From Bradyrhizobium sp. CCBAU 53421 (lineage in GTDB: Bacteria; Pseudomonadota; Alphaproteobacteria; Rhizobiales; Xanthobacteraceae): a DNA stretch of 64,000 nucleotides. The stretch covers positions 1,364,001-1,428,000 of the forward strand of contig NZ_CP030047.1 in assembly GCF_015291625.1 (NCBI RefSeq). Direction: 5' to 3'. The stretch's first letter is position 1. Each line of letters starts with the position of its first letter. Below are positions 1-64,000 of this stretch, in pieces. The translations under genes and the position numbers were made by a program. The notes beneath the pieces are model-generated. The model was not told the origin of the DNA, did no database searches, and worked only from the letters and a program-made list of their open reading frames with translations.

Positions 1-660
1 GCCGTCAAGCAGATGGCGTTCGAGGTCGATCCGCGCACCGGCAGCTACCTCATGCTGTCCGACACGGTCGCGAGCCTCGGGCGGCTGGGGGCGGCGCTCG
101 CGATCTCGACGGTGGCGGCGCTCGTGCTCGGCATCGTGATCGGGCTGTTGCCGGGCGCCAACGCCTTGCTCGGGCCGTTCGTGTCGGTGACGTCGATGGT
201 GCCGCCGCTGGCGCTGCTGCCGATCCTGTTCATCGTAATGGGGCTCGGGGAGAACTCCAAGATCGCGCTGATCGTGATCGGCACGCTGCCCTGCATGATC
301 CGCGATCTCGCCATGAAGGTGCAGGAGCTGCCGCGCGAGCAGATCGTCAAGGCGCAGACGCTCGGCGCCTCGACCTGGCAGATCGCGCTGCGCGTCGCAA
401 TGCCGCAAACCCTGCCGCGGCTGATCGACGTGCTGCGGCTGCAGCTCGGACCGGCGTGGCTGTTCCTGATCGCGGCCGAGGCGATCGCCTCCGACTCCGG
501 GCTCGGCTACCGGATCTTCCTGGTGCGGCGCTATCTCGCGATGGACGTGATCATCCCCTACGTCGCCTGGATCACGCTCTTAGCGTTCCTGATCGATGTC
601 GGCTTGCGCGTCATGCAGCGCAGGCTGTTTCCCTGGTTTGCCTCGGTGAGGGCGGAATGA
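1..660 (+). CDS. ABC transporter permease, 5'-truncated (urea/guanidine carboxylase-associated)
   Basis: Inner-membrane permease of a taurine/nitrate/sulfonate-type ABC importer. The frame is open from base 1, so the N-terminus lies outside the window; 219 residues are visible. They show several hydrophobic helices and a typical cytoplasmic EAA loop for the ATPase, with 'AQTLGAS' followed by 'MPQTLPRLI'. The stop codon overlaps the ATPase start (ATGA at 657). Because the operon ends in DUF1989 proteins and a urea/guanidine carboxylase, the substrate is probably urea, guanidine or a related compound; that is inferred from context only. The periplasmic binding protein is presumably upstream. 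Confidence 0.85.
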   Translation, partial: AVKQMAFEVDPRTGSYLMLSDTVASLGRLGAALAISTVAALVLGIVIGLLPGANALLGPFVSVTSMVPPLALLPILFIVMGLGENSKIALIVIGTLPCMIRDLAMKVQELPREQIVKAQTLGASTWQIALRVAMPQTLPRLIDVLRLQLGPAWLFLIAAEAIASDSGLGYRIFLVRRYLAMDVIIPYVAWITLLAFLIDVGLRVMQRRLFPWFASVRAE

Positions 661-1490
661 GCGCGATCCGGTTCGACGATGTCTGGAAGGAATACGGCGA
701 TCACATCGTGCTGGAGCGCATCACGATGGAGGTCGAGCCGCGCGCCTTCATTGCGCTGGTCGGCCCGTCCGGCTGCGGCAAGACCACGCTGCTTCGCATG
801 CTGCTCGGCGAGGAGCAGCCGAGCCGCGGGCAGATCCTGGTCGACGGTAAGCCGCTGCCCGCCGAGCCGGATGCCGACCGCGGCGTGGTGTTCCAGCGCT
901 ACTCGGTGTTTCCGCATCTGACCGTGCTGCAGAACGTCATGCTCGGCCGCGAACTGCGCGACGCCAGATTCACGGCCCGGCTGTTCGGCGCCGCCCGGCG
1001 CGCAGCTACCGACGATGCCATGAAGCTGCTCGCCGAGGTCGGGCTCGCCGGCCAGGAGGGCAAATATCCATCCGCGCTGTCGGGCGGCATGCAGCAGCGC
1101 CTCGCGCTGGCGCAGGCGATCATGCGCGAGCCAAAAATCCTGCTGCTCGACGAGCCGTTCGGCGCGCTCGATCCGGGCATCCGCGCCGACATCCATCTGC
1201 TCATGAAGCGGCTGTGGAACGAGACCCATCTGACCGTGGTGATGGTCACGCATGACCTCAGCGAGGCCTTCGGGCTCGCAACGCGTGTGATCGCGCTGGA
1301 GCGGCAGCGCAACCGGCCCGAGGAACGCGAGCGCTACGGCGCCACGGTGTCGCGCGACCTCGAAATATTCCCACGCCGCAGCGCCGAGCTGCGGTCATCA
1401 GTTCAACCAGCTCCGATCGGGACGACCCGGTCAGGCAAGGAGCATCAGCCGGGACGGCCCGGCGCTCTCGTCTTGAAGGAGCAACCATGA
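657..1490 (+). CDS. ABC transporter ATP-binding protein (urea/guanidine carboxylase-associated)
   Basis: Nucleotide-binding subunit, 277 aa, partner of the permease just upstream. It shows Walker A GPSGCGKTT near residue 37, a Q-loop (VVFQRYSVFPHLT), signature LSGGMQQR, Walker B ILLLDEP and an H-loop (VTHD). The start at 657 overlaps the permease stop, implying translational coupling; an upstream in-frame ATG inside the permease gene gives a non-homologous extension and was rejected. The last ~50 residues are Arg/Pro-rich and continue beyond the normal ATPase fold. They have no recognised domain, but this longer tail is common in copies linked to urea carboxylase. Confidence 0.9.
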   Translation: MSAIRFDDVWKEYGDHIVLERITMEVEPRAFIALVGPSGCGKTTLLRMLLGEEQPSRGQILVDGKPLPAEPDADRGVVFQRYSVFPHLTVLQNVMLGRELRDARFTARLFGAARRAATDDAMKLLAEVGLAGQEGKYPSALSGGMQQRLALAQAIMREPKILLLDEPFGALDPGIRADIHLLMKRLWNETHLTVVMVTHDLSEAFGLATRVIALERQRNRPEERERYGATVSRDLEIFPRRSAELRSSVQPAPIGTTRSGKEHQPGRPGALVLKEQP

Positions 1491-2332
1491 TCCTCACAGA
1501 GGAACAGAAGGCCGAGATCGCGGCGCATACCCGACGTTACAACGAGCTGAAGGCGGCAGGGCAAGAGCATGCGCCGCGCGCGCTGCCTCAGCCGACCTCG
1601 CGCGACGCCGCGCCGATCGCTGCCGATGCAATCATCCATCGCGAAGTGATTCCGGCCGGCTGGTACTGGACCACGCGGCTGAATCGCGGCGAGGCGCTGC
1701 GCATCGTCAATAGCTCGGGGACATCGACCGTCAGCCTGCTCGCCTGGAATGCCGCCGATCCGACCGAGCGGCTCAACCACGCCGACACCATCAAGGTGCA
1801 ATGGGCGGCGCGCCTCCAGAAAGGGCGTGTGCTGCTGTCGGACATGGGGCGGGCGCTGCTCGGCATCACCGAGGACACCAGCGCCGCGCATGACGCCGTG
1901 GTCGGCGGCTCGAGCGCGGCGACCAACCTGGCGAAATACGGTGACGGCGACTTTCGCAATACGCGCGACAATTTCATCCTGGCTGCCGCCAAGCTCGGGC
2001 TCGATCGCCGCGACGTCCATCCCTGCGTCAGTTTCTTTGCACCGGTCGCCATCGATGAGGACGGCAGGTTTGTCTGGTCTGGTGCGCGCCGGCACAAGGG
2101 CGATTTCGTCGACTTGCGCGCGGAGATGGACCTGCTGATTGCGTTGTCGAACTGTCCGCATCCGCTCGATCCGGCGGAAAGCTATCCGCGGACAAGCGTG
2201 GAAGTGGTGCGCTATCGCGCAGCCAAGCTCTCGGCCGACGATTTGTGCCGCACCGCGACGGCCGAGGCGATCCGCGCCTATCAGAACAATGCGCTGTATT
2301 TCGGCGAGATGAGCGAAGGAGCCGTGCGATGA
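1487..2332 (+). CDS. DUF1989 protein, urea carboxylase-associated protein 1 / carboxyguanidine deiminase subunit-like
   Basis: 281 aa DUF1989 protein of the type formerly called urea amidolyase-associated protein 1. Members paired with a second DUF1989 protein have been shown elsewhere to form carboxyguanidine deiminase (CgdAB), which releases ammonia from carboxyguanidine. Family features seen are the 'IPAGWYWTTRLNRGE' entry region, the 'NTRDNFILAAAKLGL' segment and 'LLIALSNCPHPLDP' with a conserved Cys near the C-terminus. The start ATG overlaps the ATPase stop (ATGA), and the next gene also starts inside its stop. Which subunit it is (CgdA or CgdB) is not certain. Confidence 0.85.
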   Translation: MILTEEQKAEIAAHTRRYNELKAAGQEHAPRALPQPTSRDAAPIAADAIIHREVIPAGWYWTTRLNRGEALRIVNSSGTSTVSLLAWNAADPTERLNHADTIKVQWAARLQKGRVLLSDMGRALLGITEDTSAAHDAVVGGSSAATNLAKYGDGDFRNTRDNFILAAAKLGLDRRDVHPCVSFFAPVAIDEDGRFVWSGARRHKGDFVDLRAEMDLLIALSNCPHPLDPAESYPRTSVEVVRYRAAKLSADDLCRTATAEAIRAYQNNALYFGEMSEGAVR

Positions 2333-2982
2333 CCACGCAACCGGCTCAAACCCGCGGCCGCATCGTTCTCGATGTCGAAATTCCTGCGCGCAAGCCATGG
2401 TCGGCGATCATCCGCAAAGGGCAGACGCTGCGGATCGCCGATACCCATGGCCAGCAGGCGGTCGACACGCTGTTCTATCGCGCCGACGACTACCAGGAGC
2501 GCTACAGCGGGCAGGATACATTGCGCGCGCAAGGCTCGGCCTATGTCGGGCTCGGCACCAGGATCATGTCCAATGAGGGCCGCGTGATGCTGCGTGTGAC
2601 GGCCGACAGCTGCGGCCTGCACGATACCTCGGCCGGCGCCTGCTCTTGCGAGAGCAACACCGTGCGGTTTGGACATCAGACCCGCTACCAGCACGCCTGC
2701 CGCGAGAACTTTGTGATCGAGGCCGCGAAATACGGCATGTCGAAGCGCGACATCGTGCCGAATTTGAACTTCTTCATGAACGTGCCGATCGATGCCGCCG
2801 GCAATTTCACCGTGGTCGACGGCGTCTCCAAGCCCGGCGACGCCATCGAGCTGGTTGCCGAGATGGACGTGCTGTGCCTGATCTCGAACTGCCCGCAGAT
2901 CAACAATCCCTGCAACGGTTTCTTCCCGACGCCGGTTCAGGTCACGATCTTCGACGTCGCGATCTTCGAGCCGGAGGCGTGA
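2329..2982 (+). CDS. DUF1989 protein, urea carboxylase-associated protein 2 / carboxyguanidine deiminase subunit-like
   Basis: 217 aa, a paralogue of the preceding gene with the same landmarks: 'IIRKGQTLRIADTHG', 'ADSCGLHDTSAGACSCES', 'CRENFVIEAAKYGM' and 'LCLISNCPQINNPCNGF'. The Cys cluster around residues 95-110 is not present in the first copy, so the two are likely non-equivalent subunits. ATG at 2329 overlaps the upstream stop; earlier in-frame ATGs lie inside the upstream gene. Only 3 bases separate its stop from the carboxylase start. The role as carboxyguanidine deiminase follows published work on this gene pair, not anything provable here. Confidence 0.85.
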   Translation: MTTQPAQTRGRIVLDVEIPARKPWSAIIRKGQTLRIADTHGQQAVDTLFYRADDYQERYSGQDTLRAQGSAYVGLGTRIMSNEGRVMLRVTADSCGLHDTSAGACSCESNTVRFGHQTRYQHACRENFVIEAAKYGMSKRDIVPNLNFFMNVPIDAAGNFTVVDGVSKPGDAIELVAEMDVLCLISNCPQINNPCNGFFPTPVQVTIFDVAIFEPEA

Positions 2983-2985
2983 GGC

Positions 2986-5900
2986 ATGTTCAGCAAGGTC
3001 CTGATTGCCAACCGCGGCGAGATCGCCGGGCGGATCGGCAGAACATTGCGTCGCATGGGCATCTCTTCGGTCGCGGTCTATTCCGACGCCGACCGCTTCA
3101 CGCGGCCGGTGCTCGACGCCGACGAGGCGGTGCGCATCGGCCCGGCGCCCGCCGCCGAGAGCTATCTCAACGTCGATGCGATCATGGCGGCGTGCCTTGC
3201 GACCGGCGCGCAGGCGGTGCATCCCGGCTACGGCTTCCTGTCGGAGACCCGCCGCTTTGCCGAGCGGCTCGCCGAACACGGCATCAGATTCATTGGGCCG
3301 CGGCCGGAGCATCTCGACGCCTTCGGCCTCAAGCACCGCGCACGCGAGATCGCCGAGCGTAGCGGCGTGCCGCTGCTGCCCGGCTCCGGCCTGCTGGAGA
3401 CCATCGACGAGGCGGTGCGCGAGGCCGAGAGGATCGGCTTTCCGGTGATGCTGAAGAGCACGGCGGGCGGCGGCGGCATCGGCATGCAGCTCTGCCACGA
3501 CATGGCGACGCTGCGCGAGCGGTTCGAATCCGTGCAGCGGACGGCACGGGCAAGCTTCGGCGACGCCCGGGTGTATCTCGAGCGGTTCGTCGCGCGCGCG
3601 CGCCACATCGAGGTGCAGATCTTCGGCAACGGCAAGGGCGAGGTGATCGCGCTCGGCGAGCGCGACTGCTCGCTGCAGCGGCGCAACCAGAAGGTCTTTG
3701 AGGAGACGCCGGCGCCTGGGCTCTCCGCCGGCATCAGGTCGCGGCTGCACGCGGCCGCGGTGTCGCTCGGCAAGGCGGTGGCTTACGAATCCGCCGGCAC
3801 GGTGGAGTTCATCTACGACGTCGAGCGCGAGGACTTTTACTTTCTTGAGGTGAACACCCGTCTCCAGGTCGAGCATCCCGTCACCGAACAAGTCACCGGC
3901 GTTGACCTCGTCGAATGGATGATCCGGCAGGCGGCCGGCGAGGACGTGCTTGGCCACGCGGGCGCGATCGCACCAAAGGGCGCGGCGATCGAGGTGCGGC
4001 TTTATGCCGAGAACCCGGGCGCCGGCTTTCGCCCGAGCGCGGGCCGGCTGACGCAGGTCAGCTTTTCGGGCGATGCGCGGATCGACGGCTGGATCGAGAC
4101 CGGCACCGAGGTGTCGCCGTTCTACGATCCGATGCTGGCCAAGATCATCGTGTCAGCCGAGACGCGCGAGGCCGCAATCGCAAAGCTGACGCAGGCGTTG
4201 GATGACACGGTCGTCGCCGGCATCGAAGCCAATCTCGACTATCTGCGTGCGATCGCTGTGTCCGACGTGTTCCGCAGCGGGCAGGTCGCGACCAGCGTGC
4301 TCGGCGCGTTCGCCTATCGTCCCCGCACCATCGACGTCGTCGCACCCGGCGCGCAAAGCGGGGTGCAGGAACTGCCCGGCCGCTTGCATCTCTGGCATGT
4401 CGGCGTGCCGCCGAGCGGGCCGATGGACGAGCGGTCGTTCCGCCTCGCCAACCGCGTGGTGGGAAATCCGGAAGTGACGACTGCGCTGGAGCTGACCGTC
4501 AACGGACCGACCTTGCGCTTCAACACCGATGCGATCGTCGCGTTCTCGGGCGCGCGCATGAAGGCATCGCTCGACGGCGCTGAAGTCGCTTATGACGAGC
4601 CGGTCAAGATACGCGCAGGCCAGACGCTCGTGATCGGCAGCATCAAGGGCCCAGGCCAGCGCACGTATCTCGCCGTGCGTGGCGGCATCGACGTGCCCGA
4701 GATTCTCGGCTCGCGGGCGGTGTTCGCGCTCGGTGCGTTCGGTGGCCATGCGACGGGATCGCTGAAGGCCGGCGACGTGTTGCATATCGGCGCGAAGACG
4801 CAAGGCCTTGCGGCGCCGCGGCGTGCTACGGAGGACGAGCGGCCACAGCTCACATCGGCGTGGCAGATCGGCGTCGTCTATGGCCCGCACGGCGCGCCGG
4901 ATTTCTTCCTCGACGACGACATCGAGGCGCTGTTCGCGTCGAGCTACGAGGTGCACTTCAACAGCGCCCGCACCGGCGTGCGGCTGATCGGGCCGAAGCC
5001 GCGCTGGGCCCGTGCCGATGGCGGCGAGGCCGGGCTGCATCCGTCGAACATCCACGACAACGCCTATGCGGTCGGCTCGATCGACTTCACCGGCGACATG
5101 CCGATCATCCTCGGCCCCGACGGACCGAGCCTCGGCGGCTTCGTCTGCCCGGCGGTCGTCGCGCGCGACGAGCTCTGGAAGGTCGGCCAGCTCCGGCCCG
5201 GCGACACCGTCCGCTTCGTGCCGGTGAAGCGCGACGATCCGGTGGCCGGCCCCACGGTGCTGCGCGCGCCCGAGCTTGGCGCGGCCATCGTCGGCCGCAA
5301 CGACGACGGCCCTATCCCGGTGGTTTACCGCCGCGCCGGCGACGACAATCTCCTGGTCGAGTACGGCCCGATGGAGCTCGACATCGCGCTGCGGCTGCGC
5401 GTGCACGTGCTGGCGCAGGCACTCGAGGACGCCAAGCTCGGCGGCCTGATCGACCTCACGCCCGGCATCCGCTCGCTGCAGATTCATTATGACGGCACGG
5501 CGCTTTCGCGAACGAGGCTGCTCGATGTGCTCAGGCGGATCGAGCGCGAACTGCCTGACGTCGATGCGATGCGGGTGCCGAGCCGCACCGTGCATCTGCC
5601 GCTGTCGTGGCGCGATCCGCAGGCGGAGCTCGCAATGCGCAAGTATCAGGAGCTGGTGCGCGCGGATGCGCCATGGTGTCCGTCGAATGTCGAGTTCATT
5701 CGGCGCATCAACGGGCTCGGCAGCGAGGAGGACGTCCGCCGCATCGTGTTCGATGCGGATTACTTCGTGCTCGGCCTCGGCGACGTCTATCTCGGCGCGC
5801 CGGTCGCGACCCCGCTCGATCCGCGGCATCGCCTCGTGACCACCAAATACAACCCGGCGCGGACCTGGACGCCGGAGAACGCGGTCGGCATCGGCGGCGC

Positions 5901-6528
5901 CTATATGTGCATCTACGGCATGGAAGGGCCGGGCGGCTACCAGCTGTTCGGCCGCACCATCCAGGTCTGGAACACCTGGCGCACCACGCGGGTGTTCGAG
6001 CCCGGCCATCCCTGGCTGCTGCGGTTCTTCGACAAGATCCGCTTCTTCCCTGTTGACGCCGACGAACTGCTGGATGCCCGCGCCGCATTCCCGCACGGCC
6101 AATACGACATCAGGATCGAAGAGGGCGAATTCTCCTACGCCGACTACGCGAAGTCGCTGGCCGTTGCTCGGCCGTCGATTGCGGCGTTCAAGGCGACCCA
6201 GCAGGCCGCGTTCGATGCCGAGCGCCAGCGCTGGCGCGCGATGAAGCTCGACGAGACGCCGGCGGAATCGATCGATGCAGGCGTTGCTGCGACGGGCATT
6301 CCCGATGGACAGGTCGGCGCGTTCTCGGAAGTGCCGGGCAACATCTGGAAGATCCTGGTCGAGGAAGGCGCCAACGTTGCGGCCGGCGATGTGCTTGCGA
6401 TCATCGAGTCGATGAAGATGGAAATCAGCGTGCACGCGCCGAGCGCGGGCAAGATTGCGTCGGTGCCGGTGAAGCCGGGGCAGACGCTGCGTGCGGGCGA
6501 TGTCGTGGCGTTGATCCGGCCGGAGTAG
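2986..6528 (+). CDS. Biotin-dependent urea carboxylase / guanidine carboxylase
   Basis: 1180 aa multidomain enzyme carboxylating urea to allophanate or guanidine to carboxyguanidine. Domains in order: biotin carboxylase with ATP-grasp (residues ~1-450; start FSKVLIANRGEIA, glycine loop GGGGIGMQ, NTRLQVEHPVTE); carboxyltransferase halves of KipA/KipI type (~455-1000; LWHVGVPPSGPMDERSF, then VEYGPMELDIALRLRVHVL); a connecting segment (YMCIYGMEGPGGYQLFGRT); and a C-terminal biotinyl domain whose ESMKME places the biotinylated lysine at residue 1144. Length matches bacterial urea carboxylases without a fused amidase. The two DUF1989 genes upstream argue for guanidine as the physiological substrate. 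No allophanate hydrolase follows. Confidence 0.93.
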   Translation: MFSKVLIANRGEIAGRIGRTLRRMGISSVAVYSDADRFTRPVLDADEAVRIGPAPAAESYLNVDAIMAACLATGAQAVHPGYGFLSETRRFAERLAEHGIRFIGPRPEHLDAFGLKHRAREIAERSGVPLLPGSGLLETIDEAVREAERIGFPVMLKSTAGGGGIGMQLCHDMATLRERFESVQRTARASFGDARVYLERFVARARHIEVQIFGNGKGEVIALGERDCSLQRRNQKVFEETPAPGLSAGIRSRLHAAAVSLGKAVAYESAGTVEFIYDVEREDFYFLEVNTRLQVEHPVTEQVTGVDLVEWMIRQAAGEDVLGHAGAIAPKGAAIEVRLYAENPGAGFRPSAGRLTQVSFSGDARIDGWIETGTEVSPFYDPMLAKIIVSAETREAAIAKLTQALDDTVVAGIEANLDYLRAIAVSDVFRSGQVATSVLGAFAYRPRTIDVVAPGAQSGVQELPGRLHLWHVGVPPSGPMDERSFRLANRVVGNPEVTTALELTVNGPTLRFNTDAIVAFSGARMKASLDGAEVAYDEPVKIRAGQTLVIGSIKGPGQRTYLAVRGGIDVPEILGSRAVFALGAFGGHATGSLKAGDVLHIGAKTQGLAAPRRATEDERPQLTSAWQIGVVYGPHGAPDFFLDDDIEALFASSYEVHFNSARTGVRLIGPKPRWARADGGEAGLHPSNIHDNAYAVGSIDFTGDMPIILGPDGPSLGGFVCPAVVARDELWKVGQLRPGDTVRFVPVKRDDPVAGPTVLRAPELGAAIVGRNDDGPIPVVYRRAGDDNLLVEYGPMELDIALRLRVHVLAQALEDAKLGGLIDLTPGIRSLQIHYDGTALSRTRLLDVLRRIERELPDVDAMRVPSRTVHLPLSWRDPQAELAMRKYQELVRADAPWCPSNVEFIRRINGLGSEEDVRRIVFDADYFVLGLGDVYLGAPVATPLDPRHRLVTTKYNPARTWTPENAVGIGGAYMCIYGMEGPGGYQLFGRTIQVWNTWRTTRVFEPGHPWLLRFFDKIRFFPVDADELLDARAAFPHGQYDIRIEEGEFSYADYAKSLAVARPSIAAFKATQQAAFDAERQRWRAMKLDETPAESIDAGVAATGIPDGQVGAFSEVPGNIWKILVEEGANVAAGDVLAIIESMKMEISVHAPSAGKIASVPVKPGQTLRAGDVVALIRPE

Positions 6529-6579
6529 ATTCGGCCGCGTCACGAGTTTTCCGCGGCGATCTCTGCTCCCGTCATTGCG

Positions 6580-7197
6580 CTACGGGGGACGATCGGACGG
6601 AAGCCGACAGCGCCACGCCTCGCTGGCAAGGAGGCGGCGCTGTCGCTCGGCGGCGGCAGGCCATCCGGAGCGTATCACGCTGAGGACCGCAGCGTCGGCG
6701 GATGGTCCTTGATCGCAGGCGAAATAGGCGCGAAGCCGCCCTTCGCAGCGGAAGCCGAGGCCGGTGTAGAGCTCGAGCGTACGCCGCAGCCGCCAATCCA
6801 GATGCACCTCGGCGCGCTCGACGGCGAGCACCTCGAACGCATACCGCGTCATGAGATGCGCGACGTGGCTCATGAGCAGCGCCTCGTCCAATCGCCCGCT
6901 GCTCCAGATCGGCGCAAGCGTCGCCCGCTTCTCGTCCGGCTCGAGCGCCGCGACAGCGGTCAGGCCAATGATCTCGCCTGACCCGGCGTCCTCGATCGCG
7001 AACGCGGCCGTGTCGTTCGCGCAGCTCAGCGTGGCTGCCACGCGCGCGGCCACCGCCTGGCCGGAGCCGCAGCGATCGAGCGGCCGAAGCGTGCCGGAGT
7101 CCCCGAGCGGCTTCACCCGCGAGATCGCGGAGCCGCGGATCCTGGTCAGCAGGATGCGGTCGGTGGCCAGGGCGGCATGGCTGTCTGCGAATTGCAT
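6580..7197 (-). CDS. GNAT family N-acetyltransferase-like protein
   Basis: 205 aa. The fold is suggested by the run from 'IIGLTAVAALEPDEKRATLAPIW' (beta strands) through 'DEALLMSHVAHLMTRYAFEVLAVERAEVHL' to 'ELYTGLGFRCEGRLRAYF', the usual C-terminal GNAT signature of residues after the acceptor strand. Motif A is weak, so acetyl-CoA binding is not certain and no substrate can be named. It ends 51 bases after the convergent carboxylase gene. It is divergent from the LysR gene that starts 69 bases away, so this regulator may control it. A longer alternative minus-strand frame over the same bases lacks any recognisable fold. Confidence 0.65.
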   Translation of the reverse strand: MQFADSHAALATDRILLTRIRGSAISRVKPLGDSGTLRPLDRCGSGQAVAARVAATLSCANDTAAFAIEDAGSGEIIGLTAVAALEPDEKRATLAPIWSSGRLDEALLMSHVAHLMTRYAFEVLAVERAEVHLDWRLRRTLELYTGLGFRCEGRLRAYFACDQGPSADAAVLSVIRSGWPAAAERQRRLLASEAWRCRLPSDRPP

Positions 7198-7265
7198 GCC
7201 CTATTGACGCATCGAACCAACATGCCGTCAAATGACTGGAATGGCAGTTCATATGCGGATTGGTC

Positions 7266-8180
7266 ATGTCCCTGAATCCGAGACACGTCGACCTGTTTCG
7301 CGAGGTCGTGCGTCACAACGGAATCACCAAGGCGGCGCTGAGCCTGCGGATCGGGCAGCCCTTCGTCAGTCGCGCCATCGCGCGGCTGGAGCGCGAGATC
7401 GGCTTCGCGCTGTTCGAACGCGGGCGCGGCGGCGTCACCTTGACGCCGGAAGGCGAGATATTCCTGCATGAGGTGAAGCGCAACCAGGCCGGGCTGGAGT
7501 ATCTGGCGCGTGCGGCGCGCGGCATTCGCGCGCGGGGCAGCGGAACGCTGAGGATCGCCTGCCTTCCGGCATTCACCTACTCGTTGATGCCGCGGATCGT
7601 CAGCGCCTTCTCCAGGAAGAACCCCGGCATCATGCTGTCGGTCGCCGTGCATAGCCCTGAACGGGTCTGGAGCCTGGTTGCTGCGGGCCAGTGCGATGTC
7701 GGGCTGGCGCGACCCCAATCGGGTTTTGCGGCGGTCGACGACGAATTGCTGATGACGACCGACGCCATCTGCGTGCTGCCGCGTCAGCACCGGCTGAAGT
7801 CCAAGCGATTGATCAGGCCAAAAGACCTGCACGGCGAGGCGATGATTGCGCCGGCGCCGGGCGCGCCGCATCGTACGCGCCTCGAACGCGCTTTCGAGGA
7901 CGCCGGGGCCGAGGTCAGAACGGTGGCGGAGATTCAGTACAGCATGCAGCGTTGCGCCCTGGTTGCGCAGGGGCTGGGCTTCTCGATCGTCGATCCCGTC
8001 GTGGCGCGGGATTTTGCCAGCGCCCGGATCGTGCTCAAGCCGTTCACGCCGCGGTTGGAGCTCACCACCGTGCTGCTGTTTCCGTCGCAACGGCCGCGCA
8101 GCCGTCTTGCGCTCGAATTCTGCGACCTGGTTCGCGCCGAGACCGCGGAATACAGGAAGCCCGCCCGCGCGCCGGCCTGA
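7266..8180 (+). CDS. LysR-family transcriptional regulator
   Basis: 304 aa, the normal length. The N-terminal winged helix-turn-helix is clear ('DLFREVVRHNGITKAALSL', 'QPFVSRAIARLEREIGFALFER', then 'VTLTPEGEIFLHEV'). It is followed by a substrate-binding-protein-like effector domain (GTLRIACLPAFTYSLMPRIV, QCDVGLA). ATG 7266 was chosen over an in-frame TTG six bases upstream because the protein begins at the usual distance from the HTH. Divergent to the GNAT-like gene. It has no obvious link to the carboxylase operon or to the convergent liv operon; targets are unknown. Confidence 0.9.
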   Translation: MSLNPRHVDLFREVVRHNGITKAALSLRIGQPFVSRAIARLEREIGFALFERGRGGVTLTPEGEIFLHEVKRNQAGLEYLARAARGIRARGSGTLRIACLPAFTYSLMPRIVSAFSRKNPGIMLSVAVHSPERVWSLVAAGQCDVGLARPQSGFAAVDDELLMTTDAICVLPRQHRLKSKRLIRPKDLHGEAMIAPAPGAPHRTRLERAFEDAGAEVRTVAEIQYSMQRCALVAQGLGFSIVDPVVARDFASARIVLKPFTPRLELTTVLLFPSQRPRSRLALEFCDLVRAETAEYRKPARAPA

Positions 8181-8258
8181 CCCGATGCGTACCGCCTCGC
8201 TCGGATGTGGTGTTGTCCCGCGACCAGCCGCCGTTGGTCACGCGCGGGGAACCCCGCC

Positions 8259-8954
8259 TCACACCTCGAGCCACTCCTCGCGGACGGCGGCGTTCGCCTT
8301 GAGCTGGTCGGGGGTGCCTTCGAACACGACGCGGCCGTGGCCCATGATGTAGACGCGGTTCGAGATCTTCATCGCGATCGAGAGCTTCTGTTCGACCAAG
8401 AGGATGGCGACGCCGGCTTTCGCGATCCGTGCGATCAGCTCGCCGACCTGCTGCACGATCAACGGCGCGAGGCCCTCGGTCGGCTCGTCGATCATCATCA
8501 ATTCGGGATCGCCGAGCAGGGTGCGGCAAGTGGTCAGCATCTGCTTCTCGCCGCCCGACAGCACGCCGGCCGGCGTGTCGGCGCGGCGGGCGAGATTGGG
8601 GAACATGTCGAGCATCTCCTGCAGCCGCCATTTGCCGGGGCGCCGCGGGTCCTTGATGCCGAGGATCAGGTTCTGGCGCACCGTCAGGCTCGGGAAGATG
8701 TCGCGATGCTCCGGCACATAGCCGAGCCCGAGGCGGGCGATCTTGTGGCTCGGCAGGCCCACGATGTCCTTGCCCTTGAAGCGGATGGTGCCCTGCGGCG
8801 GCACCTCGCCCATGATCGCCTTGACGGTCGTCGAGCGGCCGACGCCGTTGCGCCCGAGCAGGCTCACGACCTCGCCGGCGGCGATGTCGAGATTGACACC
8901 CTGCAGGATGTGGCTCTTGCCGTAATAGGCGTGGAGATTCCTGACCTCGAGCAT
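8259..8954 (-). CDS. livF: Branched-chain amino acid-type ABC transporter ATP-binding protein LivF
   Basis: 231 aa, last gene of a five-gene operon. It has LivF-type features: 'MLEVRNLHAYYGKSHILQGV' start, Walker A LLGRNGVGRSTT (Lys replaced by Arg), Q-loop YVPEHRDIFPSLTV, signature LSGGEKQML and Walker B LMMIDEPTEGL. The GVGRST reading of Walker A is unusual, since the lysine that contacts ATP phosphates is changed; this should be checked against a sequencing error. Its ATG shares one base with the livG stop (TGATG). It works with LivG as one of two ATPases. Substrate may be branched-chain or aromatic/other carboxylates. Confidence 0.9.
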   Translation of the reverse strand: MLEVRNLHAYYGKSHILQGVNLDIAAGEVVSLLGRNGVGRSTTVKAIMGEVPPQGTIRFKGKDIVGLPSHKIARLGLGYVPEHRDIFPSLTVRQNLILGIKDPRRPGKWRLQEMLDMFPNLARRADTPAGVLSGGEKQMLTTCRTLLGDPELMMIDEPTEGLAPLIVQQVGELIARIAKAGVAILLVEQKLSIAMKISNRVYIMGHGRVVFEGTPDQLKANAAVREEWLEV

Positions 8955-9703
8955 CAGTCGACCTCCTCGCCGAGATAGGCTTCCTTGACCTTCGGATTGC
9001 CGCGGATTTCCTCAGGAGTTCCGGAAGCGATGATGTGGCCGTAGACCAAGACCGAGATGCGGTCGGCGAGGCCGAACACCACGCTCATGTCGTGCTCGAC
9101 GATGACGAGCGTGCGGCCTTCGGTGAGGCGGCGGATCAACGCGACGGCGCGCTCGGTCTCGGCGTGGCTCATGCCCGCGGTCGGCTCGTCCAGCATGATG
9201 ACGTTGGCGCCGCCCGCGATCGTGATGCCGATCTCGAGCTCGCGCTGCTCGGCATAGGTGAGCAGGCCCGCCGGCACGTCGCGGCGATGACTGAGGTGGA
9301 TGTCGTCGAGAATCTGCGCGGTGCGCTGCTTCACCTCGGGCAGGGCGTCGACGTTCTTCCAGAACGCGTAGCGGTGCCCGGTCGCCCACAGCACGGCGCA
9401 GCGGACGTTCTCCCACACCGTCATGCGGGCGAACACGTTGGTGACCTGGAACGAGCGCGACAGCCCGCGCCGATTGATCTCGAACGGCCGCAAGCCGGAG
9501 GTGACCTCGCCGTTCAGGCGGATCTCGCCCGAGGTCGGCTTGATGTGGCCAGAGATCAGGTTGAACGTCGTCGACTTGCCGGCGCCGTTCGGGCCGATGA
9601 TGGCGTGACGCTCGCCCTTGGCAACGCTCAGGTTCAGGTCGCGGATGATCTGGACATTGCCGAAGCTTTTCTCGACGGCGTTGACTTGGATGGCAGCGGT
9701 CAT
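8954..9703 (-). CDS. livG: Branched-chain amino acid-type ABC transporter ATP-binding protein LivG
   Basis: 249 aa. Walker A GPNGAGKST near residue 37, LivG-type long insertion between Walker A and signature ('NRRGLSRSFQVTNVFARMTV'), signature-like 'LLTYAEQRELEIGITIAGG' and Walker B NVIMLDEPTAGM, with switch His in VIVEHDMSVVF. The signature is the degenerate form (YAEQREL) usual for LivG. Here Walker A keeps its lysine, unlike the companion LivF. Overlaps livM by 4 bases and livF by 1 base, so all four cytoplasmic/membrane subunits are probably co-translated. Confidence 0.92.
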   Translation of the reverse strand: MTAAIQVNAVEKSFGNVQIIRDLNLSVAKGERHAIIGPNGAGKSTTFNLISGHIKPTSGEIRLNGEVTSGLRPFEINRRGLSRSFQVTNVFARMTVWENVRCAVLWATGHRYAFWKNVDALPEVKQRTAQILDDIHLSHRRDVPAGLLTYAEQRELEIGITIAGGANVIMLDEPTAGMSHAETERAVALIRRLTEGRTLVIVEHDMSVVFGLADRISVLVYGHIIASGTPEEIRGNPKVKEAYLGEEVD

Positions 9704-10992
9704 GCCAGATACCCCCGATCACGGGCCACTGTCGCGGCGCGATCCCAGGCTTCGGCGACTCGCCGCCAGGTGATGCGCGCGACCAGGAAGCCGCCGACGA
9801 GCAGAACCGCAGCAGTCACCCAGGTCGTCGGCTCGGTCGCGACGAAGGGGACGCCGAGCAGATTGATCGGATCGCCGCCGGAGAAACGTGCGACGGTCTC
9901 GATGGTCAGGATGATGCCGAGCGCGAACGCCAGCGTCGGGATCGCGGCGACCAGGTAGGACGGGATCACGGTGCCGAGCGTGCCGGCGCGGAGCAGCGGG
10001 CGGTGCTTCATCAGGATGCCGGCGATGCCACCGGGTGCGAACATCACGATGCCGATGAAGATGACGCCGAAATAGAGCTGCCAGACCGAGGTGACGTTGG
10101 TCAGCCCGAGCTGCAGATAGGTGACGAGGATGGCGCCGAGGATCGGGCCGAAGAAATAGGCGGTGCCGCCGATGAACGCGGAAAACAGCACCCACGCCGA
10201 TTGCACCGCGCCGAGATAGGCCGCGTTGGCGATCTCGAAATTGATCGCGGTCAGCCCGCCGGCGACGCCTGCGAAGAAGCCGGCGAACATGTAGGCGAGA
10301 TAACGCACCACATGCGGATCGTAGCCGATGAACTCGACGCGCTCCGGATTGTCGCGCACCGCGTTGCAGATGCGCCCGAGCGGCGTCCTCGTCAGCGCGT
10401 ACATCGCGATCGCCGAGACCAGCACCCAGAACGCGATCAAATAGTAGACCTGGATCTGCGGCCCGAAGGTCCAGCCGAACAGCGGCGTCAGCGAGGTGCG
10501 GTCGGTGGTGATGCCGGATTCGCCGCCGAACACGCTGCGCAGGATCAGCGACGACGAGGCGACCAGCTCGCCGATGCCGAGCGAGATCATCGCAAACACC
10601 GTGCCGGCGCGCTTGGTCATGACCCAGCCGACCAGCAATGCGAAGGCCATGCCACCGATGCCGCCGACCAGCGGGATCACCGGCAGCGGGATCGGCCAGT
10701 TGTGGCTCGCGACCGCATTCATGACATGCACGGCGAGGAAGCCGCCGAGGCCGTATTGCACGGCGTGTCCGAACGAGAGCAGCCCGGTTTGACCGAGCAG
10801 GATGTTGTAGGACAGCGCGAAGATAATCGCGATGCCGATCAGGCTGAACGAGGTCAGCGAGCCGCCCGAGGAGAAGATCATCGGCAGCACGATGAGCCCG
10901 ATGGCTGCGAGCAGCCAGACGCCATAGAAGCCGAGCGCGCCGCCGGGCTCCTGCTTGGCAGCGGCGATCGAGGGCGTGGGAGCGTTGGTCAT
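9700..10992 (-). CDS. livM: Branched-chain amino acid-type ABC transporter permease LivM
   Basis: 430 aa, longer than typical LivM (~320-360) because of ~90 extra residues at the C-terminus containing two more hydrophobic stretches ('SYLVAAIPTLAFALGIILT' and 'TAAVLLVGGFLVARI'). The core has the LivM pattern: 'NILLGQTGLLSFGHAVQYGLGG', 'GTVFAMISLGIGELV' and the ATPase-contact loop 'RTPLGRICNAVRDNPERVEFIGYD'. It overlaps livG and livH by 4 bases on each side. The C-terminal extension is typical of rhizobial aromatic/unknown-substrate Liv systems, but its role is not known. Confidence 0.9.
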   Translation of the reverse strand: MTNAPTPSIAAAKQEPGGALGFYGVWLLAAIGLIVLPMIFSSGGSLTSFSLIGIAIIFALSYNILLGQTGLLSFGHAVQYGLGGFLAVHVMNAVASHNWPIPLPVIPLVGGIGGMAFALLVGWVMTKRAGTVFAMISLGIGELVASSSLILRSVFGGESGITTDRTSLTPLFGWTFGPQIQVYYLIAFWVLVSAIAMYALTRTPLGRICNAVRDNPERVEFIGYDPHVVRYLAYMFAGFFAGVAGGLTAINFEIANAAYLGAVQSAWVLFSAFIGGTAYFFGPILGAILVTYLQLGLTNVTSVWQLYFGVIFIGIVMFAPGGIAGILMKHRPLLRAGTLGTVIPSYLVAAIPTLAFALGIILTIETVARFSGGDPINLLGVPFVATEPTTWVTAAVLLVGGFLVARITWRRVAEAWDRAATVARDRGYLA

Positions 10993-11936
10993 GACTCGCG
11001 CGTCCCCAACAGGCCCATGGGGCGGAAGATCAGGACCAGCACCAGCAGCAGATAGGGCAGGATCGGCGCGATCTGCGCGATCGTGACGTTCCAGATGTCG
11101 GTCAGCGGCGAGGGACCGAGGCTCGGATCGAGCGGGCCGAACAGGCTGGCGAGCGAGCCGTTGAGCGCGACCGCAAAGGTCTGGATCAGCCCGATCAGGA
11201 GCGAAGCGATGAAGGCGCCGGGCAGCGAGCCGAGGCCGCCGAACACGATGACGACGAACAGGATCGGGCCGAGCAGCGCGGCCATGTCGGATTGCGTCAC
11301 CAGCGAGGGACCGGCGATGACGCCGGCGAGACCCGCCAGCGCGCTGCCGACGCCGAACACCAGCATGAACACGCGGCCGACATTGTGGCCGAGATGGCCG
11401 ACCATGCTCGGATGGGTCAGCGCGGCCTGCACGATGAGGCCGACCCGCGTCCGCTTCAGCGTCACCAGCAGCGCGATGAAGATCACGACCGAGACGACCA
11501 GCATGAAGATCTTGTAGGCGGGGTAGTTGGTGGAGAACACCGTGAAGGCGGGGAAGTCGAGCGCCGCCGGGACCCGGTAGTCGACCGGGCTCTTGCCCCA
11601 GATCATCGAGACGATTTCCTCGATGGCGAAGGCGAGGCCGAAGGTCAGCAGCAGCTCGGCGACATGGCCATGCTTGTGGGTGTTGCGCAGGCCGTAGCGT
11701 TCGACGCCCATGCCGACCACGCCGACCAGGAGCGGTGCGATCACCAGCGCCGGCCAGAAGCCGATCCAGCGGGTGAGCTGAAAGCCGAAGAACGCGCCCA
11801 GCATGTAGAAGCTCGCATGCGCGAAGTTCAGCACGCCCATCATGCTGAAGATGACGGTGAGCCCGCTGGACAGCAGAAACAACAGCATGCCGAACAGCAC
11901 GCCGTTGAGCGTCGAGATGACGATGAGCTCAGCCAC
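10989..11936 (-). CDS. livH: Branched-chain amino acid-type ABC transporter permease LivH
   Basis: 315 aa inner-membrane permease, the usual size. Recognisable segments are 'STLNGVLFGMLLFLLSSGLTVIFSMMGVLNFAHASFYMLG' near the N-terminus (family hallmark), the cytoplasmic loop 'LKRTRVGLIVQAALTHPSMVGHLG' for ATPase coupling, and 'VVIVFGGLGSLPGAF' in the last third. It is separated from the binding-protein gene by 135 bases that can form a strong hairpin, whereas livM follows with a 4-base overlap. Confidence 0.92.
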   Translation of the reverse strand: MAELIVISTLNGVLFGMLLFLLSSGLTVIFSMMGVLNFAHASFYMLGAFFGFQLTRWIGFWPALVIAPLLVGVVGMGVERYGLRNTHKHGHVAELLLTFGLAFAIEEIVSMIWGKSPVDYRVPAALDFPAFTVFSTNYPAYKIFMLVVSVVIFIALLVTLKRTRVGLIVQAALTHPSMVGHLGHNVGRVFMLVFGVGSALAGLAGVIAGPSLVTQSDMAALLGPILFVVIVFGGLGSLPGAFIASLLIGLIQTFAVALNGSLASLFGPLDPSLGPSPLTDIWNVTIAQIAPILPYLLLVLVLIFRPMGLLGTRES

Positions 11937-12026
11937 GGCGCACTCGCTTGAGACTGGAACGGTTCACGTGATCAAAGACCTGTCGCTGAAATGGACTCTG
12001 GCACCACCACGCTGCCGGGAGGCGAA

Positions 12027-12056
12027 CGCCTCCGCAACCCTGCGGTCGCGGAGGCG
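12027..12056 (-). promoter_or_regulatory. Intercistronic stem-loop between livK and livH
   Basis: CGCCTCCGC and GCGGAGGCG form a perfect 9-bp stem with a 12-base loop in the 135-base gap between the binding-protein gene and livH. There is no U-run, so this is more likely a processing/stability or attenuation hairpin that allows higher livK expression than a full terminator. Function inferred. Confidence 0.45.
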
Positions 12057-12071
12057 CCTTGCAGCAGCCGA

Positions 12072-13310
12072 TCAGGGCCGTTTCATGTTGCAGGTGGTCG
12101 GAAGCATCGTCTTGTCGGTGTCGATCTTGGAGACGATGTGCCAGCCCCAGCCGGTGTTCTCTTCGTCGAACGGCTCCTTGGCCTTGTCGGTGAGCGAGCC
12201 GAACGAGGAGATGTAGATCGGCTGGAAGAACTGGTGGTCGTCCTTGCGCATGAAGCCGTCGCCGCCGTCGAACACGTCGAACTTCATGCCCTCGAGGGCG
12301 GCCGCGACTTTCACCGGATCGATCGAATTGGCTTTCTCTGCGGCGGCCTTGAACATCCGCATCTCGTTGACGGCGCGCGGATACCACACGGAAATGCCGG
12401 TCTTGGCGCGGAAGTCCTTCTCGAAATCCATCGCCGCCTTGTTGCCGGAGTTCGGGACGCCTTCGCTGATCTGGAACACCTGGTTCTCGAGGCCGGTCTG
12501 CTTGATCGCGGTCGGCCCACCGGCGCCGCCGGCATAGTAGGTGTACCAGTTGACCTTGAGACCGGCGTCGGCTGCGGCCTTCAGCAGTAGTGCGAAGTCC
12601 TGGCCCCAGTTGCCGGTCACGACGGTGTCGGCGCCAGAGGCCTTGATCTTGGCGATGTAGGGCGAGAAGTCGGTGACCTTGAGCATCGGGTGCAGTTCGT
12701 CGCCGACGAGCTGGATGTCCGGGCGCTTTTCGCCCAGCATCTTGCGCGCCGTTGATCGCACCGACTGGCCGAACGAGTAGTCCATGTTGATCAGATAGAC
12801 CTTCTTGATGGACGCCTGGCCCTTCATGTAGTTGGTCAGCGCTTCCATCTTGATGTCCGAGTTCGCATCCCAGCGGAAGTGCCAGTAGCTGCACTTCTCG
12901 TTGGTCATGCTCGGATCGACCGCGGCGTAGTTGAAGTACAGCACTTCTTTGCCGGGGTTGCGCGAATTGTTCTTGGTGACGAAATCTTCCAGCGCCGCAC
13001 CGACCGACGAGCCGTTGCCCTGGGTGATGTAGTGGATGCCGGCGTCGACCGCCTTCTGCGCCTGCACCAGGCTTTCCTGCGGATTGGTCTTGTTGTCGAG
13101 CGGGACGATCTCGACCTTGTGGCCGAGGATGCCGCCCTTGGCATTCAATTCGTCGGCGAGATACTGAAACGTCTTCAGGCCGCCTTCGCCAACGCTGGCG
13201 CCGCCGCCGGAGAGCGGATCGATATAGCCGATCTTGATGGTTTCCTGCGCGGACGCCGCGCCTCCCAACACCGTCAGCGCTGCCGCGGCGGCAACGATCA
13301 GCCTATGCAT
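12072..13310 (-). CDS. livK: Branched-chain amino acid-type ABC transporter substrate-binding protein LivK
   Basis: 412 aa periplasmic binding protein, first gene of the operon. Cleavable signal peptide 'MHRLIVAAAAALTVLGGAASA' followed by the Peripla_BP_6 core 'ETIKIGYIDPLSGGGASVGEGG', 'LVQAQKAVDAGIHYITQGNG', and a two-lobed body ending 'TDKTMLPTTCNMKRP'. Two Cys (ENEKCSYW region and the C-terminal TTCN) could form a disulfide. Length and sequence are of the long rhizobial type used for aromatic acids or unknown ligands as well as amino acids, so the ligand is not assigned. The tandem TetR gene lies upstream on the same strand. Confidence 0.92.
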   Translation of the reverse strand: MHRLIVAAAAALTVLGGAASAQETIKIGYIDPLSGGGASVGEGGLKTFQYLADELNAKGGILGHKVEIVPLDNKTNPQESLVQAQKAVDAGIHYITQGNGSSVGAALEDFVTKNNSRNPGKEVLYFNYAAVDPSMTNEKCSYWHFRWDANSDIKMEALTNYMKGQASIKKVYLINMDYSFGQSVRSTARKMLGEKRPDIQLVGDELHPMLKVTDFSPYIAKIKASGADTVVTGNWGQDFALLLKAAADAGLKVNWYTYYAGGAGGPTAIKQTGLENQVFQISEGVPNSGNKAAMDFEKDFRAKTGISVWYPRAVNEMRMFKAAAEKANSIDPVKVAAALEGMKFDVFDGGDGFMRKDDHQFFQPIYISSFGSLTDKAKEPFDEENTGWGWHIVSKIDTDKTMLPTTCNMKRP

Positions 13311-13571
13311 CCTGCGTTCCTCCCTTGCTCGTGTTCTGATTGATCTTAAGCGATCGAGGCCGTCTCATAACCCCAATTGCCGCGCCTTCGCAACTTTCGC
13401 TTTGAATACTGCGTCAAGTTTTAGCGGAAGGTAGTATCATGTTATAGGCTATATGGCTTCAGAATCGGTCGGCAATTGGTCGCTGTTTTGAATTGCAGGT
13501 AAACTTTTGGATGAGGCTCCGCTCGCGCGCTGGTGCATGGTTTGGAACTGACGCCGTCCGTTGTCCGACTT

Positions 13572-13702
13572 TCACCTCCCCTTGAAAAGAGGAGGTCGCT
13601 TTGCTCGCGAGAGCGAAGCGGGTGGGGATCGGCTCTCTCCGCTTGCAGCGTCGCTTGCGGCTGACCCCCATCCCGATCTTCCCCCTTTCAGGGGGAAGGA
13701 GA
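13572..13702. repeat. Intergenic palindromic repeat (lies in the 13311-13723 gap)
   Basis: A GC-rich imperfect palindrome: 'CACCTCCCCTTGAAAAGAGG' on the left answered by 'CCCCCTTTCAGGGGGAAGG' on the right, with 'GCTCGCGAGAGCGAAGC' in between. It resembles the other long intergenic repeats in this window in style but not in sequence. The rest of this 413-base gap (livK promoter side, 13311-13571) is AT-richer and shows no gene. Confidence 0.6.
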
Positions 13703-13723
13703 AGGCTGAGCCACCGTCGCGGC

Positions 13724-15046
13724 TCAGGCCGGATGCCGGCGCGGCTTGAGGCCCGCGAGAAACAACCGCGCGAAATGATCGGCGATCTCTGCCGGCGACC
13801 AGTCGCGCCGGGTCTTGAACCAGATCGGATACCAGTGGCCCATTCCGGTCAGGATGCGCTCGGCGAAATAGGTATCGATGCGGCGGAAGCGGCCCTCGTC
13901 GATCCAGCGCTGATAGCTGTTCTGGTCCTGCCGGATCGTCGCCAGCACGTCTCCGACATAGGCTTTGCGGTCGGCGTCGTTGAGGTAGTTGATGTTGTGG
14001 TAGGTCGCCTTCGGGCCGCACGGCGTGTCGTGCAGCATCAGCAGCAAGCGGATCCTCTGCACGATGTGATCGAATGCGCCGAGGCTGTGCTCCTGCAGGT
14101 GCTCGCGAATGCTGACCTCGCCGGCCAGCCCGCGCCGCAGGCAAGCCAGCAACAGGCTCTCCTTTTCACTGAAGTGATAGTAGATGCCGGCGCGGGTCAT
14201 GCCCGCGTCCACGGCGATGCTTTCGAGCGACGTGCCCGACGCGCCCCTGCGGTTGAAGCTGTCGGAGGCAATCGAAAGCATCCTGTCGAACTTTGCGGCC
14301 CGCTTGTTCAGCGCCGCGCGCGACTCCAGGAATGGGGCAAGGCTGAGCGGTTTGGGCATCTCGGGGATCGCGATCTCGCGCCGGTAAACGCCGTGCGTGA
14401 TGATGTCGTCGATGGCATCGATCGCCTGCTGGCGGGTGTAGTAGTCGCGTTCGGACAGCCAGAACGGCACCCAGTCCAGGATCGAGATCAGCGCGACGGC
14501 CGTGAGCAGCGGTTCGTCGCAGGCGATCGAGCCGTCGGCCACGCCCCGCTGCAGAATGTCCGCAAGCCACGCGGCATTCTGCCAGCGTTTGGCGTGAACC
14601 TCGCTGCTGTAGGGCGCAGCCAGCGCATCGATGTCGGTGAACAGGATCATGCGCTGGCTTTCCGGCCGCAGCCTGCCGCGCACGAAGCGCCTGACGATCT
14701 CGAGCCCGTCGATGCCGGGCTCGGCGGCCGCCTCGATCTCGTGCCGATAGATCGCAAGGCCGCGCAGATAGCAGTGGAAGATCAGATCTTCCTTGTCGCG
14801 GAAATAATGGTACAGCGCGCCGGGCACGGCCCGAACCGATGCCGCGACCTGCTCCATCGTCACGTTCGCATAGGAGTGGCGGGCAAACAGCCGGGAAGCT
14901 GAGACGAGGATTTCTTCAGCCCGATCCGTCGGGTCGGCGGCGACTTGCAAGCTCGAATGCCCTTCCTGATCGCGGAACGAAGTCCGCCCGGGAGATAATC
15001 CCCTTGGCAGCCGCTTGTCGATCTGCGATAGACGCTGGTATACCAT
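13724..15046 (-). CDS. Double-domain TetR/AcrR-family regulator
   Basis: About 440 aa, twice the normal TetR length. It contains two complete TetR units in tandem. The first has its HTH at 'DRAEEILVSASRLFARHSYANVTMEQVAAS...GALYHYFRDKEDL'. The second has 'FDRMLSIASDSFNRRGASGTSLESIAVDAGMTRAGIYYHFSEKESLL'. Each HTH is followed by its own helical ligand-binding region. ATG 15046 is taken as start, but a TTG at 14950 preceded by AGGAAGG fits the expected distance to the first HTH better and would leave the operator-like palindrome outside the gene. Divergent from the 15072 enzyme, its most likely target; the liv operon downstream is another. Confidence 0.85.
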   Translation of the reverse strand: MVYQRLSQIDKRLPRGLSPGRTSFRDQEGHSSLQVAADPTDRAEEILVSASRLFARHSYANVTMEQVAASVRAVPGALYHYFRDKEDLIFHCYLRGLAIYRHEIEAAAEPGIDGLEIVRRFVRGRLRPESQRMILFTDIDALAAPYSSEVHAKRWQNAAWLADILQRGVADGSIACDEPLLTAVALISILDWVPFWLSERDYYTRQQAIDAIDDIITHGVYRREIAIPEMPKPLSLAPFLESRAALNKRAAKFDRMLSIASDSFNRRGASGTSLESIAVDAGMTRAGIYYHFSEKESLLLACLRRGLAGEVSIREHLQEHSLGAFDHIVQRIRLLLMLHDTPCGPKATYHNINYLNDADRKAYVGDVLATIRQDQNSYQRWIDEGRFRRIDTYFAERILTGMGHWYPIWFKTRRDWSPAEIADHFARLFLAGLKPRRHPA

Positions 15047-15053
15047 ACACCAG
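15035..15053. promoter_or_regulatory. Operator-like palindrome between tandem TetR and 15072 gene
   Basis: CTGGTATACCATACACCAG contains the perfect 10-bp palindrome TGGTATACCA and has CTGGT/ACCAG ends. Located in the divergent intergenic region 19 bases before the ATG at 15072, the usual place for TetR autoregulation. Site function is inferred. Confidence 0.45.
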
Positions 15054-15071
15054 TAGCCTTTTGGAGAGATC

Positions 15072-16136
15072 ATGGCGCGCAACATTCTGATCCTTGGAGC
15101 TTCCTACGGCTCCCTGCTGGGGACCAAGCTTCTGATGGCGGGGCACAACGTGTCCCTGGTGTGCCGCAAGAACACCGCTGACCTGATCAACCGCGAAGGC
15201 ACCGAGGTGCGGATCAAGCTGCGGGACGAGAAGGAGCATCGCTCGATCTTCTCGCGCGACCTGCCGGGCAAGCTCGACGCCGTTACGCCCGCCGATGTCG
15301 ACGTGTCGCGCTACGACATGGTCGGGCTTGCGATGCAGGAGCCGCAATACACCAACCACACGGTTCGCGTGCTGATGATCAAGATCGCGGCAGCGAAGCT
15401 GCCCTGCCTCTCGATCATGAACATGCCGCCGCTGCCGTATTTGAAGCGGATCCCCGCGCTCGCCGGCATGGACCTCGAGGAGGCCTACACCAACGCGCAG
15501 GTCTGGGAGCGCTTCGAGCCCGGCCTCGTCACGCTGTGCTCGCCCGATCCGCAGGCGTTCCGTCCGCCGGAGGAGAAGGCCAACGTGCTGCATGTCGGCC
15601 TGCCGACCAACTTCAAGGCCTCCGCCTTCGCCGACGACAAGCATAACAAGGTGCTGCGCGAGCTCGAAGCCGACATCGACGCGGTGACGCTCGACGGTCA
15701 GGACGTTCCGGTGAAGCTGAAAGTGTTCGATTCGCTGTTCGTGCCGCTGGCCAAATGGTCGATGCTGCTGACCGGCAATTATCGCTGCATCACGCCGACG
15801 GAGCCGCAATCGATCCGTGACGCCGTGCACGGCGATCTGACGCGCTCGCAGGCGATCTATGACCATGTCGACGGCATCGCGCGCAAGCTCGGCGCCGATC
15901 CTGCCGACCAGGTGCCGTTCGCGAAATACGCCAAGGCGGCGGAAAGCCTGCTCAAGCCGTCATCGGCGGCCCGCGCGGTCGCGGCCGGCGCGCCGTTCAT
16001 CGAGCGCGTCGATCTGCTGGTGAAGCTGATCTCGCACCAGCTCGGCACGCCGAGCGCCGAGATCGACCGCACCGTCGAGACCGTCGACCAGAAGCTGAAC
16101 GAGAAGATCGTGCAGGGCGGCTCCGGCGCGGAGTGA
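15072..16136 (+). CDS. Ketopantoate reductase-like NAD(P)-dependent oxidoreductase
   Basis: 354 aa. N-terminal Rossmann fold 'NILILGASYGSLLGTKLLMAGHNVSLVCR' gives a GxSYGSxxG variant of the dinucleotide motif found in ApbA/PanE and opine-dehydrogenase-like proteins. The C-terminal half is helical ('KVFDSLFVPLAKWSMLLTGNYRCIT', 'DLLVKLISHQLGTPSAEID'), consistent with the ketopantoate reductase C-terminal domain. It is too divergent and ~50 residues longer than PanE to claim pantothenate synthesis. RBS GGAGAG lies 4 bases before ATG. Divergently transcribed from the tandem TetR, so probably inducible by a xenobiotic or carboxylate ligand. Confidence 0.7.
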   Translation: MARNILILGASYGSLLGTKLLMAGHNVSLVCRKNTADLINREGTEVRIKLRDEKEHRSIFSRDLPGKLDAVTPADVDVSRYDMVGLAMQEPQYTNHTVRVLMIKIAAAKLPCLSIMNMPPLPYLKRIPALAGMDLEEAYTNAQVWERFEPGLVTLCSPDPQAFRPPEEKANVLHVGLPTNFKASAFADDKHNKVLRELEADIDAVTLDGQDVPVKLKVFDSLFVPLAKWSMLLTGNYRCITPTEPQSIRDAVHGDLTRSQAIYDHVDGIARKLGADPADQVPFAKYAKAAESLLKPSSAARAVAAGAPFIERVDLLVKLISHQLGTPSAEIDRTVETVDQKLNEKIVQGGSGAE

Positions 16137-16222
16137 CGCAGACCGCGTCAGTTTGAGCGAGACACACGCGGCGCGGTTCGAACGCGTCGCCGCGACGATC
16201 AAGCGACGGCATGCTTGCACCC

Positions 16223-16261
16223 GGGATCATGATGCGATGACTGTCGTCGCATCATGATCCC
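16223..16261. terminator. Perfect 15-bp stem-loop (possible terminator) in the 16137-16656 gap
   Basis: GGGATCATGATGCGA and TCGCATCATGATCCC form a perfect stem with a 9-base loop, about 87 bases after the 15072 gene stop. Only a weak T-stretch (ATTTCCTT) follows, so termination is uncertain and a protein-binding palindrome is possible. The rest of this 520-base gap shows no credible gene; it presumably holds the promoter of the secreted protein at 16657. Confidence 0.4.
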
Positions 16262-16656
16262 ATTTCCTTATCTCGCGCATGCGCCTCCTGTGATCCCGAC
16301 GGCCACGCCGCTCGGTGCCCGCAGCGCGCACGGCGTTCATTGGCGCCGACACTTCCCCAACCACGGGTGAGTTTTCTCCGAACGTCACATCGCAAGTGAC
16401 GAATGGGTTAGTTTGTGACGGATAAGTCAGGTTTGGCGTCGTCGTGTCGTGATAGGATGACATTGCTGACGGTGGCGAACGCAGGGAGGGAGGTAACCCG
16501 AAAAATCCGGATCGTTCGGAAATAATCGCGGCTCCGCAGGGTTGATTAGCAGTTAGGCTCCAGCGGGACGACAATAACATAGGTTAAGCTCCCGCTTTCC
16601 GTCGGAACTCCCCGCGCAGTACTTTTAATGCGCAACACCTGAAAGGGAGTGCACAG

Positions 16657-16998
16657 ATGAAACGCATGACAGCCTCGCTTGCCATTGGCGCTTGCCTGCT
16701 GCTTGCATCGGCGGGTGTCGCGCTTGCCGCCAATCCCCACCCATCTACGACCAGCGGCAAGGGACAACCTGGTTCGAACAACGGCGTCGCATGCAACACT
16801 GGTAGCGTCGGTGGCGGGCCGGGCGGATCGGCGAACGGCGGTGGTTCCCCGTTCAACCCCACTCCGACGACACCGAACGGGATCGTATATGCCGGAAACC
16901 CGGGGAATCCGACGGCGCAGCCTGGAGGCGTCGGCAATCCCGATCATGCCGTCTCCCAGTACGACGTTGCCTGCTTCCAGGCGTCACAAATGCCGTAG
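16657..16998 (+). CDS. Small secreted Gly/Asn/Pro-rich protein
   Basis: 113 aa. Clear Sec signal peptide 'MKRMTASLAIGACLLLASAG' with a likely cleavage after VALAA. The mature part of ~88 residues is low in complexity (GSVGGGPGGSANGGGS, PTPTTPNG, NPGNPTAQPGG) and contains just two Cys (VACNTG and DVACFQ), which could form one disulfide. RBS GAAAGGGAG lies 8 bases before the ATG. I do not recognise a family with a known function. It precedes a MacAB-like exporter by ~100 bases on the same strand, so it could be its cargo or simply an unrelated periplasmic protein. Confidence 0.75.
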   Translation: MKRMTASLAIGACLLLASAGVALAANPHPSTTSGKGQPGSNNGVACNTGSVGGGPGGSANGGGSPFNPTPTTPNGIVYAGNPGNPTAQPGGVGNPDHAVSQYDVACFQASQMP

Positions 16999-17097
16999 CG
17001 CGGGCGCGACAGGTTTGAATTGACCATCCGTTCCGGCGCCGCCGGAAGCTGACGGCGCCGACGACGGGTCGAAAGCTTGATACGGGATCACAGCCAC

Positions 17098-18447
17098 ATG
17101 CGCTTGCTCGTGGCGGCTCTGCTTTGCGCTTTGGTTCTCGGGCTCGGCTATACCTACGGTTTGGACAAGCCGGAGCCGACATATCTCACCGCGCCCGTAG
17201 AACGCGGCAACGTCTCAACTCTTGTCAAGGCGAGTGGAACCGTCGAGGCCGTCATCAGCGTCGACGTGAGCTCGCAGCTCTCGGGGCGAGTTGCAGAGGT
17301 CTTCGTCAATTTCAACGACGCCATCAAGGCCGGCCAGCCGATCGCGCAGCTCGATCAGGAGATCTTTTCCGCACGCGTCAATGAAGCGAAGGCCGCGCTT
17401 CGGGTAGCGAACGCGGCGACACAGGTGACGAAGGCCGCGCTGGAGCGCGCAATCGTCGCGGTTGCGAATGCGCACACGGCCAGGAAACAGGCGGAGGCAC
17501 AGTCGACGTCGATCAGGGCGCGACAGGATGAACTGGAGCGGGATTTTCAGCGCAAGTCCGAGCTGATGCGCACCGGCAGCGGCACCGAGCGTGACCTGGG
17601 TCAGGCGCGCGCTCAGCGCGATGCCGGGGCGGGCGAGCTGCGTGCTTCTCTCGAGCAGATCGAGATGAAGGCGCAGGCCATTGCGATTGCCGATGCCGAG
17701 AGAAACATGGCCGAAGCCAATCTCGCGAATGCGCAGGCCGTCGCCGAGCAGAGACAGGCGGTGCTCGAGCAGGCGCGGGTTGACCTCGATCGCACCGTGC
17801 TTCGCGCACCGATCGACGGACTCATCATCAAGCGGGACGTCAACCCGGGTCAAACCGTCGCCGTCAGCCTTGAGGCGAAGACGCTTTTCAAGATCGCCAA
17901 CGATCTGCGCCAGATGGAGGTGCACGGAAAGGTCGACGAGGCCGACGTCGGACAGTTGAAAGTCGGGCAAACGGCCCTGTTCACGGTAGATGCCTTTCCG
18001 GATCGAACGTTCACCGGACGGGTCTTGCAGATCCGCAAGTCACCCGAGGTCGTGCAGAACGTCGTCACCTATACGACGATCGTCTCCACGTCGAATCCGG
18101 ACCTTCTGCTGCTGCCGGGAATGACCGCGCAACTTCGGATCGTGGTCAGCGATACCGGCGAGGTGCTCAAGATTCCCGGTCAGGCGCTGCGCTTCCGGCC
18201 GATGGAGGCCGGTTCTCGATCCGCAGGTCAGGGGCAGGCCGAGGCGGCTTCGTTGAAGGCAGTCGCAACCGTCTGGCTCGTCGGTGATGACGGACAACCC
18301 AAGCCGATTGCCGTCAAGCTGGGCGCGACCGATGACAATGGGGCAGAGCTCCTGGAAGGTTCGCTCGTGGAGGGCCAGCGCCTGATCATCGGGGTCGCCG
18401 ATGCGCAAACCGTCGGACGCGCGTTCGGCATTCGTCTCGGGTTCTGA
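17098..18447 (+). CDS. MacA/HlyD-like periplasmic adaptor of an ABC exporter
   Basis: 449 aa membrane-fusion protein. One N-terminal membrane anchor (LLVAALLCALVLGLGYTYG), then barrel-sandwich halves ('VERGNVSTLVKASGTVEAVISVDVSSQLSGRVAEVFV' and 'VDLDRTVLRAPIDGLIIKRDVNPGQTVAV'). Between them a long Ala/Glu/Arg-rich coiled-coil hairpin (~residues 95-215), then a beta-barrel and membrane-proximal domain. This is the MacA arrangement. ATG 17098 was chosen because the anchor begins directly after it; an in-frame TTG upstream adds only seven residues. The next two genes supply ATPase and permease. No TolC-type outer-membrane gene is adjacent. Confidence 0.9.
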   Translation: MRLLVAALLCALVLGLGYTYGLDKPEPTYLTAPVERGNVSTLVKASGTVEAVISVDVSSQLSGRVAEVFVNFNDAIKAGQPIAQLDQEIFSARVNEAKAALRVANAATQVTKAALERAIVAVANAHTARKQAEAQSTSIRARQDELERDFQRKSELMRTGSGTERDLGQARAQRDAGAGELRASLEQIEMKAQAIAIADAERNMAEANLANAQAVAEQRQAVLEQARVDLDRTVLRAPIDGLIIKRDVNPGQTVAVSLEAKTLFKIANDLRQMEVHGKVDEADVGQLKVGQTALFTVDAFPDRTFTGRVLQIRKSPEVVQNVVTYTTIVSTSNPDLLLLPGMTAQLRIVVSDTGEVLKIPGQALRFRPMEAGSRSAGQGQAEAASLKAVATVWLVGDDGQPKPIAVKLGATDDNGAELLEGSLVEGQRLIIGVADAQTVGRAFGIRLGF

Positions 18448-18462
18448 GACCGGATTTTCAAG

Positions 18463-19194
18463 ATGCAGCCTCTGGTCCGAACCATTGCTCTCGCCAAACA
18501 ATATCCGTCCGGAGAAGCGGTCGTCTCTGCGATATCCAACGTGTCGCTCTCGATTGCGGTTGGCGAATTCGTCGCGATCCGCGGCCGCTCGGGCTCCGGG
18601 AAGTCGACCCTGATGAACTTGCTAGGTCTGCTCGATCGGCCCGACTCCGGCGAGTATGTCCTGAAAGGACAAGACGTCGCAGAATTGAGCGAGGACGCGC
18701 GCGCGGCCATCAGGAGCCGTGACATCGGCTTCGTGTTCCAATTGCCGACGCTTCTGCCGCGATCCACGGCGTTGGAAAATGTCGAGCTGCCTCTGGTGTA
18801 CGCATCCGTAACGCGCCAGATGCGCCGCCGCCGGGCGATGGATGCACTCGCGCGCGTGGGTCTGGCGACGCGCGGTCATCATTGGCCGAACCAGCTTTCG
18901 GGCGGAGAGCAGCAGCGGGTCGTGATCGCCCGCGCGATCGTCAACAATCCCGCCTTCATCCTGGCCGATGAGCCGACCGGTTCGCTGGACAGCAGCACGA
19001 GCGAGGAGATCCTGTCCCTGTTCGACGGGCTGCACCGCGACGGCCACACCCTCGTCGTGGTGACGCATGCCAACGAGGTGGCCGGTCGAGCACAGCGCCA
19101 GATCACCTTGCATGACGGACGGATCGTCCATGACGAGCGGGCGGCCGGCGAACAGTCGCAGCCGAGCGCCCGCGACCCGGAAACTCATCCATGA
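18463..19194 (+). CDS. MacB-type ABC exporter ATPase (LolD/MacB family)
   Basis: 243 aa. Walker A GRSGSGKST, Q-loop FVFQLPTLLPRSTALENVELPL, signature LSGGEQQRVVIARAI, Walker B FILADEPTGSLDS and H-loop VVVTHANEVA. This is the LolD/MacB/FtsE subgroup that partners FtsX-fold permeases. In classical MacB the ATPase is fused to the permease; here they are separate genes with a 4-base overlap (ATGA at 19191), 15 bases downstream of the adaptor. Probably powers mechanotransmission export of a peptide, lipid or small molecule. Confidence 0.92.
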   Translation: MQPLVRTIALAKQYPSGEAVVSAISNVSLSIAVGEFVAIRGRSGSGKSTLMNLLGLLDRPDSGEYVLKGQDVAELSEDARAAIRSRDIGFVFQLPTLLPRSTALENVELPLVYASVTRQMRRRRAMDALARVGLATRGHHWPNQLSGGEQQRVVIARAIVNNPAFILADEPTGSLDSSTSEEILSLFDGLHRDGHTLVVVTHANEVAGRAQRQITLHDGRIVHDERAAGEQSQPSARDPETHP

Positions 19195-20426
19195 GCCCCG
19201 TGGAGAATCTGCGCATTGCGACCCGCGCGCTTCGCGCCAACAAATTGCGTAGCGCGTTGACCGCCCTCGGAATCATCGTCGGCGTCGCGGCGGTGGTCTG
19301 CATGGTGTCCGTGGGAGCAGGCGCACAGGCCGAGGTCTCGGAGAAGATTCGCACGCTGGGCGCCAACCTCCTGCTGGTCCTGCCCGGAGCGAGGAATTCC
19401 GGAGGAGCGCGACTCGAGTCCGGAACACAGCCCACCTTGACCGAAGAGGACGCCACCGCGATCCGCCGCGAGCTGGCCAACGTGCAAGTCGCAGCCCCCT
19501 TGCTGTCGCGATCGATGCCGCTGGTCGCGCTGAACAGGAATTGGAAGACGCTGGTGGCCGGAATAAATGCCGACTATCTGATTGCGCGCGAATGGCAGGT
19601 GATCGAAGGACGAGCGTTCAATGGCGACGAGACCGTGTCAGCCGCCAAGGTCGCCATCGTGGGGGCGGTGATCGTCGACGAACTGTTTGACGGGCGCACA
19701 AGCGTCGGCGGTTCGATTCGAATTGGCAACGTGCCCTTCACGGTGATTGGCGTTCTCGACAAGAAGGGATTGGGCGCAGCCGGACGCAGCCAGGACGACG
19801 TCGTGTTCATTCCCCTGTCGACGGCAAAAAGTCGCGTGCTCGGCGCCGTGCACGGCACCACGCGCGAAGCCCTGGATTTCATTTCGGTCAAGCTGGCCGA
19901 CGCGAGCGTGCGACCGGAGGCCCAGCGCGAGATCGAGGAACTGCTCCGGCAGCGCCACCGCATTCGCCACGATGCTTCCAGTGATTTCAGGATAGAAAAT
20001 CCGGCCGACGTGCTGACCGCACGCGGTGCCGCGGTACGGACTCTCGGGATTCTTCTGATCGCGGTGGCTGCGGTTTCGCTGGTGGTCGGCGGCATCAGCA
20101 TCATGAACATCATGCTGGTGTCGGTGACCGAACGGACCCGTGAAATCGGGCTGCGCATGGCGGTCGGGGCCAACCGGCGCGACATCCGCTGGCAGTTCCT
20201 GATTGAAGCCTTGATTCTCGCGCTGATCGGAGGCGCCGCGGGAGCTGTCCTGGGAGCGGTCGCGGCTGTCGCGATCGCATGGAATGCCGGCTGGCCGGTG
20301 CTCATCAGCCCGTGGGCCATCATGATCGCCTGCGGATTCGCAGGTCTCGTCGGTGTCTCGTTCGGGCTCTATCCGGCGCAGAAGGCCGCGCGGCTCGATC
20401 CGATCGCGGCGTTGCGATTTGAATAG
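19191..20426 (+). CDS. MacB/FtsX-family ABC exporter permease
   Basis: 411 aa. N-terminal helix 'KLRSALTALGIIVGVAAVVCMVSVG', a large periplasmic MacB_PCD domain (~residues 45-260, 'KIRTLGANLLLVLPGAR', 'WQVIEGRAFNGDE', 'VIGVLDKKG'), then three C-terminal helices with the FtsX hallmark 'GGISIMNIMLVSVTERTREIGLRMAVGA'. Length and topology match the membrane part of MacB. Overlaps the ATPase gene; the stop ends the operon. Together the three genes form a complete inner-membrane/periplasmic unit needing an external outer-membrane channel. Confidence 0.92.
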   Translation: MSPVENLRIATRALRANKLRSALTALGIIVGVAAVVCMVSVGAGAQAEVSEKIRTLGANLLLVLPGARNSGGARLESGTQPTLTEEDATAIRRELANVQVAAPLLSRSMPLVALNRNWKTLVAGINADYLIAREWQVIEGRAFNGDETVSAAKVAIVGAVIVDELFDGRTSVGGSIRIGNVPFTVIGVLDKKGLGAAGRSQDDVVFIPLSTAKSRVLGAVHGTTREALDFISVKLADASVRPEAQREIEELLRQRHRIRHDASSDFRIENPADVLTARGAAVRTLGILLIAVAAVSLVVGGISIMNIMLVSVTERTREIGLRMAVGANRRDIRWQFLIEALILALIGGAAGAVLGAVAAVAIAWNAGWPVLISPWAIMIACGFAGLVGVSFGLYPAQKAARLDPIAALRFE

Positions 20427-20554
20427 AAGTGGGCCGGCGCCGCCGTCTTGCCATGCATCGGCGATCGGCAAGGTGCGCAATCGCGGACGCCGGAAGCATG
20501 GCTCGGCCAGTCCGGCTGAGATAGGCTTACGCAGTTGCGGTTGGAGCCAAGCAC

Positions 20555-20749
20555 ATGCCGAACAAATCGCTGCCTCTCCTTGCAATCTATGGCGACCTCG
20601 ACCGTGCGCGCGACATCATGCGCGCCTGGCGGCCGCTCGACCACCTTTCTCCTGATGACGCCGAGATCGTCGTGAAGGCGATCGCCGAAGGCATCGCGCG
20701 CGGCCGCCGGCACGGGCTCGAGATGGGGCAGTGCCATCTGGCGGCGTGA
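20555..20749 (+). CDS. Small hypothetical protein, 64 aa
   Basis: Short acidic/basic protein with no signal peptide and no recognised domain: begins MPNKSLPLLAIYGDLDRARD, with a central helix-forming stretch 'PDDAEIVVKAIAEGIARGRRHG'. RBS-like TTGGAGCC sits 9 bases before the ATG. Codon usage looks like its neighbours. It stands alone between the exporter operon and an intergenic repeat. It may be real, since the amino-acid composition is protein-like, but there is no functional clue. Confidence 0.5.
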   Translation: MPNKSLPLLAIYGDLDRARDIMRAWRPLDHLSPDDAEIVVKAIAEGIARGRRHGLEMGQCHLAA

Positions 20750-20800
20750 GCTAAACGCTCGGCAATATCGCCAGCACGTGACGTGAGCACGCCGGTTAGG

Positions 20801-20969
20801 CTCCCTCTCCCCTTGCGGGAGAGGGTGGGGAGAGGGGTGGCCCCGGGCGAGATGATCGATATTCGCGGTGCTATCGCAACATTGCTTGTTTGCCGTTCGT
20901 CGCTCGTTTGAGAGGGCACGTCGTGTGGCACCCCTCTCCCCACCCTCCCCCGCAAGGGGGGAGGGAGCC
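20801..20969. repeat. Intergenic inverted repeat
   Basis: 'CTCCCTCTCCCCTTGCGGGA' with 'GAGAGGGTGGGGAGAGGGG' on the left is mirrored on the right by 'ACCCCTCTCCCCACCCTC' and 'CGCAAGGGGGGAGGGAG', with a ~90-base unique centre. It belongs to the same style of element as 29371-29518 and 40850-40997. Noncoding; convergent position between 20749 and 21021. Confidence 0.7.
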
Positions 20970-21020
20970 CTTCCGCCGGTGGCTCCATCCCATCGATCGG
21001 TCGCCCCCTCGAAACGACCG

Positions 21021-21440
21021 CTAGCTCTGCTGCTTCACGGCCAGAATCGTCACCGCGCGCGTCTGGTGGCTCGGCGTCTGGAAATCGATGGTCTGGCCGA
21101 CCGACAATCCGATCAGCGCGGCGCCGACCGGCGTCAGCACCGAGATACGCCGGAGCGCGATGTCGGCTTCGTGCGGGTACACCAGCACGACTTCCCTGAC
21201 ATCGCCGGTCTCGTCGTCACGGTAGCGGACGCGCGAGCCCATGCGGACCACGTCGGGCAGTTCGGAATCGTCGGCGACGACCCGGGCCCGGTCGGTTTCG
21301 CGCGCGAGGAACTGGGCCACGCGCGGAAACACCGCCATGCTGGAATCGGCTAGCGCGCTGAGGCGCTGCGCCTCGCTCGCGGTGATCACGATCGGCGGCA
21401 ATGCAGGCGCGGTGAAGTCGTTCTGAATGGTTCGGGTCAT
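21021..21440 (-). CDS. rnk: Rnk-type nucleoside diphosphate kinase regulator (GreA/GreB C-terminal fold)
   Basis: 139 aa. 'PPIVITASEAQRLSALAD' N-terminal helix region followed by the GreA/GreB-type FKBP-like domain: 'VVADDSELPDVVRMGSRVRYRDDETGDVREVVLVYPHEADI' and 'RISVLTPVGAALIGLSVGQTIDFQTP'. This layout (short helical part plus Gre C-domain, no coiled-coil finger) is that of Rnk, which binds RNA polymerase without cleavage activity in the proteins studied. Stands alone between repeats and chrA; 283 bases without a convincing gene precede it (21441-21723). Confidence 0.88.
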   Translation of the reverse strand: MTRTIQNDFTAPALPPIVITASEAQRLSALADSSMAVFPRVAQFLARETDRARVVADDSELPDVVRMGSRVRYRDDETGDVREVVLVYPHEADIALRRISVLTPVGAALIGLSVGQTIDFQTPSHQTRAVTILAVKQQS

Positions 21441-21723
21441 GTCGGATGATCTTTGCGGTTGATCGCAGGCGCGGCGACGCCGGCGCGCGCTTGTCTCGCG
21501 CGATGCGGCCGGACGAATGATTTTGATGGTGTTATGAATTGACGACGTCGTGAATCCGGACGGCGCGCGATCGCCGGCCGGCTAATTGCCTGCGTGCAGA
21601 CGTCCAGCGCGCAGTCCGAGGCGCGCAATGCGGGTGTCGATGCTCAACATGTCGATCATGGCACTATCAACATAGCCGCTGATCACGCCGCATCCATTGC
21701 GGCGAAAGCGCGCATGCGCCGCC

Positions 21724-22254
21724 TCACGGCTGGCCGATGCCGGTGAGGCCGAGCACCGCGCCGGCGGCAAGCGCTAGCAGCGGATGGATGCGGGTCGTCG
21801 TGGTGGCGATCGCGACGCCGGCCGCGATCAGGATGGTGCCCCAGCCCGAGACCGAGGCATGGGTAATGACGATGGCGCTGGCGGTGACGAGGCCGGCGGT
21901 GACCGGAACCAGGCCGGCCTGCACCGTGCGGCGCCACGGCCGGTCCTTGAAGCGTTCCCAGAGCCGGAGCGCGAAGCCGGTGACCAGCGACGACGGCCCG
22001 AACTTGGCGAGCGAGGTCACCAGCACGCCCGAGAAGCCCGCGACATGCCAGCCCACCAGCGGCACCACCATCATGTTCGGCCCGGGCGCGGCCTGCGCCA
22101 GCGCGAACAGCGCGCCGAATTCCTGCGCCGTCATCCAGTGATTGACGTCGACGACCTGGCGCTGCATCTCCGGCAGGATGGTGTTGCCGCCGCCGAAGGC
22201 GAGCAGCGAGAGCTCGGCGAAGATCAGCGCGAGCGTGACCAGGGTTGCGGTCAT
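21724..22254 (-). CDS. Chromate transporter, short ChrA subunit (second half)
   Basis: 176 aa, a single chromate-transport domain: 'LALIFAELSLLAFGGGNTILPEMQRQVV' is the family's N-terminal signature (FGGG), followed by 'AQAAPGPNMMVVPLVGWHVAG' and further hydrophobic helices. ATG at 22254 is used because the reading frame upstream lies inside the partner gene and is not homologous; the two genes overlap by 4 bases. Short-chain ChrA proteins work as pairs with opposite topology, exporting chromate or taking up related oxyanions. Confidence 0.9.
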   Translation of the reverse strand: MTATLVTLALIFAELSLLAFGGGNTILPEMQRQVVDVNHWMTAQEFGALFALAQAAPGPNMMVVPLVGWHVAGFSGVLVTSLAKFGPSSLVTGFALRLWERFKDRPWRRTVQAGLVPVTAGLVTASAIVITHASVSGWGTILIAAGVAIATTTTRIHPLLALAAGAVLGLTGIGQP

Positions 22255-22838
22255 GACGCCTGCCTCAACCGGAGGACAATGCTGAGCGGAGCCAGCGTCA
22301 ACAGCGTCGGCAGTAGCGGCAATCGGAACACCGCGATCGCGAGCACGCACAGCGCACCGATGACGAGGCCGAGCACGTCGCGTCGCAACGGCCAGGCGAT
22401 CTTGATTGCGGTCGAGATCAACAGCCCGGCGGCCGCGGCGGCGAGGCCGCCGAATAGATGGCGCACCACCGGGTCGTCGGCGAAGCGGCCATAGATCACG
22501 CCGAGGCCGATCACAACCGCGGTCGGCACCGCGATCAGGCCGAGGATCGAGGCGAACGCGCCGGGAATACCGCGAAACTTCAAGCCCACCGCCACCGACA
22601 TGTTGATGATGTTGCCGCCGGGCAGGAACTGGCAGAGCCCGAGCAAATCGGTGAACTCGGCGCCGGAAAGCCAGCGGCGCTTCTCCACCATCATGTGGCG
22701 CGCCAGCGGCAGCACGCCGCCGAAGCCGGTCAGCCCGAGGATGAAGAAGCCCGTGAACAACTCGCCGACATCAGGTGCGACATGCTTGGTGGTCTGTGCG
22801 GCGGGTATGGCGTCCATCGGCGGGCGGCTCCGGTTCAT
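22251..22838 (-). CDS. Chromate transporter, short ChrA subunit (first half)
   Basis: 195 aa, homologous to the downstream gene: 'ELFTGFFILGLTGFGGVLPLARHMMVEKRRWLS', then 'LLGLCQFLPGGNIINMSVAVGLKFRG' with the conserved PGG-N stretch, and four to five hydrophobic segments. First gene of the pair, ATGA overlap with the second. Divergent from a LysR gene 92 bases away, which is the likely regulator. The pair corresponds to the two halves of a long-chain ChrA. Confidence 0.9.
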   Translation of the reverse strand: MNRSRPPMDAIPAAQTTKHVAPDVGELFTGFFILGLTGFGGVLPLARHMMVEKRRWLSGAEFTDLLGLCQFLPGGNIINMSVAVGLKFRGIPGAFASILGLIAVPTAVVIGLGVIYGRFADDPVVRHLFGGLAAAAAGLLISTAIKIAWPLRRDVLGLVIGALCVLAIAVFRLPLLPTLLTLAPLSIVLRLRQAS

Positions 22839-22930
22839 TCGCTGTTGAGTCTACATTAGTTGGCCACGTGCCAAATTTCCAATATATGGATAAGGGAATT
22901 CGCATATCTATTGCATATGGGTTTGTTTCG

Positions 22931-23848
22931 ATGATCGAGCTGCGCCATCTCCGCTATGCCGTCGCGGTGGCCGAAGAGGGCCATATCACCCGCGCCGCCG
23001 CGCGGCTTGGCATCCAGCAGCCGCCGCTCAGCCAGCAGATCCGCGCGCTGGAAGCCGCGATCGACGCGCCGCTGTTCCGCCGGCAGCCGCGCGGCGTCGA
23101 GCTGACCGCCGCCGGCCGTGCCTTCGTCGGCAAGGCGCGCGCGATCCTGCGCGACGCCGAGCTTGCGGTGGAAGCCGCGCGCCGCGCGAGCCGCGGCCAG
23201 GAAGGCCAGCTGGCGATCGGCTTCACCTCATCGGCCGCCTTCCATCCGTTCGTCACCGGGGTGATGCGCGAAATGCGCGAGCGCGCCCCGGCGATCACGT
23301 TGTCGCTCGAGGAGGCCTCGACCGGCGAGCTGATCGAGGCCGTCGAGGCCGACCGCCTCGATGCCGCATTCGTGCGTTCGCCGAGCGAGAGGCTGGAAAA
23401 CCTCACGATCACCCATCTGCTCGACGAGGAGATGGTGGTGGCGTTGCCCGACCATCATCCGCGTGCCCGCAAGAACACGCGGCGGCGGATCTCATTGGCC
23501 TTGCTCGCCGACGAGCCCTTGATCCTCTACCGCCGCCCGACCGGTCCGGGCCTCTACGACAGCATCATCGCCGCCTGCCGTGCCGCGGGGTTCAGCCCGA
23601 AAGTGGCGCAGGAGGCGACGCGGATGGTGTCGACGCTGAGCCTGGTCGCGGCCGGGCTCGGCATTTCGATCGTGCCCGAATCGATGGCGCGGCTGGAAAC
23701 CGCAGGCGTGTCCTATCTTCGCCTCGACCGCGCCGCGGGCCTGGTCGCGCCGCTCGCGCTGGCGCGCAAGAAGGGACCTGCCGGCGGCACGCTCGGCCGC
23801 CTGCTCGCCATCGTGACGCGGCGGGTGAAGGATCGCGCTGGCGTTTGA
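22931..23848 (+). CDS. LysR-family transcriptional regulator, divergent from chromate transporter
   Basis: 305 aa. Canonical N-terminus 'MIELRHLRYAVAVAEEGHIT' continuing into 'RAAARLGIQQPPLSQQIRAL' and 'LFRRQPRGVELTAAGRAF', then effector domain 'GQLAIGFTSSAAFHPFV'. It is close in type to the BenM/CatM/CbbR group. ATG 22931 gives the standard LysR start; an upstream in-frame start would read into the ChrA gene. The shared 92-base promoter region contains near-palindromic 'ATATGGATAAG' and 'CGCATATCTATTGCATATG' elements that could be its binding site. Confidence 0.92.
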   Translation: MIELRHLRYAVAVAEEGHITRAAARLGIQQPPLSQQIRALEAAIDAPLFRRQPRGVELTAAGRAFVGKARAILRDAELAVEAARRASRGQEGQLAIGFTSSAAFHPFVTGVMREMRERAPAITLSLEEASTGELIEAVEADRLDAAFVRSPSERLENLTITHLLDEEMVVALPDHHPRARKNTRRRISLALLADEPLILYRRPTGPGLYDSIIAACRAAGFSPKVAQEATRMVSTLSLVAAGLGISIVPESMARLETAGVSYLRLDRAAGLVAPLALARKKGPAGGTLGRLLAIVTRRVKDRAGV

Positions 23849-24028
23849 GGGACGTAGCTGAACGTTCCGCTGCCGCCTGTGGCGCGGAATGTGGGGAGTT
23901 TGGCGAACGCGCGCGTCCCGGCGCGGCTAGATCATTCGCATCGGACCCCGATGCCCGCGTATCGATCGCAACGGCTCAGTTGCATCCGGCGGCCTCGGGT
24001 TCAATCACCACAGTGAAAGGCAGTTTCA

Positions 24029-24577
24029 ATGGCACGTTTTCCTGTCCATACGCTCGACTCCGCCCCTGAAGCCTCGAAGCCTGCCCTGCGCGAGGTCGAG
24101 GCGCGGTTTGGCATGATCCCGAACCTTGCGGCGACGATGGCGACGTCACCGGTGCTGATCCAGAGCTTCATCGGCATCTTCGACAAGGTTCACGGCGGCA
24201 GCTTCACCGAGCAGCAGATCCAGACCGTGCTGCTCACCGATGCGGTGACCAATGGCTGCACCTGGGCGGTCGCCCTGCATTCCGCGCTCGGCCTGCAGGC
24301 CGGCCTCGATCCCACCGATGTCGATGCGATGCGTGCGGGCCGCTCGCCTGCCGACAAGACCCTCGGCGCACTCTCGACGCTGGCGAGGTCTCTGATCGAA
24401 AAGCGCGGGCGGCTCGACGACGAGGAGATCGAACGGTTTCTGGCGGCCGGGTTCTACAAGGACCTCGTGCTGGAAGTGATTGCCATCGTGGCGGCATCGA
24501 CCATCACGAACTACACGGGCAGCGTGACCAATCCGCCGCTGGAGGCGGGATTGCAGGACCATGCCTGGAAGGGCTGA
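24029..24577 (+). CDS. Carboxymuconolactone decarboxylase/AhpD-fold protein with single cysteine
   Basis: 182 aa all-helical protein of the CMD superfamily: 'REVEARFGMIPNLAATMATSPVLIQSFIGI' is the usual N-terminal half, followed by the active region 'EQQIQTVLLTDAVTNGCTWAVALHSALG'. In AhpD-like peroxidases this region is C-x2-C followed by H; here the second Cys is Ala (CTWA), so a classical disulfide peroxidase cycle is unlikely. The preceding 180 bases (23849-24028) hold no gene. Function unknown beyond the fold. Confidence 0.85.
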   Translation: MARFPVHTLDSAPEASKPALREVEARFGMIPNLAATMATSPVLIQSFIGIFDKVHGGSFTEQQIQTVLLTDAVTNGCTWAVALHSALGLQAGLDPTDVDAMRAGRSPADKTLGALSTLARSLIEKRGRLDDEEIERFLAAGFYKDLVLEVIAIVAASTITNYTGSVTNPPLEAGLQDHAWKG

Positions 24578-24657
24578 CCCGACCTCGGCCGACCGTGAAT
24601 GACAACGTGCCGGCCGCAAGGCCGGCGCGCCTCCGATCGTCGCATCGTGAACCCGCT

Positions 24658-25689
24658 CTAGCCCGCAAATCTGGCGCGATAGTCCTGCGGCGTGGTCGAC
24701 AGCACGCGCAGGAAGCTGCGACGCATCGTCTCCTCCGACCCGAAGCCGCAGCGCTGCGAGATCCGCTTGATCGGCAATCGCGTCTCCGACAGCAGGTGCC
24801 GGGCGCCCTCGACCCGTAGCCGCTCGATTGCGCGGGCCGGCGTCAACCCGGTCGCGTCGGCGTAGTGCCGGCTGAAGCTGCGCTCGCTCATGCCGGCCTG
24901 TCTCGCCAGCGTCGCAAGCGAGAGGTCGTCGGCGAGATGGCCGCTGATCCAGTCATGCAGCGTGCCGAACCTGTCGTCGGTCGTTTGCAGCGACAGGATT
25001 TCGCTGAACTGCGCCTGTCCGCCCGGCCGCTTGAAGAACACGACGAGATAGCGGGCGACGGCAAGCGCCGCTGCGCGGCCGAGGTCTTCCTCCAACAATG
25101 CCAGCGCGAGATCGATGCCGGAGGTGACGCCGGCCGACGTCCAGAACGATCCGTCGCGCACGAAGATCGGGTCGGGTTCGACGCGAACAGCGGGAAAGCG
25201 CTCGGCGAGTTCTGAACAGAATTGCCAATGGGTCACGGCACGACGGCCATCGAGAACCCCCGATGCCGCGAGCAGGAACGCGCCGGTGCAGACCGATGCG
25301 GTGCGGCGTGCCTGCCCGGCGCGTCCGCGCACCCAGTCTACCAAGCCGGCATCGGCCGCCGCAGCGTTGACGCCGTCGCCGCCAGGAACAACCAGCGTGT
25401 CGACCGCGGTGCCGATCGCGGGCAGCGGATGCACCGCGATTCCGACGCCGGCCGATGCCTCGATCGTCGGGCCATCCTTGGCGACGACGCGGACCTCATA
25501 GGGCTCGGCGTTGCCTGCCCTGGCCGCCAGCGCGTTGGCGGACGCGAACACCTGCAATGGCCCGGTGACGTCGAGCAATTGCACCGCCGGGTAAGCCAGC
25601 ACTTCGATCAGGCGGCGGCCTTTTGGCGAGAAACGTGGGCTGGTTGGCGTCATCGCCGAAGCGTGCCGCGCTAGATTCGCTTTGTCCAT
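24658..25689 (-). CDS. GlxA-type regulator: DJ-1/PfpI domain plus AraC HTH
   Basis: 343 aa. Residues ~27-195 form a DJ-1/PfpI fold with the nucleophile-elbow Cys in 'RTASVCTGAFLLAASGVLDG' and 'TSAGVTSGIDLALALLEE'. Residues ~230-340 are an AraC double HTH ('LATLARQAGMSERSFSRHYA', 'LPIKRISQRCGFGSEETMRR'). Such FtrA/GlxA-type regulators sense small molecules by the DJ-1 domain. Divergent from the isonitrile-hydratase-like gene only 28 bases away, which is itself a DJ-1-fold enzyme, so that gene is the obvious target. Confidence 0.93.
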   Translation of the reverse strand: MDKANLARHASAMTPTSPRFSPKGRRLIEVLAYPAVQLLDVTGPLQVFASANALAARAGNAEPYEVRVVAKDGPTIEASAGVGIAVHPLPAIGTAVDTLVVPGGDGVNAAAADAGLVDWVRGRAGQARRTASVCTGAFLLAASGVLDGRRAVTHWQFCSELAERFPAVRVEPDPIFVRDGSFWTSAGVTSGIDLALALLEEDLGRAAALAVARYLVVFFKRPGGQAQFSEILSLQTTDDRFGTLHDWISGHLADDLSLATLARQAGMSERSFSRHYADATGLTPARAIERLRVEGARHLLSETRLPIKRISQRCGFGSEETMRRSFLRVLSTTPQDYRARFAG

Positions 25690-25717
25690 AGTTCAAGCGA
25701 AGTTTGAGGGAAGTTCG

Positions 25718-26428
25718 ATGATTGCTCATGATGTCCACTTGCGGATCGGATCACTGCTGTTCGAAGGCGTCGATCAAATCGATTTGACCGGACCGTTCGA
25801 GGTGTTGTCGCGGATTCCGAATTCGACCTACCGCATCTACGGCAAGACCGCCGAGCCCGTCCGCGACATCAAGGGATTGCGGCTGACACCGGATGCGACG
25901 CTGGCCGAAGCGCCGCCGCTCGATGTGCTGCATGTGCCGGGCGGCTTCGGTCAGCAAGCGTTGATGGAGGACGCGGAAGTGCTCGGCTGGATCAGCCGGC
26001 AGGCGGCAGGGGCGTGCCGCATCTTCTCGGTCTGCACGGGCGCGCTGATCTGCGGCGCGGCGGGCCTTCTGCGGGGGCGCAGGGCGACGACACATTGGGC
26101 GTCGTTTCATCTGCTGCCGTTCTTCGGCGCAACTCCTGTCAACGAGCGCGTGGTGGTGGACGGAAGCTTTGTCTTTGCCGCCGGAGTCACGTCAGGCATC
26201 GATGGCGCATTGCGGCTCGCGGCTGAATTGCGGGGCGACGATGCCGCGCGCGCGATCCAGCTCTATATGGTGTATGCGCCGGAGCCGCCGTTCGACAGCG
26301 GCACACCGGAGACCGCGCCACCCGAAATCCTGCAGCAGTCGCGCGAGGCCGTGCGCGCGATCACGGCGCAGCGGGAGGAGACCGCGCGGCGGGTGGCCGC
26401 CAGGCTCGGCGTCGTCGTTGGAGCTTGA
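25718..26428 (+). CDS. DJ-1/PfpI-family isonitrile hydratase-like enzyme
   Basis: 236 aa. 'RIGSLLFEGVDQIDLTGPFEVLSR', 'VLHVPGGFGQQALMED', nucleophile elbow 'RIFSVCTGALICGAAGLLRGRRATTHW' and 'FAAGVTSGIDGALRLAAEL'. These match isonitrile (cyclohexyl isocyanide) hydratase InhA, which hydrates isonitriles to N-formamides through this Cys. Start ATG 25718 has GAGGGAAG upstream; an earlier ATG at 25682 would overlap the divergent gene. Substrate in this organism is not known; other DJ-1 amidases/hydratases cannot be excluded. Confidence 0.8.
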   Translation: MIAHDVHLRIGSLLFEGVDQIDLTGPFEVLSRIPNSTYRIYGKTAEPVRDIKGLRLTPDATLAEAPPLDVLHVPGGFGQQALMEDAEVLGWISRQAAGACRIFSVCTGALICGAAGLLRGRRATTHWASFHLLPFFGATPVNERVVVDGSFVFAAGVTSGIDGALRLAAELRGDDAARAIQLYMVYAPEPPFDSGTPETAPPEILQQSREAVRAITAQREETARRVAARLGVVVGA

Positions 26429-26437
26429 GCCCCTGGG

Positions 26438-26917
26438 CTAATTTCCCGGTTCAAATGTGCAGTCGGCGCCGCCGCCGGCCTTGTCCTTGATCACCTTGGG
26501 ATCGAGCGTGCAGGACAGTTTCGACAGTGCCTCGTAGATCGTGCCCGCGGCGCCGTCGCCGGGAACGCCGGCCAGCGCCACGGTCGCGTAGATCGCGTTG
26601 GCTTCGCCGCCCTTCACGGTGTGGGTCTTGCTGCCGAAGGTCAGCGCGCAGGAGCGCGAGGTGATGTCGACATTGCTGGCGCGGCAGACCACCTTGTCGG
26701 CGGTGACGGTGATCTTCCTGGTGATGCGGACGTTGCTGTCGCCGCCAAAGAACGCGGCGACTGCCTTCTTCTCCCTGGCCGGCAGCGAGGAATAGGGCGC
26801 CACCACGCCGGCGAGCGCCAGCGCGACCGAGCCGGACGTGGTCGCAGGCGCGGCCCATGCGGCGGACGAGGCCAGCGACAATGAACATGCGAGGATCGTC
26901 AATCGGCCAAGCCCCAT
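26438..26917 (-). CDS. Hypothetical secreted/periplasmic protein
   Basis: 159 aa. Signal peptide 'MGLGRLTILACSLSLASSAA' ending in AWAA; mature part contains 'LAGVVAPYSSLPAREKKAVAAFFGG' and 'DKVVCRASNVDITSRSCALTFG', with four Cys that could form two disulfides, and ends 'GGGADCTFEPGN'. No known domain recognised. An upstream in-frame ATG (26980) would put 21 charged residues before the signal peptide, so 26917 is preferred. Convergent with the isonitrile-hydratase-like gene, 9 bases apart. Confidence 0.75.
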   Translation of the reverse strand: MGLGRLTILACSLSLASSAAWAAPATTSGSVALALAGVVAPYSSLPAREKKAVAAFFGGDSNVRITRKITVTADKVVCRASNVDITSRSCALTFGSKTHTVKGGEANAIYATVALAGVPGDGAAGTIYEALSKLSCTLDPKVIKDKAGGGADCTFEPGN

Positions 26918-27151
26918 TCCCGTCTCCTGTATTCGCGCTTTCCGCGGCGCGAAATCGCTAGCATGTCCGGCGGCGCGCATGGGTGATGCCGTTCACATGC
27001 CATCCCGCAACTTCGCGTGAGGCGCGGATGCGCGTACAGGGCAGGGCGGCCCCGCGTGGACCCGCTTGCGCGATCGCGCCATCGGCGGCACAGTCCAATC
27101 CGCGGCAGCGATGCCGCCAACAATGAAGACCAAGACAGTTCGAGGAACGCC

Positions 27152-28216
27152 ATGGCGGCCACGCGCATCGACTGCGACATCCATCCCGCGGTGGGAGGAA
27201 CGCGCACCACGCTGCTGCCTTATCTCAGCGATCACTGGAAGGAACAGGTGGTCAGCCGCGCCATCGACGGGCTCGACCTCAATTCCTATCCGCCGTCGAT
27301 GCCGCTGTCCGGCCGCGCCGACTGGCGGCCGGCCGACGGCAGCAAGCCCGGCAGCGATCTCGCCATGGTGCAGCGCGGCGCGTTCGACCAGCTCGGCGCC
27401 AGCCACGCCATCTGCAATGTCGTCTACGGCGCGCAGGCGGTGTTCGATCCCTACATGGCGGCGGACTTCTGCAAGGCGATCAACGACTGGATCGCAGCCG
27501 AATGGCTCGCGAAGGACACGCGGCTGCGCGCCTCGATCGTGGTGCCGATCCAGGCGCCGGATCTCGCGATCGAGGAGATCGAGCGCAGGGCCGGCGACAA
27601 CCGCTTCGTCTCGGTGCTGGTGCCCTCGCAGAACGAGACGCTGCTCGGGCGGCGGCATTATTGGCCGATCTATCAGGCCGCGGAGAAATACAGGCTGCCG
27701 ATCGCGATCCACGCCGGCAGCGCTTATCGCGGCGCGCCGAGCTCGATCGGCTGGCCGTCCTATCGCTACGAATACTATCTCGCCGAAGCGCAGGCGTTCC
27801 AGGCGCAGACGCTCAGCCTGATCTATGAGGGCGTGTTCGGGAAGTATCCGGGATTGACCGTCGTGCTGATGGAGTCGGGCGTCAGCTGGCTGCCGGCCTT
27901 CATGTGGCGCGCCAACAAGACCTGGCGCGGCGTGCGCGTCGAGGTGCCGTGGGTGGAGCGCGAGCCGGCCGCGATCATCCGCGAGCATTTCCGCGTCACC
28001 ATGCAGCCGTTCGACGCGCCGCTGGATGCAACGGGTGTCGCCGACATCATCGACCAGATCGGCTCCGACAAGATGTTCCTGTTTGCATCCGACTATCCGC
28101 ATTGGCAGTTCGACGGCGACGATCCGGTCCCGCGATATCTGCCGAAGAGCCTCGTCAAGAGGATGAGCGAGGACAACCCGTTGGAAACCTTCCCGCGTCT
28201 GAAATTGGACTCTTAG
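27152..28216 (+). CDS. Amidohydrolase-family (ACMSD-like, PF04909) metal-dependent hydrolase 1
   Basis: 354 aa TIM-barrel hydrolase. Metal motif at the N-terminus 'RIDCDIHPAVGG' (D-x-H), a His on strand 5 'PIAIHAGSAYRG', and the C-terminal Asp-containing 'FLFASDYPHWQFDGD'. This pattern is shared with amino-carboxymuconate-semialdehyde decarboxylase and resorcylate/salicylate decarboxylase relatives, which act on aromatic acids. ATG 27152 has an AGGAACG RBS; the frame is open upstream but unlike the family. First of two paralogues separated by nine bases, with a Rieske gene after a repeat. Confidence 0.85.
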   Translation: MAATRIDCDIHPAVGGTRTTLLPYLSDHWKEQVVSRAIDGLDLNSYPPSMPLSGRADWRPADGSKPGSDLAMVQRGAFDQLGASHAICNVVYGAQAVFDPYMAADFCKAINDWIAAEWLAKDTRLRASIVVPIQAPDLAIEEIERRAGDNRFVSVLVPSQNETLLGRRHYWPIYQAAEKYRLPIAIHAGSAYRGAPSSIGWPSYRYEYYLAEAQAFQAQTLSLIYEGVFGKYPGLTVVLMESGVSWLPAFMWRANKTWRGVRVEVPWVEREPAAIIREHFRVTMQPFDAPLDATGVADIIDQIGSDKMFLFASDYPHWQFDGDDPVPRYLPKSLVKRMSEDNPLETFPRLKLDS

Positions 28217-28225
28217 GAGGATCGC

Positions 28226-29338
28226 ATGAGTGATGTCATCGACCGCCCGATGCTCGATCAGGAGAAGACCGCGGCGACGCGGCTCAAGATCATCGACTGC
28301 GACATCCATCCGAGCATTCATGCGCACAGCGACCTCAACGAGTTCCTGCCGAAGCGCTGGCAGCAGCATCTGAAGGAATATGGCAGCCATCTGCGCACGC
28401 CCTATATCGGCACCACGCCGTATCCGCGCTCCTCGCCGCTGATCGCGCGGCGCGACGCCTGGCCGCCGACCGGCGGCGTGCCCGGCTCCGATCTCGATTT
28501 CATGCGCAAGCAGCATCTCGATCCGTTCGATGTCGAGTTCGGCATCCTGCAGGTGCTCGACCTCTTCATCTTCTCGCAGCAGAACCTGGAATTCGGCGCC
28601 GCGATCCAGCGCGCCATCAACGACTGGCAGCTTGCGTTCTGGGCGCATCGCGATCCGCGCCTGAAGGCCTCGATCCTGGTCGGGCAGGACGGTTCCGACC
28701 TCGGTCTCGCCGAAATCGAGCGCTGCGCGAAAACCGGCGAGTACATTCAGATCAACGTCTCGCCGCGGGCCAACGAACCGCTCGGCCGCCGCCGCTACTG
28801 GCCGATCTACGAGCGCGCGCAGGAGCTCGACCTGCCGCTCGGCATCCATGTCGGCGGCTATGGCGGGCACGCGCCGACCGGCGGCGGCTGGCCGTCCTAT
28901 TATTGCGAGGAGCATCAGTCGAACGCCCACACGGTGGCCTCGAATCTCACCAGCCTTGTGCTGGAAGGCGTTCCGGAGCGCTTCCCGAAACTGAAGATCG
29001 TGTTCATCGAGGGCGGCTTCGGCTGGATCCCGGCGACGATGTGGCGGATGGACCAGCATTTCGAGCGCTTCCGCAGCGAGGTGCCGCATCTGAAGCGCAG
29101 GCCGAGCGAATATGTGAAGCAGCATTTCTGGTTCACGACCCAGCCGATCGACGAGCCGGATGAAGCCAGGCATCTGCGCCAGCTGATCGAATGGGTCGGC
29201 ATCGACCGGCTGCTGTTCTCGTCGGACTATCCGCATTGGGACTATGACGACGCGCGCTACGCCTTCAAGACGCCGCTGACGGAGGCCGAGCGGCGCAAGA
29301 TCTTCAACAGCAACGCCCGCGCGGTCTACAAGTTTTAG
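28226..29338 (+). CDS. Amidohydrolase-family (ACMSD-like, PF04909) metal-dependent hydrolase 2
   Basis: 370 aa, paralogue of the upstream gene with the same landmarks: 'KIIDCDIHPSIHAHSDLNEFLPKRW', 'PLGIHVGGYGG', 'LKIVFIEGGFGWIP', 'RLLFSSDYPHWDYDDARYAF'. Strong RBS TTAGGAGG 7 bases before ATG. A pair of such hydrolases may act as hetero-oligomer or on successive metabolites; similar pairs occur in aromatic and terpene catabolic regions, but no substrate can be assigned from the sequence. Confidence 0.87.
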   Translation: MSDVIDRPMLDQEKTAATRLKIIDCDIHPSIHAHSDLNEFLPKRWQQHLKEYGSHLRTPYIGTTPYPRSSPLIARRDAWPPTGGVPGSDLDFMRKQHLDPFDVEFGILQVLDLFIFSQQNLEFGAAIQRAINDWQLAFWAHRDPRLKASILVGQDGSDLGLAEIERCAKTGEYIQINVSPRANEPLGRRRYWPIYERAQELDLPLGIHVGGYGGHAPTGGGWPSYYCEEHQSNAHTVASNLTSLVLEGVPERFPKLKIVFIEGGFGWIPATMWRMDQHFERFRSEVPHLKRRPSEYVKQHFWFTTQPIDEPDEARHLRQLIEWVGIDRLLFSSDYPHWDYDDARYAFKTPLTEAERRKIFNSNARAVYKF

Positions 29339-29370
29339 GGGTACAGATGAATTTGCTCCGCGCTCCGCTT

Positions 29371-29518
29371 GACCTCGCCCCGCGCGCGGGGAGAGGTCGG
29401 AATGCATCGCTAGATGCATTCCGGGTGAGGGGGAGTCTCCGCGAACGCAGCTATCACCGCATATGCGGAGACAGCCCCTCACCCCAACCCTCTCCCCGTA
29501 AGAACGGGGCGAGGGAGC
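29371..29518. repeat. Long intergenic repeat, copy A
   Basis: About 148 bases nearly identical to 40850-40997: 'ACCTCGCCCCGCGCGCGGGG', 'GCATCGCTAGATGCATTCCG', 'GTGAGGGGGAGTCTCCGCG', 'CAGCCCCTCACCCCAACCC', then 'AGAACGGGGCGAGGGAG'. The ends and centre are self-complementary. Lies between hydrolase 2 and the Rieske gene. Confidence 0.8.
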
Positions 29519-29566
29519 GCAGCGCCGCCGCTATTCGACCTACTCTCATCACGCGCTAGGATTGCA

Positions 29567-29980
29567 ATGGCCCGTCACATCGTCGCGCGCACCAGCGAAA
29601 TCCCTGCCGGCGGCAACAAGGTGTTCGGCCTCGAGGGCCGCGACATCGTCGTGTTCCACGTCAATGGCGAGTTCTTCGCGCTGCTCAATCGCTGTCCGCA
29701 TGAGGGCGCGCCGCTGGAGAAGGCGGCCTGCGTCGCGCGCCTGACCTCGCCGGAGCCCGGCATCTATCACCGCGATCGCGTCGGCGAGATGCTGCGCTGT
29801 CCGTGGCACGGCTGGGAGTTCGACATCCGCAATGGCCAGTCCTGGTTCGATCCGAACCGATTCAGGATCCGCTCCTATCCGGTCGCGGTCGAGAGCGGCG
29901 CCGAGTTGCAGAAGGGGCCGTATGTCGCCGAGACGTTTCCGGTGCACATCGAAGACAATTACGTGATCGTCGAGGTGTAA
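29567..29980 (+). CDS. Rieske [2Fe-2S] ferredoxin-type protein
   Basis: 137 aa. The two Rieske cluster motifs are present: C-x-H in 'NRCPHEGAPL' and C-x2-H in 'MLRCPWHGWEFDIRNGQSW', ~45 residues apart because of an insertion (SPEPGIYHRDRVG). No catalytic mononuclear iron domain is attached, so it is an electron carrier or a small regulatory Rieske protein. It probably serves an oxygenase; the nearest redox partners are the PNPOx/FNR/ferredoxin fusion at 30814. Same strand as the two hydrolases, separated by a repeat. Confidence 0.9.
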   Translation: MARHIVARTSEIPAGGNKVFGLEGRDIVVFHVNGEFFALLNRCPHEGAPLEKAACVARLTSPEPGIYHRDRVGEMLRCPWHGWEFDIRNGQSWFDPNRFRIRSYPVAVESGAELQKGPYVAETFPVHIEDNYVIVEV

Positions 29981-30016
29981 GGGCTATCCCGTTGGCCCGG
30001 ACGTGACCGAGATCGT

Positions 30017-30039
30017 ATTATTGCAATATCTTCAATAAT
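30017..30039. promoter_or_regulatory. AT-rich inverted repeat upstream of GST gene
   Basis: ATTATTG - 9 bases - CAATAAT, in a locally AT-rich patch (30013-30075) that stands out in this GC-rich region. It may be an operator or promoter element for the GST gene at 30135, or an AT-rich hairpin ending the Rieske transcript. Low certainty. Confidence 0.3.
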
Positions 30040-30134
30040 GAAGTTCCATCGGCGATAATTATAATATCTGCTGCAATGCGCCACCTTGAGGTCGCGGCCG
30101 GGATAACCCCGTCCACCACATCAGGAACGGCACC

Positions 30135-30752
30135 ATGAAGCTCTTTCACTTTGCCCTCTCCGGCCACGCGCATCGCGCGCGCCTGTTTTTGTCCCTGCTC
30201 GGCATTCCGCACGAACTGGTCGACGTCGACCTCAAGTCCGCCGCGCAGAAGCGGCCGGAATTTCTCGCGCTTAACCCGTTCGGCCAGGTGCCGGTGCTCG
30301 ACGATGACGGCATCATCATCCCCGACTCCAACGCGATCCTGGTCTATCTCGCGACCAAGCTCGGCCGCACCGACTGGCTGCCGCAGGATGCAAAGGGCGC
30401 TGCCGCGGTCCAGCGCTGGCTGTCGGTCGCCGCCGGCGATCTCGCGTTTGGGCCCGCTGCGGCCCGTCTCATCACCGTGTTCGGCGCAAAGCACAATCCG
30501 GACGACGTGATCGCGCGAGCGCACGTCCTGCTGAAGCGGCTCGAAGCCCATCTCGCCGGTCGCGACTGGCTGGTCGGTACCGCGCCGACAATCGCCGATG
30601 TCGCGCTCTACAGCTATCTGTCGAGCGCGCCGGAAGGCAACGTCGATCTCTCCGCCTACCCGCGCGTCAACGCGTTCCTGCGCCGCATCGAGGCGCTGCC
30701 GGGCTTCGTGCCCTTTGCCAAGACTGCTGCCGGTCTGGCGGCGGCTGCGTGA
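30135..30752 (+). CDS. Glutathione S-transferase
   Basis: 205 aa two-domain GST. Thioredoxin-like N-terminal half: '[20 protein letters not shown]', cis-Pro strand '[13 protein letters not shown]', glutathione-gamma-Glu motif '[16 protein letters not shown]'. Helical C-terminal half with the folding motif '[15 protein letters not shown]' (N-capping box). The Ser at position 9 is a candidate catalytic residue as in beta/theta-like GSTs, though this is an alignment by eye. Sixty bases before the redox fusion gene and likely in one transcript with it. Confidence 0.9.
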
Positions 30753-30813
30753 GATGTCGACCGGGCGTGCCTTCGGGCACGCCCGTCCAATCCCGTGAAG
30801 GGAGCGCGATGAG

Positions 30814-32889
30814 ATGAGCGACAGGCGAACCAAGAGCAAGCTCGCGACCTGGCATGAAGGCGAGATGGCGATCCAGCAGAAGGTCGGCGTCGCCGAGAAG
30901 ATGGCGGCGGTCGGCCAGCGCGCGGTGCGGGATTTCATGCCCGACCAGCATCGCGATTTCTTCGCGCAGATTCCCTTCATCGTGGTCGGCAGCGTGGACC
31001 AACGCGGAGACGTGTGGGCCTCGTTGCTGGCCGGCCGGCCCGGCTTCATCTCATCGCCGACGCCGCGCAGCCTCGAGATCGATGCGCGGCCCGACCCCAG
31101 CGATCCCGTGGGTGAAGGCATGCGCGAGGGCGATGCGATCGCGTTGCTGGGTATCGAATTGCACACGCGGCGCCGCAACCGTGCCAACGGGCTGCTGCGT
31201 GCATCGTCGGGCAGGGCGCTCAGCTTCGAACTCGACCAGAGTTTTGGCAATTGTCCGCAATACATCCAGCTGCGCGATTTCGCCTTCGTGCGCGAGCCGA
31301 ATGAACCGTTCACGGGAGAGATCGAGTACGGCACGACGCTCGACCAGGCCGCACGCGAGATGATCGCTGCTGCCGATACGTTCTTCGTGGCGTCCTATGC
31401 CGAGCGCGAGGATCGACGCCAGGTCGACGTCTCGCATCGCGGCGGCAAGGCCGGTTTCGTTCGCGTCGCCGCCGACGGCACGCTGACGATCCCCGATTTC
31501 GCCGGCAATCTGTTCTTCAACACGCTCGGCAACATCTTCGTCAACGGCAAGGCCGGGCTGCTGCTCGTCGATTTCGAAACCGGCGACATGCTGCAGTTGA
31601 CCGGCGATGCCGAGGTGATGCTGGACTCGCCGGAGATCGCGGCGTTTCATGGCGCCGAACGGCTGTGGAGCTTCCGCGTCCGCCGCATGGTGCGCCGGCG
31701 CGGCGCGCTGCCGCTGCGCTGGGCATTCCGCGCCGAAGGCTGGTCGCCGAATGCGCTGATGACCGGCGACTGGGCGCAGGCCGCCGACCGGCTCCGCGCC
31801 GCCGAGCGCGCGACGCAGTGGCGGCCGTTCAAGGTGACTCGCATCGTCGACGAGAGCCGCTCGATCCGGTCGTTTCATCTGCAGCCGGACGATGGCGCAG
31901 GGCGGCTGCCGCATCAGGCCGGACAACATCTACCGATCCGCGTCACATTGCCCGGCGCCGACAAGCCGGTCATTCGTACCTACACATTGTCGGTCGCGCC
32001 ATCGGACGGCATGTACCGCATCAGCGTGAAGCGCGACGGGCCGGTGTCGCAGCATCTCCACGACACGATCCATGTCGGCGACATCATCGAGGCGCGGGCG
32101 CCGGGCGGCGGCTTCACCATCGATGCGCGCGAGAAGCGGCCCGCGGTACTGCTTGCCGGTGGCGTCGGCATCACGCCGATGCTCGCGATGCTGCGTCACG
32201 TGGTCTATGAGGGGCTGCGCACCCGCGGCATCCGGCCGACCTTCCTGTTCCAGGCTGCGCATGCCAGGGCCGATCGTGCGTTCGGCGGCGAATTGCAGCA
32301 ACTGGCCGATGCGGCCGGCGGCGCTGTCCGCATCACCCGCGTGCTCAGTGATGTCGATGGCGCCGAGCAGGGTACCGACTACGACGCCGCAGGGCGGATC
32401 GACATGGCGCTGCTGTCGCGCGTCCTGCCGTTCAACGACTACGACTTCTATCTGTGCGGGCCGCCGCAGTTCACCCAGTCGCTCTATGACGCGCTGCGCG
32501 GCTACAACATCGCCGATGACAGGATTCACGCCGAGGCGTTCGGTCCGTCGTCGCTGCTGCGGAAGCCGGACATGGTCACGGCGGCGCCGCCGCGCCGGCC
32601 GGCTGCGACCGCGCCGGTCCCGGTCGCCTTCACCGCTTCGATGAAGGAAGCGCGCTGGACGCCGGAGCAGGGAACGCTGCTCGAGCTGGCGGAAGCGCGC
32701 GGCCTCAGCCCCGCGTTCAGTTGCCGGGAGGGCAATTGCGGAAGCTGTCGAGCCCGATTGCTGGCAGGCGCCGTGACTTATCTGAAGGAGCCGACCGCCG
32801 AGGTCGCCGATGATGAGGTGCTGATCTGCTGCGCGGTGCCGGCGAAGCCGAAGGCCGATGGCGAGGATCGCATCCAGCTGGATCTCTGA
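30814..32889 (+). CDS. Three-domain redox fusion: PNPOx-like flavin domain, FAD/NAD(P)H reductase, plant-type [2Fe-2S] ferredoxin
   Basis: 691 aa. Residues ~30-310 resemble the pyridoxamine-5'-phosphate oxidase split-barrel (PFIVVGSVDQRGDVWASLLAG, then NLFFNTLGNIFVNGKAGLLLVDF). Residues ~330-580 are a ferredoxin-NADP reductase module with FAD motif RTYTLSVAP and NAD motif LLAGGVGITPMLAMLRH, and the C-terminal 'YLCGPPQF'. Residues ~600-691 are a ferredoxin with C-x4-C-x2-C...C (AFSCREGNCGSCRARL, LICCAVP). Electrons could run NAD(P)H to FAD to Fe-S to the split-barrel flavin or to an external oxygenase. Found widely in proteobacteria; substrate unknown. Confidence 0.88.
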   Translation: MSDRRTKSKLATWHEGEMAIQQKVGVAEKMAAVGQRAVRDFMPDQHRDFFAQIPFIVVGSVDQRGDVWASLLAGRPGFISSPTPRSLEIDARPDPSDPVGEGMREGDAIALLGIELHTRRRNRANGLLRASSGRALSFELDQSFGNCPQYIQLRDFAFVREPNEPFTGEIEYGTTLDQAAREMIAAADTFFVASYAEREDRRQVDVSHRGGKAGFVRVAADGTLTIPDFAGNLFFNTLGNIFVNGKAGLLLVDFETGDMLQLTGDAEVMLDSPEIAAFHGAERLWSFRVRRMVRRRGALPLRWAFRAEGWSPNALMTGDWAQAADRLRAAERATQWRPFKVTRIVDESRSIRSFHLQPDDGAGRLPHQAGQHLPIRVTLPGADKPVIRTYTLSVAPSDGMYRISVKRDGPVSQHLHDTIHVGDIIEARAPGGGFTIDAREKRPAVLLAGGVGITPMLAMLRHVVYEGLRTRGIRPTFLFQAAHARADRAFGGELQQLADAAGGAVRITRVLSDVDGAEQGTDYDAAGRIDMALLSRVLPFNDYDFYLCGPPQFTQSLYDALRGYNIADDRIHAEAFGPSSLLRKPDMVTAAPPRRPAATAPVPVAFTASMKEARWTPEQGTLLELAEARGLSPAFSCREGNCGSCRARLLAGAVTYLKEPTAEVADDEVLICCAVPAKPKADGEDRIQLDL

Positions 32890-32930
32890 TCGACACCGCG
32901 CACCGGCGCGCGCGGCGTCCTCGCTGACGC

Positions 32931-33287
32931 TCAGCCCATGCTGCCCGGCATGAAGCAACGCGGCCGCGGATGACCATTCAGGTAATACGGCCAGACCATG
33001 GTGTGGCCGGCGCGGTTCGGTCCGGAGACGACGGCCTCATCGGGAACGTCGACCCACTCACCCTCCAGGCGCACGCGGTAGTGGCCGTCCTTGGTGTCCC
33101 AATCGGCGTCGTCGACACGCGTCGCGTCAGTGCCGTCGCAGCAGGGCCCTTTGCCGCTATGCAGGCTCTCATACCAGCCGTTTAACTCGGGATGATCGTG
33201 ATCATGGGCCTGGGCTGGGCCGATCGCCGTTATCGACAGCAGGGCGGTAAGTGCAGTGAGCGTCGCGCGCCAAAACGATGTGTTCAT
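32931..33287 (-). CDS. Hypothetical secreted protein with His-rich start
   Basis: 118 aa. Signal peptide 'LTALTALLSITAIGPAQA' then the mature N-terminus HDHDHPELNGWYESLHSG, an obvious metal-binding sequence, followed by 'GPCCDGTDATRVDDADWDTKDGHYRVRLEGEWVDVPDEAVV' and 'GHPRPRCFMPG'. Three Cys. This small-protein type is common in rhizobia without a known role; metal binding in the periplasm is a reasonable guess from the HDHDH and CC motifs. Convergent with the redox fusion gene. Confidence 0.8.
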   Translation of the reverse strand: MNTSFWRATLTALTALLSITAIGPAQAHDHDHPELNGWYESLHSGKGPCCDGTDATRVDDADWDTKDGHYRVRLEGEWVDVPDEAVVSGPNRAGHTMVWPYYLNGHPRPRCFMPGSMG

Positions 33288-33418
33288 CTGGTTCCCAGTT
33301 CCGGGCGCCCATGTAGGCCAATCCGGAAGTGGTCACCGAGTTCCTTAGATCAATAGGATGATGAAAATCATGTAATCACATTCGTGAGAGGACGCGAGGC
33401 CCGATCGGAAGACCAAAC

Positions 33419-33994
33419 TCAGGCCAGCAGGCCCATCACCTGGTCGATCACGGCCTTCACCTGTTTCGAATCCGGCCGTTGATGCGCCAGCGCCAGCAGT
33501 CCGGCATGCACCACCATGATGGTGTGCGCGGTGACGTCGGGGTCGAAGCCCTTCCTGAACTGGGCGCGGTCGGCGCGCAGCCGCGCGCGCAACAGCTCCT
33601 CGAGCCGCCGGTTGTAGCGTTCGATGCTCTTGCGGAGGTCGGCCTGGTCGAGCGAGCCGTCGGTCGCTGAATTGATCGACAGGCAGCCGCGCTGTCCCTT
33701 CTCGCCCGAGCAATATGGGATGAAGCCGGTGAGCCACTGCCTGATCGCCTCACGGGCGGGCACGGGCTGGGCCAGGGTGCGCTCGGCCCAGCCCAGAATG
33801 CCGTCGTGATAGCGGTCGAGCACTTTCAGAAACAGCGCGTTCTTGTCGCCGAAGGCCGCATAGAGGCTGGGCTTGGCGACGCCGCTCGCGGCCGTGATCT
33901 CGTCGAGCGAGGTCGCCTGGAAACCCTTCCGCCAGAATACCTGACGAGCGATTTCCAGGACGTCGTCCGGATCGAAGCTGCGTGGCCTTGCCAT
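33419..33994 (-). CDS. TetR/AcrR-family regulator
   Basis: 191 aa. N-terminal HTH 'DDVLEIARQVFWRKGFQATS' and 'DEITAASGVAKPSLYAAFGDKNALF', followed by a helical ligand domain with 'RGCLSINSATD' (TetR_C, YcdC/NemR-like relatives use a Cys here). That Cys could make it redox or electrophile sensitive. Divergent from the 34119 oxidoreductase with a good palindromic operator between them, so that gene is its probable target. Confidence 0.92.
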   Translation of the reverse strand: MARPRSFDPDDVLEIARQVFWRKGFQATSLDEITAASGVAKPSLYAAFGDKNALFLKVLDRYHDGILGWAERTLAQPVPAREAIRQWLTGFIPYCSGEKGQRGCLSINSATDGSLDQADLRKSIERYNRRLEELLRARLRADRAQFRKGFDPDVTAHTIMVVHAGLLALAHQRPDSKQVKAVIDQVMGLLA

Positions 33995-34080
33995 AGAGCC
34001 TTTTTATGTACTCCCGGGTCGGATGTGAAGCCTTCACCTTGCCGTGAAGGCAATTGGAGCCATTGACGTCATCCCGATTC

Positions 34081-34096
34081 TGTACTTAGTAGTACA
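34081..34096. promoter_or_regulatory. TetR operator-like palindrome
   Basis: TGTACT - TAGT - AGTACA, a perfect 6+4+6 inverted repeat 22 bases before the ATG at 34119 and 86 bases upstream of the divergent TetR gene. A half site (ATGTACTCCC) lies near 34005 by the regulator's own start. The sequence is the typical form for TetR-controlled oxidoreductase genes. Confidence 0.6.
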
Positions 34097-34118
34097 TAAC
34101 GAAATCGGGAGATGTGCC

Positions 34119-35096
34119 ATGAAGGCGGTTCAGGTCGTTGCGTTCGGACGTGCCCAGGATGTGGTCAAGCTCAACGAGGTGCCCGACGTCGGCAGTCCGG
34201 GTCCCAATGAGGTCGTGGTCGCGGTGGAGGCTGCGCCGATCAACAATTCGGATTTCATGATCATCGCCGGGCGCTACGGCTATCTGCCGACGCCGCCGGC
34301 CACGCTCGGGATCGAGGGCGTCGGGCGGGTGGTCGCCGCGGGCCCGGAGGTGAAGAACCTGAAGGTCGGCGATCGCACATTGATCCCGTTCACGGTCCCG
34401 ACCTGGACCGAGCGCGTCAAGTTCACCGCGTCATGGCAGCGCCCGCTGCCCGACAATGCGGACGTCCAGCAACTCTCGATGATCGGCGTCAATCCGGCGA
34501 CCGCCTATCTGCTGCTGACCGATTTCGTGAAGATCCCGCACGGCGGCTGGGTGATCCAGAACGGCGCCAATTCGGCGACGGCGCGCGCGGTGATCGCGGT
34601 TGCCAAGTCGCTGGGGTTGAAGACGGTCAACGTCGTCCGGCGCGAGGAGGTGGTCGACGAGGTCAAGGCGGCCGGCGGCGATATCGTGCTGGTCGACGGA
34701 CCGGATCTCGCCAAGCGCGTCTCCAGGGAGACCGGCGGGGCACCGATCCTGCTGGCGCTCGACGTCGTCGGCGGCACGTCCGCCTTGAACCTGATGAATT
34801 GCCTGGCGCCGAAGGCGGTGCTCGTGATCTACAGCGCGATGAGCGGGCAGCCGTTCTCGGGCTCGGCGTTGAGCGTGATCTTCAAGGAAGTGTCGGTGCG
34901 CGGCTTCTGGCTCGGCCATTGGGGCAAGACCGCAACCGACGAAACGCTGGCCAGGATGTACGGCCATCTGGTGCCGATGGTCGCATCGGGCGCGATCAGC
35001 GCGCCCGTCGTCGGGAGCTATGGCCTCGCGGATTTTTCGCAGGCGATCGCGCAGGCCTCGGCCTTCAAAGGCAAGGTCATCCTCACGCCGGGCTAG
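34119..35096 (+). CDS. Medium-chain dehydrogenase/reductase (MECR/quinone reductase-like)
   Basis: 325 aa. GroES-like N-terminal domain 'GPNEVVVAVEAAPINNSDFMIIAGRYG' with 'LGIEGVGRVVAAGPEVKNLKVGDR', then a Rossmann domain ('GGWVIQNGANSATARAVIAVAKSLGL'). The pattern 'INNSD...GRYG' and 'QNGANSAVG-like' is that of 2-enoyl-thioester reductases (MECR/ETR1); no Zn-binding cysteine cluster is visible, so it is not a classical alcohol dehydrogenase. ATG 34119 follows a GGGAGA RBS; earlier in-frame ATGs lie across the operator. Probably reduces an electrophilic enone or enoyl compound, matching a NemR-like regulator. Confidence 0.85.
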   Translation: MKAVQVVAFGRAQDVVKLNEVPDVGSPGPNEVVVAVEAAPINNSDFMIIAGRYGYLPTPPATLGIEGVGRVVAAGPEVKNLKVGDRTLIPFTVPTWTERVKFTASWQRPLPDNADVQQLSMIGVNPATAYLLLTDFVKIPHGGWVIQNGANSATARAVIAVAKSLGLKTVNVVRREEVVDEVKAAGGDIVLVDGPDLAKRVSRETGGAPILLALDVVGGTSALNLMNCLAPKAVLVIYSAMSGQPFSGSALSVIFKEVSVRGFWLGHWGKTATDETLARMYGHLVPMVASGAISAPVVGSYGLADFSQAIAQASAFKGKVILTPG

Positions 35097-35165
35097 GCGT
35101 CTACCCGGGCAGTTGGCGGCGTGACACGGCGATGCCGTGTCCGCCACCGGATCGCGACGGGGCAG

Positions 35166-37166
35166 CTAGACGATGGTCGTAAGCGTGAATGCGTGCCAGG
35201 AGCCCCAGTCGATGCCGTCGAACGCGCGCACATACATCGTCTCGGTGCCGGTGGCGGCGCCACCGCGGACCCAGACGTCATCGACGTTAGCGGCGCTGAC
35301 GTCGATGACGGTGGCGGCCGGCCAGTGCGAATTCCCGGAGGTCCAGAAATAGCCGCTGTTGGCGCCGCTGCCGCCATCCCAGAACTGATATTCGCTCGCG
35401 GGATTGCCGTCGGCGTCGGAGTAGGACAACAGGTTGCTGACCTGGCTCCACTCGTTGATGTGCAGGGTCTGATCGTTGATCGAGGCGATCGGCGCGTGGT
35501 TGGGCAGCGAGGTCAGGGTGAAGCTGTCCCAATTGCTCCAGGCGGTCCCGTCGAACGCACGCACATACATGGTTTCGGAACCGCCGGCGGTGCCGCCTTG
35601 CACCCAGACACTGGACAGATCGGACGCGGCCACGTCGATCACCGTGCCGGCTGCCCAGTGTGAATTGGAGGGCGTCCAGAAATAGGCGCTGTTCGCGGCC
35701 GCGCCGCCGTCCCAGAACTGGTATTTGGTGATCGCATCGCCGTCGGCGTCGGATGCCGTCGTCCAGTTGACGATCTGTGCCCACTGCGCGGCGTTCAGCG
35801 AATGATCGCTGATCGTAACCGTCGGGGGCGTGTTGGTGGACGTCACGGTAAAGGGGTCCCAACTGCCCCACGCGGTGCCATCGAACGCCCTGACCCACAT
35901 GGTCTCGGAGCCGGTCGCCGAGCCGCCCTGAAGCCAGAGGCTGTCCAGATCGGACGCCGAAACGTCGATCACGGTGTTCGCATCCCAGTGGGAATTGGTC
36001 GGCGTCCAGAAATACGCGCTGGTCGCGCCCGTGCCGCTGTCCCAGAACTGATACTTCGTGATCGTATCGCCCTCGGCATCGCTGGTGCTGAGCCAGGCCT
36101 CCGGCTTGACCCATTGATTGACGTGAACCGACTGGTCGTTGATGGTCGCGACCGGCGGCGTGTTGACCGTCGACGTCAGCGTGAAAGTATCCCAATTGCT
36201 CCACGTGGTGCCGTCGAACCCCCGGACCCACATCGTCTCCGATCCGGTCGCCGAGCCGCCCTGGATCCAGACATTGGCGAGATCGGCGGCCGAAACGTCG
36301 ATCACGGTGTTGGCATCCCAGTGGGAATTGGTCGGAGTCCAGAAATAGGCGCTGGTCGCGGCCGTGCCGCTGTCCCAGAACTGGTATTTCGTGATCGCAT
36401 CGTTATCGGCATCCGACGTCGTCAACCAGTTGCCGACGGTGACCCACTGGCCCATGTGCACGGAATGATCGCCGATCGTCACGACGGGCGGCGAATTCGT
36501 CGACGTCAGCGCGAAGCTATCCCAGTTGCTCCAGTCCGTTCCGTCGAACGCCCTAACCCACATGGTCTCGGAGCCGGTCGTCGAGCCGCCCTTGATCCAG
36601 ACATTGGCGAGGTCGGCGGCCGAAACGTCGATCGTCGTGTTGGCGGCCCAGTGCGTATTGGTCGGCGTCCAGAAATAGGCGCTGGTGTCGGACGTTCCGC
36701 TGTCCCAGAACTGGTACTTGGTCGCGGCATCGCCGTTGGCGTCGGAATAGTTCAGCCAGTTCGTGACCTGCGCCCATGTGTTGGTGTGCAGCTGCTGGTC
36801 GTTGATCGTGGCAACGGGAGGCGTGTTTGGAATCGTCGTGAAGGTGAACGAGGTCCAGTTGCTCCAGTCGGTTCCGTCGAACGCTCTCACCCACATGGTC
36901 TCGGAGCCGCCGATCGAACCGGCACGCAGCCACACATCGGAGAGGTCGGACGCTGCAACATCGATGACGGTGTTGGCATCCCAATGGCTGTTGGTTGGAG
37001 TCCAGAAATAGCCGCTGGTCGCGGCGGAGCCGCTGTCAAAGAACTCAAAGCTCTGCGCGGGATTGCCGTCGGCGTCGACATAGGTCAGCCAGGGCTGCAT
37101 CTTTTGCCACTGATTGTACAGCAGGCTGTGGTTACCGATCGTGACGACCGGTGGGGTATTGGCCAT
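35166..37166 (-). CDS. Protein of six tandem ~110-residue repeats
   Basis: 666 aa made almost wholly of six units. Each begins near 'NTPPVATINDQ', contains 'W...SDADGDAITKYQFWDSG', 'SAYFWTPTNSHW', 'VIDVSAADLANVWIQGG' and ends 'GSETMWVRAFDGTDWSNWDSF' (split here across the usual unit border). The units recall the repeated beta-sandwich domains of large secreted surface proteins in rhizobia; the D-x-D-x-D/N-like acidic loops may bind calcium. There is no signal peptide, no RTX repeats and no type I secretion gene beside it. It starts directly at MANTPPV, so it may be secreted by an uncharacterised C-terminal signal or be a cut-down relative. Confidence 0.85.
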   Translation of the reverse strand: MANTPPVVTIGNHSLLYNQWQKMQPWLTYVDADGNPAQSFEFFDSGSAATSGYFWTPTNSHWDANTVIDVAASDLSDVWLRAGSIGGSETMWVRAFDGTDWSNWTSFTFTTIPNTPPVATINDQQLHTNTWAQVTNWLNYSDANGDAATKYQFWDSGTSDTSAYFWTPTNTHWAANTTIDVSAADLANVWIKGGSTTGSETMWVRAFDGTDWSNWDSFALTSTNSPPVVTIGDHSVHMGQWVTVGNWLTTSDADNDAITKYQFWDSGTAATSAYFWTPTNSHWDANTVIDVSAADLANVWIQGGSATGSETMWVRGFDGTTWSNWDTFTLTSTVNTPPVATINDQSVHVNQWVKPEAWLSTSDAEGDTITKYQFWDSGTGATSAYFWTPTNSHWDANTVIDVSASDLDSLWLQGGSATGSETMWVRAFDGTAWGSWDPFTVTSTNTPPTVTISDHSLNAAQWAQIVNWTTASDADGDAITKYQFWDGGAAANSAYFWTPSNSHWAAGTVIDVAASDLSSVWVQGGTAGGSETMYVRAFDGTAWSNWDSFTLTSLPNHAPIASINDQTLHINEWSQVSNLLSYSDADGNPASEYQFWDGGSGANSGYFWTSGNSHWPAATVIDVSAANVDDVWVRGGAATGTETMYVRAFDGIDWGSWHAFTLTTIV

Positions 37167-37467
37167 GGTTTGCGTCCTCGTGGTGCGCCGGTCGAAGCCG
37201 GCAAATGTTCAAGGTGCAAGGCAATCAACTTCGTGCCCGCGAAGCGGGCTCGTCTTGCTGCGGCGTCATTGGGCTGAGAGCAGCGATCAAAAAAGCAGCC
37301 AGTATCAAAATCACGATCGCAGAATTTGAGTGCCTCATCTATGACGGGGGTCACACCCGTCCGCCACGCGGAGTGCGACAAAACGTCCTACATCTCGCGT
37401 TCTGCCCCTGCGGTGGGTCAGGCCCGGCGCGTGCTTACGGAACGCGACCGGGCCGCTCCTTGTCTGC
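37167..37467. other. Intergenic region, 301 bases, no gene seen
   Basis: Between the six-repeat protein (whose promoter it must contain) and the end of tupA. Reading all frames gives only fragments without recognisable protein features. No strong palindrome was noticed. Confidence 0.5.
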
Positions 37468-38316
37468 TCAGGCATTGGGATCGTTCGCGTTGGGATAGAA
37501 CAGCTGCTGGCCATTGATCTTGTAGCCGGCGATCGCGTTCTGTCCTTCCGGTGAAATCAGAAAGTCGATGAAGCGCTGGCCGGCTTCCTTCTTGACCGCG
37601 GGATGCTTGGCTGGATTTACCAGCATCACCCCGTACTGGTTGAACAGCCGCTTGTCGCTTTCAACCAGGACCGCCAGCTCGCCGCGATTTTGGAACGCCA
37701 GCCAAGTGCCGCGGTCGGACAGCACGTAGGCGTTTGACGCCGAGGCCATGTTCAGTGCCGCACCCATGCCCTGGCCGATTTCCTTGTACCACGAGCCGCG
37801 GTCGTTCACGATGTCGATGCCGGCCTCCTTCCAAAGCTTCAGCTCGGCAATATGGGTGCCGGAATGATCGCCGCGGGAGACGAACGGCACGGCTCTGGTC
37901 TTGATGGTCTGCAGCGCCGCGACGACATCCTTGCCCTTGATGCCTGCCGGATCGTCCTTCGGACCGATGACGACGAAGTCGTTATACATCACGGGATAGC
38001 GCTTCACGCCAAATCCCTCCGCAAGGAACTTCTCCTCGGCCGATTTGGCGTGAACGAACACCACATCAGCATCGCCGCGGCGTGCCGTGTCGAGCGCCTG
38101 ACCGGTGCCCTGCGCCAGCACCTTCACCTCGACGCCCGTCTTCTGCTTGACGATCGGGATGAGGTAGCTGAACAGCCCGGAGTCCTGGGTGGAGGTCGTC
38201 GACGCCACGACAATTGACTGATCTTCCGCCCGACCCGGATCGATGAAGGTCTCTGCACTGAGCGCGGCAAGCGCGATGATTGCGAGGATGCGCAGTGAGC
38301 CGAACCAGTGCTTCAT
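37468..38316 (-). CDS. tupA: Tungstate/molybdate ABC transporter substrate-binding protein TupA
   Basis: 282 aa. Signal peptide through 'IIALAALSAETFIDPGRAED', then the tungstate-binding hallmark 'SIVVASTTSTQDSGLFSYL' (TTTS-type anion loop), 'EVKVLAQGTGQALDTARRGDADVVFVHAKSAEEKF' and 'AVPFVSRGDHSGTHIAELKLW' which supplies the second anion loop. This pattern is typical of TupA (high affinity for tungstate over molybdate) rather than ModA. Lies 40 bases after tupB on the same strand; gene order here is tupB-tupA, opposite to the common tupABC. Confidence 0.92.
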   Translation of the reverse strand: MKHWFGSLRILAIIALAALSAETFIDPGRAEDQSIVVASTTSTQDSGLFSYLIPIVKQKTGVEVKVLAQGTGQALDTARRGDADVVFVHAKSAEEKFLAEGFGVKRYPVMYNDFVVIGPKDDPAGIKGKDVVAALQTIKTRAVPFVSRGDHSGTHIAELKLWKEAGIDIVNDRGSWYKEIGQGMGAALNMASASNAYVLSDRGTWLAFQNRGELAVLVESDKRLFNQYGVMLVNPAKHPAVKKEAGQRFIDFLISPEGQNAIAGYKINGQQLFYPNANDPNA

Positions 38317-38356
38317 GTGAGCGATCTCCCTTGGAACTACGACATTGTTTGGCGCC

Positions 38357-39055
38357 TCAGCGACCGGTCAGGATGCGTCCGATCAAAAAGCTCAACGCGC
38401 TCACGGTCATCGAGAGGATGACGAGGATGATGCCGAGCGCAAGCGCGAGGCTCAACTCTCCCTTGCTCGTCTCCAATGCGATGGCAGTCGTCATGGTGCG
38501 TGTATAGCCGCGCACATTGCCGCCGACGATGATGATTGCGCCGACCTCGGCGATCGCCCTGCCGAAAGCAGCGAGAAACGCGGTCAATAGCCCGTCGCGT
38601 CCGATGGCCATCAGCGGCCAGGTGGCACGCAGGCGCGAGGCGCCGTCGACGAGAAGGGCATCGCCGTAACGGGCCCAGACACCCACCATCATCCGGTGCA
38701 CCAGCGCAATGACGATGGGAATGCCGAGAATCGCCTGCGCGATCACCATGGCGGTTGGCGTGAACAAGATCCCGAGCGCTCCCAACGGTCCCGATCGGGA
38801 TAGCAGGAGGTAAACAGCAAGTCCCACCACGACCGGCGGCAACCCCAAGAGCGCATTGACGGCAACGATCAACGCAACTCTGCCCCGGATCCGGTAGATG
38901 GCCAGCGCCGTCCCCAACGGCGCCCCGATCGCGAACGCAACGAGGCTCGCCGTCAGGCTGACGCCAAGCGACAGGCCGACGATCTGGCGTAGTTCCGGAT
39001 CAAAATGGCCGATAAGGCTGGCAGCCATACCCAGCGCTTGGGCAAAATCATTCAT
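38357..39055 (-). CDS. tupB: Tungstate/molybdate ABC transporter permease TupB
   Basis: 232 aa inner-membrane permease of the Mod/Tup/Cys group. Five or six hydrophobic helices, 'LSLGVSLTASLVAFAIGAPLGTALAIYRIRG', 'GLPPVVVGLAVYLLLSRSG', and the ATPase-contact EAA loop 'DALLVDGASRLRATWPLMAIGRDGLLTAFLAAFGRAIAEVGA'. Divergent from mosB with 126 bases between starts. No tupC-type ATPase gene is adjacent to tupB or tupA. Confidence 0.92.
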   Translation of the reverse strand: MNDFAQALGMAASLIGHFDPELRQIVGLSLGVSLTASLVAFAIGAPLGTALAIYRIRGRVALIVAVNALLGLPPVVVGLAVYLLLSRSGPLGALGILFTPTAMVIAQAILGIPIVIALVHRMMVGVWARYGDALLVDGASRLRATWPLMAIGRDGLLTAFLAAFGRAIAEVGAIIIVGGNVRGYTRTMTTAIALETSKGELSLALALGIILVILSMTVSALSFLIGRILTGR

Positions 39056-39181
39056 GGCCTCTTACTAAGCCAGACCTTGGCAAATAAGCAAAATCATCGA
39101 GCTCTTGAGACCCGCCCCGCTTCCCGCTACCAGTGCGACCCGGACGCAATGCCGGGCGCATTGGAGATAAGGACGTTTCTC

Positions 39182-39994
39182 ATGGCGAACACGACGGCGG
39201 AGCTTCAATCGCTCCTGATGCAGCGGTCGCTGACCGATCCGCAGCTTTTGGCGACGGCGGAGGCAGCGCCGAACTTCCGGATCCTGCCGGATGCCGCGGT
39301 GATCAAGATCGGCGGCCAGAGCGTGATCGACCGCGGCCGCGCCGCCGTCTATCCGCTGGTCGACGAGATCGTCGCCGCCCGCAAGGTGCACAAGATGCTG
39401 ATCGGGACCGGCGCGGGCACCCGCGCCCGGCATCTCTACTCGATCGCGGCCGGACTTCGGCTGCCTGCCGGCGTGCTCTCGCAGCTCGGCGCCTCGGTTG
39501 CCGATCAGAACGCGGTGATGCTCGGCCAGCTGCTCGCCAAGCACGGCATCTCCGCGGTCAGCGGCGCCGGCCTCTCGGCCGTGCCGCTCTATCTCGCCGA
39601 GGTGAACGCCGTGATCTTCAGCGGCATGCCGCCTTACGGCCTGTGGATGCGGCCTGCGGCCGAGGGCACGATCCCGCCCTACCGCACCGACGCCGGATGC
39701 TTCCTGGTCGCCGAACAATTCGGCTGCAAGTCGATGATCTATGTGAAGGACGAGAACGGCCTCTACACCGCGAACCCGAAGACCTCGAAGGGCGCCACCT
39801 TCATTCCGAAGATCTCGGTCGCCGAGATGAAGGCGAAGGGATTGCAGGATTCGATCCTCGAATTCCCGGTGCTCGATCTGCTCGCCACCGCGCGCCATGT
39901 CCGCCAGGTGCAGGTCGTCAATGGCCTCGTCCCCGGCAATCTCACCCGCGCGCTCGCGGGCGAGCACGTCGGCACCATCATCACCGCGAGTTGA
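39182..39994 (+). CDS. mosB: Molybdenum storage protein beta subunit MosB
   Basis: 270 aa, the same length as Azotobacter vinelandii MosB and very similar to it as I remember that sequence. Amino-acid-kinase (UMP-kinase-like) fold: '[24 protein letters not shown]', nucleotide/polyoxometalate region '[20 protein letters not shown]', '[17 protein letters not shown]' and '[30 protein letters not shown]'. MosA and MosB form an (alpha-beta)3 cage that stores about a hundred Mo or W atoms as oxide clusters using ATP. First gene of the pair, 14 bases before mosA, divergent from tupBA. Confidence 0.95.
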
Positions 39995-40008
39995 AGAGAG
40001 ACACGACC

Positions 40009-40833
40009 ATGGATGACACCATCAAGCACGTCGCTTCGCCGCTCGCGCGCCAGACCCTGCTCGATAGCGATCTCACCCGTCCCGTCGCCGGCGGACGCCC
40101 GATTCCCCTGCTGCCCTGGGTGCAGGTGGTGAAGATCGGCGGCCGCTCCATCATGGATCGCGGCCATGAGGCGATCCTGCCTGTTGTCGACGAGCTGCGC
40201 TCGCTGCTGCCCGAGCACCGCATGTTGATCCTGACCGGCGCCGGCATCCGCGCCCGCCATCTCTACAGTGTCGGCCTCGATCTCGGACTGCCGGTCGGCT
40301 CGCTGCAGCCGCTCGCGGCCAGCGAAGCCGGGCAGAACGGCCACATTCTCGGCTGCCTGCTGGCGCCGGAGGGCGTGTCCTATATCGAGCACCCGACCAT
40401 CGCGAGCCAGCTTGCGATCCATCTCTCCGCAGCCCGCGCGGTCGTCGGCAGCGCCTTCCCGCCGTATCACCATCATGAATTCCCGGTCTCGCGCATCCCG
40501 TTGCACCGCGCCGACACCGGTGCGTTCCTGATCGCCGATGCGCTCGGCGCGGCTGGTCTCACCATCGTCGAGGACGTCGACGGCGTGTACAGCGACGATC
40601 CGAATGGTCCCAACGGCAAGAAGGCCGAGCTGCTGCGCGAGACGAGCTTCGCCGATCTTGCCAAGCTGAAGGGGACGCTGCCGTTCGATCCCGCGCTGCT
40701 CGAGGTGATGGCCAATGCGCGCCATATCGAGCGGGTGCAGGTCGTGAACGGCCTGGTCCCGGGCCGGCTCACCGCGGCGCTGCGCGGCCAGCATGTCGGA
40801 TCGATCATCCACACCGGCGCGCGGCCGGCGTAA
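40009..40833 (+). CDS. mosA: Molybdenum storage protein alpha subunit MosA
   Basis: 274 aa (A. vinelandii MosA is of nearly equal size). Kinase-fold motifs '[21 protein letters not shown]', '[42 protein letters not shown]', and the His-rich cage segment '[24 protein letters not shown]', where the HHH run is known to coordinate molybdate clusters in the Azotobacter protein. Ends 'IHTGARPA'. ATG at 40009 follows a GAAGAGAGA RBS. A second in-frame ATG far upstream overlaps mosB and was rejected. Together with MosB it forms the storage cage. Confidence 0.95.
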
Positions 40834-40849
40834 ATCGAGCGGTCGACTT

Positions 40850-40997
40850 CACCTCGCCCCGCGTGCGGGGAGAGGTCGGAACGCATCGCTAGATGCGCTC
40901 CGGGTGAGGGGGACTCTCCGCAAACGCAGCTGTCACCGTATGCGCGGAGGCAGCCCCTCACCCCAACCCTCTCCCCATAAGAACGGGGAGAGGGAGC
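40850..40997. repeat. Long intergenic repeat, copy B
   Basis: Near-identical to 29371-29518 in the same orientation, e.g. 'AACGCATCGCTAGATGCGC', 'CAGCCCCTCACCCCAACCC' and 'TAAGAACGGGGAGAGGGAG'. Some substitutions occur in pairs that keep a stem (GCATTCC versus GCGCTCC around the central GCTAGATGC). Placed right after mosA, so it could also end its transcript. Confidence 0.8.
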
Positions 40998-41040
40998 ATA
41001 ACGCCGACGCTAGTCGAGCCAATCTCGTCGTCGCGGGCGG

Positions 41041-41421
41041 CTACTTGATCGTCGCGTGCACCGTGATGACCGAGGTGCCGGAAGCTTTCGGCCCTTGACC
41101 CGTCGCCTTGATGGCAAACGTATCGCTGCCTTTGTACTTGGCCTTCGCCCTGTATTCGAAGGTCGATGCGTTGATCTTCTTCAGTTTGCCGTAGGCCGGC
41201 TTCTGCGAGATCGCCGAGTCCGTCACGGTGCCGCGGATTCCGATCGGGATCTGGCAGCTCTCGCCGGATGCGAGGTCGATATCGCCGGTCGAATTCTCGC
41301 CCCAATCCGCCAGCGTCACCGACATCGAGCATTCTGGCGTGGGCTGCGCTGAAGATGCCGGCGTGACGTTTGATGCTGCAAGGATGAGCGCCACTGCGGC
41401 GACCACGATACTCGTTTTCAT
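41041..41421 (-). CDS. Hypothetical secreted protein (Ig-like)
   Basis: 126 aa. Signal peptide 'MKTSIVVAAVALILAASNVT' to PASSAQ; mature protein 'CSMSVTLADWGENSTGDIDLASGESCQIPIGIRG' and 'FEYRAKAKYKGSDTFAIKATGQGPKASGTSVITVHATIK', an all-beta pattern similar to Ig-like/cadherin-type surface domains (the 'Y.P...F.GtDtF.y.a' style). Two Cys likely form a disulfide. ATG 41421 is preferred since it starts directly at the signal peptide. Convergent with mosA, followed by the TetR gene on the same strand 74 bases upstream. Confidence 0.75.
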   Translation of the reverse strand: MKTSIVVAAVALILAASNVTPASSAQPTPECSMSVTLADWGENSTGDIDLASGESCQIPIGIRGTVTDSAISQKPAYGKLKKINASTFEYRAKAKYKGSDTFAIKATGQGPKASGTSVITVHATIK

Positions 41422-41494
41422 GCAAGGCCCACGGCTTGAGGTTTTCGGCGCAGGAATCCTGCAACGTGGCAGCGGGGTAGGCAAGTCGGATCCC

Positions 41495-42103
41495 TTACTC
41501 CTTCTTCGCCGTCAGCCCATCGACCATCGCGCGCGTCAAGGTCGAGATCTCGCTGCGTAGCGCGCCGATCGGCACCGCGATCAGCTTGTGCTCGAGGCCG
41601 AGCGCGACCATGCCATGCACGGCGGAGAACAGGCTGCGCGCGGTGACGCCGAGCTGCGCCGGCGTGCGCTGCGGAAACAACGCGGCGAGCGGCTTGTAGA
41701 TGTGGCGGAACAATTCCATCTGCTCGGTGATCGCCCATTCCGGCACCGGCTTGTCGGGCTGCATGCGATGCTCGAACAGCGCGCGCCACAGCTCGAGATT
41801 GTCGGCGGCGAAGTCGCAATAGGCGACCGCGATCCGCACCAGCATCTCGCGCGGCGCCGCCGCGCCGCCGATCTCGGCCAGCGACAGTGAGGCATCGAGC
41901 CGCGCCAGCGTGCGCGAGCCGACGCGCAGGATCAGCTCGTCGACATCCTCGACCAGATTGTAGACGCCGCCATTGGCGACCCCGATTTCCTGGGCCAGCT
42001 CGCGGGTTTTCAGGCCACCGAGACCCTTTGCCGCAATCGCCCGTTCCGCCGCCTCGATCAGCGCTTCGCGCAGTTTTGCACGTCGTTCCAATGCCTTGGA
42101 CAT
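41495..42103 (-). CDS. TetR/AcrR-family regulator of the pspA-yiaA module
   Basis: 202 aa. HTH 'LREALIEAAERAIAAKGLGGLKTRELAQEIGVANGGVYNLVEDVDELILRV'; helical ligand/dimerisation part with 'LWRALFEHRMQPDKPVPEW' and C-terminal 'LFSAVHGMVALGLEHKLIAVP' (TetR_C_33-like). Three copies of one palindrome fill the 112-base region to the divergent pspA-like gene, one copy only 26 bases before this gene's own start, so autoregulation plus control of pspA-yiaA is very likely. What ligand or membrane signal it senses is not visible. Confidence 0.9.
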   Translation of the reverse strand: MSKALERRAKLREALIEAAERAIAAKGLGGLKTRELAQEIGVANGGVYNLVEDVDELILRVGSRTLARLDASLSLAEIGGAAAPREMLVRIAVAYCDFAADNLELWRALFEHRMQPDKPVPEWAITEQMELFRHIYKPLAALFPQRTPAQLGVTARSLFSAVHGMVALGLEHKLIAVPIGALRSEISTLTRAMVDGLTAKKE

Positions 42104-42128
42104 ATTTCACCTGTCGTTAACCATATGC

Positions 42129-42199
42129 TTGAGCGTCGCTCAAATAATTCTTGAGCAATGCTCAGTATGTGGTACAAGAGATTCATGAGCGATGCTCAT
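42129..42199. promoter_or_regulatory. Three-copy palindromic operator TTGAGCnnnGCTCAA
   Basis: Sites at 42129-42143 (TTGAGCGTCGCTCAA, perfect), 42151-42165 (TTGAGCAATGCTCAG, one mismatch) and 42185-42199 (ATGAGCGATGCTCAT, perfect arms). All have 6-base arms and a 3-base spacer; starts are 22 and 34 bases apart. They span the divergent promoters of the TetR gene and pspA-like gene, a typical repressor layout. Confidence 0.75.
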
Positions 42200-42215
42200 A
42201 ACAGGGAGCGATGAA

Positions 42216-42911
42216 ATGTTCAAAACTGTTTTGACGATTTTCCGCGGCAGCGTGGCGGCAGCCGAGGAGGAACTGCAAGATCGGACCGCGCTGGTCGTCC
42301 TCGACCAGCAGATGCGCGATGCCGCCGCCGCGGTCGACCGCTCGAAGCGGACCCTGGCGCTCGCCATTGCCGGCGACGCGCAGGAGGGCCGGCGGCTCGA
42401 GGCGACCAATGCCCGGATCGCCGATCTCGAGGTGCGCGCGTCGGCCGCGCTCGACGGCGGCCGGGAGGACCTCGCTCGCGAAGCCGCCCAGGCGATCGCC
42501 AATCTCGAGGCCGAACGCGACGCCGCAATGACCGCGCGTACGCTGTTCGCCACCGAGATCACCCGGCTGAAGCGCCACGTCGCCAATGCCGAGGCGCGCA
42601 TCGCCGAGCTCGATCGCGGCCGGCGCCTCGCCCGTGCCTCGGAAGCCGTGCGTTCGCTGCGCCGGAGCGGCATCGAGGCGGCGCGGCCCTACGAAACGAC
42701 GCTGCCGGAAGCCGAAGCGACGCTGAAGCGGCTGCGCGAGCGGCAGATGGAAGCCCAGGCGGCCGATGACGCGCTGTTCGAGATCGACACCGCCTCGGGA
42801 CCGGTCGTCATCGCCGAGAAGCTCGCCGAGCAGGGCTTTGGCCCGCGCATGAAGTCGACGGCCGACGATGTGCTGGCGCGGCTGAAAGCCAGGCGCGCGC
42901 CCGCAGCCTGA
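42216..42911 (+). CDS. pspA: PspA/IM30-family phage-shock-like protein
   Basis: 231 aa, the normal PspA length. Starts 'MFKTVLTIFRGSVAAAEEEL', in the position of the PspA amphipathic membrane-binding helix, then a long coiled coil of Arg/Ala/Glu (~residues 25-180, 'DQQMRDAAAAVDRSKRTLAL', 'ARLIADLEVRAS'-type heptads). PspA proteins form ESCRT-III-like assemblies that protect the inner membrane. ATG 42216 preceded by AGGGAGC. It is regulated by TetR here rather than PspF, and followed by a YiaA gene 55 bases on. Confidence 0.85.
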   Translation: MFKTVLTIFRGSVAAAEEELQDRTALVVLDQQMRDAAAAVDRSKRTLALAIAGDAQEGRRLEATNARIADLEVRASAALDGGREDLAREAAQAIANLEAERDAAMTARTLFATEITRLKRHVANAEARIAELDRGRRLARASEAVRSLRRSGIEAARPYETTLPEAEATLKRLRERQMEAQAADDALFEIDTASGPVVIAEKLAEQGFGPRMKSTADDVLARLKARRAPAA

Positions 42912-42966
42912 ACCTCAAGCCTGCAACTGAACCGTCATCAAACCAATCATCATCAAGGAGACGACC

Positions 42967-43242
42967 ATGAACCAGACGATCCAACCCCACAGCGGCAGCT
43001 GGGTTGCCTTCACCTACGCGTCCTTCGCAGCTTCCGCCTTCCTCGTCGCCATCGGCGTGTTCTTCCTGCCGATCAGCATCTGGATGCAGGGCTATCTCAC
43101 GATGGGCATCGTGATGCTGGTCCAGACCTGCATCACGCTGACCAAGACGGTGCGCGACAATTACGAGAGCAGCAAGTTCGTCAACCGCATCGAGGATGCC
43201 AAGGCCGAGCGCCTGCTGATGGAAGTCTCCAAGGCGGGGTGA
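42967..43242 (+). CDS. YiaA/YiaB-family inner-membrane protein
   Basis: 91 aa with two transmembrane helices: 'WVAFTYASFAASAFLVAIGVFF' and 'GYLTMGIVMLVQTCITLTKTV', then a short conserved C-terminal tail 'RDNYESSKFVNRIEDAKAERLLMEV'. This is the YiaAB domain (PF05360), reported in comparative work as a partner of PspA in several lineages. RBS AAGGAG 7 bases before ATG. It probably anchors or recruits the PspA-like protein at the membrane under stress; this role is inferred. Confidence 0.9.
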   Translation: MNQTIQPHSGSWVAFTYASFAASAFLVAIGVFFLPISIWMQGYLTMGIVMLVQTCITLTKTVRDNYESSKFVNRIEDAKAERLLMEVSKAG

Positions 43243-43310
43243 GGCGGAGTCAACGGGACGCGGCGGGTGCTTTCACCCGCCGCTTTTGAGACGCTTTGCG
43301 CCGATCGGGT

Positions 43311-43420
43311 CCCGTCATCCTGAGGTGCGAGCCTCTTCGGCGAGCCTCGAAGGATGCACGGCCCGGCCGGTGGCCGTCGACCCTTCGAGGCTCGCTCCGC
43401 TCGCACCTCAGGGTGACGGA
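43311..43420. repeat. Intergenic palindromic repeat (family B)
   Basis: 'CCCGTCATCCTGAGGTGCGA' on the left is answered by 'TCGCACCTCAGGGTGACGG' on the right, with 'CTTCGGCGAGCCTCGAAGGATG' in between. Same family as 49304-49405, 52192-52323, 55066-55115 and 61327-61480. It fills the gap between yiaA and the five-gene cluster, separating the two units. Confidence 0.8.
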
Positions 43421-43503
43421 GAAGGAGCACGCACTTTGCCGCCACGAGCTTCACTTCTCGCAATGACGGCGTGGATGGACCGTAGGCCTCTTACCACCAA
43501 CTT

Positions 43504-43519
43504 GTTCCGTTTCCGGAAC
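43504..43519. promoter_or_regulatory. Inverted repeat upstream of the ThiF-type cluster
   Basis: GTTCCG - TTTC - CGGAAC, a perfect 6-base-arm palindrome 91 bases before the ATG at 43611. No regulator gene is adjacent. Candidate operator or part of the promoter for the five-gene cluster. Confidence 0.35.
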
Positions 43520-43610
43520 GCCTTGTTTACCCTGCGGCGAACAGCGTCAGGTTGCGCTCATGGCTCCTTAACAGGGGTGAGTGCAGAGATCGCGGCCGAG
43601 GGACAGAGAA

Positions 43611-44678
43611 ATGGCGTCCACCGACAATCCACCGCCGGCTTCGCGCGGCAGCAGGAGCCTGGCCAAGAATCTCGGCAAGGCGCGCGCGGCCCTTGACGGC
43701 CTGCGCAGCCATGGCGGCTTCTGGCTGAAGGCGCTGTCACAGCCGACCATCGATCTCACCTTGCGTACCCAGGCCGGCCAGCGCACCCGCATCGTGGAAT
43801 CGCCGGGCCTGTCGCTGCCGAAGGACGAGCTCGACGCGCTGATCGAGCAGCTGCGCATCGTTGCCGCCAAGACGCTGCCCGAGGAGAGCCTGAGCTATGG
43901 CATCTTCTCCGGGGAGCCGGAGCGCCTGTCGCGCGCCGTTGTCACTTTGATCTCCGAGGAAGAGACCGGCCGGCCGATCGCCTTCAACGCGCTATCGGTG
44001 ATGGACGTGCCGCTCGACGGCGAGCCCGCTGAAGTCACCCATCTCGGCCTCGTCATGGTCGATCCCGACGTGCGCGGGCAGGGGCTGTCCTGGGTGCTGT
44101 ACGGCCTCACAGCGCTGGTGCTGTTCGCCCGCGATGGCCTGCGGCCGAAATGGATCTCCAACGTCACCCAGGTGCCGGCGGTGGTCGGCATGGTCAGCGA
44201 CACCTTCTCGGACGTGTTTCCGTCGCCGCTGCCGGGCGCGCGGCAGAGCTTTGCGCATCTGCAGCTCGCGCGCGGCATCATGGCAAAGCATCGCGCGGTG
44301 TTCGGCGTCGGCGAGGAGGCTGGCTTCGACGAGGCTCGCTCGGTCATCACCAATGCCTATACCGGCGGCTCGGATGCGCTGAAGAAGACCTTCGGGATCG
44401 CGCCGAAGCATCGCAACGCCGTCTACAACGATTTTTGCGAGCGCGAGCTGGATTACGGCCGCGGCGACGACGTCTTGCAGATCGGCCGCGTCGATCTGGC
44501 CGGTGCGCGCCGTTATCTGATGAGCGAGGTGCCGTCGGGCTCGCTGCCGGCATTGCTCGCAGCATCCGCGATGCTGGCGCTGCAGCGGCTGGTGCTGCCG
44601 GTGGTCTATTGGATGGACGACACCCGTGCCTTCGGCACCTTGCGGCCGCGCAGGCAGGACAACGGGATCGCGCGATGA
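43611..44678 (+). CDS. GNAT-fold protein, first gene of E1-like cluster
   Basis: 355 aa. Middle part has the acetyl-CoA-binding GNAT motif A: 'VTHLGLVMVDPDVRGQGLSWVLYGLTALVLF' (R-G-Q-G-L type loop), preceded by the strands 'RAVVTLISEEETGRPIAFNALSVMDV'. N-terminal ~75 residues (AKNLGKARAALDGLRSHGGF) and C-terminal ~150 residues, ending in a hydrophobic stretch 'LPALLAASAMLALQRLVLPVVYWMDD', are unlike ordinary GNATs and may be membrane-associated. ATG 43611 has GAGGGACAG ahead; earlier in-frame ATG gives Arg-rich nonsense. Substrate unknown; next gene starts inside its stop. Confidence 0.7.
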   Translation: MASTDNPPPASRGSRSLAKNLGKARAALDGLRSHGGFWLKALSQPTIDLTLRTQAGQRTRIVESPGLSLPKDELDALIEQLRIVAAKTLPEESLSYGIFSGEPERLSRAVVTLISEEETGRPIAFNALSVMDVPLDGEPAEVTHLGLVMVDPDVRGQGLSWVLYGLTALVLFARDGLRPKWISNVTQVPAVVGMVSDTFSDVFPSPLPGARQSFAHLQLARGIMAKHRAVFGVGEEAGFDEARSVITNAYTGGSDALKKTFGIAPKHRNAVYNDFCERELDYGRGDDVLQIGRVDLAGARRYLMSEVPSGSLPALLAASAMLALQRLVLPVVYWMDDTRAFGTLRPRRQDNGIAR

Positions 44679-45550
44679 ATTTCGATTACTACTCCTTCAC
44701 CGGCCGCAACATCGGCTTCATCGATGAACACGAGCAGCAGCTGCTGCGCCAGGCGCGGGTGTTCGTCTGCGGCGTCGGTGGCATGGGCGGCGCCGCCTTC
44801 ATGGCGCTGGCGCGGGCCGGCGTCGGCAAGTTCGTGATCGCCGACATCGATCGCTTCGAGGTCTCCAACCTCAATCGCCAGGTGTTCGCCTTCGCCGATG
44901 AGGTCGGGCGCGAGAAGGCGGCGGTCGCCGCCGAAGCCGCCAAACGCATCAACCCCACCATCGAGGTCGAGGTGCTCGGCGAGAACTGGACCAGTGAGCT
45001 CGCCGGCATTGCCGAACGCTGCCCGGTCATCGTCAACGGCATGGACGATATCGCCGCCGGCGTGCATCTTTACCGGACCGCCAAACGCGCCGATGCGACC
45101 GTGATCGACGCCTACATGTCGCCGCTGCCGTCGGTGATCGTGGTGCGTCCGCACGACCCGCGGCCCGAGCAGCGGCTCGGATTTCCGACGCTGGCCAAGG
45201 ACTGGACCGACATCACCGAGGACGACCGCCGCGCGGCGATGCGTGCCGAGATCGAGCACGTGATGCTGCACTCCTCCTCGCGCAACTATGTCGACCTCGC
45301 GATCGCAGGCGAAGTCGCGGCCGGCCGCCGCAGCCGGATGTCGTTCGCGCCGATGGTGATCTCGACCGGCATGCTTATGGCCTATGAGGCGGTCGCGCTG
45401 ATCCTCGGTCGGACCTCCGGCACCGATTGCCGCGGCTGGTTCCTCAACCCGCATCGGCCGGCGATCGAGAAGCCACGCAATGCGCTGGTGGCCGCCCTGA
45501 TGCGCCCGCTGGTGCGGCGGGCGATCGATCAACTGACGGGCGTCGCATGA
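44675..45550 (+). CDS. E1-like (ThiF/MoeB/HesA superfamily) adenylating enzyme without zinc motif
   Basis: 291 aa. ATP-binding Rossmann motif GVGGMGG at residues 33-39, Asp57/Asp59 in 'VIADIDRFEVSNLNRQVFAF', Arg68-Gln69 and Lys81 ('GREKAAVAAEAAKRINP'), all positioned as in MoeB/ThiF. These enzymes adenylate a C-terminal carboxylate, usually of a ubiquitin-like protein or peptide. Here the two C-x2-C zinc pairs and any Cys in the catalytic crossover region are absent, so thioester transfer looks unlikely and it may adenylate only. ATGA overlap with both neighbours. No ubiquitin-like or JAB gene is adjacent. Confidence 0.88.
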   Translation: MNFDYYSFTGRNIGFIDEHEQQLLRQARVFVCGVGGMGGAAFMALARAGVGKFVIADIDRFEVSNLNRQVFAFADEVGREKAAVAAEAAKRINPTIEVEVLGENWTSELAGIAERCPVIVNGMDDIAAGVHLYRTAKRADATVIDAYMSPLPSVIVVRPHDPRPEQRLGFPTLAKDWTDITEDDRRAAMRAEIEHVMLHSSSRNYVDLAIAGEVAAGRRSRMSFAPMVISTGMLMAYEAVALILGRTSGTDCRGWFLNPHRPAIEKPRNALVAALMRPLVRRAIDQLTGVA

Positions 45551-46746
45551 CCTCCGGGGTGATCGCCGATTCCATCGTCAATCTCTGCGGCGCCATCGGC
45601 GTCGCGGTGGCGATGATGACGTTCTACCGGCGCGATCCCAAAAGCCCTTTGACCCGCCGCCTGCTGCTCGCGCTTGGCGTGATCGCGATCCTGTTCCTCG
45701 ACCGTGGGCTTGCGTGGTGGAGCGGAAGCTTTGTGCTCGATCGCCTCTCGGTGATCCCGGCCGCGCTGATCCCGCTCGGCGCGCTTGTTGTCACCGAAGG
45801 CATCCTGCGGCGGCATGCGCCGCGCGCGGTCAAGATCGCGGCGCTCGCCGGCGGCATCGTGCTCGGCCTCGGCGGCCTGTTCGGACTGCAGCGCTTTGCG
45901 ATGCCCTATGCGGTCGCGCTGGCGCTATTCCAGCTGATTGGTTTCGGCACCTGCGCGCTGCTGCTGGCGGCGCGCGACCGTGCCTCGCTGATGGCCTCGG
46001 AAAACCGCAGCATCGGCCGTATGGCGGTCGGCGCGCTGGTGGTGATCCCGTTCATCCTCACCGATTTCCGCACGCTATTCCCCCACATCCCGGTCCGGCT
46101 CGGCGCGTTGGGTGCGCTGCTGACGGTGACCGTGATGCTGATCGCCGGCGGCGGCGCCGAGACCCGCCGCCATGGGCTGGCGATGATGGCGCTGCGGCTG
46201 ATCTCCTCTGGCCTGCTCGGCCTCGCCGCCGCGTTCATGGCGTCCGATGTCGACGCCGCGCAGATGGTCCGGTTCGTCGCGGTCGCGATCGCCGGCGTGC
46301 TGACCATCGGCCTGATGACCGACGCGCTGCGGGCGCTGTTCGAATCGCAGGAGCCCGGCGTGCTCAATTCGGTCGCTGCGTCGCCGGCGCGGACGCGGGA
46401 GCAGTTGATCGCCGAGCTTGCGCGGCATCCGATCTTCGAGAGCGCGCGGCGTTTTCGCGAAGACGAGCTCGTATCTTACGATCCGCCGCTGCTGCGCGAC
46501 TTCCTGTCGATGAGGCGCGTGCTGCGCCGCTCCGAGGCGCCGTGGGGGCTGGCGCCGACCGACCCCGCCGCCGAGCGCATGGTTTCGCTGATGTCGGCCA
46601 ACAGCGCCTCCCATGTCATCGTGCTCGCGCACGACCCGCTGGACATCATCGTGCTCGCCGTGCCGGTGACCGCGGCCGATCCCGCCACCGAAACCGCGCT
46701 GGCGCTGGTGCGGCGGCTGCTGGCGCTGACCCCGGAGGCCAAATGA
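45547..46746 (+). CDS. Polytopic membrane protein with cytoplasmic C-domain
   Basis: 399 aa. About eight hydrophobic segments in residues 1-255: e.g. 'IVNLCGAIGVAVAMMTFY', 'LLLALGVIAILFLDRGLAWW', 'IPAALIPLGALVVTEGILRR', 'LGALGALLTVTVMLIAGGG' and 'FVAVAIAGVLTIGLMTDALR'. The last ~140 residues are soluble ('EQLIAELARHPIFESARRFREDELVSYDPPLLRDFLSMRRVLRR') and end 'AETALALVRRLLALTPEAK'-like. No transporter or enzyme signature recognised. Likely the membrane anchor or sensor of the cluster. ATG 45547 lies in the ThiF-like gene's stop overlap; the longer upstream frame is not used. Confidence 0.8.
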   Translation: MTSGVIADSIVNLCGAIGVAVAMMTFYRRDPKSPLTRRLLLALGVIAILFLDRGLAWWSGSFVLDRLSVIPAALIPLGALVVTEGILRRHAPRAVKIAALAGGIVLGLGGLFGLQRFAMPYAVALALFQLIGFGTCALLLAARDRASLMASENRSIGRMAVGALVVIPFILTDFRTLFPHIPVRLGALGALLTVTVMLIAGGGAETRRHGLAMMALRLISSGLLGLAAAFMASDVDAAQMVRFVAVAIAGVLTIGLMTDALRALFESQEPGVLNSVAASPARTREQLIAELARHPIFESARRFREDELVSYDPPLLRDFLSMRRVLRRSEAPWGLAPTDPAAERMVSLMSANSASHVIVLAHDPLDIIVLAVPVTAADPATETALALVRRLLALTPEAK

Positions 46747-47864
46747 CGCTTGAGATCCGGGAGGGCGACCGCAGGGCGGCGTTCGACGCCGCACTCAATG
46801 CCTATGGGCGCGACAGCCTCTACGTGCCGCCGCTGTGGAGCGATTTCGACCGGATGTTCGATGCCGCGAAGAACCCGTTCATCACCGAAGGCCACGGCCG
46901 CTATGCGTTATTTTCCGCGCATCGCGACGGCCGCCCGGTCGGCCGCATCGCCGCCTCGATCCACGATGCCTCGAACCGCAAGCACGGCACCCGTCACGGC
47001 GCGTTCGGCTTCTTCGACTGCATCGACGACGTCGAGGTCGCCGATGCGTTGCTGCGCGCCGCCGAGCAGTGGCTGTCCACACGCGGCATGAGCCGCGTCG
47101 CCGGCAATTTCAATCTGACGGCGATGCAGCAGATCGGCGTGATGACCGACGGCTTCGACCATGCGCCGTTCACCGACATGATGTGGTCGCCGCCGCACAT
47201 CGCGCAGCATCTCGAACGCGCCGGCTACACCGCGACCTTCCCGATGACGACGTTCGAGATCGCGCTCGACGGCGGCAAGCCGGAGCAGCTGCTCGGCGAC
47301 AAGCAGCGCGCGGTGCTGGCCGATCCGGATTTCGTATGGCAGCCGATAAAGCGCTCCGCCTTCAAGGTGCGGCTGGAGGATGCGCGGCTTATCCTCAATG
47401 ACGGCTTTGCCGACAATCCGATGTTCGTGCCGCCGACCGCCGCCGAATATCTGTTCCAGGCCGGCGACATGATGTGGATCATCGACAAGCGGATATCGAC
47501 AGTGGTCTATCACCGCGGCCGCCCGGCTGGTGCGATCATCGCGATCCCGGACCTCAACCCGTTGATCAAGGCGATCGGCGGGCGGATCGGACTATCGGCG
47601 CCGTTCAAATTCGTGCAGCACCGCATGCTGAACACGCGCGCGGTGCTGATCTATCAGTCGGTCTGCCGCGACTTGCACAATCGCGGCCTCAACGGCGCCA
47701 TGCTGTACCGCACCGCGCTGGCGCTGCAAGAGGCTGGTTACCGCACGCTCGGCGGCACCTGGATATCAGACATCAACGCTCCGTCGCTGCGCCAGGTCGA
47801 GAAGGCCGGCGCCACGCCGCTGCACCGGCTGCATCTGTTCACCAAGCGGCTGGCCGCGGCATGA
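46743..47864 (+). CDS. Second GNAT-fold protein of the cluster
   Basis: 373 aa. Type of GNAT-like protein with 'YVPPLWSDFDRMFDAAKNPFITEGHGRYALFSAHRDGRPVGRIAASIHDASN', 'GFFDCIDDVEVADALLRAAEQWLSTRGMSRVAGNFNLTAMQQIGVMTDGFDHAPFTDM' in the first half and a second acyltransferase-like half 'YHRGRPAGAIIAIPDLNPLIKAIGG'. The family is found near fatty/polyketide and lipid genes in other genomes and is of unknown substrate. Overlaps the membrane gene by 4 bases and the nitroreductase-like gene by 4 bases. Confidence 0.75.
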   Translation: MTLEIREGDRRAAFDAALNAYGRDSLYVPPLWSDFDRMFDAAKNPFITEGHGRYALFSAHRDGRPVGRIAASIHDASNRKHGTRHGAFGFFDCIDDVEVADALLRAAEQWLSTRGMSRVAGNFNLTAMQQIGVMTDGFDHAPFTDMMWSPPHIAQHLERAGYTATFPMTTFEIALDGGKPEQLLGDKQRAVLADPDFVWQPIKRSAFKVRLEDARLILNDGFADNPMFVPPTAAEYLFQAGDMMWIIDKRISTVVYHRGRPAGAIIAIPDLNPLIKAIGGRIGLSAPFKFVQHRMLNTRAVLIYQSVCRDLHNRGLNGAMLYRTALALQEAGYRTLGGTWISDINAPSLRQVEKAGATPLHRLHLFTKRLAAA

Positions 47865-48856
47865 GCGAGCTGACGCCGGATTTGCTGCACGAGCTGGTCG
47901 CCGAGGCGCGGCTGGCGCCGAGCGTCCACAACATCCAGCCGACCCGCTGGCGCCTGCTCGGCGACGGGCGGCTGGCGCTGGTCGACGACACCACCGTGCG
48001 CGCGCCGGTCGCGGATCCCGCGGGACATGATGTTCTGGTCTCGCACGGTGCGGCGCTGGAGGGCATGAGCCTTGCGCTCAACCGCCGCGGCCTCGCCATC
48101 ACGGCCATGACCACGATTGAGCAGCCGCTGTCGCCGCAATTCGCCGCGCTTTGCAGCTTTGCGATCAGGCAAGGTGTCGCGCCCGATCCGCTGGCCGGCC
48201 ATGTGACGCACCGCATGTCGTGGCGCGGCAGGTTCGAGGCGTCGCCGGACGATGCCGCGCCGCTGGTCCAGCTTGCCGTCGCGCGTGACGATTTGATCTG
48301 CATCGGCGACCGCCGGACGATTGCCGATATCGCCGGCTGGGCCGACCAGGCCGAGTTCTCCTTTGTCCGCGGCGATGACTATCGGGCCGAGCTGCTTGAA
48401 TGGATGCGGCTGGCGCCCAGCCATCCGCACTACCTGCTTGATGGTCTCAATCGCGACGCGCTCGCCATGAGCGCGGTCGAGGCGACCGCCGCCCGCTACG
48501 TGCTCGGCAGCCTGTTCAAGCCGCTCGATCGCCTCGGCCTCGCCGCATCGCTGCTGTCAGACGGCGCCAAGACCGTTTCGGCCGCGGCGATCGTCCTGTT
48601 CTGCCGTCCGGTCGGTGAGGATCCACTCACGACGGGGCGGCATTTCTACCGCGGCTGGCTGGAGATCGATCGCGCCGGTTTCGCGGCCTGTCCGATCTCG
48701 GCGCTGGCCGATCACCCTGACTTCAACGATCGGCTGCGAAAGCTCGGCAGGATTGGTGCCGACCTGCGCCTCGTCAACGTGTTCCGCGTTGGCCGGCCGT
48801 CAAAGCCGCTGAAACCGCGGCATTTCCGGCTGCCGGTCGACCGGCTCATTGTCTGA
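47861..48856 (+). CDS. Nitroreductase-fold (Acg-like) flavoprotein
   Basis: 331 aa. 'ELVAEARLAPSVHNIQPTRWRLLGDGRLALV' is the nitroreductase FMN-binding start (R-x-A-P-S-x-H-N-x-Q-P), 'AALEGMSLALNRRGL', and the last third 'GRIGADLRLVNVFRVGRPS' holds the second FMN-contact region. Length and duplicated layout resemble the Acg/Rv-type divergent nitroreductases rather than the 220-aa NfsB type. Such proteins may store or use FMN in redox modification. Last gene of the five-gene unit. Confidence 0.82.
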   Translation: MSELTPDLLHELVAEARLAPSVHNIQPTRWRLLGDGRLALVDDTTVRAPVADPAGHDVLVSHGAALEGMSLALNRRGLAITAMTTIEQPLSPQFAALCSFAIRQGVAPDPLAGHVTHRMSWRGRFEASPDDAAPLVQLAVARDDLICIGDRRTIADIAGWADQAEFSFVRGDDYRAELLEWMRLAPSHPHYLLDGLNRDALAMSAVEATAARYVLGSLFKPLDRLGLAASLLSDGAKTVSAAAIVLFCRPVGEDPLTTGRHFYRGWLEIDRAGFAACPISALADHPDFNDRLRKLGRIGADLRLVNVFRVGRPSKPLKPRHFRLPVDRLIV

Positions 48857-48926
48857 AAAATAAGCTGCAATCCCCGCTGTCAAAGCTTCACGCGGTCGTG
48901 CTATGACGCGGCCCGCCAGAGCCTTT

Positions 48927-49016
48927 CCGTTCCGATTGAATCGGAACGGGCTCTTGCTTCTAGTTTTGACGCGTTTTCTTCACGCGAACCGGTACCCACT
49001 TCGCTCGAAAACGTTC
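48927..49016. repeat. Intergenic hairpin repeat (TTCCGATTGAATCGGAA type)
   Basis: CCGTTCCGAT-TGA-ATCGGAACGG (48927-48949) is a perfect 10-bp stem, followed by the well-conserved tail 'TTTTGACGCGTTTTCTTCAC', 'CGCGAACCGGTACCCACTTC' and 'GCTCGAAAACG'. This element is a frequent rhizobial intergenic repeat as far as I know. Sits between the five-gene cluster and the zinc-ribbon gene and may end the former's transcript. Confidence 0.75.
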
Positions 49017-49036
49017 TAACCAAACGACCGGTGGAG

Positions 49037-49246
49037 ATGATGTCGAAGCAATCGCTGCGCGAGGAGGCTGAGCGCCTGATCCGCGAGACCATGGAAAAGC
49101 GGAACCTGGTCATCAAGCAGGGCACGACCCGGATCGAGGCGGTCTGCGGCAAATGCGGCGCGCCGAACCGGGTGCAGGCGGAAAAGGGGCAGACCCGTGT
49201 CAAGTTCACCTGCAAGAACTGCGACCACAAGCAGGAAACGCTGTAG
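49037..49246 (+). CDS. Small zinc-ribbon protein
   Basis: 69 aa. 'CGKCGAPNRVQAEKGQTRVKFTCKNCDHKQETL' has two C-x2-C pairs 21 residues apart, a one-domain zinc ribbon, preceded by a charged helix 'REEAERLIRETMEKRNLVIKQGTTRIEAV'. Such proteins bind nucleic acid or serve as partner domains. Two adjacent ATGs (49037, 49040) and an upstream GTG are possible starts; GGTGGAG fits best with 49040 or 49037. Unknown role; follows the repeat by ~20 bases. Confidence 0.75.
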   Translation: MMSKQSLREEAERLIRETMEKRNLVIKQGTTRIEAVCGKCGAPNRVQAEKGQTRVKFTCKNCDHKQETL

Positions 49247-49303
49247 GCGGAGCCGTAGCCTGTAGGGTGGAGCTCGCCAACTCATCCTGCGATTCTGCAT
49301 GTC

Positions 49304-49405
49304 CCGTCATCCTGAGGAGCGCGTAGCGCGTCTCGAAGGATCGACGGCCACCAGCCGGGCCGTTCATCCTTCGAGACGCCGCTTCGCGGCTCCTCAGGAT
49401 GACGG
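49304..49405. repeat. Intergenic palindromic repeat (family B)
   Basis: 'CCGTCATCCTGAGGAGCGCG' and its mirror 'GCGGCTCCTCAGGATGACGG' flank 'TCGAAGGATCGACGGCC' and 'GGGCCGTTCATCCTTCGAGA'. A nearly perfect 100-base palindrome, convergent to the zinc-ribbon gene and the DUF2478 gene. Confidence 0.85.
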
Positions 49406-49457
49406 TGATAGTGCGGAGAACGGATTGGCCGAGCGCTAACCCATCCTACGAAGCCCC

Positions 49458-50033
49458 TTACTTGAGCACTTCGCACACCGTGGTGTGATCCGGCGCGATC
49501 CGGGCCGCGGTTCGCAGCGAGACGTTGCGCCACCAGGCGTCCAGCGCGTGGCGGTCGCAGGCGAGCTTCACGCTCATGCCGCCGGCGAACTTGATCCAGT
49601 CGGCAAAGCTCGCGCGTGACACCGCGATCACGACGGGAATATCGGCGTCGAGCGCCCGCTCGATCAGGAAGCCAAGGCCCTTGCCGTCGCGTTCCCGCTT
49701 GCCGAAGCGGTTGACGATGACGAGATCGGCGCCGCCAGCGAGCGCGTCGACGACGCGGACGCCGGCGTCCCGCAGCCGCGACAGATCGAGCTTGCAGCCG
49801 GTTGCACCAGAACTTGTAGTACTTGGAGCCGGCGGCTGCGCCAGCAGCAGCGTCTCGCCGCTGTGCACCAGCACCGCCGACAGGCTGGAGTCAGCGCATT
49901 GGCCTGATTGCACCATGCCGACCACGCGTGTGCCGCGCGCCTTCAGGCCGTCGGCGAAGTCGCGCAGGATCGTGTCGGGATCGTCGTTGTCGTCATGGAC
50001 CAGGGCAGCAAGGTCGCATTGGGCGTCGAACAT
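49458..50033 (-). CDS. DUF2478 protein (THEP1-like, molybdenum-linked)
   Basis: 191 aa of the DUF2478 family, often annotated near molybdenum ABC transporters and nitrogenase genes. Visible family segments: 'DLAALVHDDNDDPDTILRDFADGLKARGTRVVGMVQ', 'DALAGGADLVIVNRFGKRERDGKGLGFLIERALDADIPVVIAVSR' and 'FAGGMSVKLACDRHALDAWW'. No Walker A loop is visible, so NTPase activity is not shown. ATG 50033; upstream frame (to 50114) is Arg/Pro-rich and lies outside. It follows the aldehyde dehydrogenase on the same strand by 90 bases and may share its Mo-box-like promoter. Confidence 0.75.
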   Translation of the reverse strand: MFDAQCDLAALVHDDNDDPDTILRDFADGLKARGTRVVGMVQSGQCADSSLSAVLVHSGETLLLAQPPAPSTTSSGATGCKLDLSRLRDAGVRVVDALAGGADLVIVNRFGKRERDGKGLGFLIERALDADIPVVIAVSRASFADWIKFAGGMSVKLACDRHALDAWWRNVSLRTAARIAPDHTTVCEVLK

Positions 50034-50123
50034 GATGGGCTCTGTTCGTTGTGGAGGAGGGAAGCGGCCGCGGCGCCAAGGGGCGCCAAGGGTGCCAAGG
50101 CGTCGCGGCCGCATGTTGCCGGA

Positions 50124-51533
50124 TCAGGCGGCCGGCGGGCCGTTGATGATCTGCAGCTGGGTGAATTCGGCGAGGCCTTCCTCGGCGAATTCGGTGCCGA
50201 TGCCAGACTGCTTGGCGCCGCCGAACGGAATGTTCGGGGCCATGTCGAGGTGCTTGTTGATCCACACCGTGCCCGCCTCGATCCGGGTCGCGATTTCATG
50301 CGCCCGCTTGATGTCCGACGACCACACCGAGGCGCCGAGGCCGTAGGTCGTGGCGTTGGCGCGGCGGATCACGTCGTCCTTGTCGGAATACTTGATCACG
50401 GGCAGCACCGGGCCGAACTGCTCCTCGTCGACCAGCTTGGAGCCTTCCTTGATGTCGCGCACGATGGTCGGCTCGATGAAATAGCCGGGACGGTCCATCG
50501 CGGCGCCGCCGGCGATCACGTTGCCGTTCTTGCGGGCGTCGTCGAGGAACGCCTTCACCTTCTCGTACTGCATCTTGTTCTGCAGCGGCCCGAGCTTGGT
50601 GCCCTGCTTGGAGCCGTCATCGACCACGGTGTTCTTCGCGATCGCGACCAGCTCGTTGCAGATCTCGTCATAGACGGATTCGTGCACATAGAGCCGCTTG
50701 ATGGCGAGGCAGACCTGGCCGGAGTTCTGGAACGCGCCCTCGAAGATGCCGGGCGCGACTTTCTTCGGATCGACGTCGTCGAGCACGATGCCGGCGTCGT
50801 TGCCGCCGAGCTCGAGCGTGATCCGCTTCAACGTCTGCGATGCGCTCGCCATCACCTTCTGTCCGGTCGCGGTCGAACCGGTGAAGGAGATCTTGCGGAT
50901 GTCGGGATGCTTGGTCATGTGATCGCCGAGATCGTTGGCGTCGGCGATGAAGTTCAGCACGCCCTTCGGCAGGATGTCCTTGACCAGCTCGGCAAAGCGC
51001 AGCGAGGCCAGCGGCGTGGTGGGCGCAGGCTTCACCACCAGCGTGTTGCCGGCGAGCAGCGCCGACGGCAACTTGAACGCCAGGATCAAAAGCGGATAGT
51101 TCCAGGGAATGATCGCGCCGACCACGCCGAGCGGGCGGCGATAGGCCTCGACCTTGCGGTCGCCGGAATTCTCGACCACGCGCATCGGCAGGTCGAGCGA
51201 GCCGAGATAGCGGAAGAAGCCCGCCATGCCCATCACTTCGCCGGTGGCATCCGCGAGCGGCTTGCCCTGTTCGCTGGTCAGGATGTGGGCGAGCTCGTTG
51301 GTGTTGGCCTCGATCGCCTCGGCCATCTTGATGATGAGCTTGCGGCGCTCTTCCATCGGCGTGGCGGCCCAGGCCGGGTAGGCGGCCTTCGCGGCGGCGA
51401 CGGCCTTGTCGAGCTGCTCCTTGGAGGCGCGGGGGCATTGCGCCACCACCTCTTCGGTCGCCGGATTGAGCACCGGCATAGTCTGGTCGCCGGGTACCAT
51501 CTTGCCGTCGATGAGAAGCTTGTAATCACTCAT
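50124..51533 (-). CDS. Aldehyde dehydrogenase family protein (ALDH 1)
   Basis: 469 aa NAD(P)-dependent aldehyde dehydrogenase. 'GAIIPWNYPLL' (catalytic Asn), 'KISFTGSTATGQKVM', general base in 'RITLELGGNDAG' and catalytic Cys in 'FQNSGQVCLAIKRLYV', plus 'FGPVLPVIKYSD' and 'PFGGAKQSGIGTEFAEEGL' at the C-terminus. Similar to succinate-semialdehyde/aminobutyraldehyde dehydrogenases. Its promoter region carries a 24-bp Mo-box-like element (51575-51598) 41 bases before ATG. DUF2478 gene downstream on the same strand. Confidence 0.93.
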   Translation of the reverse strand: MSDYKLLIDGKMVPGDQTMPVLNPATEEVVAQCPRASKEQLDKAVAAAKAAYPAWAATPMEERRKLIIKMAEAIEANTNELAHILTSEQGKPLADATGEVMGMAGFFRYLGSLDLPMRVVENSGDRKVEAYRRPLGVVGAIIPWNYPLLILAFKLPSALLAGNTLVVKPAPTTPLASLRFAELVKDILPKGVLNFIADANDLGDHMTKHPDIRKISFTGSTATGQKVMASASQTLKRITLELGGNDAGIVLDDVDPKKVAPGIFEGAFQNSGQVCLAIKRLYVHESVYDEICNELVAIAKNTVVDDGSKQGTKLGPLQNKMQYEKVKAFLDDARKNGNVIAGGAAMDRPGYFIEPTIVRDIKEGSKLVDEEQFGPVLPVIKYSDKDDVIRRANATTYGLGASVWSSDIKRAHEIATRIEAGTVWINKHLDMAPNIPFGGAKQSGIGTEFAEEGLAEFTQLQIINGPPAA

Positions 51534-51574
51534 AGGCTTTGCGCTCCCTGGTCAAACGGGCCCTTCGCGGGCCT

Positions 51575-51598
51575 CGCTATATCCAGACATATATCACG
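51575..51598. promoter_or_regulatory. Mo-box-like element upstream of ALDH 1
   Basis: CGCTATATC-N6-TATATCACG, compared with a ModE-type Mo-box half-site pair as I recall it (CGnTATATA-N6-TATATAnCG): one mismatch in each half. Lies in the divergent region between ALDH 1 and the 51711 gene. Binding by a ModE-like protein is a hypothesis. Confidence 0.45.
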
Positions 51599-51663
51599 GT
51601 TATGGTGGGCGGGCCACGGCCAAAGATGGCCGCCCAATAACGGCTGGACGGCGGCGGGCCACG

Positions 51664-51687
51664 CGATATATCCTTACGAATATAACG
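51664..51687. promoter_or_regulatory. Second Mo-box-like element, upstream of 51711 gene
   Basis: CGATATATC-N6-AATATAACG, arms 7 of 9 complementary, same 24-bp length as the other two elements. Ends 23 bases before the ATG at 51711, which is close enough for repression of that gene. Confidence 0.4.
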
Positions 51688-51710
51688 AAGAAATGATCTG
51701 GAGTGCCGGT

Positions 51711-52091
51711 ATGCAGATCGAAACCCAGGAGCTCACCACCTGCGAAGTCGCGCCCGACGGCTGCGCCATTTCGCTGGGATTCGTCGACGGCAAGGGTGAG
51801 CCCGCAACCATCCGCCTGTCGATCAACCAGGTCGGCGCGCTGGTGATGACGCTGCCCGGGTTGATCAGCAAGGCGCTGCAGACCCGTTTCGGCGACCAGA
51901 GTCTGCGCTACGCCTATCCGCTGGATTCATGGGTGCTCGAGCAGTCGACCGATCCGGCCCACGGCATGATGACGCTCAAGACCTCGGACGGCTTCAGCGT
52001 CTGTTTCTCGATCCCGCGCGCCCAGCAGAGCGAGCTCGGCGAGGCGCTGGTGGCGCAGCCGGCGACAAAGGTGCAGGTGCGGGCGAATTAA
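51711..52091 (+). CDS. Hypothetical protein divergent from ALDH 1
   Basis: 126 aa, no signal peptide. 'MQIETQELTTCEVAPDGCAISLGFVDGKGEPATIRLSINQVGALVMTLPGLISKALQTRFGDQ' then 'WVLEQSTDPAHGMMTLKTSDGFSVCFSIPRAQQSELGEAL'. Alternating hydrophobic strands suggest a small beta-sandwich/PilZ-like or cystatin-like fold, but no family is recognised. GGAG 8 bases before ATG 51711; an ATG at 51693 lies closer to the Mo-box-like element and is possible. Divergent from ALDH 1, sharing its regulatory region. Confidence 0.7.
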   Translation: MQIETQELTTCEVAPDGCAISLGFVDGKGEPATIRLSINQVGALVMTLPGLISKALQTRFGDQSLRYAYPLDSWVLEQSTDPAHGMMTLKTSDGFSVCFSIPRAQQSELGEALVAQPATKVQVRAN

Positions 52092-52096
52092 AGGTG

Positions 52097-52180
52097 CGTA
52101 GGGTGGGTTAGCCGAAGGCGTAACCCACCATTTGTGCCGCGGCGGGAGAAGAGGTGGGTTACGCTCGGCCAACCCACGCT
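52097..52180. repeat. Intergenic inverted repeat (GGGTGGGTTA type)
   Basis: 'GTAGGGTGGGTTAGCCGAAG' with 'GCGTAACCCACCA' on the left and 'GGTGGGTTACGCTCGGCC' with 'AACCCACGCTCC' on the right. The left stretch can pair with itself and with the right stretch. Immediately follows the 51711 gene. Confidence 0.7.
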
Positions 52181-52191
52181 CCGGACTATCA

Positions 52192-52323
52192 CCGTCATCC
52201 CCGCGCAAAGGCTTCGCCTTTGTCGCTGGAGGAGCGCGCTCTTGCGCGCGTCTCGAAGGATGAATCGGCCCTAGTCGGGCCGTCGACCCTTCGAGACGCG
52301 CTTCGCGCTCCTCAGGGTGACGG
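52192..52323. repeat. Intergenic palindromic repeat (family B, with AAAGGCTTCGCCTTTG insert)
   Basis: 'CCGTCATCCCCGCGCAAAGG', 'CTTCGCCTTTGTCGCTGGAG', then 'GCGCGTCTCGAAGGATGAA' and the mirror 'CCCTTCGAGACGCGCTTCGC', ending 'CCTCAGGGTGACGGG'. Shares the AAAGGCTTCGCCTTTG block with 61327-61480. Confidence 0.8.
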
Positions 52324-52378
52324 GATAAATAGCCGCATGGGTGGAGCTGTGCTCCACCCATCCTACGCGTCCTCCACG

Positions 52379-52461
52379 TCATTGCGAGCGAAGCGAAGCA
52401 ATCCATCCTTCCGCGTATGCGGCGCCATGGATTGCTTCGTCGCTTCGCTCCTCGCAATGAC
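52379..52461. repeat. Intergenic palindromic repeat (family A, CATTGCGAGCGAAGCGAAGCAATCC)
   Basis: 'GTCATTGCGAGCGAAGCGAA' plus 'GCAATCCATCC' mirrored by 'ATGGATTGCTTCGTCGCTTC' and 'GCTCCTCGCAATGAC': an 83-base near-palindrome. A second copy is at 57173-57256. It ends 10 bases before the SDR stop codon. Confidence 0.9.
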
Positions 52462-52470
52462 AGGCGGTGT

Positions 52471-53322
52471 TCACTTCCCCTTCACGAACGCCGCGAACGC
52501 ATCGCCGAAATCCGGGTGCCAGCGCGACAGCGGCGGGCGGTTCTCGACGATGTCGCCGGCGGCCCACAGGATACGGCGCTCGTCGAGCGCGCGCGGCACG
52601 TCGTTGTCGGGGCAGAGGATATAGAAATCGCCCGCGGCGAGGTGCTCGATCATGAAGTCGACGGTCTGCTCCGCCGTCCAGGCGCCGGCCGGCTTTTCGG
52701 TGCGGCCGCGCGCGGTCAGTCCGGTGAAGACAAAGCCCGGGATCAACAGATGCGCTGAAATCCTGCAGCCGTCGGTGTTGCGCAGCTCGTGCTGCAGCGC
52801 CTCGGTGAACGCCTTCACGCCGGCCTTGGAGACGTTGTAGGCGGGATCGCCCGGCGGCGTGGTGATGCCCTGCTTGGAGCCGGTGTTGATGATCAGTCCC
52901 GGCTTGCCGCGCTTGATCATGTTGGGCGCGAACGCCTGCGTGCCGTTGATCACGCCCCACAGATTGACGCCAAGGATGCGCTGCCAATTGTCCGCCGGCC
53001 CGAACATCGCGCTGCCGGGCTGGATGCCGGCATTGTTCATCAGGATGTCGGTGCCGCCGAACCTCGAAGCGACGGCGGCCTCGAGGCTTGCGACTTCATC
53101 GGGACGGCTGACATCGACCGCAGCCGTCATGATGTCGGCCGCGCCGCCCGGCGCCGCAGATGACAGTTTTGCGGCGGCCGCCTTCAGCCTGTCATCGCCG
53201 AGATCGGCGATGCAGACCTTCATGCCGGCTTCGGCAAACCGTGTCGCTGCGGCAAGCCCGATGCCGGAGGCGCCGCCGGTGATCACGGCAACATGATTGG
53301 CTGATATCACGGGATGGGGCAT
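52471..53322 (-). CDS. Short-chain dehydrogenase/reductase
   Basis: 283 aa. Cofactor motif 'AVITGGASGIGLAAATRFAEAG', 'ILMNNAGIQPG', catalytic Ser in 'LIINTGSKQGI' and Y-x3-K in 'DPAYNVSKAGVKAFTEAL', so an intact classical SDR. The C-terminal ~60 residues 'DFYILCPDNDVPRALDERRILWAAGDIVENRPPLSRWHPDF' are shared with a subgroup of rhizobial SDRs of unknown substrate. Start taken as ATG 53322 ('MPHPVIS'); an ATG 12 bases upstream (53334) is equally possible. Divergent from ALDH 2. Confidence 0.9.
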   Translation of the reverse strand: MPHPVISANHVAVITGGASGIGLAAATRFAEAGMKVCIADLGDDRLKAAAAKLSSAAPGGAADIMTAAVDVSRPDEVASLEAAVASRFGGTDILMNNAGIQPGSAMFGPADNWQRILGVNLWGVINGTQAFAPNMIKRGKPGLIINTGSKQGITTPPGDPAYNVSKAGVKAFTEALQHELRNTDGCRISAHLLIPGFVFTGLTARGRTEKPAGAWTAEQTVDFMIEHLAAGDFYILCPDNDVPRALDERRILWAAGDIVENRPPLSRWHPDFGDAFAAFVKGK

Positions 53323-53449
53323 CGTCGCTCTCATTTGTGGCTGAGTTGGAAAATCAGTATATCGCACCTGGCCTGCACGCAGGCGCATGGGAGGTTTTCA
53401 TGCGCGCCACCCTCGACAACGCTTGCCTCGCTTTACGGTTTCGCGGCCG

Positions 53450-53473
53450 CGCTGTAGAATCGTCGATATAACG
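53450..53473. promoter_or_regulatory. Mo-box-like element upstream of ALDH 2
   Basis: CGCTGTAGA-N6-GATATAACG, 15 of 18 arm positions match a CGCTATATA-N6-TATATAACG pattern. Ends 42 bases before the ATG of ALDH 2, almost the same distance as the element before ALDH 1 (41 bases). Weaker symmetry than the other sites. Confidence 0.35.
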
Positions 53474-53515
53474 CTTCCAAAAGACCTCAGCCGACATTTT
53501 ACAGGGAGTGCAAAC

Positions 53516-55012
53516 ATGGCTGTTTCGCAAGCTATTCCGATTACGCGCCATCCTTATGCCGATGGCTCCTACAAGAAGATGCTGATCGACGGCAAATGGG
53601 TCGACGCCGCCTCCGGCAAGAAATTCGAAACCCACAACCCCGCCACCGGTGAGCTGCTCGCCTCTGTCGCCGAGGGCGATGCCGAGGACATCAACCGTGC
53701 GGTTGCGGCGGCGCGCCGCGCCTTCGAAGGGCCGTGGAGCAAGGTGAAGCCGTTCGAGCGGCAGAACATGCTGCTCAAGCTCGCCGAACTGGTCGAGGCC
53801 AATTTCGAGGAACTGTCCCAGCTCGACACGCTCGACATGGGCGCGCCGATCAGCCGCACCCGCGGCAACAAGCTGCGCGCGCTCGGCATGTTGCGCTACT
53901 ATGCAGGCCAGGCCACCGCGATCCACGGCGAGACCATCGATAACTCGCTGCCCGGCGAGATCTTCTCCTACACGCTGAAGGAGCCGATTGGCGTGGTCGG
54001 CGCCATCATCCCATGGAACGGGCCGTTGACCGCCTCGATCTGGAAGATCGGTCCCGCGATCGCGACCGGCTGCACCGTGGTGCTGAAGCCGGCCGAGGAA
54101 TCGCCGCTGACCTCGCTGCGCATCGGCGAGCTCTGCATGGAGGCCGGCATTCCGCCCGGCGTCGTCAACGTCGTGCCGGGCTATGGCGAGACCGCGGGCG
54201 CCGCGCTCGCCTCGCATCCCGATGTCGACAAGGTCGCCTTCACCGGCTCGCACGTCACGGGTCAATCGATCATCCGTGCCTCGGCCGGCAACCTCAAGCG
54301 GGTCTCGCTCGAGCTCGGCGGCAAGTCGCCGGACATCGTGTTCGCCGATGCCGATCTCGACGCGGCGGTGCCGGGCGCTGCGATGGCGGTGTTCGCCAAC
54401 TCCGGCCAGATCTGCAGCGCCGGCACGCGGCTGTTCGTCGAGCAGAAGGTCTATGACGAATTCGTCGGTCGTGTCGCCGAGTTCGGCAAGAAGCTGCGGG
54501 TCGGCAACGGCCTCGACCCCAACACCCAGATCGGGCCGTTGGTGTCGCAGCAGCAGATGGATCGCGTCTCAGGCTATCTCGACATCGGCCAGAAGGAAGG
54601 CGCCAAGGCGCTGGCCGGCGGCGGCCGCCTCACCGAGGGCGCGCTGTCGAAGGGCTATTTCGTGCAGCCGACCGTGTTTGCCAATGTGCAGGACAACATG
54701 CGCATCGCGCAGGAGGAGATCTTCGGCCCGGTGATCTCGGCGATCTCGTTCAAGGACCCGGAGGAGCTGATCAAGCGCGCCAACGCCACCACCTTCGGCC
54801 TCGGCTCGGGCGTCTGGACCACCAATGTCAGCAAGGCGCACCAGGTCGCCAAGGCGCTGCGAGCCGGCTCGGTCTGGGTCAATTGCTACCAGGCCATGGA
54901 CCCGGCGGTGCCGTTCGGCGGCTACAAGATGAGCGGCTACGGCCGCGAGTCCGGCAAGCAGCACGTCGAGGAATATCTCAACGTCAAGGCAGTCTGGATC
55001 AAGACGGGCTAG
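53516..55012 (+). CDS. Aldehyde dehydrogenase family protein (ALDH 2)
   Basis: 498 aa. 'GVVGAIIPWNGPLTASIW' with catalytic Asn, 'VAFTGSHVTGQSI', 'RVSLELGGKSPDIVFADAD', catalytic Cys in 'FANSGQICSAGTRLFVEQ', 'EEIFGPVISAISFKD' and 'PFGGYKMSGYGRESGKQ'. Typical class of betaine/retinal/phenylacetaldehyde dehydrogenases. RBS AGGGAG 8 bases before ATG 53516. Divergent from the SDR, suggesting an alcohol-to-aldehyde-to-acid pair acting on one substrate. Confidence 0.94.
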   Translation: MAVSQAIPITRHPYADGSYKKMLIDGKWVDAASGKKFETHNPATGELLASVAEGDAEDINRAVAAARRAFEGPWSKVKPFERQNMLLKLAELVEANFEELSQLDTLDMGAPISRTRGNKLRALGMLRYYAGQATAIHGETIDNSLPGEIFSYTLKEPIGVVGAIIPWNGPLTASIWKIGPAIATGCTVVLKPAEESPLTSLRIGELCMEAGIPPGVVNVVPGYGETAGAALASHPDVDKVAFTGSHVTGQSIIRASAGNLKRVSLELGGKSPDIVFADADLDAAVPGAAMAVFANSGQICSAGTRLFVEQKVYDEFVGRVAEFGKKLRVGNGLDPNTQIGPLVSQQQMDRVSGYLDIGQKEGAKALAGGGRLTEGALSKGYFVQPTVFANVQDNMRIAQEEIFGPVISAISFKDPEELIKRANATTFGLGSGVWTTNVSKAHQVAKALRAGSVWVNCYQAMDPAVPFGGYKMSGYGRESGKQHVEEYLNVKAVWIKTG

Positions 55013-55065
55013 GCGGTGCTTCCTGCCTCTCGCCGCCTGCGGCGGGCAATCGCATATGGCATTGT

Positions 55066-55115
55066 AGTCATCCTTCGAGACGCCCGCCGTTGGCGGGCTC
55101 TTCAAGATGACGGGG
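55066..55115. repeat. Short palindromic repeat (family B, half-size)
   Basis: 'GTCATCCTTCGAGACGCCCG', 'CCGTTGGCGGGCTC' and 'TTCAAGATGACGGGG' form a short, 50-base version of the family B palindrome. Lies in the 55013-55442 gap after ALDH 2. Confidence 0.6.
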
Positions 55116-55135
55116 TGATTGCTCAGCTTCCTCAG

Positions 55136-55260
55136 TGTCATCACCCGCGCATGCGGGTGATCCAGTATTCCAGAGACCGCAGTGCTTGAGCCGAAGGGCC
55201 GCGGCGTACTGGATCGCCCGGTCCATGTGCGCAATTGCGCACAGGCCGGGCGATGACGGT
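55136..55260. repeat. Intergenic repeat (CATCACCCGCGCATGCGGGTGATCCAGTA type)
   Basis: 'TCATCACCCGCGCATGCGGG' and 'TGATCCAGTATTCCAGAG' on the left; 'GTACTGGATCGCCCGGTCC', 'CAATTGCGCACAGGCCGGGCG' truncated to 'GCACAGGCCGGGCGATGACG' on the right. A 125-base composite palindrome. The remaining 180 bases to the ModE-like gene's end contain no gene. Confidence 0.7.
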
Positions 55261-55442
55261 GGTGAAAGAGGAGATAGCCTCTCCTCACCTCAACGTCTGC
55301 ATGATTTCGGAATATTAGAAATATACCCTTGAGTTGCCCGACGTGTCAAGTGACTTTGTCGGACGCCGGCCGCCGCCGGCTACTGTGCATGGGGTTGTTT
55401 TCGATATTTTCGTAATGCGCCCCGTGACGGCCGCCCGTCCGC

Positions 55443-55826
55443 TTACCGTCCCGCGGCCCTCTTCGGCTTGCCGATGTCGCTGCGCAGCGCCTCGAGATCC
55501 TTGCGCACGGCGGTCGCCGCATCGCGCTCGATCTTGCGGTAGCGCGCCACCAAGGAGAGGCCGAACGGGGTCAGCACCGCGCCGCCGCCGTTCTTGCCGC
55601 CGGTCTGGCGCTCCACCGCGGCCTGCCGGCAGATGCGGTTGATCTCGTCGACCAGGTCCCAGGCGCGCTTGTAGCTCATGTCCATGGCGCGGCCGGCGGC
55701 GGAGATCGAGCCGCATTCCTTGATCTGCTCGAGCAGCAGGATCTTGCCCGGCCCGATACGGTCTTCGGCATCGAGATCGATGCGGACGCTCAATGAGGGG
55801 AGCGATGTGGCGCTCTGTTTCGACAT
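55443..55826 (-). CDS. ModE-type N-terminal winged-helix protein without molybdate domain
   Basis: 127 aa. 'RIGPGKILLLEQIKECGSISAAGRAMDMSYKRAWDLVDEINRICRQAAVERQTGGKNGGGAVLTPFGLSLVARYRKIE' is the ModE DNA-binding domain (SYKRAWxLVDxxN, then TGGxxGGGAxLTxxG). Full ModE (~260 aa) adds two MOP/TOBE molybdate-binding domains; here only ~25 basic residues follow (LRSDIGKPKRAAGR). Such short ModE-N proteins are widespread in alphaproteobacteria. It could be a Mo-independent binder of Mo-box-like sites or use a separate Mop protein. Divergent from the Old Yellow Enzyme gene. Confidence 0.88.
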   Translation of the reverse strand: MSKQSATSLPSLSVRIDLDAEDRIGPGKILLLEQIKECGSISAAGRAMDMSYKRAWDLVDEINRICRQAAVERQTGGKNGGGAVLTPFGLSLVARYRKIERDAATAVRKDLEALRSDIGKPKRAAGR

Positions 55827-55842
55827 GGCAAGCCTGCTTGTC

Positions 55843-55901
55843 TGTTCGCTAGATTGCCACTACCTGCTTTTGCGAACAAGATGAACCCGTGACATAACGG
55901 G
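55843..55901. promoter_or_regulatory. Inverted repeats between ModE-like gene and Old Yellow Enzyme gene
   Basis: TGTTCGC (55843-55849) and GCGAACA (55872-55878) are perfect mirror arms 22 bases apart, and CCCGT (55886-55890) with ACGGG (55897-55901) form a second short pair, in the 102-base divergent gap. Candidate binding sites for the ModE-like protein or another regulator. Confidence 0.3.
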
Positions 55902-55928
55902 ACATCACAAAGAATAATCGGGGTAGGC

Positions 55929-57056
55929 ATGAGTTCTCCATCGCTGTTTTCGCCGCTCAAGGTCGGTCCCTATGAGCTGAAGCACCGCGTCGTGATGGCG
56001 CCGCTGACGCGGATGCGGGCGGCGCGGCCGAGCCTCGCGCCGCGGCCGATGAACGCGGAATATTATGCGCAGCGCGCCACACAAGGCGGCCTCTTGATCG
56101 CGGAAGCCTCGCCGGTGGTCGCGACCGGCTTCGGCAATCCCGGCGTCCCCGGCATCTACAGCGAGGCCCAGATCGCGGGCTGGCGCGAGGTGGTGGATGC
56201 CGTGCACGCCAGGGGCGGGCTGATCTTCCTGCAGCTCTGGCACGTCGGCCGGGTCTCGCATTCCTCGTTCCAGCCGGATGGCGCGCTGCCGGTGGCGCCG
56301 TCGGCGGTCGCGATCCCCTCCGAGTTCAAGTGCATGACGGCGGACGGCAAGGTGGTCGATTACGAGACGCCGCGTGCGCTCGAGATCGGCGAGGTCGCCC
56401 TGATGGTCGAGGCCTACCGGCAGGGCGCCAAGAACGCGCTCGCCGCCGGCTTCGACGGCGTCGAGATTCATGGCGCCAACGGCTATCTGATCGAGCAGTT
56501 CCTGCAATCGCGCAGCAACCTGCGCACCGACCAGTATGGCGGCTCGATCGAGAACCGCGTCCGCTTCCTGCTGGAGGTGACGCAGGCGGTGACCGAGGTG
56601 TGGGGCGCCAACCGCGTCGGCGTGCGGCTCTCGCCCTACGGCATCGCCAATGGCAGCGGCGAGGCCGACCCGATGCCGCTCTACAGCCATGCCATCAAAG
56701 CGCTGGACAAGTTCGGGCTCGCCTATCTGCATTTCATCGAGCCGCGCGCCTCGGGCACCGGCCGCGCCGAGGTCGACTGGCAGAACGTGCCGTCCGCGAT
56801 GGTGCTGTACCGTCCGATGTGGAGCGGCGTGCTGATCACGGCCGGCAATTTCGTCAGCGATAGCGCGCAGAGCGCGGTCGCGGAAGGCCATGCCGATGCG
56901 ATCGCGTTCGGCCGTTACTTCATCTCCAACCCGGACCTGCCGCGCCGCCTGCAACGCGGCTATCCGCTGACCAAGTACAATCGCGCGACCTTCTATGCCG
57001 GCGAGGAGAAGGGTTACACGGATTATCCCGTGCACGACGAACTGGCGCAGGCGTAA
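55929..57056 (+). CDS. Old Yellow Enzyme-family alkene reductase (NemA-like)
   Basis: 375 aa TIM-barrel FMN enzyme reducing alpha,beta-unsaturated carbonyls and nitro compounds with NAD(P)H. 'HRVVMAPLTRMRA' (T/C26 region reads Thr), 'GGLIFLQLWHVGRVSH', substrate-binding His/Asn in 'GVEIHGANGYLIEQFLQSRSNLRTDQYGGSIENR', and 'SGVLITAGNF...ADAIAFGRYFISNPDLPRRL'. The HGAN pair and YGG motif place it in the NemA/XenB class. GTG-free clear start at ATG 55929 with GGGGTAGG RBS. Divergent from the ModE-like gene. Confidence 0.93.
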   Translation: MSSPSLFSPLKVGPYELKHRVVMAPLTRMRAARPSLAPRPMNAEYYAQRATQGGLLIAEASPVVATGFGNPGVPGIYSEAQIAGWREVVDAVHARGGLIFLQLWHVGRVSHSSFQPDGALPVAPSAVAIPSEFKCMTADGKVVDYETPRALEIGEVALMVEAYRQGAKNALAAGFDGVEIHGANGYLIEQFLQSRSNLRTDQYGGSIENRVRFLLEVTQAVTEVWGANRVGVRLSPYGIANGSGEADPMPLYSHAIKALDKFGLAYLHFIEPRASGTGRAEVDWQNVPSAMVLYRPMWSGVLITAGNFVSDSAQSAVAEGHADAIAFGRYFISNPDLPRRLQRGYPLTKYNRATFYAGEEKGYTDYPVHDELAQA

Positions 57057-57070
57057 GTCTTCGTGGCTTC

Positions 57071-57160
57071 GTAGCCCGGATGAAGCGCAGCGCAATCCGG
57101 GGCTCATGCATCGGCGGATCAACCGTTCCCGGATTTCGCTTCGCTGCATCCGGGCTACGA
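57071..57160. repeat. Intergenic palindromic repeat (TAGCCCGGATGAAGCGCAGCGCAATCCGGG)
   Basis: 'TAGCCCGGATGAAGCGCAGC' with 'GCAATCCGGGGC' mirrored by 'CCCGGATTTCGCTTCGCTGC' and 'ATCCGGGCTACG'; about 90 bases. A known style of rhizobial repeat. Downstream of the Old Yellow Enzyme gene. Confidence 0.85.
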
Positions 57161-57172
57161 TAGTCTCTCTCC

Positions 57173-57256
57173 GTCATTGCGAGCGAAGCGAAGCAATCCA
57201 TATCTCCTGGTATGCGGAGGGATGGCTTGCTTCGTCGCTTCGCTCCTCGCAATGAC
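57173..57256. repeat. Intergenic palindromic repeat (family A)
   Basis: Second copy of the element at 52379-52461 ('GTCATTGCGAGCGAAGCGAA' ... 'GCTCCTCGCAATGAC') with a different 25-base centre. Ends 24 bases before the ATG at 57280, so it may overlap that gene's promoter. Confidence 0.9.
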
Positions 57257-57279
57257 GCTGAGCAATGGAGCGTCCCCCA

Positions 57280-57795
57280 ATGTTTCCGGACGACGAGTTC
57301 GAGCTAACCAAAAAGCCAAAACCCGTGGCGCTGGCGAAGCCCGCGGCCGGCCAGTGCCTGTGCGGCAAAGTGCGGTTCGAGATCGACGTGCCGGCGCGCT
57401 GGGCCTGGCACGACCACACTGCCGCGAGCCGCCGCGCGCATGGCGCTGTCTACGCGACCTATGTCGGCAGCTGGAAGAAGCGCTTCCGCATCACGCAAGG
57501 CGAACGCGAGCTCTCGCGCTACGAGGATGCCGCGACCAAGACCGCGCGCAGCTTCTGCGCCAATTGCGGCACGCCCGTCATCTATGAGCGTGCGCGGTCG
57601 CCGCACATGGTGAACATCCCGCGCGCGCTGTTTTCGGGGCGCACCGGCCGGCAGCCGCTCTACCACATCGCGATCGAGGAATTGCAGGAGTGGGCCTACA
57701 CCGGCGAGCCGCTGGTGCCGCTGAAGGGCTATCCCGGCGTGGTCTGGCAGCGTTCGAAAAGGAAGAAGCGCAGCGAGCGCGAGGGGATGTTCTAG
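57280..57795 (+). CDS. GFA/CENP-V-fold zinc protein
   Basis: 171 aa. Glutathione-dependent formaldehyde-activating (GFA) domain: 'GQCLCGKVRFEIDVPAR' (C-x-C-G-x-V), later 'ARSFCANCGTPVIYE' (C-x2-C-G), and 'YHIAIEELQEWAYTGEPL'. The middle zinc ligand pair of canonical Gfa (C-x2-C/H) is replaced by 'WHDHTAAS', so one zinc site may be lost. ATG 57280 has GGAG nine bases upstream; ATG 57265 would also be possible. True Gfa function is unproven for the family; an unassigned zinc hydrolase/isomerase is as likely. Confidence 0.8.
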   Translation: MFPDDEFELTKKPKPVALAKPAAGQCLCGKVRFEIDVPARWAWHDHTAASRRAHGAVYATYVGSWKKRFRITQGERELSRYEDAATKTARSFCANCGTPVIYERARSPHMVNIPRALFSGRTGRQPLYHIAIEELQEWAYTGEPLVPLKGYPGVVWQRSKRKKRSEREGMF

Positions 57796-57849
57796 GCAGT
57801 TTCGGTTTTGATTGAATCGCGGGGCCGGGCGAGGCGCACCGGCGCGGCG

Positions 57850-59379
57850 TCAGTGCTTCACGTAGATGACCTCTTCCGATCCCGCGTATTCCTCGGTCCA
57901 TCCCTTCTTGTCGACGAGGTATCTTTTCAGCGGTTCGTGCGCCTTCACCCAGAGTACCGTGTCGATCTTGTACTTGGCGAGCACCGTATCCCAGGCGGTC
58001 TCGTCGATCTCCCATTTGATCAGGCTGAAATAGTCGCGCAGCAGCTCGTCAGGATAGGCGGTGGCGGACCGGCCGTCGATGAACACCGGCACCGTACCTC
58101 GTGTGTAGAAGATCAGGAGCCCACCGACGTTCCAGTGGTTGAGCAGCCGTGCATGCGGAAAATGGGTCTGAAGATAACGCGCATCCTGCTCCGAGAGCAG
58201 CTGCGGCATCGCGAGCGCCGGTCTGACGACCATCAGCGTCAGCGGCAGCGCGCACATTCCGACTATGCCGGCAACCAGGAGCGAGCTCTGGACCTTGAGA
58301 TCGTTCAGTTGCTTAGGCAGCAGCCGGTCGATGTGAAGCGCCAGCGGCACCGTTGCGAACATGAAGAAGAACGACATGTACCGGTACTGATAGAATCCGA
58401 GCAGCAGGAACAGCCAGGACAGCAGCCGCGCCTCCAGCGGAGCCGGCGACGAAGCCGGGTGGCGGAGCTCGAACGCGGCAAAGATGGCGATGTAGACGAT
58501 GCCGGGAATGCTGCCGGGCACGGTGAAGTTCGCCGAGTAGGGCCACCACTCGGTGATGTGCGCCTGCGCGAAGTGGCCGAGCGTCGTCGTGACGCCGTCA
58601 TAGATGTGCCAGCCGAGCGGATTGATCAGGATTGCAACAAGGCAGCCGGCGGCCGCGAAACCATAGGTCCTGACGCCTGCCCAGTCCCGCCTGAGCAAGC
58701 ACGCCGCGCCGAAAATGCCGATGATGAAAAGCCCGAGCACGAAGCCGCCATGCAGATTGGCCCAAAGCACCATCATCACCGGCAGCAGGAACCATCGCCT
58801 TCTCTTCAGGCACTCTGCGTAGAAAACGACGCAGAACAACATGGTCGGGGTGTTCGGCGAAGCGGCGAGATAGGAATTCGGCGCGGTCACGAACGCCGGG
58901 TAGAGCAGGCACGCGGCGAGAACGGAAATACAAACCGCAAGTGTCGAAGCGTCGCTGCGCAGGCAGATCGATGTCAGATATCCGGCGATGACGGCGCCGC
59001 ATGCAACGACCGCCAATGTGAGGCCGGTGTATCCCGTGTATTGAAACACCACGCTGGCGATCACGTCCCAGAGCCAGGACAAATTGTACCATTGCCGGTC
59101 GCCGAGGGTGAATGACCAGGGATCCTGGAAGGGCACCTTGCCGCGCTCCCTGATCAGGTCTCCGGCGGCGAGGTGCCATCCGAGATCGAGGTGGCCGAGC
59201 AGGAGCGGCCCGTTCGCCAGGTAGTACACGGACGTGACGGCGATCAGGAAGACATAGAGTCCCGGCTTGTCGAGCCGGATCGTTCCTGGTCGTCCAACCG
59301 GCTTGGTTCCGTTCCAGGCCGCCAGCGCGTCCATGACTGAGTCCCCGCGATCGAAGCGAGCCATCTGCGGGCCCTGCAT
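57850..59379 (-). CDS. Polytopic membrane protein, glycosyltransferase-C-like
   Basis: 509 aa with about eleven hydrophobic helices (e.g. 'GLYVFLIAVTSVYYLANGPLLLG', 'LLPVMMVLWANLHGGFVLGLFII', 'FLLLGFYQYRYMSFFFMFATVPLAL'). A periplasmic first loop 'LDLGWHLAAGDLIRERGKVPFQDPWSFTLGDRQWYNLSWLWDV' is typical of bacterial membrane proteins related to PMT/GT-C enzymes, and the C-terminal soluble part includes 'HWNVGGLLIFYTRGTVPVFIDGRSATAYPDELL'. A lipid-linked sugar transferase is plausible but not shown. Three in-frame ATGs (59379, 59364, 59334) are possible starts. Divergent from the ThDP enzyme with 260 bases between. Confidence 0.7.
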   Translation of the reverse strand: MQGPQMARFDRGDSVMDALAAWNGTKPVGRPGTIRLDKPGLYVFLIAVTSVYYLANGPLLLGHLDLGWHLAAGDLIRERGKVPFQDPWSFTLGDRQWYNLSWLWDVIASVVFQYTGYTGLTLAVVACGAVIAGYLTSICLRSDASTLAVCISVLAACLLYPAFVTAPNSYLAASPNTPTMLFCVVFYAECLKRRRWFLLPVMMVLWANLHGGFVLGLFIIGIFGAACLLRRDWAGVRTYGFAAAGCLVAILINPLGWHIYDGVTTTLGHFAQAHITEWWPYSANFTVPGSIPGIVYIAIFAAFELRHPASSPAPLEARLLSWLFLLLGFYQYRYMSFFFMFATVPLALHIDRLLPKQLNDLKVQSSLLVAGIVGMCALPLTLMVVRPALAMPQLLSEQDARYLQTHFPHARLLNHWNVGGLLIFYTRGTVPVFIDGRSATAYPDELLRDYFSLIKWEIDETAWDTVLAKYKIDTVLWVKAHEPLKRYLVDKKGWTEEYAGSEEVIYVKH

Positions 59380-59639
59380 GCTTTCCGTTTGCCTGGTGGA
59401 TGCAAACCATCGTTGCTTTAGGGCACGCTCGCTAAAGTAGCGTTAAAGTCGGCGGCGCAATTCGATGGCTCCCGTTGAGGGACCGGCCGACGCAGCGACG
59501 TGACGCGCGCGTGCCCTGGAGAGCCAGGCGCGCGCCAGCGGAATGCGGCCATGACCGGCCGCTCGATTGCTCCGAAAGCGCAAGTTTGGTCATCTCCTCT
59601 CGTCCCGTCGGCCAACGCGCTGGCAGGCCTGGAGGGAAC

Positions 59640-61304
59640 ATGAAGAATCGCATTACCGGCCGCTCCGCATTCCTGGCGCTGCTGAAGGATGAGGGCGTCA
59701 CGCACCTGTTCGGCAATCCCGGCACCACCGAATTGCCGATCATGCATGCGCTGAAGGATCATCCCGACCTCACCTATGTGATGGCGATGCAGGAGAGCCT
59801 GGTGGTCGCGATGGCCGACGGCTTCAGCCGCGCGTCCGGCAAGCTGGTCGCCTGCAACGTGCATGTCGCGCCCGGTCTCGGTAACGCGATGGGCTCGCTC
59901 TACAATGCAAGCTTCACCGGCACGCCGTTGATCCTCACCGCCGGCCAGCAGGAGCAGGGCCACGGCCTGACCGAGCCGGTGCTCTATGGCCCGCTGGTGC
60001 AGATGGCCACTCCCTTGGTGAAATGGGCGGTCGAGGTGACGCGGCTCGAAGACCTGCCGCGCATCGTGCGCCGCGCCGCCAAGATCGCGACCACGCCGCC
60101 CACCGGACCGGTGTTCATCTCGCTGCCCGGCGACATCCTCAATGCGGAAGCCGGGATCGAGCTCGGCCGCTCCACCCGGGTCGACACCCGAGTCCGGCCA
60201 TCCGAGGAGTCGTTGAAGGCGCTGGCCGCGCGCATCCTGAAGGCCGGGCGTCCGGTGATCGTCGTCGGCGACGAGATCGTCAAAAGCGATGCCCTGCGCG
60301 AGGCTGCCGACCTCGCCGAGACGCTGGGCTGCCCGGCCTGGCAATCGCCGACGCCCTATGGCTCGCATTTCCTCTCCGAAAGCCCGAGCTTCATGGGCGC
60401 GATCGCGCGGCTGCAGAAGGTCGCCCGCGATGTGCTGGCGCCCCATGACCTCCTGATCGCGCTCGGCGGCGATCCGCTGCGGATGTCGGTCTATAGCGAG
60501 GTCGATCCGCTGCCGGACGGGCTCTCGATCGTACAGGTCGGCCTGGTCGACAGCGATCTCGCCAGGAACTACGGCGCCGAGATCGCGGTGAAAGCCGACG
60601 TCAAGGAGACGCTGCGCGCGCTGGTCCCGGCATTGAAGGAGCTCGGCGGAGGCGCGCTGGAGACGCGCGCGAAGCAGGGGCTCGCTGCGCTATCGACGAA
60701 AAACTGGGCGGCGAAGCGCAAGGCGCTGGTCGAGCAGATCTCGAAGGCGAGCCAGAAATCGCCGATCGATCCGGACTGGCTGGCGCTGCAGGTCGTGGAG
60801 GCGATGCCCGACAACGCGATCCTGGTCGATGAAGGCCTGACCTCGTCGCGGCAGATCCTCGCGCTGCGGGCGCATCGCGACCGCTACGGCTATCACGCGC
60901 TCGCCTCCGGCGGCATCGGCTGGGGCCTGCCGGCCGCAGTCGGCGTCAGCCTTGCCAATCCGCAACGCCCGGTGGTGTGCTATTCCGGCGACGGCTCGTC
61001 GATGTATTCGATCCAGTCGCTGTGGACCGCCGCCAACCACAAGCTGCCGCTGACCTTCGTCATCGTCAACAATGGCGGCTACCGCATCATCAAGCAGCGC
61101 CTGCTCGCCTTCCATGGCGACGACAATTATGTCGGCATGGATTTCGTCGACCCGCCGGTCGATTTCACCGGCGTCGCCCGCTCGCTCGGGCTCGAGGCGA
61201 TCAAGGTGACGGATCCGCAGGAGCTGAAGGGTGTGATGACGTCGGCGTTCAGTCGGCCCGGTGCGAAGTTGATCGAGGTGATGGTGAGCAATTCGGTGAA
61301 TTGA
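59640..61304 (+). CDS. ThDP-dependent enzyme, benzoylformate decarboxylase-like
   Basis: 554 aa. Three ThDP-family domains: Pyr domain with 'HLFGNPGTTELPIMHAL' and activating Glu in 'MAMQESLVVAMADGFSRASGK', 'NVHVAPGLGNAMGSLYNA' (the His equivalent to BFD His70 is kept, the Ser26 equivalent reads Thr); central domain 'GRPVIVVGDEIVKSDALREA'; PP domain with 'GIGWGLPAAVGVSLANPQRPVVCYSGDGSSMYS' and GDG...NNGGY cofactor motif. Closest to benzoylformate decarboxylase and related 2-oxoacid lyases rather than acetolactate synthase. RBS GGAGGGA 5 bases before ATG 59640. Confidence 0.88.
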   Translation: MKNRITGRSAFLALLKDEGVTHLFGNPGTTELPIMHALKDHPDLTYVMAMQESLVVAMADGFSRASGKLVACNVHVAPGLGNAMGSLYNASFTGTPLILTAGQQEQGHGLTEPVLYGPLVQMATPLVKWAVEVTRLEDLPRIVRRAAKIATTPPTGPVFISLPGDILNAEAGIELGRSTRVDTRVRPSEESLKALAARILKAGRPVIVVGDEIVKSDALREAADLAETLGCPAWQSPTPYGSHFLSESPSFMGAIARLQKVARDVLAPHDLLIALGGDPLRMSVYSEVDPLPDGLSIVQVGLVDSDLARNYGAEIAVKADVKETLRALVPALKELGGGALETRAKQGLAALSTKNWAAKRKALVEQISKASQKSPIDPDWLALQVVEAMPDNAILVDEGLTSSRQILALRAHRDRYGYHALASGGIGWGLPAAVGVSLANPQRPVVCYSGDGSSMYSIQSLWTAANHKLPLTFVIVNNGGYRIIKQRLLAFHGDDNYVGMDFVDPPVDFTGVARSLGLEAIKVTDPQELKGVMTSAFSRPGAKLIEVMVSNSVN

Positions 61305-61326
61305 GCGGTTGCGTTCAATCCCTCAC

Positions 61327-61480
61327 CGTCACCCCCGCGCAAAGGCTTCGCCTTTGTCGCTGGAGGAGCGCGAAGCGCGTCTCGAAGGTCGACGGCCCGG
61401 CTGGTGGCCGTGCATCCTTCGAGGCTCGCTCCGCTCGCACCTCCAGCGACAAAGGCGAAGCCTTTGCGCGGGGATGACGG
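61327..61480. repeat. Intergenic palindromic repeat (family B with AAAGGCTTCGCCTTTG block)
   Basis: 'GTCACCCCCGCGCAAAGGCT' and 'TCGCCTTTGTCGCTGGAGGA' on the left; 'GCACCTCCAGCGACAAAGGC' and 'GAAGCCTTTGCGCGGGGATG' truncated on the right; centre 'GTCTCGAAGGTCGACGGCCC'. 154 bases, nearly fully self-complementary. Between the ThDP enzyme and the convergent monooxygenase, where it may stop both transcripts. Confidence 0.85.
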
Positions 61481-61493
61481 GACCGGGTGCCGT

Positions 61494-62879
61494 CTACTCC
61501 ACCGTCGCGCTCGGCTTCACCCGGTAGCGGCTCGCTGGATGCGTTGCATCGAGCCTCGCCCGTCCCGCGCCGAACAGCTTCTCCCGCAGGGTGCCCTTGG
61601 CATATTCCCGCTTGTAGCGGCCGCGCTTGACGAGCTCCGGCACCAGCATGTCGGCGATGTCCTCGAAATCGCCCGGCGAGATCGCAAAGGCGACGTTGAG
61701 GCCGTCGACGTCGGTGTCCTCGAACCATTGCTCGATCTTGTCGGCGACCTGCTCGGGCGAACCGACCACCACGGGGCCGGCGCCGCCGATGCCGACATGC
61801 TCGGCGACCTCGCGCACGGTCCAGACCCGATCGGGGTCGGCGCGGGTGACGTTGTCCATCGCGGAGCGGCCGGCGTCGTTCTGCACGTGCCGCACCTCCT
61901 GGTCGAGAGAGTAGGTCGAGAAGTCGACGCCGGTCCAGCCCGACATCAGCGCCAGCGCGCCCTCATGGCTGATATGGCTGCGATACTCGGCGTATTTCGC
62001 CTTCGCTTCGGCTTCGGTCGGCGCCACCACGACGCACATCATGGAGAACATCAGGATCTCGGCTGCGTTGCGGCCTTTCTCGGCGGCGAGCTCGCGGATC
62101 GCCGAGACCCGCGGGCCGATCACCTTGGCCGACGGCCCCGACATGAAGACGCATTCGGCGTGCTCGGCGGCGAACTGCCGGCCGCGCGGCGAGGTGCCGG
62201 CCTGGTAGAGCACCGGCGTGCGCTGCGGCGACGGCTCGGACAGATGGATCGCGTTGAGCCGGTAGTTGCTGCCGTCGTGCTGCACCCGATGCACCTTCGC
62301 AGGATCCGTGAAGATGCCGCGCGCGACGTCGCGGATCGCGGCGTCGTCCTCCCAGCTGCCTTCCCAGAGCTTGTAGACCAGCTCCATATATTCGTCGGCG
62401 AGCTCGTAGCGGTCGTCATGCGCGGTCTGCTTGTCCTTGCCGGCACCGCGCGCCGCGGAATCGAGATAGCCGGTCACCACGTTCCAGCCGACCCGGCCGC
62501 CGGTGAGGTGATCGAGCGTCGACATCCGCCGCGCGAACGGGTAGGGCGGCTCGAAGGACAGATTGCTGGTGACGCCGAAGCCGAGATTTTCCGTCACCGC
62601 GGCCATCGCCGGGATCAGCATCAGCGGCTCGTTGGCAGGGGTCTGGGCCGCGTTGCGCAGCGCCGCATCTGGATTGCCGGCATAGACGTCGTAGACGCCG
62701 AGCACGTCGGCGAGGAACAGGCCGTCGAACCGGCCGCGCTCCAGCGTCTTCGCCAGATCGGTCCAGTAGGACAGCTTGTTGTAGTCCTTGGTGCGGTCCC
62801 GCGGATGGGTCCACAGCCCCGGCGACTGATGCGCCACGCAGTTCATGGCAAAGGCGTTGAGCCGGACTTGTTTTGTCAT
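61494..62879 (-). CDS. FMN-dependent monooxygenase (NtaA/SnaA/DszA family)
   Basis: 461 aa luciferase-like TIM-barrel flavin monooxygenase. 'MTKQVRLNAFAMNCVAHQSPGLWTHPRDRTKDYNKLSYWTDLAKTLERGRFDGLFLADVLG' is the NtaA/SnaA/DszA signature, followed by 'STLDHLTGGRVGWNVVTGYLDSAARGAG' (FMN phosphate) and 'PVLYQAGTSPRGRQFAAEHAE'. These enzymes oxidise nitrilotriacetate, sulfone or similar xenobiotics with FMNH2 from a partner reductase. ATG 62879 fits the family start; the frame continues upstream without homology. Divergent from the M20 hydrolase. Confidence 0.93.
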   Translation of the reverse strand: MTKQVRLNAFAMNCVAHQSPGLWTHPRDRTKDYNKLSYWTDLAKTLERGRFDGLFLADVLGVYDVYAGNPDAALRNAAQTPANEPLMLIPAMAAVTENLGFGVTSNLSFEPPYPFARRMSTLDHLTGGRVGWNVVTGYLDSAARGAGKDKQTAHDDRYELADEYMELVYKLWEGSWEDDAAIRDVARGIFTDPAKVHRVQHDGSNYRLNAIHLSEPSPQRTPVLYQAGTSPRGRQFAAEHAECVFMSGPSAKVIGPRVSAIRELAAEKGRNAAEILMFSMMCVVVAPTEAEAKAKYAEYRSHISHEGALALMSGWTGVDFSTYSLDQEVRHVQNDAGRSAMDNVTRADPDRVWTVREVAEHVGIGGAGPVVVGSPEQVADKIEQWFEDTDVDGLNVAFAISPGDFEDIADMLVPELVKRGRYKREYAKGTLREKLFGAGRARLDATHPASRYRVKPSATVE

Positions 62880-63047
62880 TGTCGAAACCTTGGTCGAAAC
62901 CTTGAGCGCCGCTTCGAATGTGGCCCGGGCGAATGCCGGGCGTCCTGCAGCAACTTGTTGCGACTTCCCACGTTTTGGCAAGGCCCCCGTCGCGATTCAC
63001 ACCCTTCCGGTGGCGCGCCGATCCCGATAGGTTGCCGGCCTCCAGAA

Positions 63048-63090
63048 GCATGATCGGGGCGCAAGGCGTCGCGTTCCGGTGGGATCATGC
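63048..63090. promoter_or_regulatory. Inverted repeat in the monooxygenase/M20 divergent region
   Basis: GCATGATC (63048-63055) and GATCATGC (63083-63090) are perfect 8-base mirror arms 27 bases apart, 29 bases before the ATG at 63119. The arms resemble the stem of the hairpin at 16223-16261 (GGATCATGATGC). Function is unknown; the rest of 62880-63118 shows no gene. Confidence 0.3.
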
Positions 63091-63118
63091 CAAGACGCGA
63101 CCTGACGAAGGAACAATC

Positions 63119-64000
63119 ATGGCGACACGGGCCGACGCAATCGCAAACGTGCGAGAGCATTTTCAATCGGGACAGTTCCTGAAGGAGCTGGACCGCAGGG
63201 TCGGCTACCAGACCGAGAGCCTGAATGCCGACAAGGCCGATGCGCTGCGCGCCTATCTGGTTGAGAATCTGCAGCCGGCCTTCGCCGAGCTCGATTTCAA
63301 GACCCGGCTGATCGAATCGCCGACCGGCCGCGGGCCCTATCTGATCGCCGACTACCAGGAGGACGCCGCGCGCCCGACCGTGCTGACCTATGGCCACGGC
63401 GACGTCGTCGACGGCATGGTCGGCGAATGGCGCGACGGGCTCAATCCCTGGCAGACCACGGTCAAGGGCGAGCGCGTCTATGGCCGCGGCACCGCCGACA
63501 ACAAGGGCCAGCATTCGATCAACATGGCCGCACTGCGCGCGGTGAAACAGGCGCGCGGCGGCAAGCTCGGCTTCAACGCCAAATTCATCATCGAGACCGG
63601 CGAGGAGATCGGCTCGCCCGATCTGCGCGAGGTCTGCGAGGCGCATCGCGAGGAGCTGAAGGCCGATCTGTTCATCGCCTCGGACGGGCCGCGGCTGTCG
63701 GCGGAGCGGCCGACCATCTTCCTCGGCTGCCGCGGCGGCAACCGCATCCATCTCGACGTCAATCTGCGCGAGGGCGGCAACCATTCCGGCAATTGGGGCG
63801 GTGTGCTGGCCAATCCCGCGACCATTCTGGTCAACGCGATCGCAAGCCTGGTCGACGGCAAGGGCCGCATGAAGCTCGAGATCCTGAAACCCCCGCCGAT
63901 CTCCAACCGCGTCCGCGCCGCGCTCGCCGACGTCGAGATCAAGCCGACGGCGGACGAGCCTCAGCTGGCGGAGGATTGGGGCGAGGAGGGCCTGACCGCA
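63119..64000 (+). CDS. M20-family metallohydrolase, 3'-truncated
   Basis: At least 294 aa; runs off the window. Translating from ATG 63119 (GAAGGAACA RBS) gives 'MATRADAIANVREHFQSG', then metal-ligand motif 'LTYGHGDVVDG' (H-x-D), bridging Asp in 'VYGRGTADNKGQHSINMAAL', and catalytic Glu-Glu 'IIETGEEIGSPDLREV'. A later 'RGGNRIHLDVNLREGGNHSG' begins the dimerisation (lid) domain. M20 peptidases/deacylases of this form hydrolyse amide bonds of dipeptides or acyl-amino acids; the substrate here might be the amide product of the neighbouring monooxygenase pathway, but that is only positional inference. Confidence 0.9.
   Translation, partial: MATRADAIANVREHFQSGQFLKELDRRVGYQTESLNADKADALRAYLVENLQPAFAELDFKTRLIESPTGRGPYLIADYQEDAARPTVLTYGHGDVVDGMVGEWRDGLNPWQTTVKGERVYGRGTADNKGQHSINMAALRAVKQARGGKLGFNAKFIIETGEEIGSPDLREVCEAHREELKADLFIASDGPRLSAERPTIFLGCRGGNRIHLDVNLREGGNHSGNWGGVLANPATILVNAIASLVDGKGRMKLEILKPPPISNRVRAALADVEIKPTADEPQLAEDWGEEGLTA

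Follow-up and report, generated by a model that had tools for sequence, protein, structure and literature searches.

The five-gene locus

The window analyzed here is a stretch of 64,000 nucleotides from Bradyrhizobium sp. CCBAU 53421 (NZ_CP030047.1, positions 1,364,001 to 1,428,000), and all coordinates below are counted from its first letter. Five adjacent open reading frames (ORFs) on the forward strand span positions 43611-48856 in the order GNAT1, E1-like, MEM, GNAT2, NTR. A preliminary description had placed the E1-like gene first in its title, which is wrong: a GNAT gene is first and the E1-like gene is second. The unit and the features around it are the following.

41495-42103, - strand: divergent gene for a TetR-family regulator (TetR match by PspA in Bradyrhizobium loci)
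42130-42142, no strand: palindrome TGAGC-N3-GCTCA, putative operator 1 (repeat counts in TetR-PspA gaps)
42152-42164, no strand: putative operator 2 (same palindrome counts)
42186-42198, no strand: putative operator 3 (same palindrome counts)
42192-42911, + strand: PspA/IM30-family protein (PF04012, 90 bits)
42967-43242, + strand: YiaA/B two-helix protein (PF05360, 59 bits)
43611-44678, + strand: GNAT1, 355 aa, predicted N-acyltransferase with an N-terminal helix and a hydrophobic C-terminal helix
44675-45550, + strand: E1/ThiF-like adenylating enzyme, 291 aa, predicted cyclase (PF00899, 126 bits)
45547-46746, + strand: MEM, 399 aa, polytopic membrane protein with about nine hydrophobic segments (hydropathy) and a C-terminal alpha/beta domain
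46743-47864, + strand: GNAT2, 373 aa, YghO-like predicted N-acyltransferase (YghO alignment)
47861-48856, + strand: NTR, 331 aa, Acg/Rv3131-like FMN oxidoreductase of the nitroreductase superfamily (PF00881, 30 bits, cut-off 23.5)
48926-48950, + strand: terminator-like hairpin about 70 bp past the end of NTR (consensus scan)

The consensus scan gave 10 hairpins against a shuffle mean of 4.8 and is by itself weak evidence for the one at 48926-48950. As the preliminary description had stated, ATGA overlaps join the genes at all four junctions in the window, and such overlaps recur among the 80 loci of a collection scan. In 21 Bradyrhizobium loci an in-frame ATGA is found at 20/20 GNAT1-E1, 20/21 E1-MEM, 21/21 MEM-GNAT2 and 19/20 GNAT2-NTR junctions. 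The corresponding counts in 59 non-Bradyrhizobium loci are 40/58, 33/59, 31/50 and 22/50. Three of seven MEM-NTR junctions carry ATGA, and the single NTR-GNAT1 junction is without it.

Conservation and distribution of the unit

The five genes form one system. All five are found together in 69 of the 80 loci (in four of the 69, one gene is split over ORFs), in the window's order in 68 of these and permuted in one, and the set is kept together across many Proteobacteria. Four further loci are truncated by contig ends, and seven hold the unit without GNAT2. E1, GNAT2 and a close NTR are confined to one shared set of 12 among 107 Bradyrhizobium genomes; GNAT1 and MEM likewise share a set of 45. 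The complete loci and the shared genome sets support the earlier claim of a single system. A scatter of the genes over other genomes was looked for and found only as GNAT1 and MEM alone (33 of the 107 Bradyrhizobium genomes) and as unlinked GNAT2 (7 of the 80 loci).

A GNAT2 search at the level of the order, with a selection independent of E1, gave a match in 70 of 297 genomes. Besides the window's own, five genomes have a GNAT2 of at least 49% identity, and all five hold the five genes in the same order. A further 64 have a relative at about 25-34% identity only; no other unit gene was found beside these distant relatives in six fetched loci. All seven genomes whose unit has no linked GNAT2 carry the gene elsewhere, and the control genome, L214, has only its own linked copy. 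Among the eight GNAT2 matches, four were flagged with one internal stop; in the four loci that were fetched, this stop closes an uninterrupted ORF. The seven loci had been considered as a nested-loss series giving the order of the pathway; this was dropped, as GNAT2 is present but unlinked in all seven genomes.

In a family-level draw, E1 matches were found in 118 of 119 genomes and were mostly MoeB-like proteins. Only the window's own genome gave a match of orthologue strength, and E1 is patchily distributed. The genus and collection scans show a wider spread that is still patchy: no E1 match at E<=1e-40 was found in 95 of the 107 Bradyrhizobium genomes.

The encoded proteins

Eleven residues of the E1-like enzyme are invariant in 81/81 sequences: glycines 33, 35, 36 and 38, D57, D59, N65, R68, Q69, K81 and D124. 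Zinc-binding CxxC pairs define the MoeB/ThiF cofactor enzymes, and no C..C pair was found beyond the first 100 ORF residues in any of the 81 sequences. The only near-invariant cysteine is C32 (78/81), immediately before the glycine-rich loop; C252 is present in 52/81 and C116 in 36/81, and no cysteine other than C32 exceeds 52/81. The earlier reading that the enzyme keeps the adenylation residues and lacks both the zinc cysteines and a catalytic cysteine is borne out. Its corollary, that this is no ordinary MoeB/ThiF or ubiquitin-like E1, is supported in part, by the missing zinc pairs and the missing invariant catalytic cysteine.

The best NCBIfam model for E1 is PRK08223, at 116.6 bits against 89.7 for ThiF and 88.3 for MoeB; its cut-off is 266, the match is confined to residues 2-146 and the lead over other models is modest. 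PRK08223 is also the best model by E-value over six unit E1 members. The same model gives 406 bits to the ThiF protein of locus L235, encoded between an exosort_acyl acyltransferase gene and an NTR gene. An N-terminal motif, F.Y.....R[NT][IL]G[FW]....EQ, is common to nine of nine aligned proteins (four unit E1 and five reference proteins). Unit E1 is 24-29% identical to the reference ThiF proteins and forms a separate group (93/94) in an unrooted ThiF tree.

GNAT1 has a clear GNAT fold in fold searches, with neither FeeM nor NasY among the matches listed, and no NCBIfam match at E<=0.1, the exosort_acyl family included. The AlphaFold2 model of MEM is of high confidence (pLDDT 93, pTM 0.85) and gave no Foldseek match at E<=0.001.

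GNAT2 aligns with E. coli YghO, which we take to be a bCerS-type (bacterial ceramide synthase) enzyme, over 98% of its length (E 3e-26). The similarity is full-length but only at 26% identity, and the unit is without the neighbour genes of E. coli yghO, which encode an aminotransferase, an acyl carrier protein, an NAD-dependent epimerase and a fatty acyl-AMP ligase. Acetyltransf_1 is matched at E<=0.01 by 32 of 35 GNAT2 orthologues and not by the window's own GNAT2. The bCerS enzyme is described as a cytoplasmic acyltransferase in an account whose relevant part does not name YghO (PMC11087976).

For NTR, both the best family model and the best solved relative are of the Acg/Rv3131 kind. The window's protein scores 138 bits against the Acg/Rv3131 model NF047509, below the family cut-off of 199, and 39 bits against the Rv1355c model. 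Both models are matched by six of six NTR members, and a profile of six finds Acg (2YMV) as the best solved relative (E 1.2e-12). The unit NTR profile barely detects the NTR of L235 (11.5 bits, E 0.0013).

The upstream module and neighbouring genes

In Bradyrhizobium and Bosea, the unit lies downstream of a PspA/YiaAB module that is putatively controlled by TetR. The preliminary description makes no reference to these upstream genes. PspA may perhaps start at 42216, to judge from the many homologues that align from residue 8-9. All 38 Bradyrhizobium loci that were fetched have a TetR match adjoining PspA, split into three pieces in L068, and a TetR relative at L175:3768-4382 matches TetR_N and TetR_C_33. 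In Ensifer, a "WHG domain-containing protein" adjoins PspA. The palindrome TGAGC-N3-GCTCA occurs in 2-3 copies in 57/57 Bradyrhizobium TetR-PspA gaps, several records being present twice; the 78 loci in which TetR and PspA adjoin have one copy in their remaining 1.46 Mb. The window's genome has six such sites in total, three of them in the TetR-PspA region, against four for the reversed control pattern. In gaps outside Bradyrhizobium the form is TGAAC-N3-GTTCA, with three copies in 16 of the 17 examined (of 21) and two in L197. No operators were found upstream of GNAT1 in 79 of the 80 loci (L184 was left out, and two are without GNAT1). For loci in which the unit and the TetR module converge, direct control by TetR is therefore unsupported.

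In 18 of the 80 loci the unit has a lipid-type neighbour, an Aas-like fusion of nearly full length, and L197 has half of such a fusion. An earlier count of 20 was reduced; an ORF of 513 aa in L219 covers only 333 of 1152 residues and is uncounted. In other lineages a gene for a RoxA-like di-haem cytochrome is found near the unit. Small ORFs (25-115 aa, within 3 kb, outside the unit) were searched in 62 loci, and the 14 largest clusters are YiaAB and ORFs overlying neighbouring Aas-like or RoxA-like genes. The earlier statement that no ubiquitin-like, carrier or precursor gene is nearby holds for these 14 clusters; it is weaker for the larger neighbours, only some of which are annotated.

A proposed lipid pathway

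On balance, we favor the reading that the unit encodes a pathway for a small-molecule lipid, of the acyl-oxazolone or N-acyl-dehydroamino-acid kind. With similar, modest confidence we read it as a proteobacterial variant in which the oxidase is Acg-like and two proteins are added, a YghO-like second acyltransferase and a polytopic membrane protein. The cohesion of the five genes, the PRK08223 match and N-terminal motif of E1, the Tyz and Trz reactions, the saturated products of Massilia umbonata and the Aas-like neighbour speak for the lipid-pathway reading. Against it stand GNAT1 without an NCBIfam match, the modest, below-cut-off PRK08223 score and separate tree group of E1, the Acg/Rv3131-leaning score of NTR, the NasY-type account without oxazolones and the patchy distribution of E1. 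The preliminary description had proposed covalent modification of a peptide, lipid or protein carboxylate. That adenylation, acyl-transfer and flavin redox enzymes are kept together agrees with this idea; a small lipid is a likelier substrate than a peptide or protein because of the characterized or linked pathways of GNAT, ThiF and nitroreductase proteins.

Substrates and product are inferred here, as is what GNAT2 and MEM do. GNAT1, to go by its GNAT fold, would take a fatty acyl chain from acyl-CoA or acyl-ACP and attach it to the amine of an amino acid. As in its family, the E1-like enzyme would then use ATP to adenylate this N-acyl amino acid at its free carboxylate, and attack by the amide oxygen would close the ring to an oxazolone; the ATP-site residues are present, the zinc pairs are absent and a thioester cysteine is not invariant. 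NTR, as an FMN oxidase of its family, would desaturate the alpha-beta bond before or after ring closure. Co-occurrence suggests that GNAT2 acts on or with the resulting product, and it may add a second acyl chain or trap the reactive ring on an amine. MEM may sense, retain or move the lipid in the inner membrane, which is the weakest step. Genomes with GNAT1 and MEM only would presumably make a plain N-acyl amino acid. The position of the unit behind the putatively TetR-controlled PspA/YiaAB genes in Bradyrhizobium and Bosea suggests a probable link between the lipid and membrane maintenance.

More tentatively, the pathway may be a widespread and undescribed proteobacterial one in which GNAT1, the E1-like cyclase and the Acg-like oxidase produce an oxazolone, a ring-activated N-acyl amino acid, and GNAT2 takes it as acyl donor or acceptor in building a two-chain lipoamino-acid membrane lipid; MEM would sense or move this lipid, in connection with membrane maintenance by PspA. 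Oxazolones would in that case owe their metabolic destination to GNAT2. The five-gene version in soil bacteria (Bradyrhizobium, Bosea), with its two additional co-conserved partners and, in some lineages, its PspA/YiaAB neighbours, would offer a direct route to the purpose of oxazolone lipids. Candidates for the next step are GNAT2, MEM and, in other lineages, the RoxA-like di-haem cytochrome, and the genomes with GNAT1 and MEM only are ready-made comparisons.

Alternative explanations

Another small-molecule amide pathway is possible but doubtful. Here GNAT1 would acylate an amine that is not an amino acid, the acyl-adenylate formed by E1 would be the donor for GNAT2, and NTR would act as a reductase. 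It would accommodate the Acg-like NTR, the absence of a detectable N-acyl-amino-acid-synthase signature in GNAT1, and the presence of GNAT2 in all 12 E1-bearing Bradyrhizobium genomes and in 76/76 complete or GNAT2-unlinked loci. It is countered by the worked-out chemistry of the same three enzyme classes in the Tyz and Trz systems, as far as these are described (PMC10404671, PMC12856293). Activation of a peptide or protein carboxylate, with E1 adenylating a C-terminus in the manner of MccB, PaaA or RiPP enzymes and the GNATs and NTR decorating it, is quite unlikely. MccB (42.8 bits) and PaaA (42.2 bits) are found among many E1 folds in a PDB search, and an E1 without zinc pairs and without an invariant catalytic cysteine would fit, but TcdA, ThiF and MoeB outscore both (54-58 bits), no precursor-like ORF recurs in the 14 largest small-ORF clusters, and the neighbors are of lipid type.

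A ubiquitin-like conjugation or defence module, Bil- or CBASS-like, with this enzyme as its E1 is very improbable. The ThiF domain of the enzyme is matched by 33 PADLOC families, the best being an E1-E2 model at 49 bits; against this, the best 25 of the 33 matches span only about 60-130 positions in models that have 426-778, no invariant E1 cysteine lies outside the glycine-rich strand, and no E2, JAB or ubiquitin-like gene was found among the annotated neighbors, a minority of the neighbor clusters. A MoeB/ThiF enzyme of cofactor synthesis would also explain the ThiF domain and is hardly credible: the genome has another ThiF-family match with a higher score (250.6 bits) at C1:77421, CxxC pairs are absent from all 81 E1 sequences, and most Bradyrhizobium genomes (95 of 107) have no match to this E1 at E<=1e-40.

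Comparison with known systems

The preliminary description knew of no characterized pathway with this composition. This is out of date; TyzABC and TrzAS have been characterized (PMC10404671, PMC12856293). Acyl-oxazolones are described there as made by a GNAT protein, a ThiF-like cyclase and a nitroreductase-family oxidase, and OxzAB of Pseudoalteromonas rubra is cited as a pathway of the same kind (PMC10404671, PMC12856293). The physiological role of oxazolones is called a major unresolved question (PMC12856293). Oxazolones are linked to FDO-A, and the FDO-B genes of Mtb are described as not near such genes (PMC10404671); NTR shares a unit with a ThiF gene, a pairing not reported for FDO-B in the relevant part of that source.

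Comparative genomics and nasY deletions connect the genes for NasY, ThiF and nitroreductase proteins with N-acyl dehydrotyrosines (PMC12479983). Like the unit, the NasY-type clusters (thalassotalic acids, kyonggic acids, stieleriacines) have synthase, ThiF and nitroreductase genes that overlap or nearly so, and they include a relative with the synthase alone. The candidate clusters of Massilia umbonata are without ThiF and nitroreductase genes and yield saturated products only, and in the account as consulted no oxazolones are reported for the three families and the role of ThiF is called enigmatic (PMC12479983). GNAT2 and MEM are absent from the clusters as described there. L235, NasY-like in appearance, has an exosort_acyl enzyme, whereas GNAT1 matches no such family.

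TyzABC (Rv2336-Rv2338c), TrzAS (Rv1356c-Rv1355c) and OxzAB, as described, have adjoining genes for a GNAT-type N-acyltransferase, a ThiF-like cyclase and a nitroreductase-superfamily oxidase, with separate proteins in Tyz and a ThiF-oxidase fusion in Trz and Oxz. ThiF-like, nitroreductase-superfamily oxidase and GNAT genes are likewise clustered in the unit, with MEM and GNAT2 between E1 and NTR. Compared by description, GNAT1 has no detected sequence family in common with these systems, and the unit differs from them in its co-conserved MEM and GNAT2 and in the Acg-like score of its oxidase.

Organization and Conservation of the Unit

The unit studied here lies in a host genome that consists of a single contig of 9.26 Mb.

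43611-48856, + strand: five genes in the order GNAT1, E1-like (ThiF family), MEM, GNAT2 and NTR

The preliminary description placed the E1-like gene first in its title; this is wrong, as GNAT1 is first and the E1-like gene second. The four ATGA overlaps that it reported between the genes, at 44675, 45547, 46743 and 47861, are confirmed. It also proposed that the five genes form one system, to be checked by co-occurrence in other genomes. A genome collection was scanned with an E1 alignment, an approach that selects for E1; the scan yielded 207 pattern stretches along with 166 relatives. The best 80 of the 166 were kept, and their unit gene content was called with profiles of the five proteins on open reading frames (ORFs). 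The complete set is present in 69 of these 80 loci, and 68 of the 69 have the gene order of the window; the other, L212 (Gemmatimonadales), carries a permuted complete unit, GNAT2-NTR-GNAT1-E1-MEM. At least one unit gene is spread over more than one ORF in four complete loci (L153, L165, L167, and L197), and contig ends cut four of the 80. Seven of the 80 have GNAT1-E1-MEM-NTR, without GNAT2 in the unit. All seven genomes encode GNAT2 elsewhere (51-55% identity) as uninterrupted ORFs of 368-391 amino acids, and no other unit gene was found around them within the 16-17 kb fetched per locus. Hosts of the unit include Bosea, Ensifer, Rhizobium, Mesorhizobium, Roseibium, Sphingomonas, Lysobacter, and Cupriavidus. 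With GNAT2 as the query, and hence without selection for E1, 297 genomes of the order were searched; apart from the window's own genome, five have close matches (49-64%), all within a complete unit. The five genes are one system, as proposed.

An All-or-None Subset in Bradyrhizobium

One draw of 107 Bradyrhizobium genomes was surveyed at thresholds of E<=1e-40 for E1, E<=1e-10 for GNAT2 and E<1e-80 for close NTR. E1 is present in 12 genomes, and GNAT2 and close NTR are present in the same 12, the close NTR of G213 being in two pieces. In eight further genomes, the only NTR relatives are at 27-32% identity. GNAT1 is found in 45 of the 107 and MEM in the same 45, with some MEM partial at contig ends; two further genomes have MEM remnants. 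Besides the window, 38 of 44 GNAT1/MEM loci were fetched, along with the two remnants (L083 and L084), which have no TetR, PspA or GNAT1 matches. TetR, PspA, and YiaAB matches lie upstream of GNAT1 in all 38 loci, nine of which contain all five genes and 29 only GNAT1 and MEM. In all 29, the GNAT1 stop is an ATGA with MEM in the overlapping frame. A second YiaAB match occurs between YiaAB and GNAT1 in the GNAT1-MEM loci L076, L077, L079, L086, L088, L089, L090, L094, and L096. Placed on a 46-row GNAT1 tree, the five-gene and GNAT1-MEM states require two changes: both may be losses, or one a loss and the other a regain. Under either history, E1, GNAT2, and NTR changed together at two places.

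Neighboring Genes and Putative Operators

42104-42215: the palindrome TGAGC-N3-GCTCA, present three times between the divergently oriented TetR and PspA genes

This palindrome is conserved, with two to three copies per gap, in 57 of 57 Bradyrhizobium TetR-PspA gaps read, which are not 57 independent genomes because several records occur in both locus sets. The rest of the 78 loci in which TetR and PspA adjoin holds one further copy. In other genera, 17 of 21 gaps were read for other palindromes; TGAAC-N3-GTTCA has three copies in 16 gaps and two in one. No palindrome site was found upstream of GNAT1 in the 79 of 80 loci scanned. The TGAGC-N3-GCTCA palindromes are likely operators to which TetR would bind. 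Since 368 bp separate YiaAB from GNAT1 in the window, a separate promoter for GNAT1 onwards is possible. An inverted-repeat-like stretch (43290-43480) lies between these two genes and may be of a kind known from Bradyrhizobium intergenic repeats.

Among the 80 loci, PspA occurs in 41, YiaAB in 40, TetR in 40 and a RoxA-like cytochrome in 23. All 23 RoxA-like ORFs have at least two CxxCH motifs. This di-haem cytochrome c gene adjoins the unit in these 23 loci (within L146-L225) and the unlinked GNAT2 in three of seven loci (L245, L247, and L248). No locus of the 80 has both RoxA-like and PspA genes. The two settings are mutually exclusive by locus and not by genome, because the genomes of L192 and L196, with a RoxA-like gene beside the unlinked GNAT2, have their own unit adjoining PspA. 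The window contains no RoxA-like Pfam match, though its genome has three elsewhere (two above the cut-off and one below). An Aas-like fusion is near full-length in 18 of the 80 loci, and L197 has half of one. Ten Bosea-like loci have the order PspA-YiaAB-Aas-GNAT1 onwards, and in Ensifer the module is convergent to the unit.

The Encoded Proteins

Four of the five proteins have an assigned family or fold. E1 matches the ThiF domain and its adenylation residues are invariant; no CxxC was found in the E1 alignment. Its best model is PRK08223, with a score under the model's cut-off. The same model scores 406 bits with the ThiF of L235, a locus where the ThiF gene is flanked by an exosort_acyl acyltransferase gene and an NTR gene; this NTR is barely detected by the profile of the unit's NTR. 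An N-terminal pattern is common to all nine proteins aligned (unit E1 and reference ThiF). A 42-row unrooted tree, in which one row is very long and which lacks a row for one of the 14 MoeB-like loci chosen, has three groups: unit E1 (93/94), seven reference ThiF (100/98) and 13 MoeB-like rows (98/95).

GNAT1 has a confident GNAT fold and a hydrophobic C-terminal helix. NTR is Acg/Rv3131-like. GNAT2 is a relative of E. coli YghO, whose gene neighbors we take to be sphingolipid-type genes. In the plasmid collection, three E. coli "plasmid" records (H20-H22) look chromosome-like; two are 4.8-4.9 Mb and the third has lptF, lptG, and glc genes. MEM has about nine hydrophobic segments followed by a C-terminal alpha/beta domain (predicted structure, pLDDT 93). 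It is the least conserved: once Bradyrhizobium, Bosea and a few close relatives are set aside, its identity to the window's MEM is 20-34%, whereas identity in the sets aligned is at least 45% for GNAT1 and at least 47% for GNAT2. Roles of GNAT2 and MEM, like the substrates, reaction order and product of the unit, are putative.

Comparison With Oxazolone and N-Acyl Amino Acid Pathways

The open-access literature searched yielded no paper on the five-gene set. In the Tyz pathway, TyzA N-acylates amino acids, the ThiF homolog TyzB carries out ATP-dependent cyclization of N-acyl amino acids, and the nitroreductase-family oxidase TyzC desaturates, with acyl-oxazolones as the pathway product (PMC10404671). 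Tryptophan is handled in a like way by TrzA and TrzS, a fusion of ThiF and oxidase; when the ThiF portion of TrzS carried D217A, acylated tryptophan was the only product found (PMC12856293). N-acyl dehydrotyrosines are tied to NasY, ThiF, and nitroreductase genes, and that source reports no oxazolones in its three families (PMC12479983). By gene composition, the unit is similar to the oxazolone pathways; its membership in them is not established by the subgroup of E1, the subgroup of NTR or the fold type of GNAT1. According to the Nas source, a relative without ThiF and nitroreductase gives saturated compounds only, which parallels the Bradyrhizobium genomes that have GNAT1 but lack E1 and NTR (PMC12479983).
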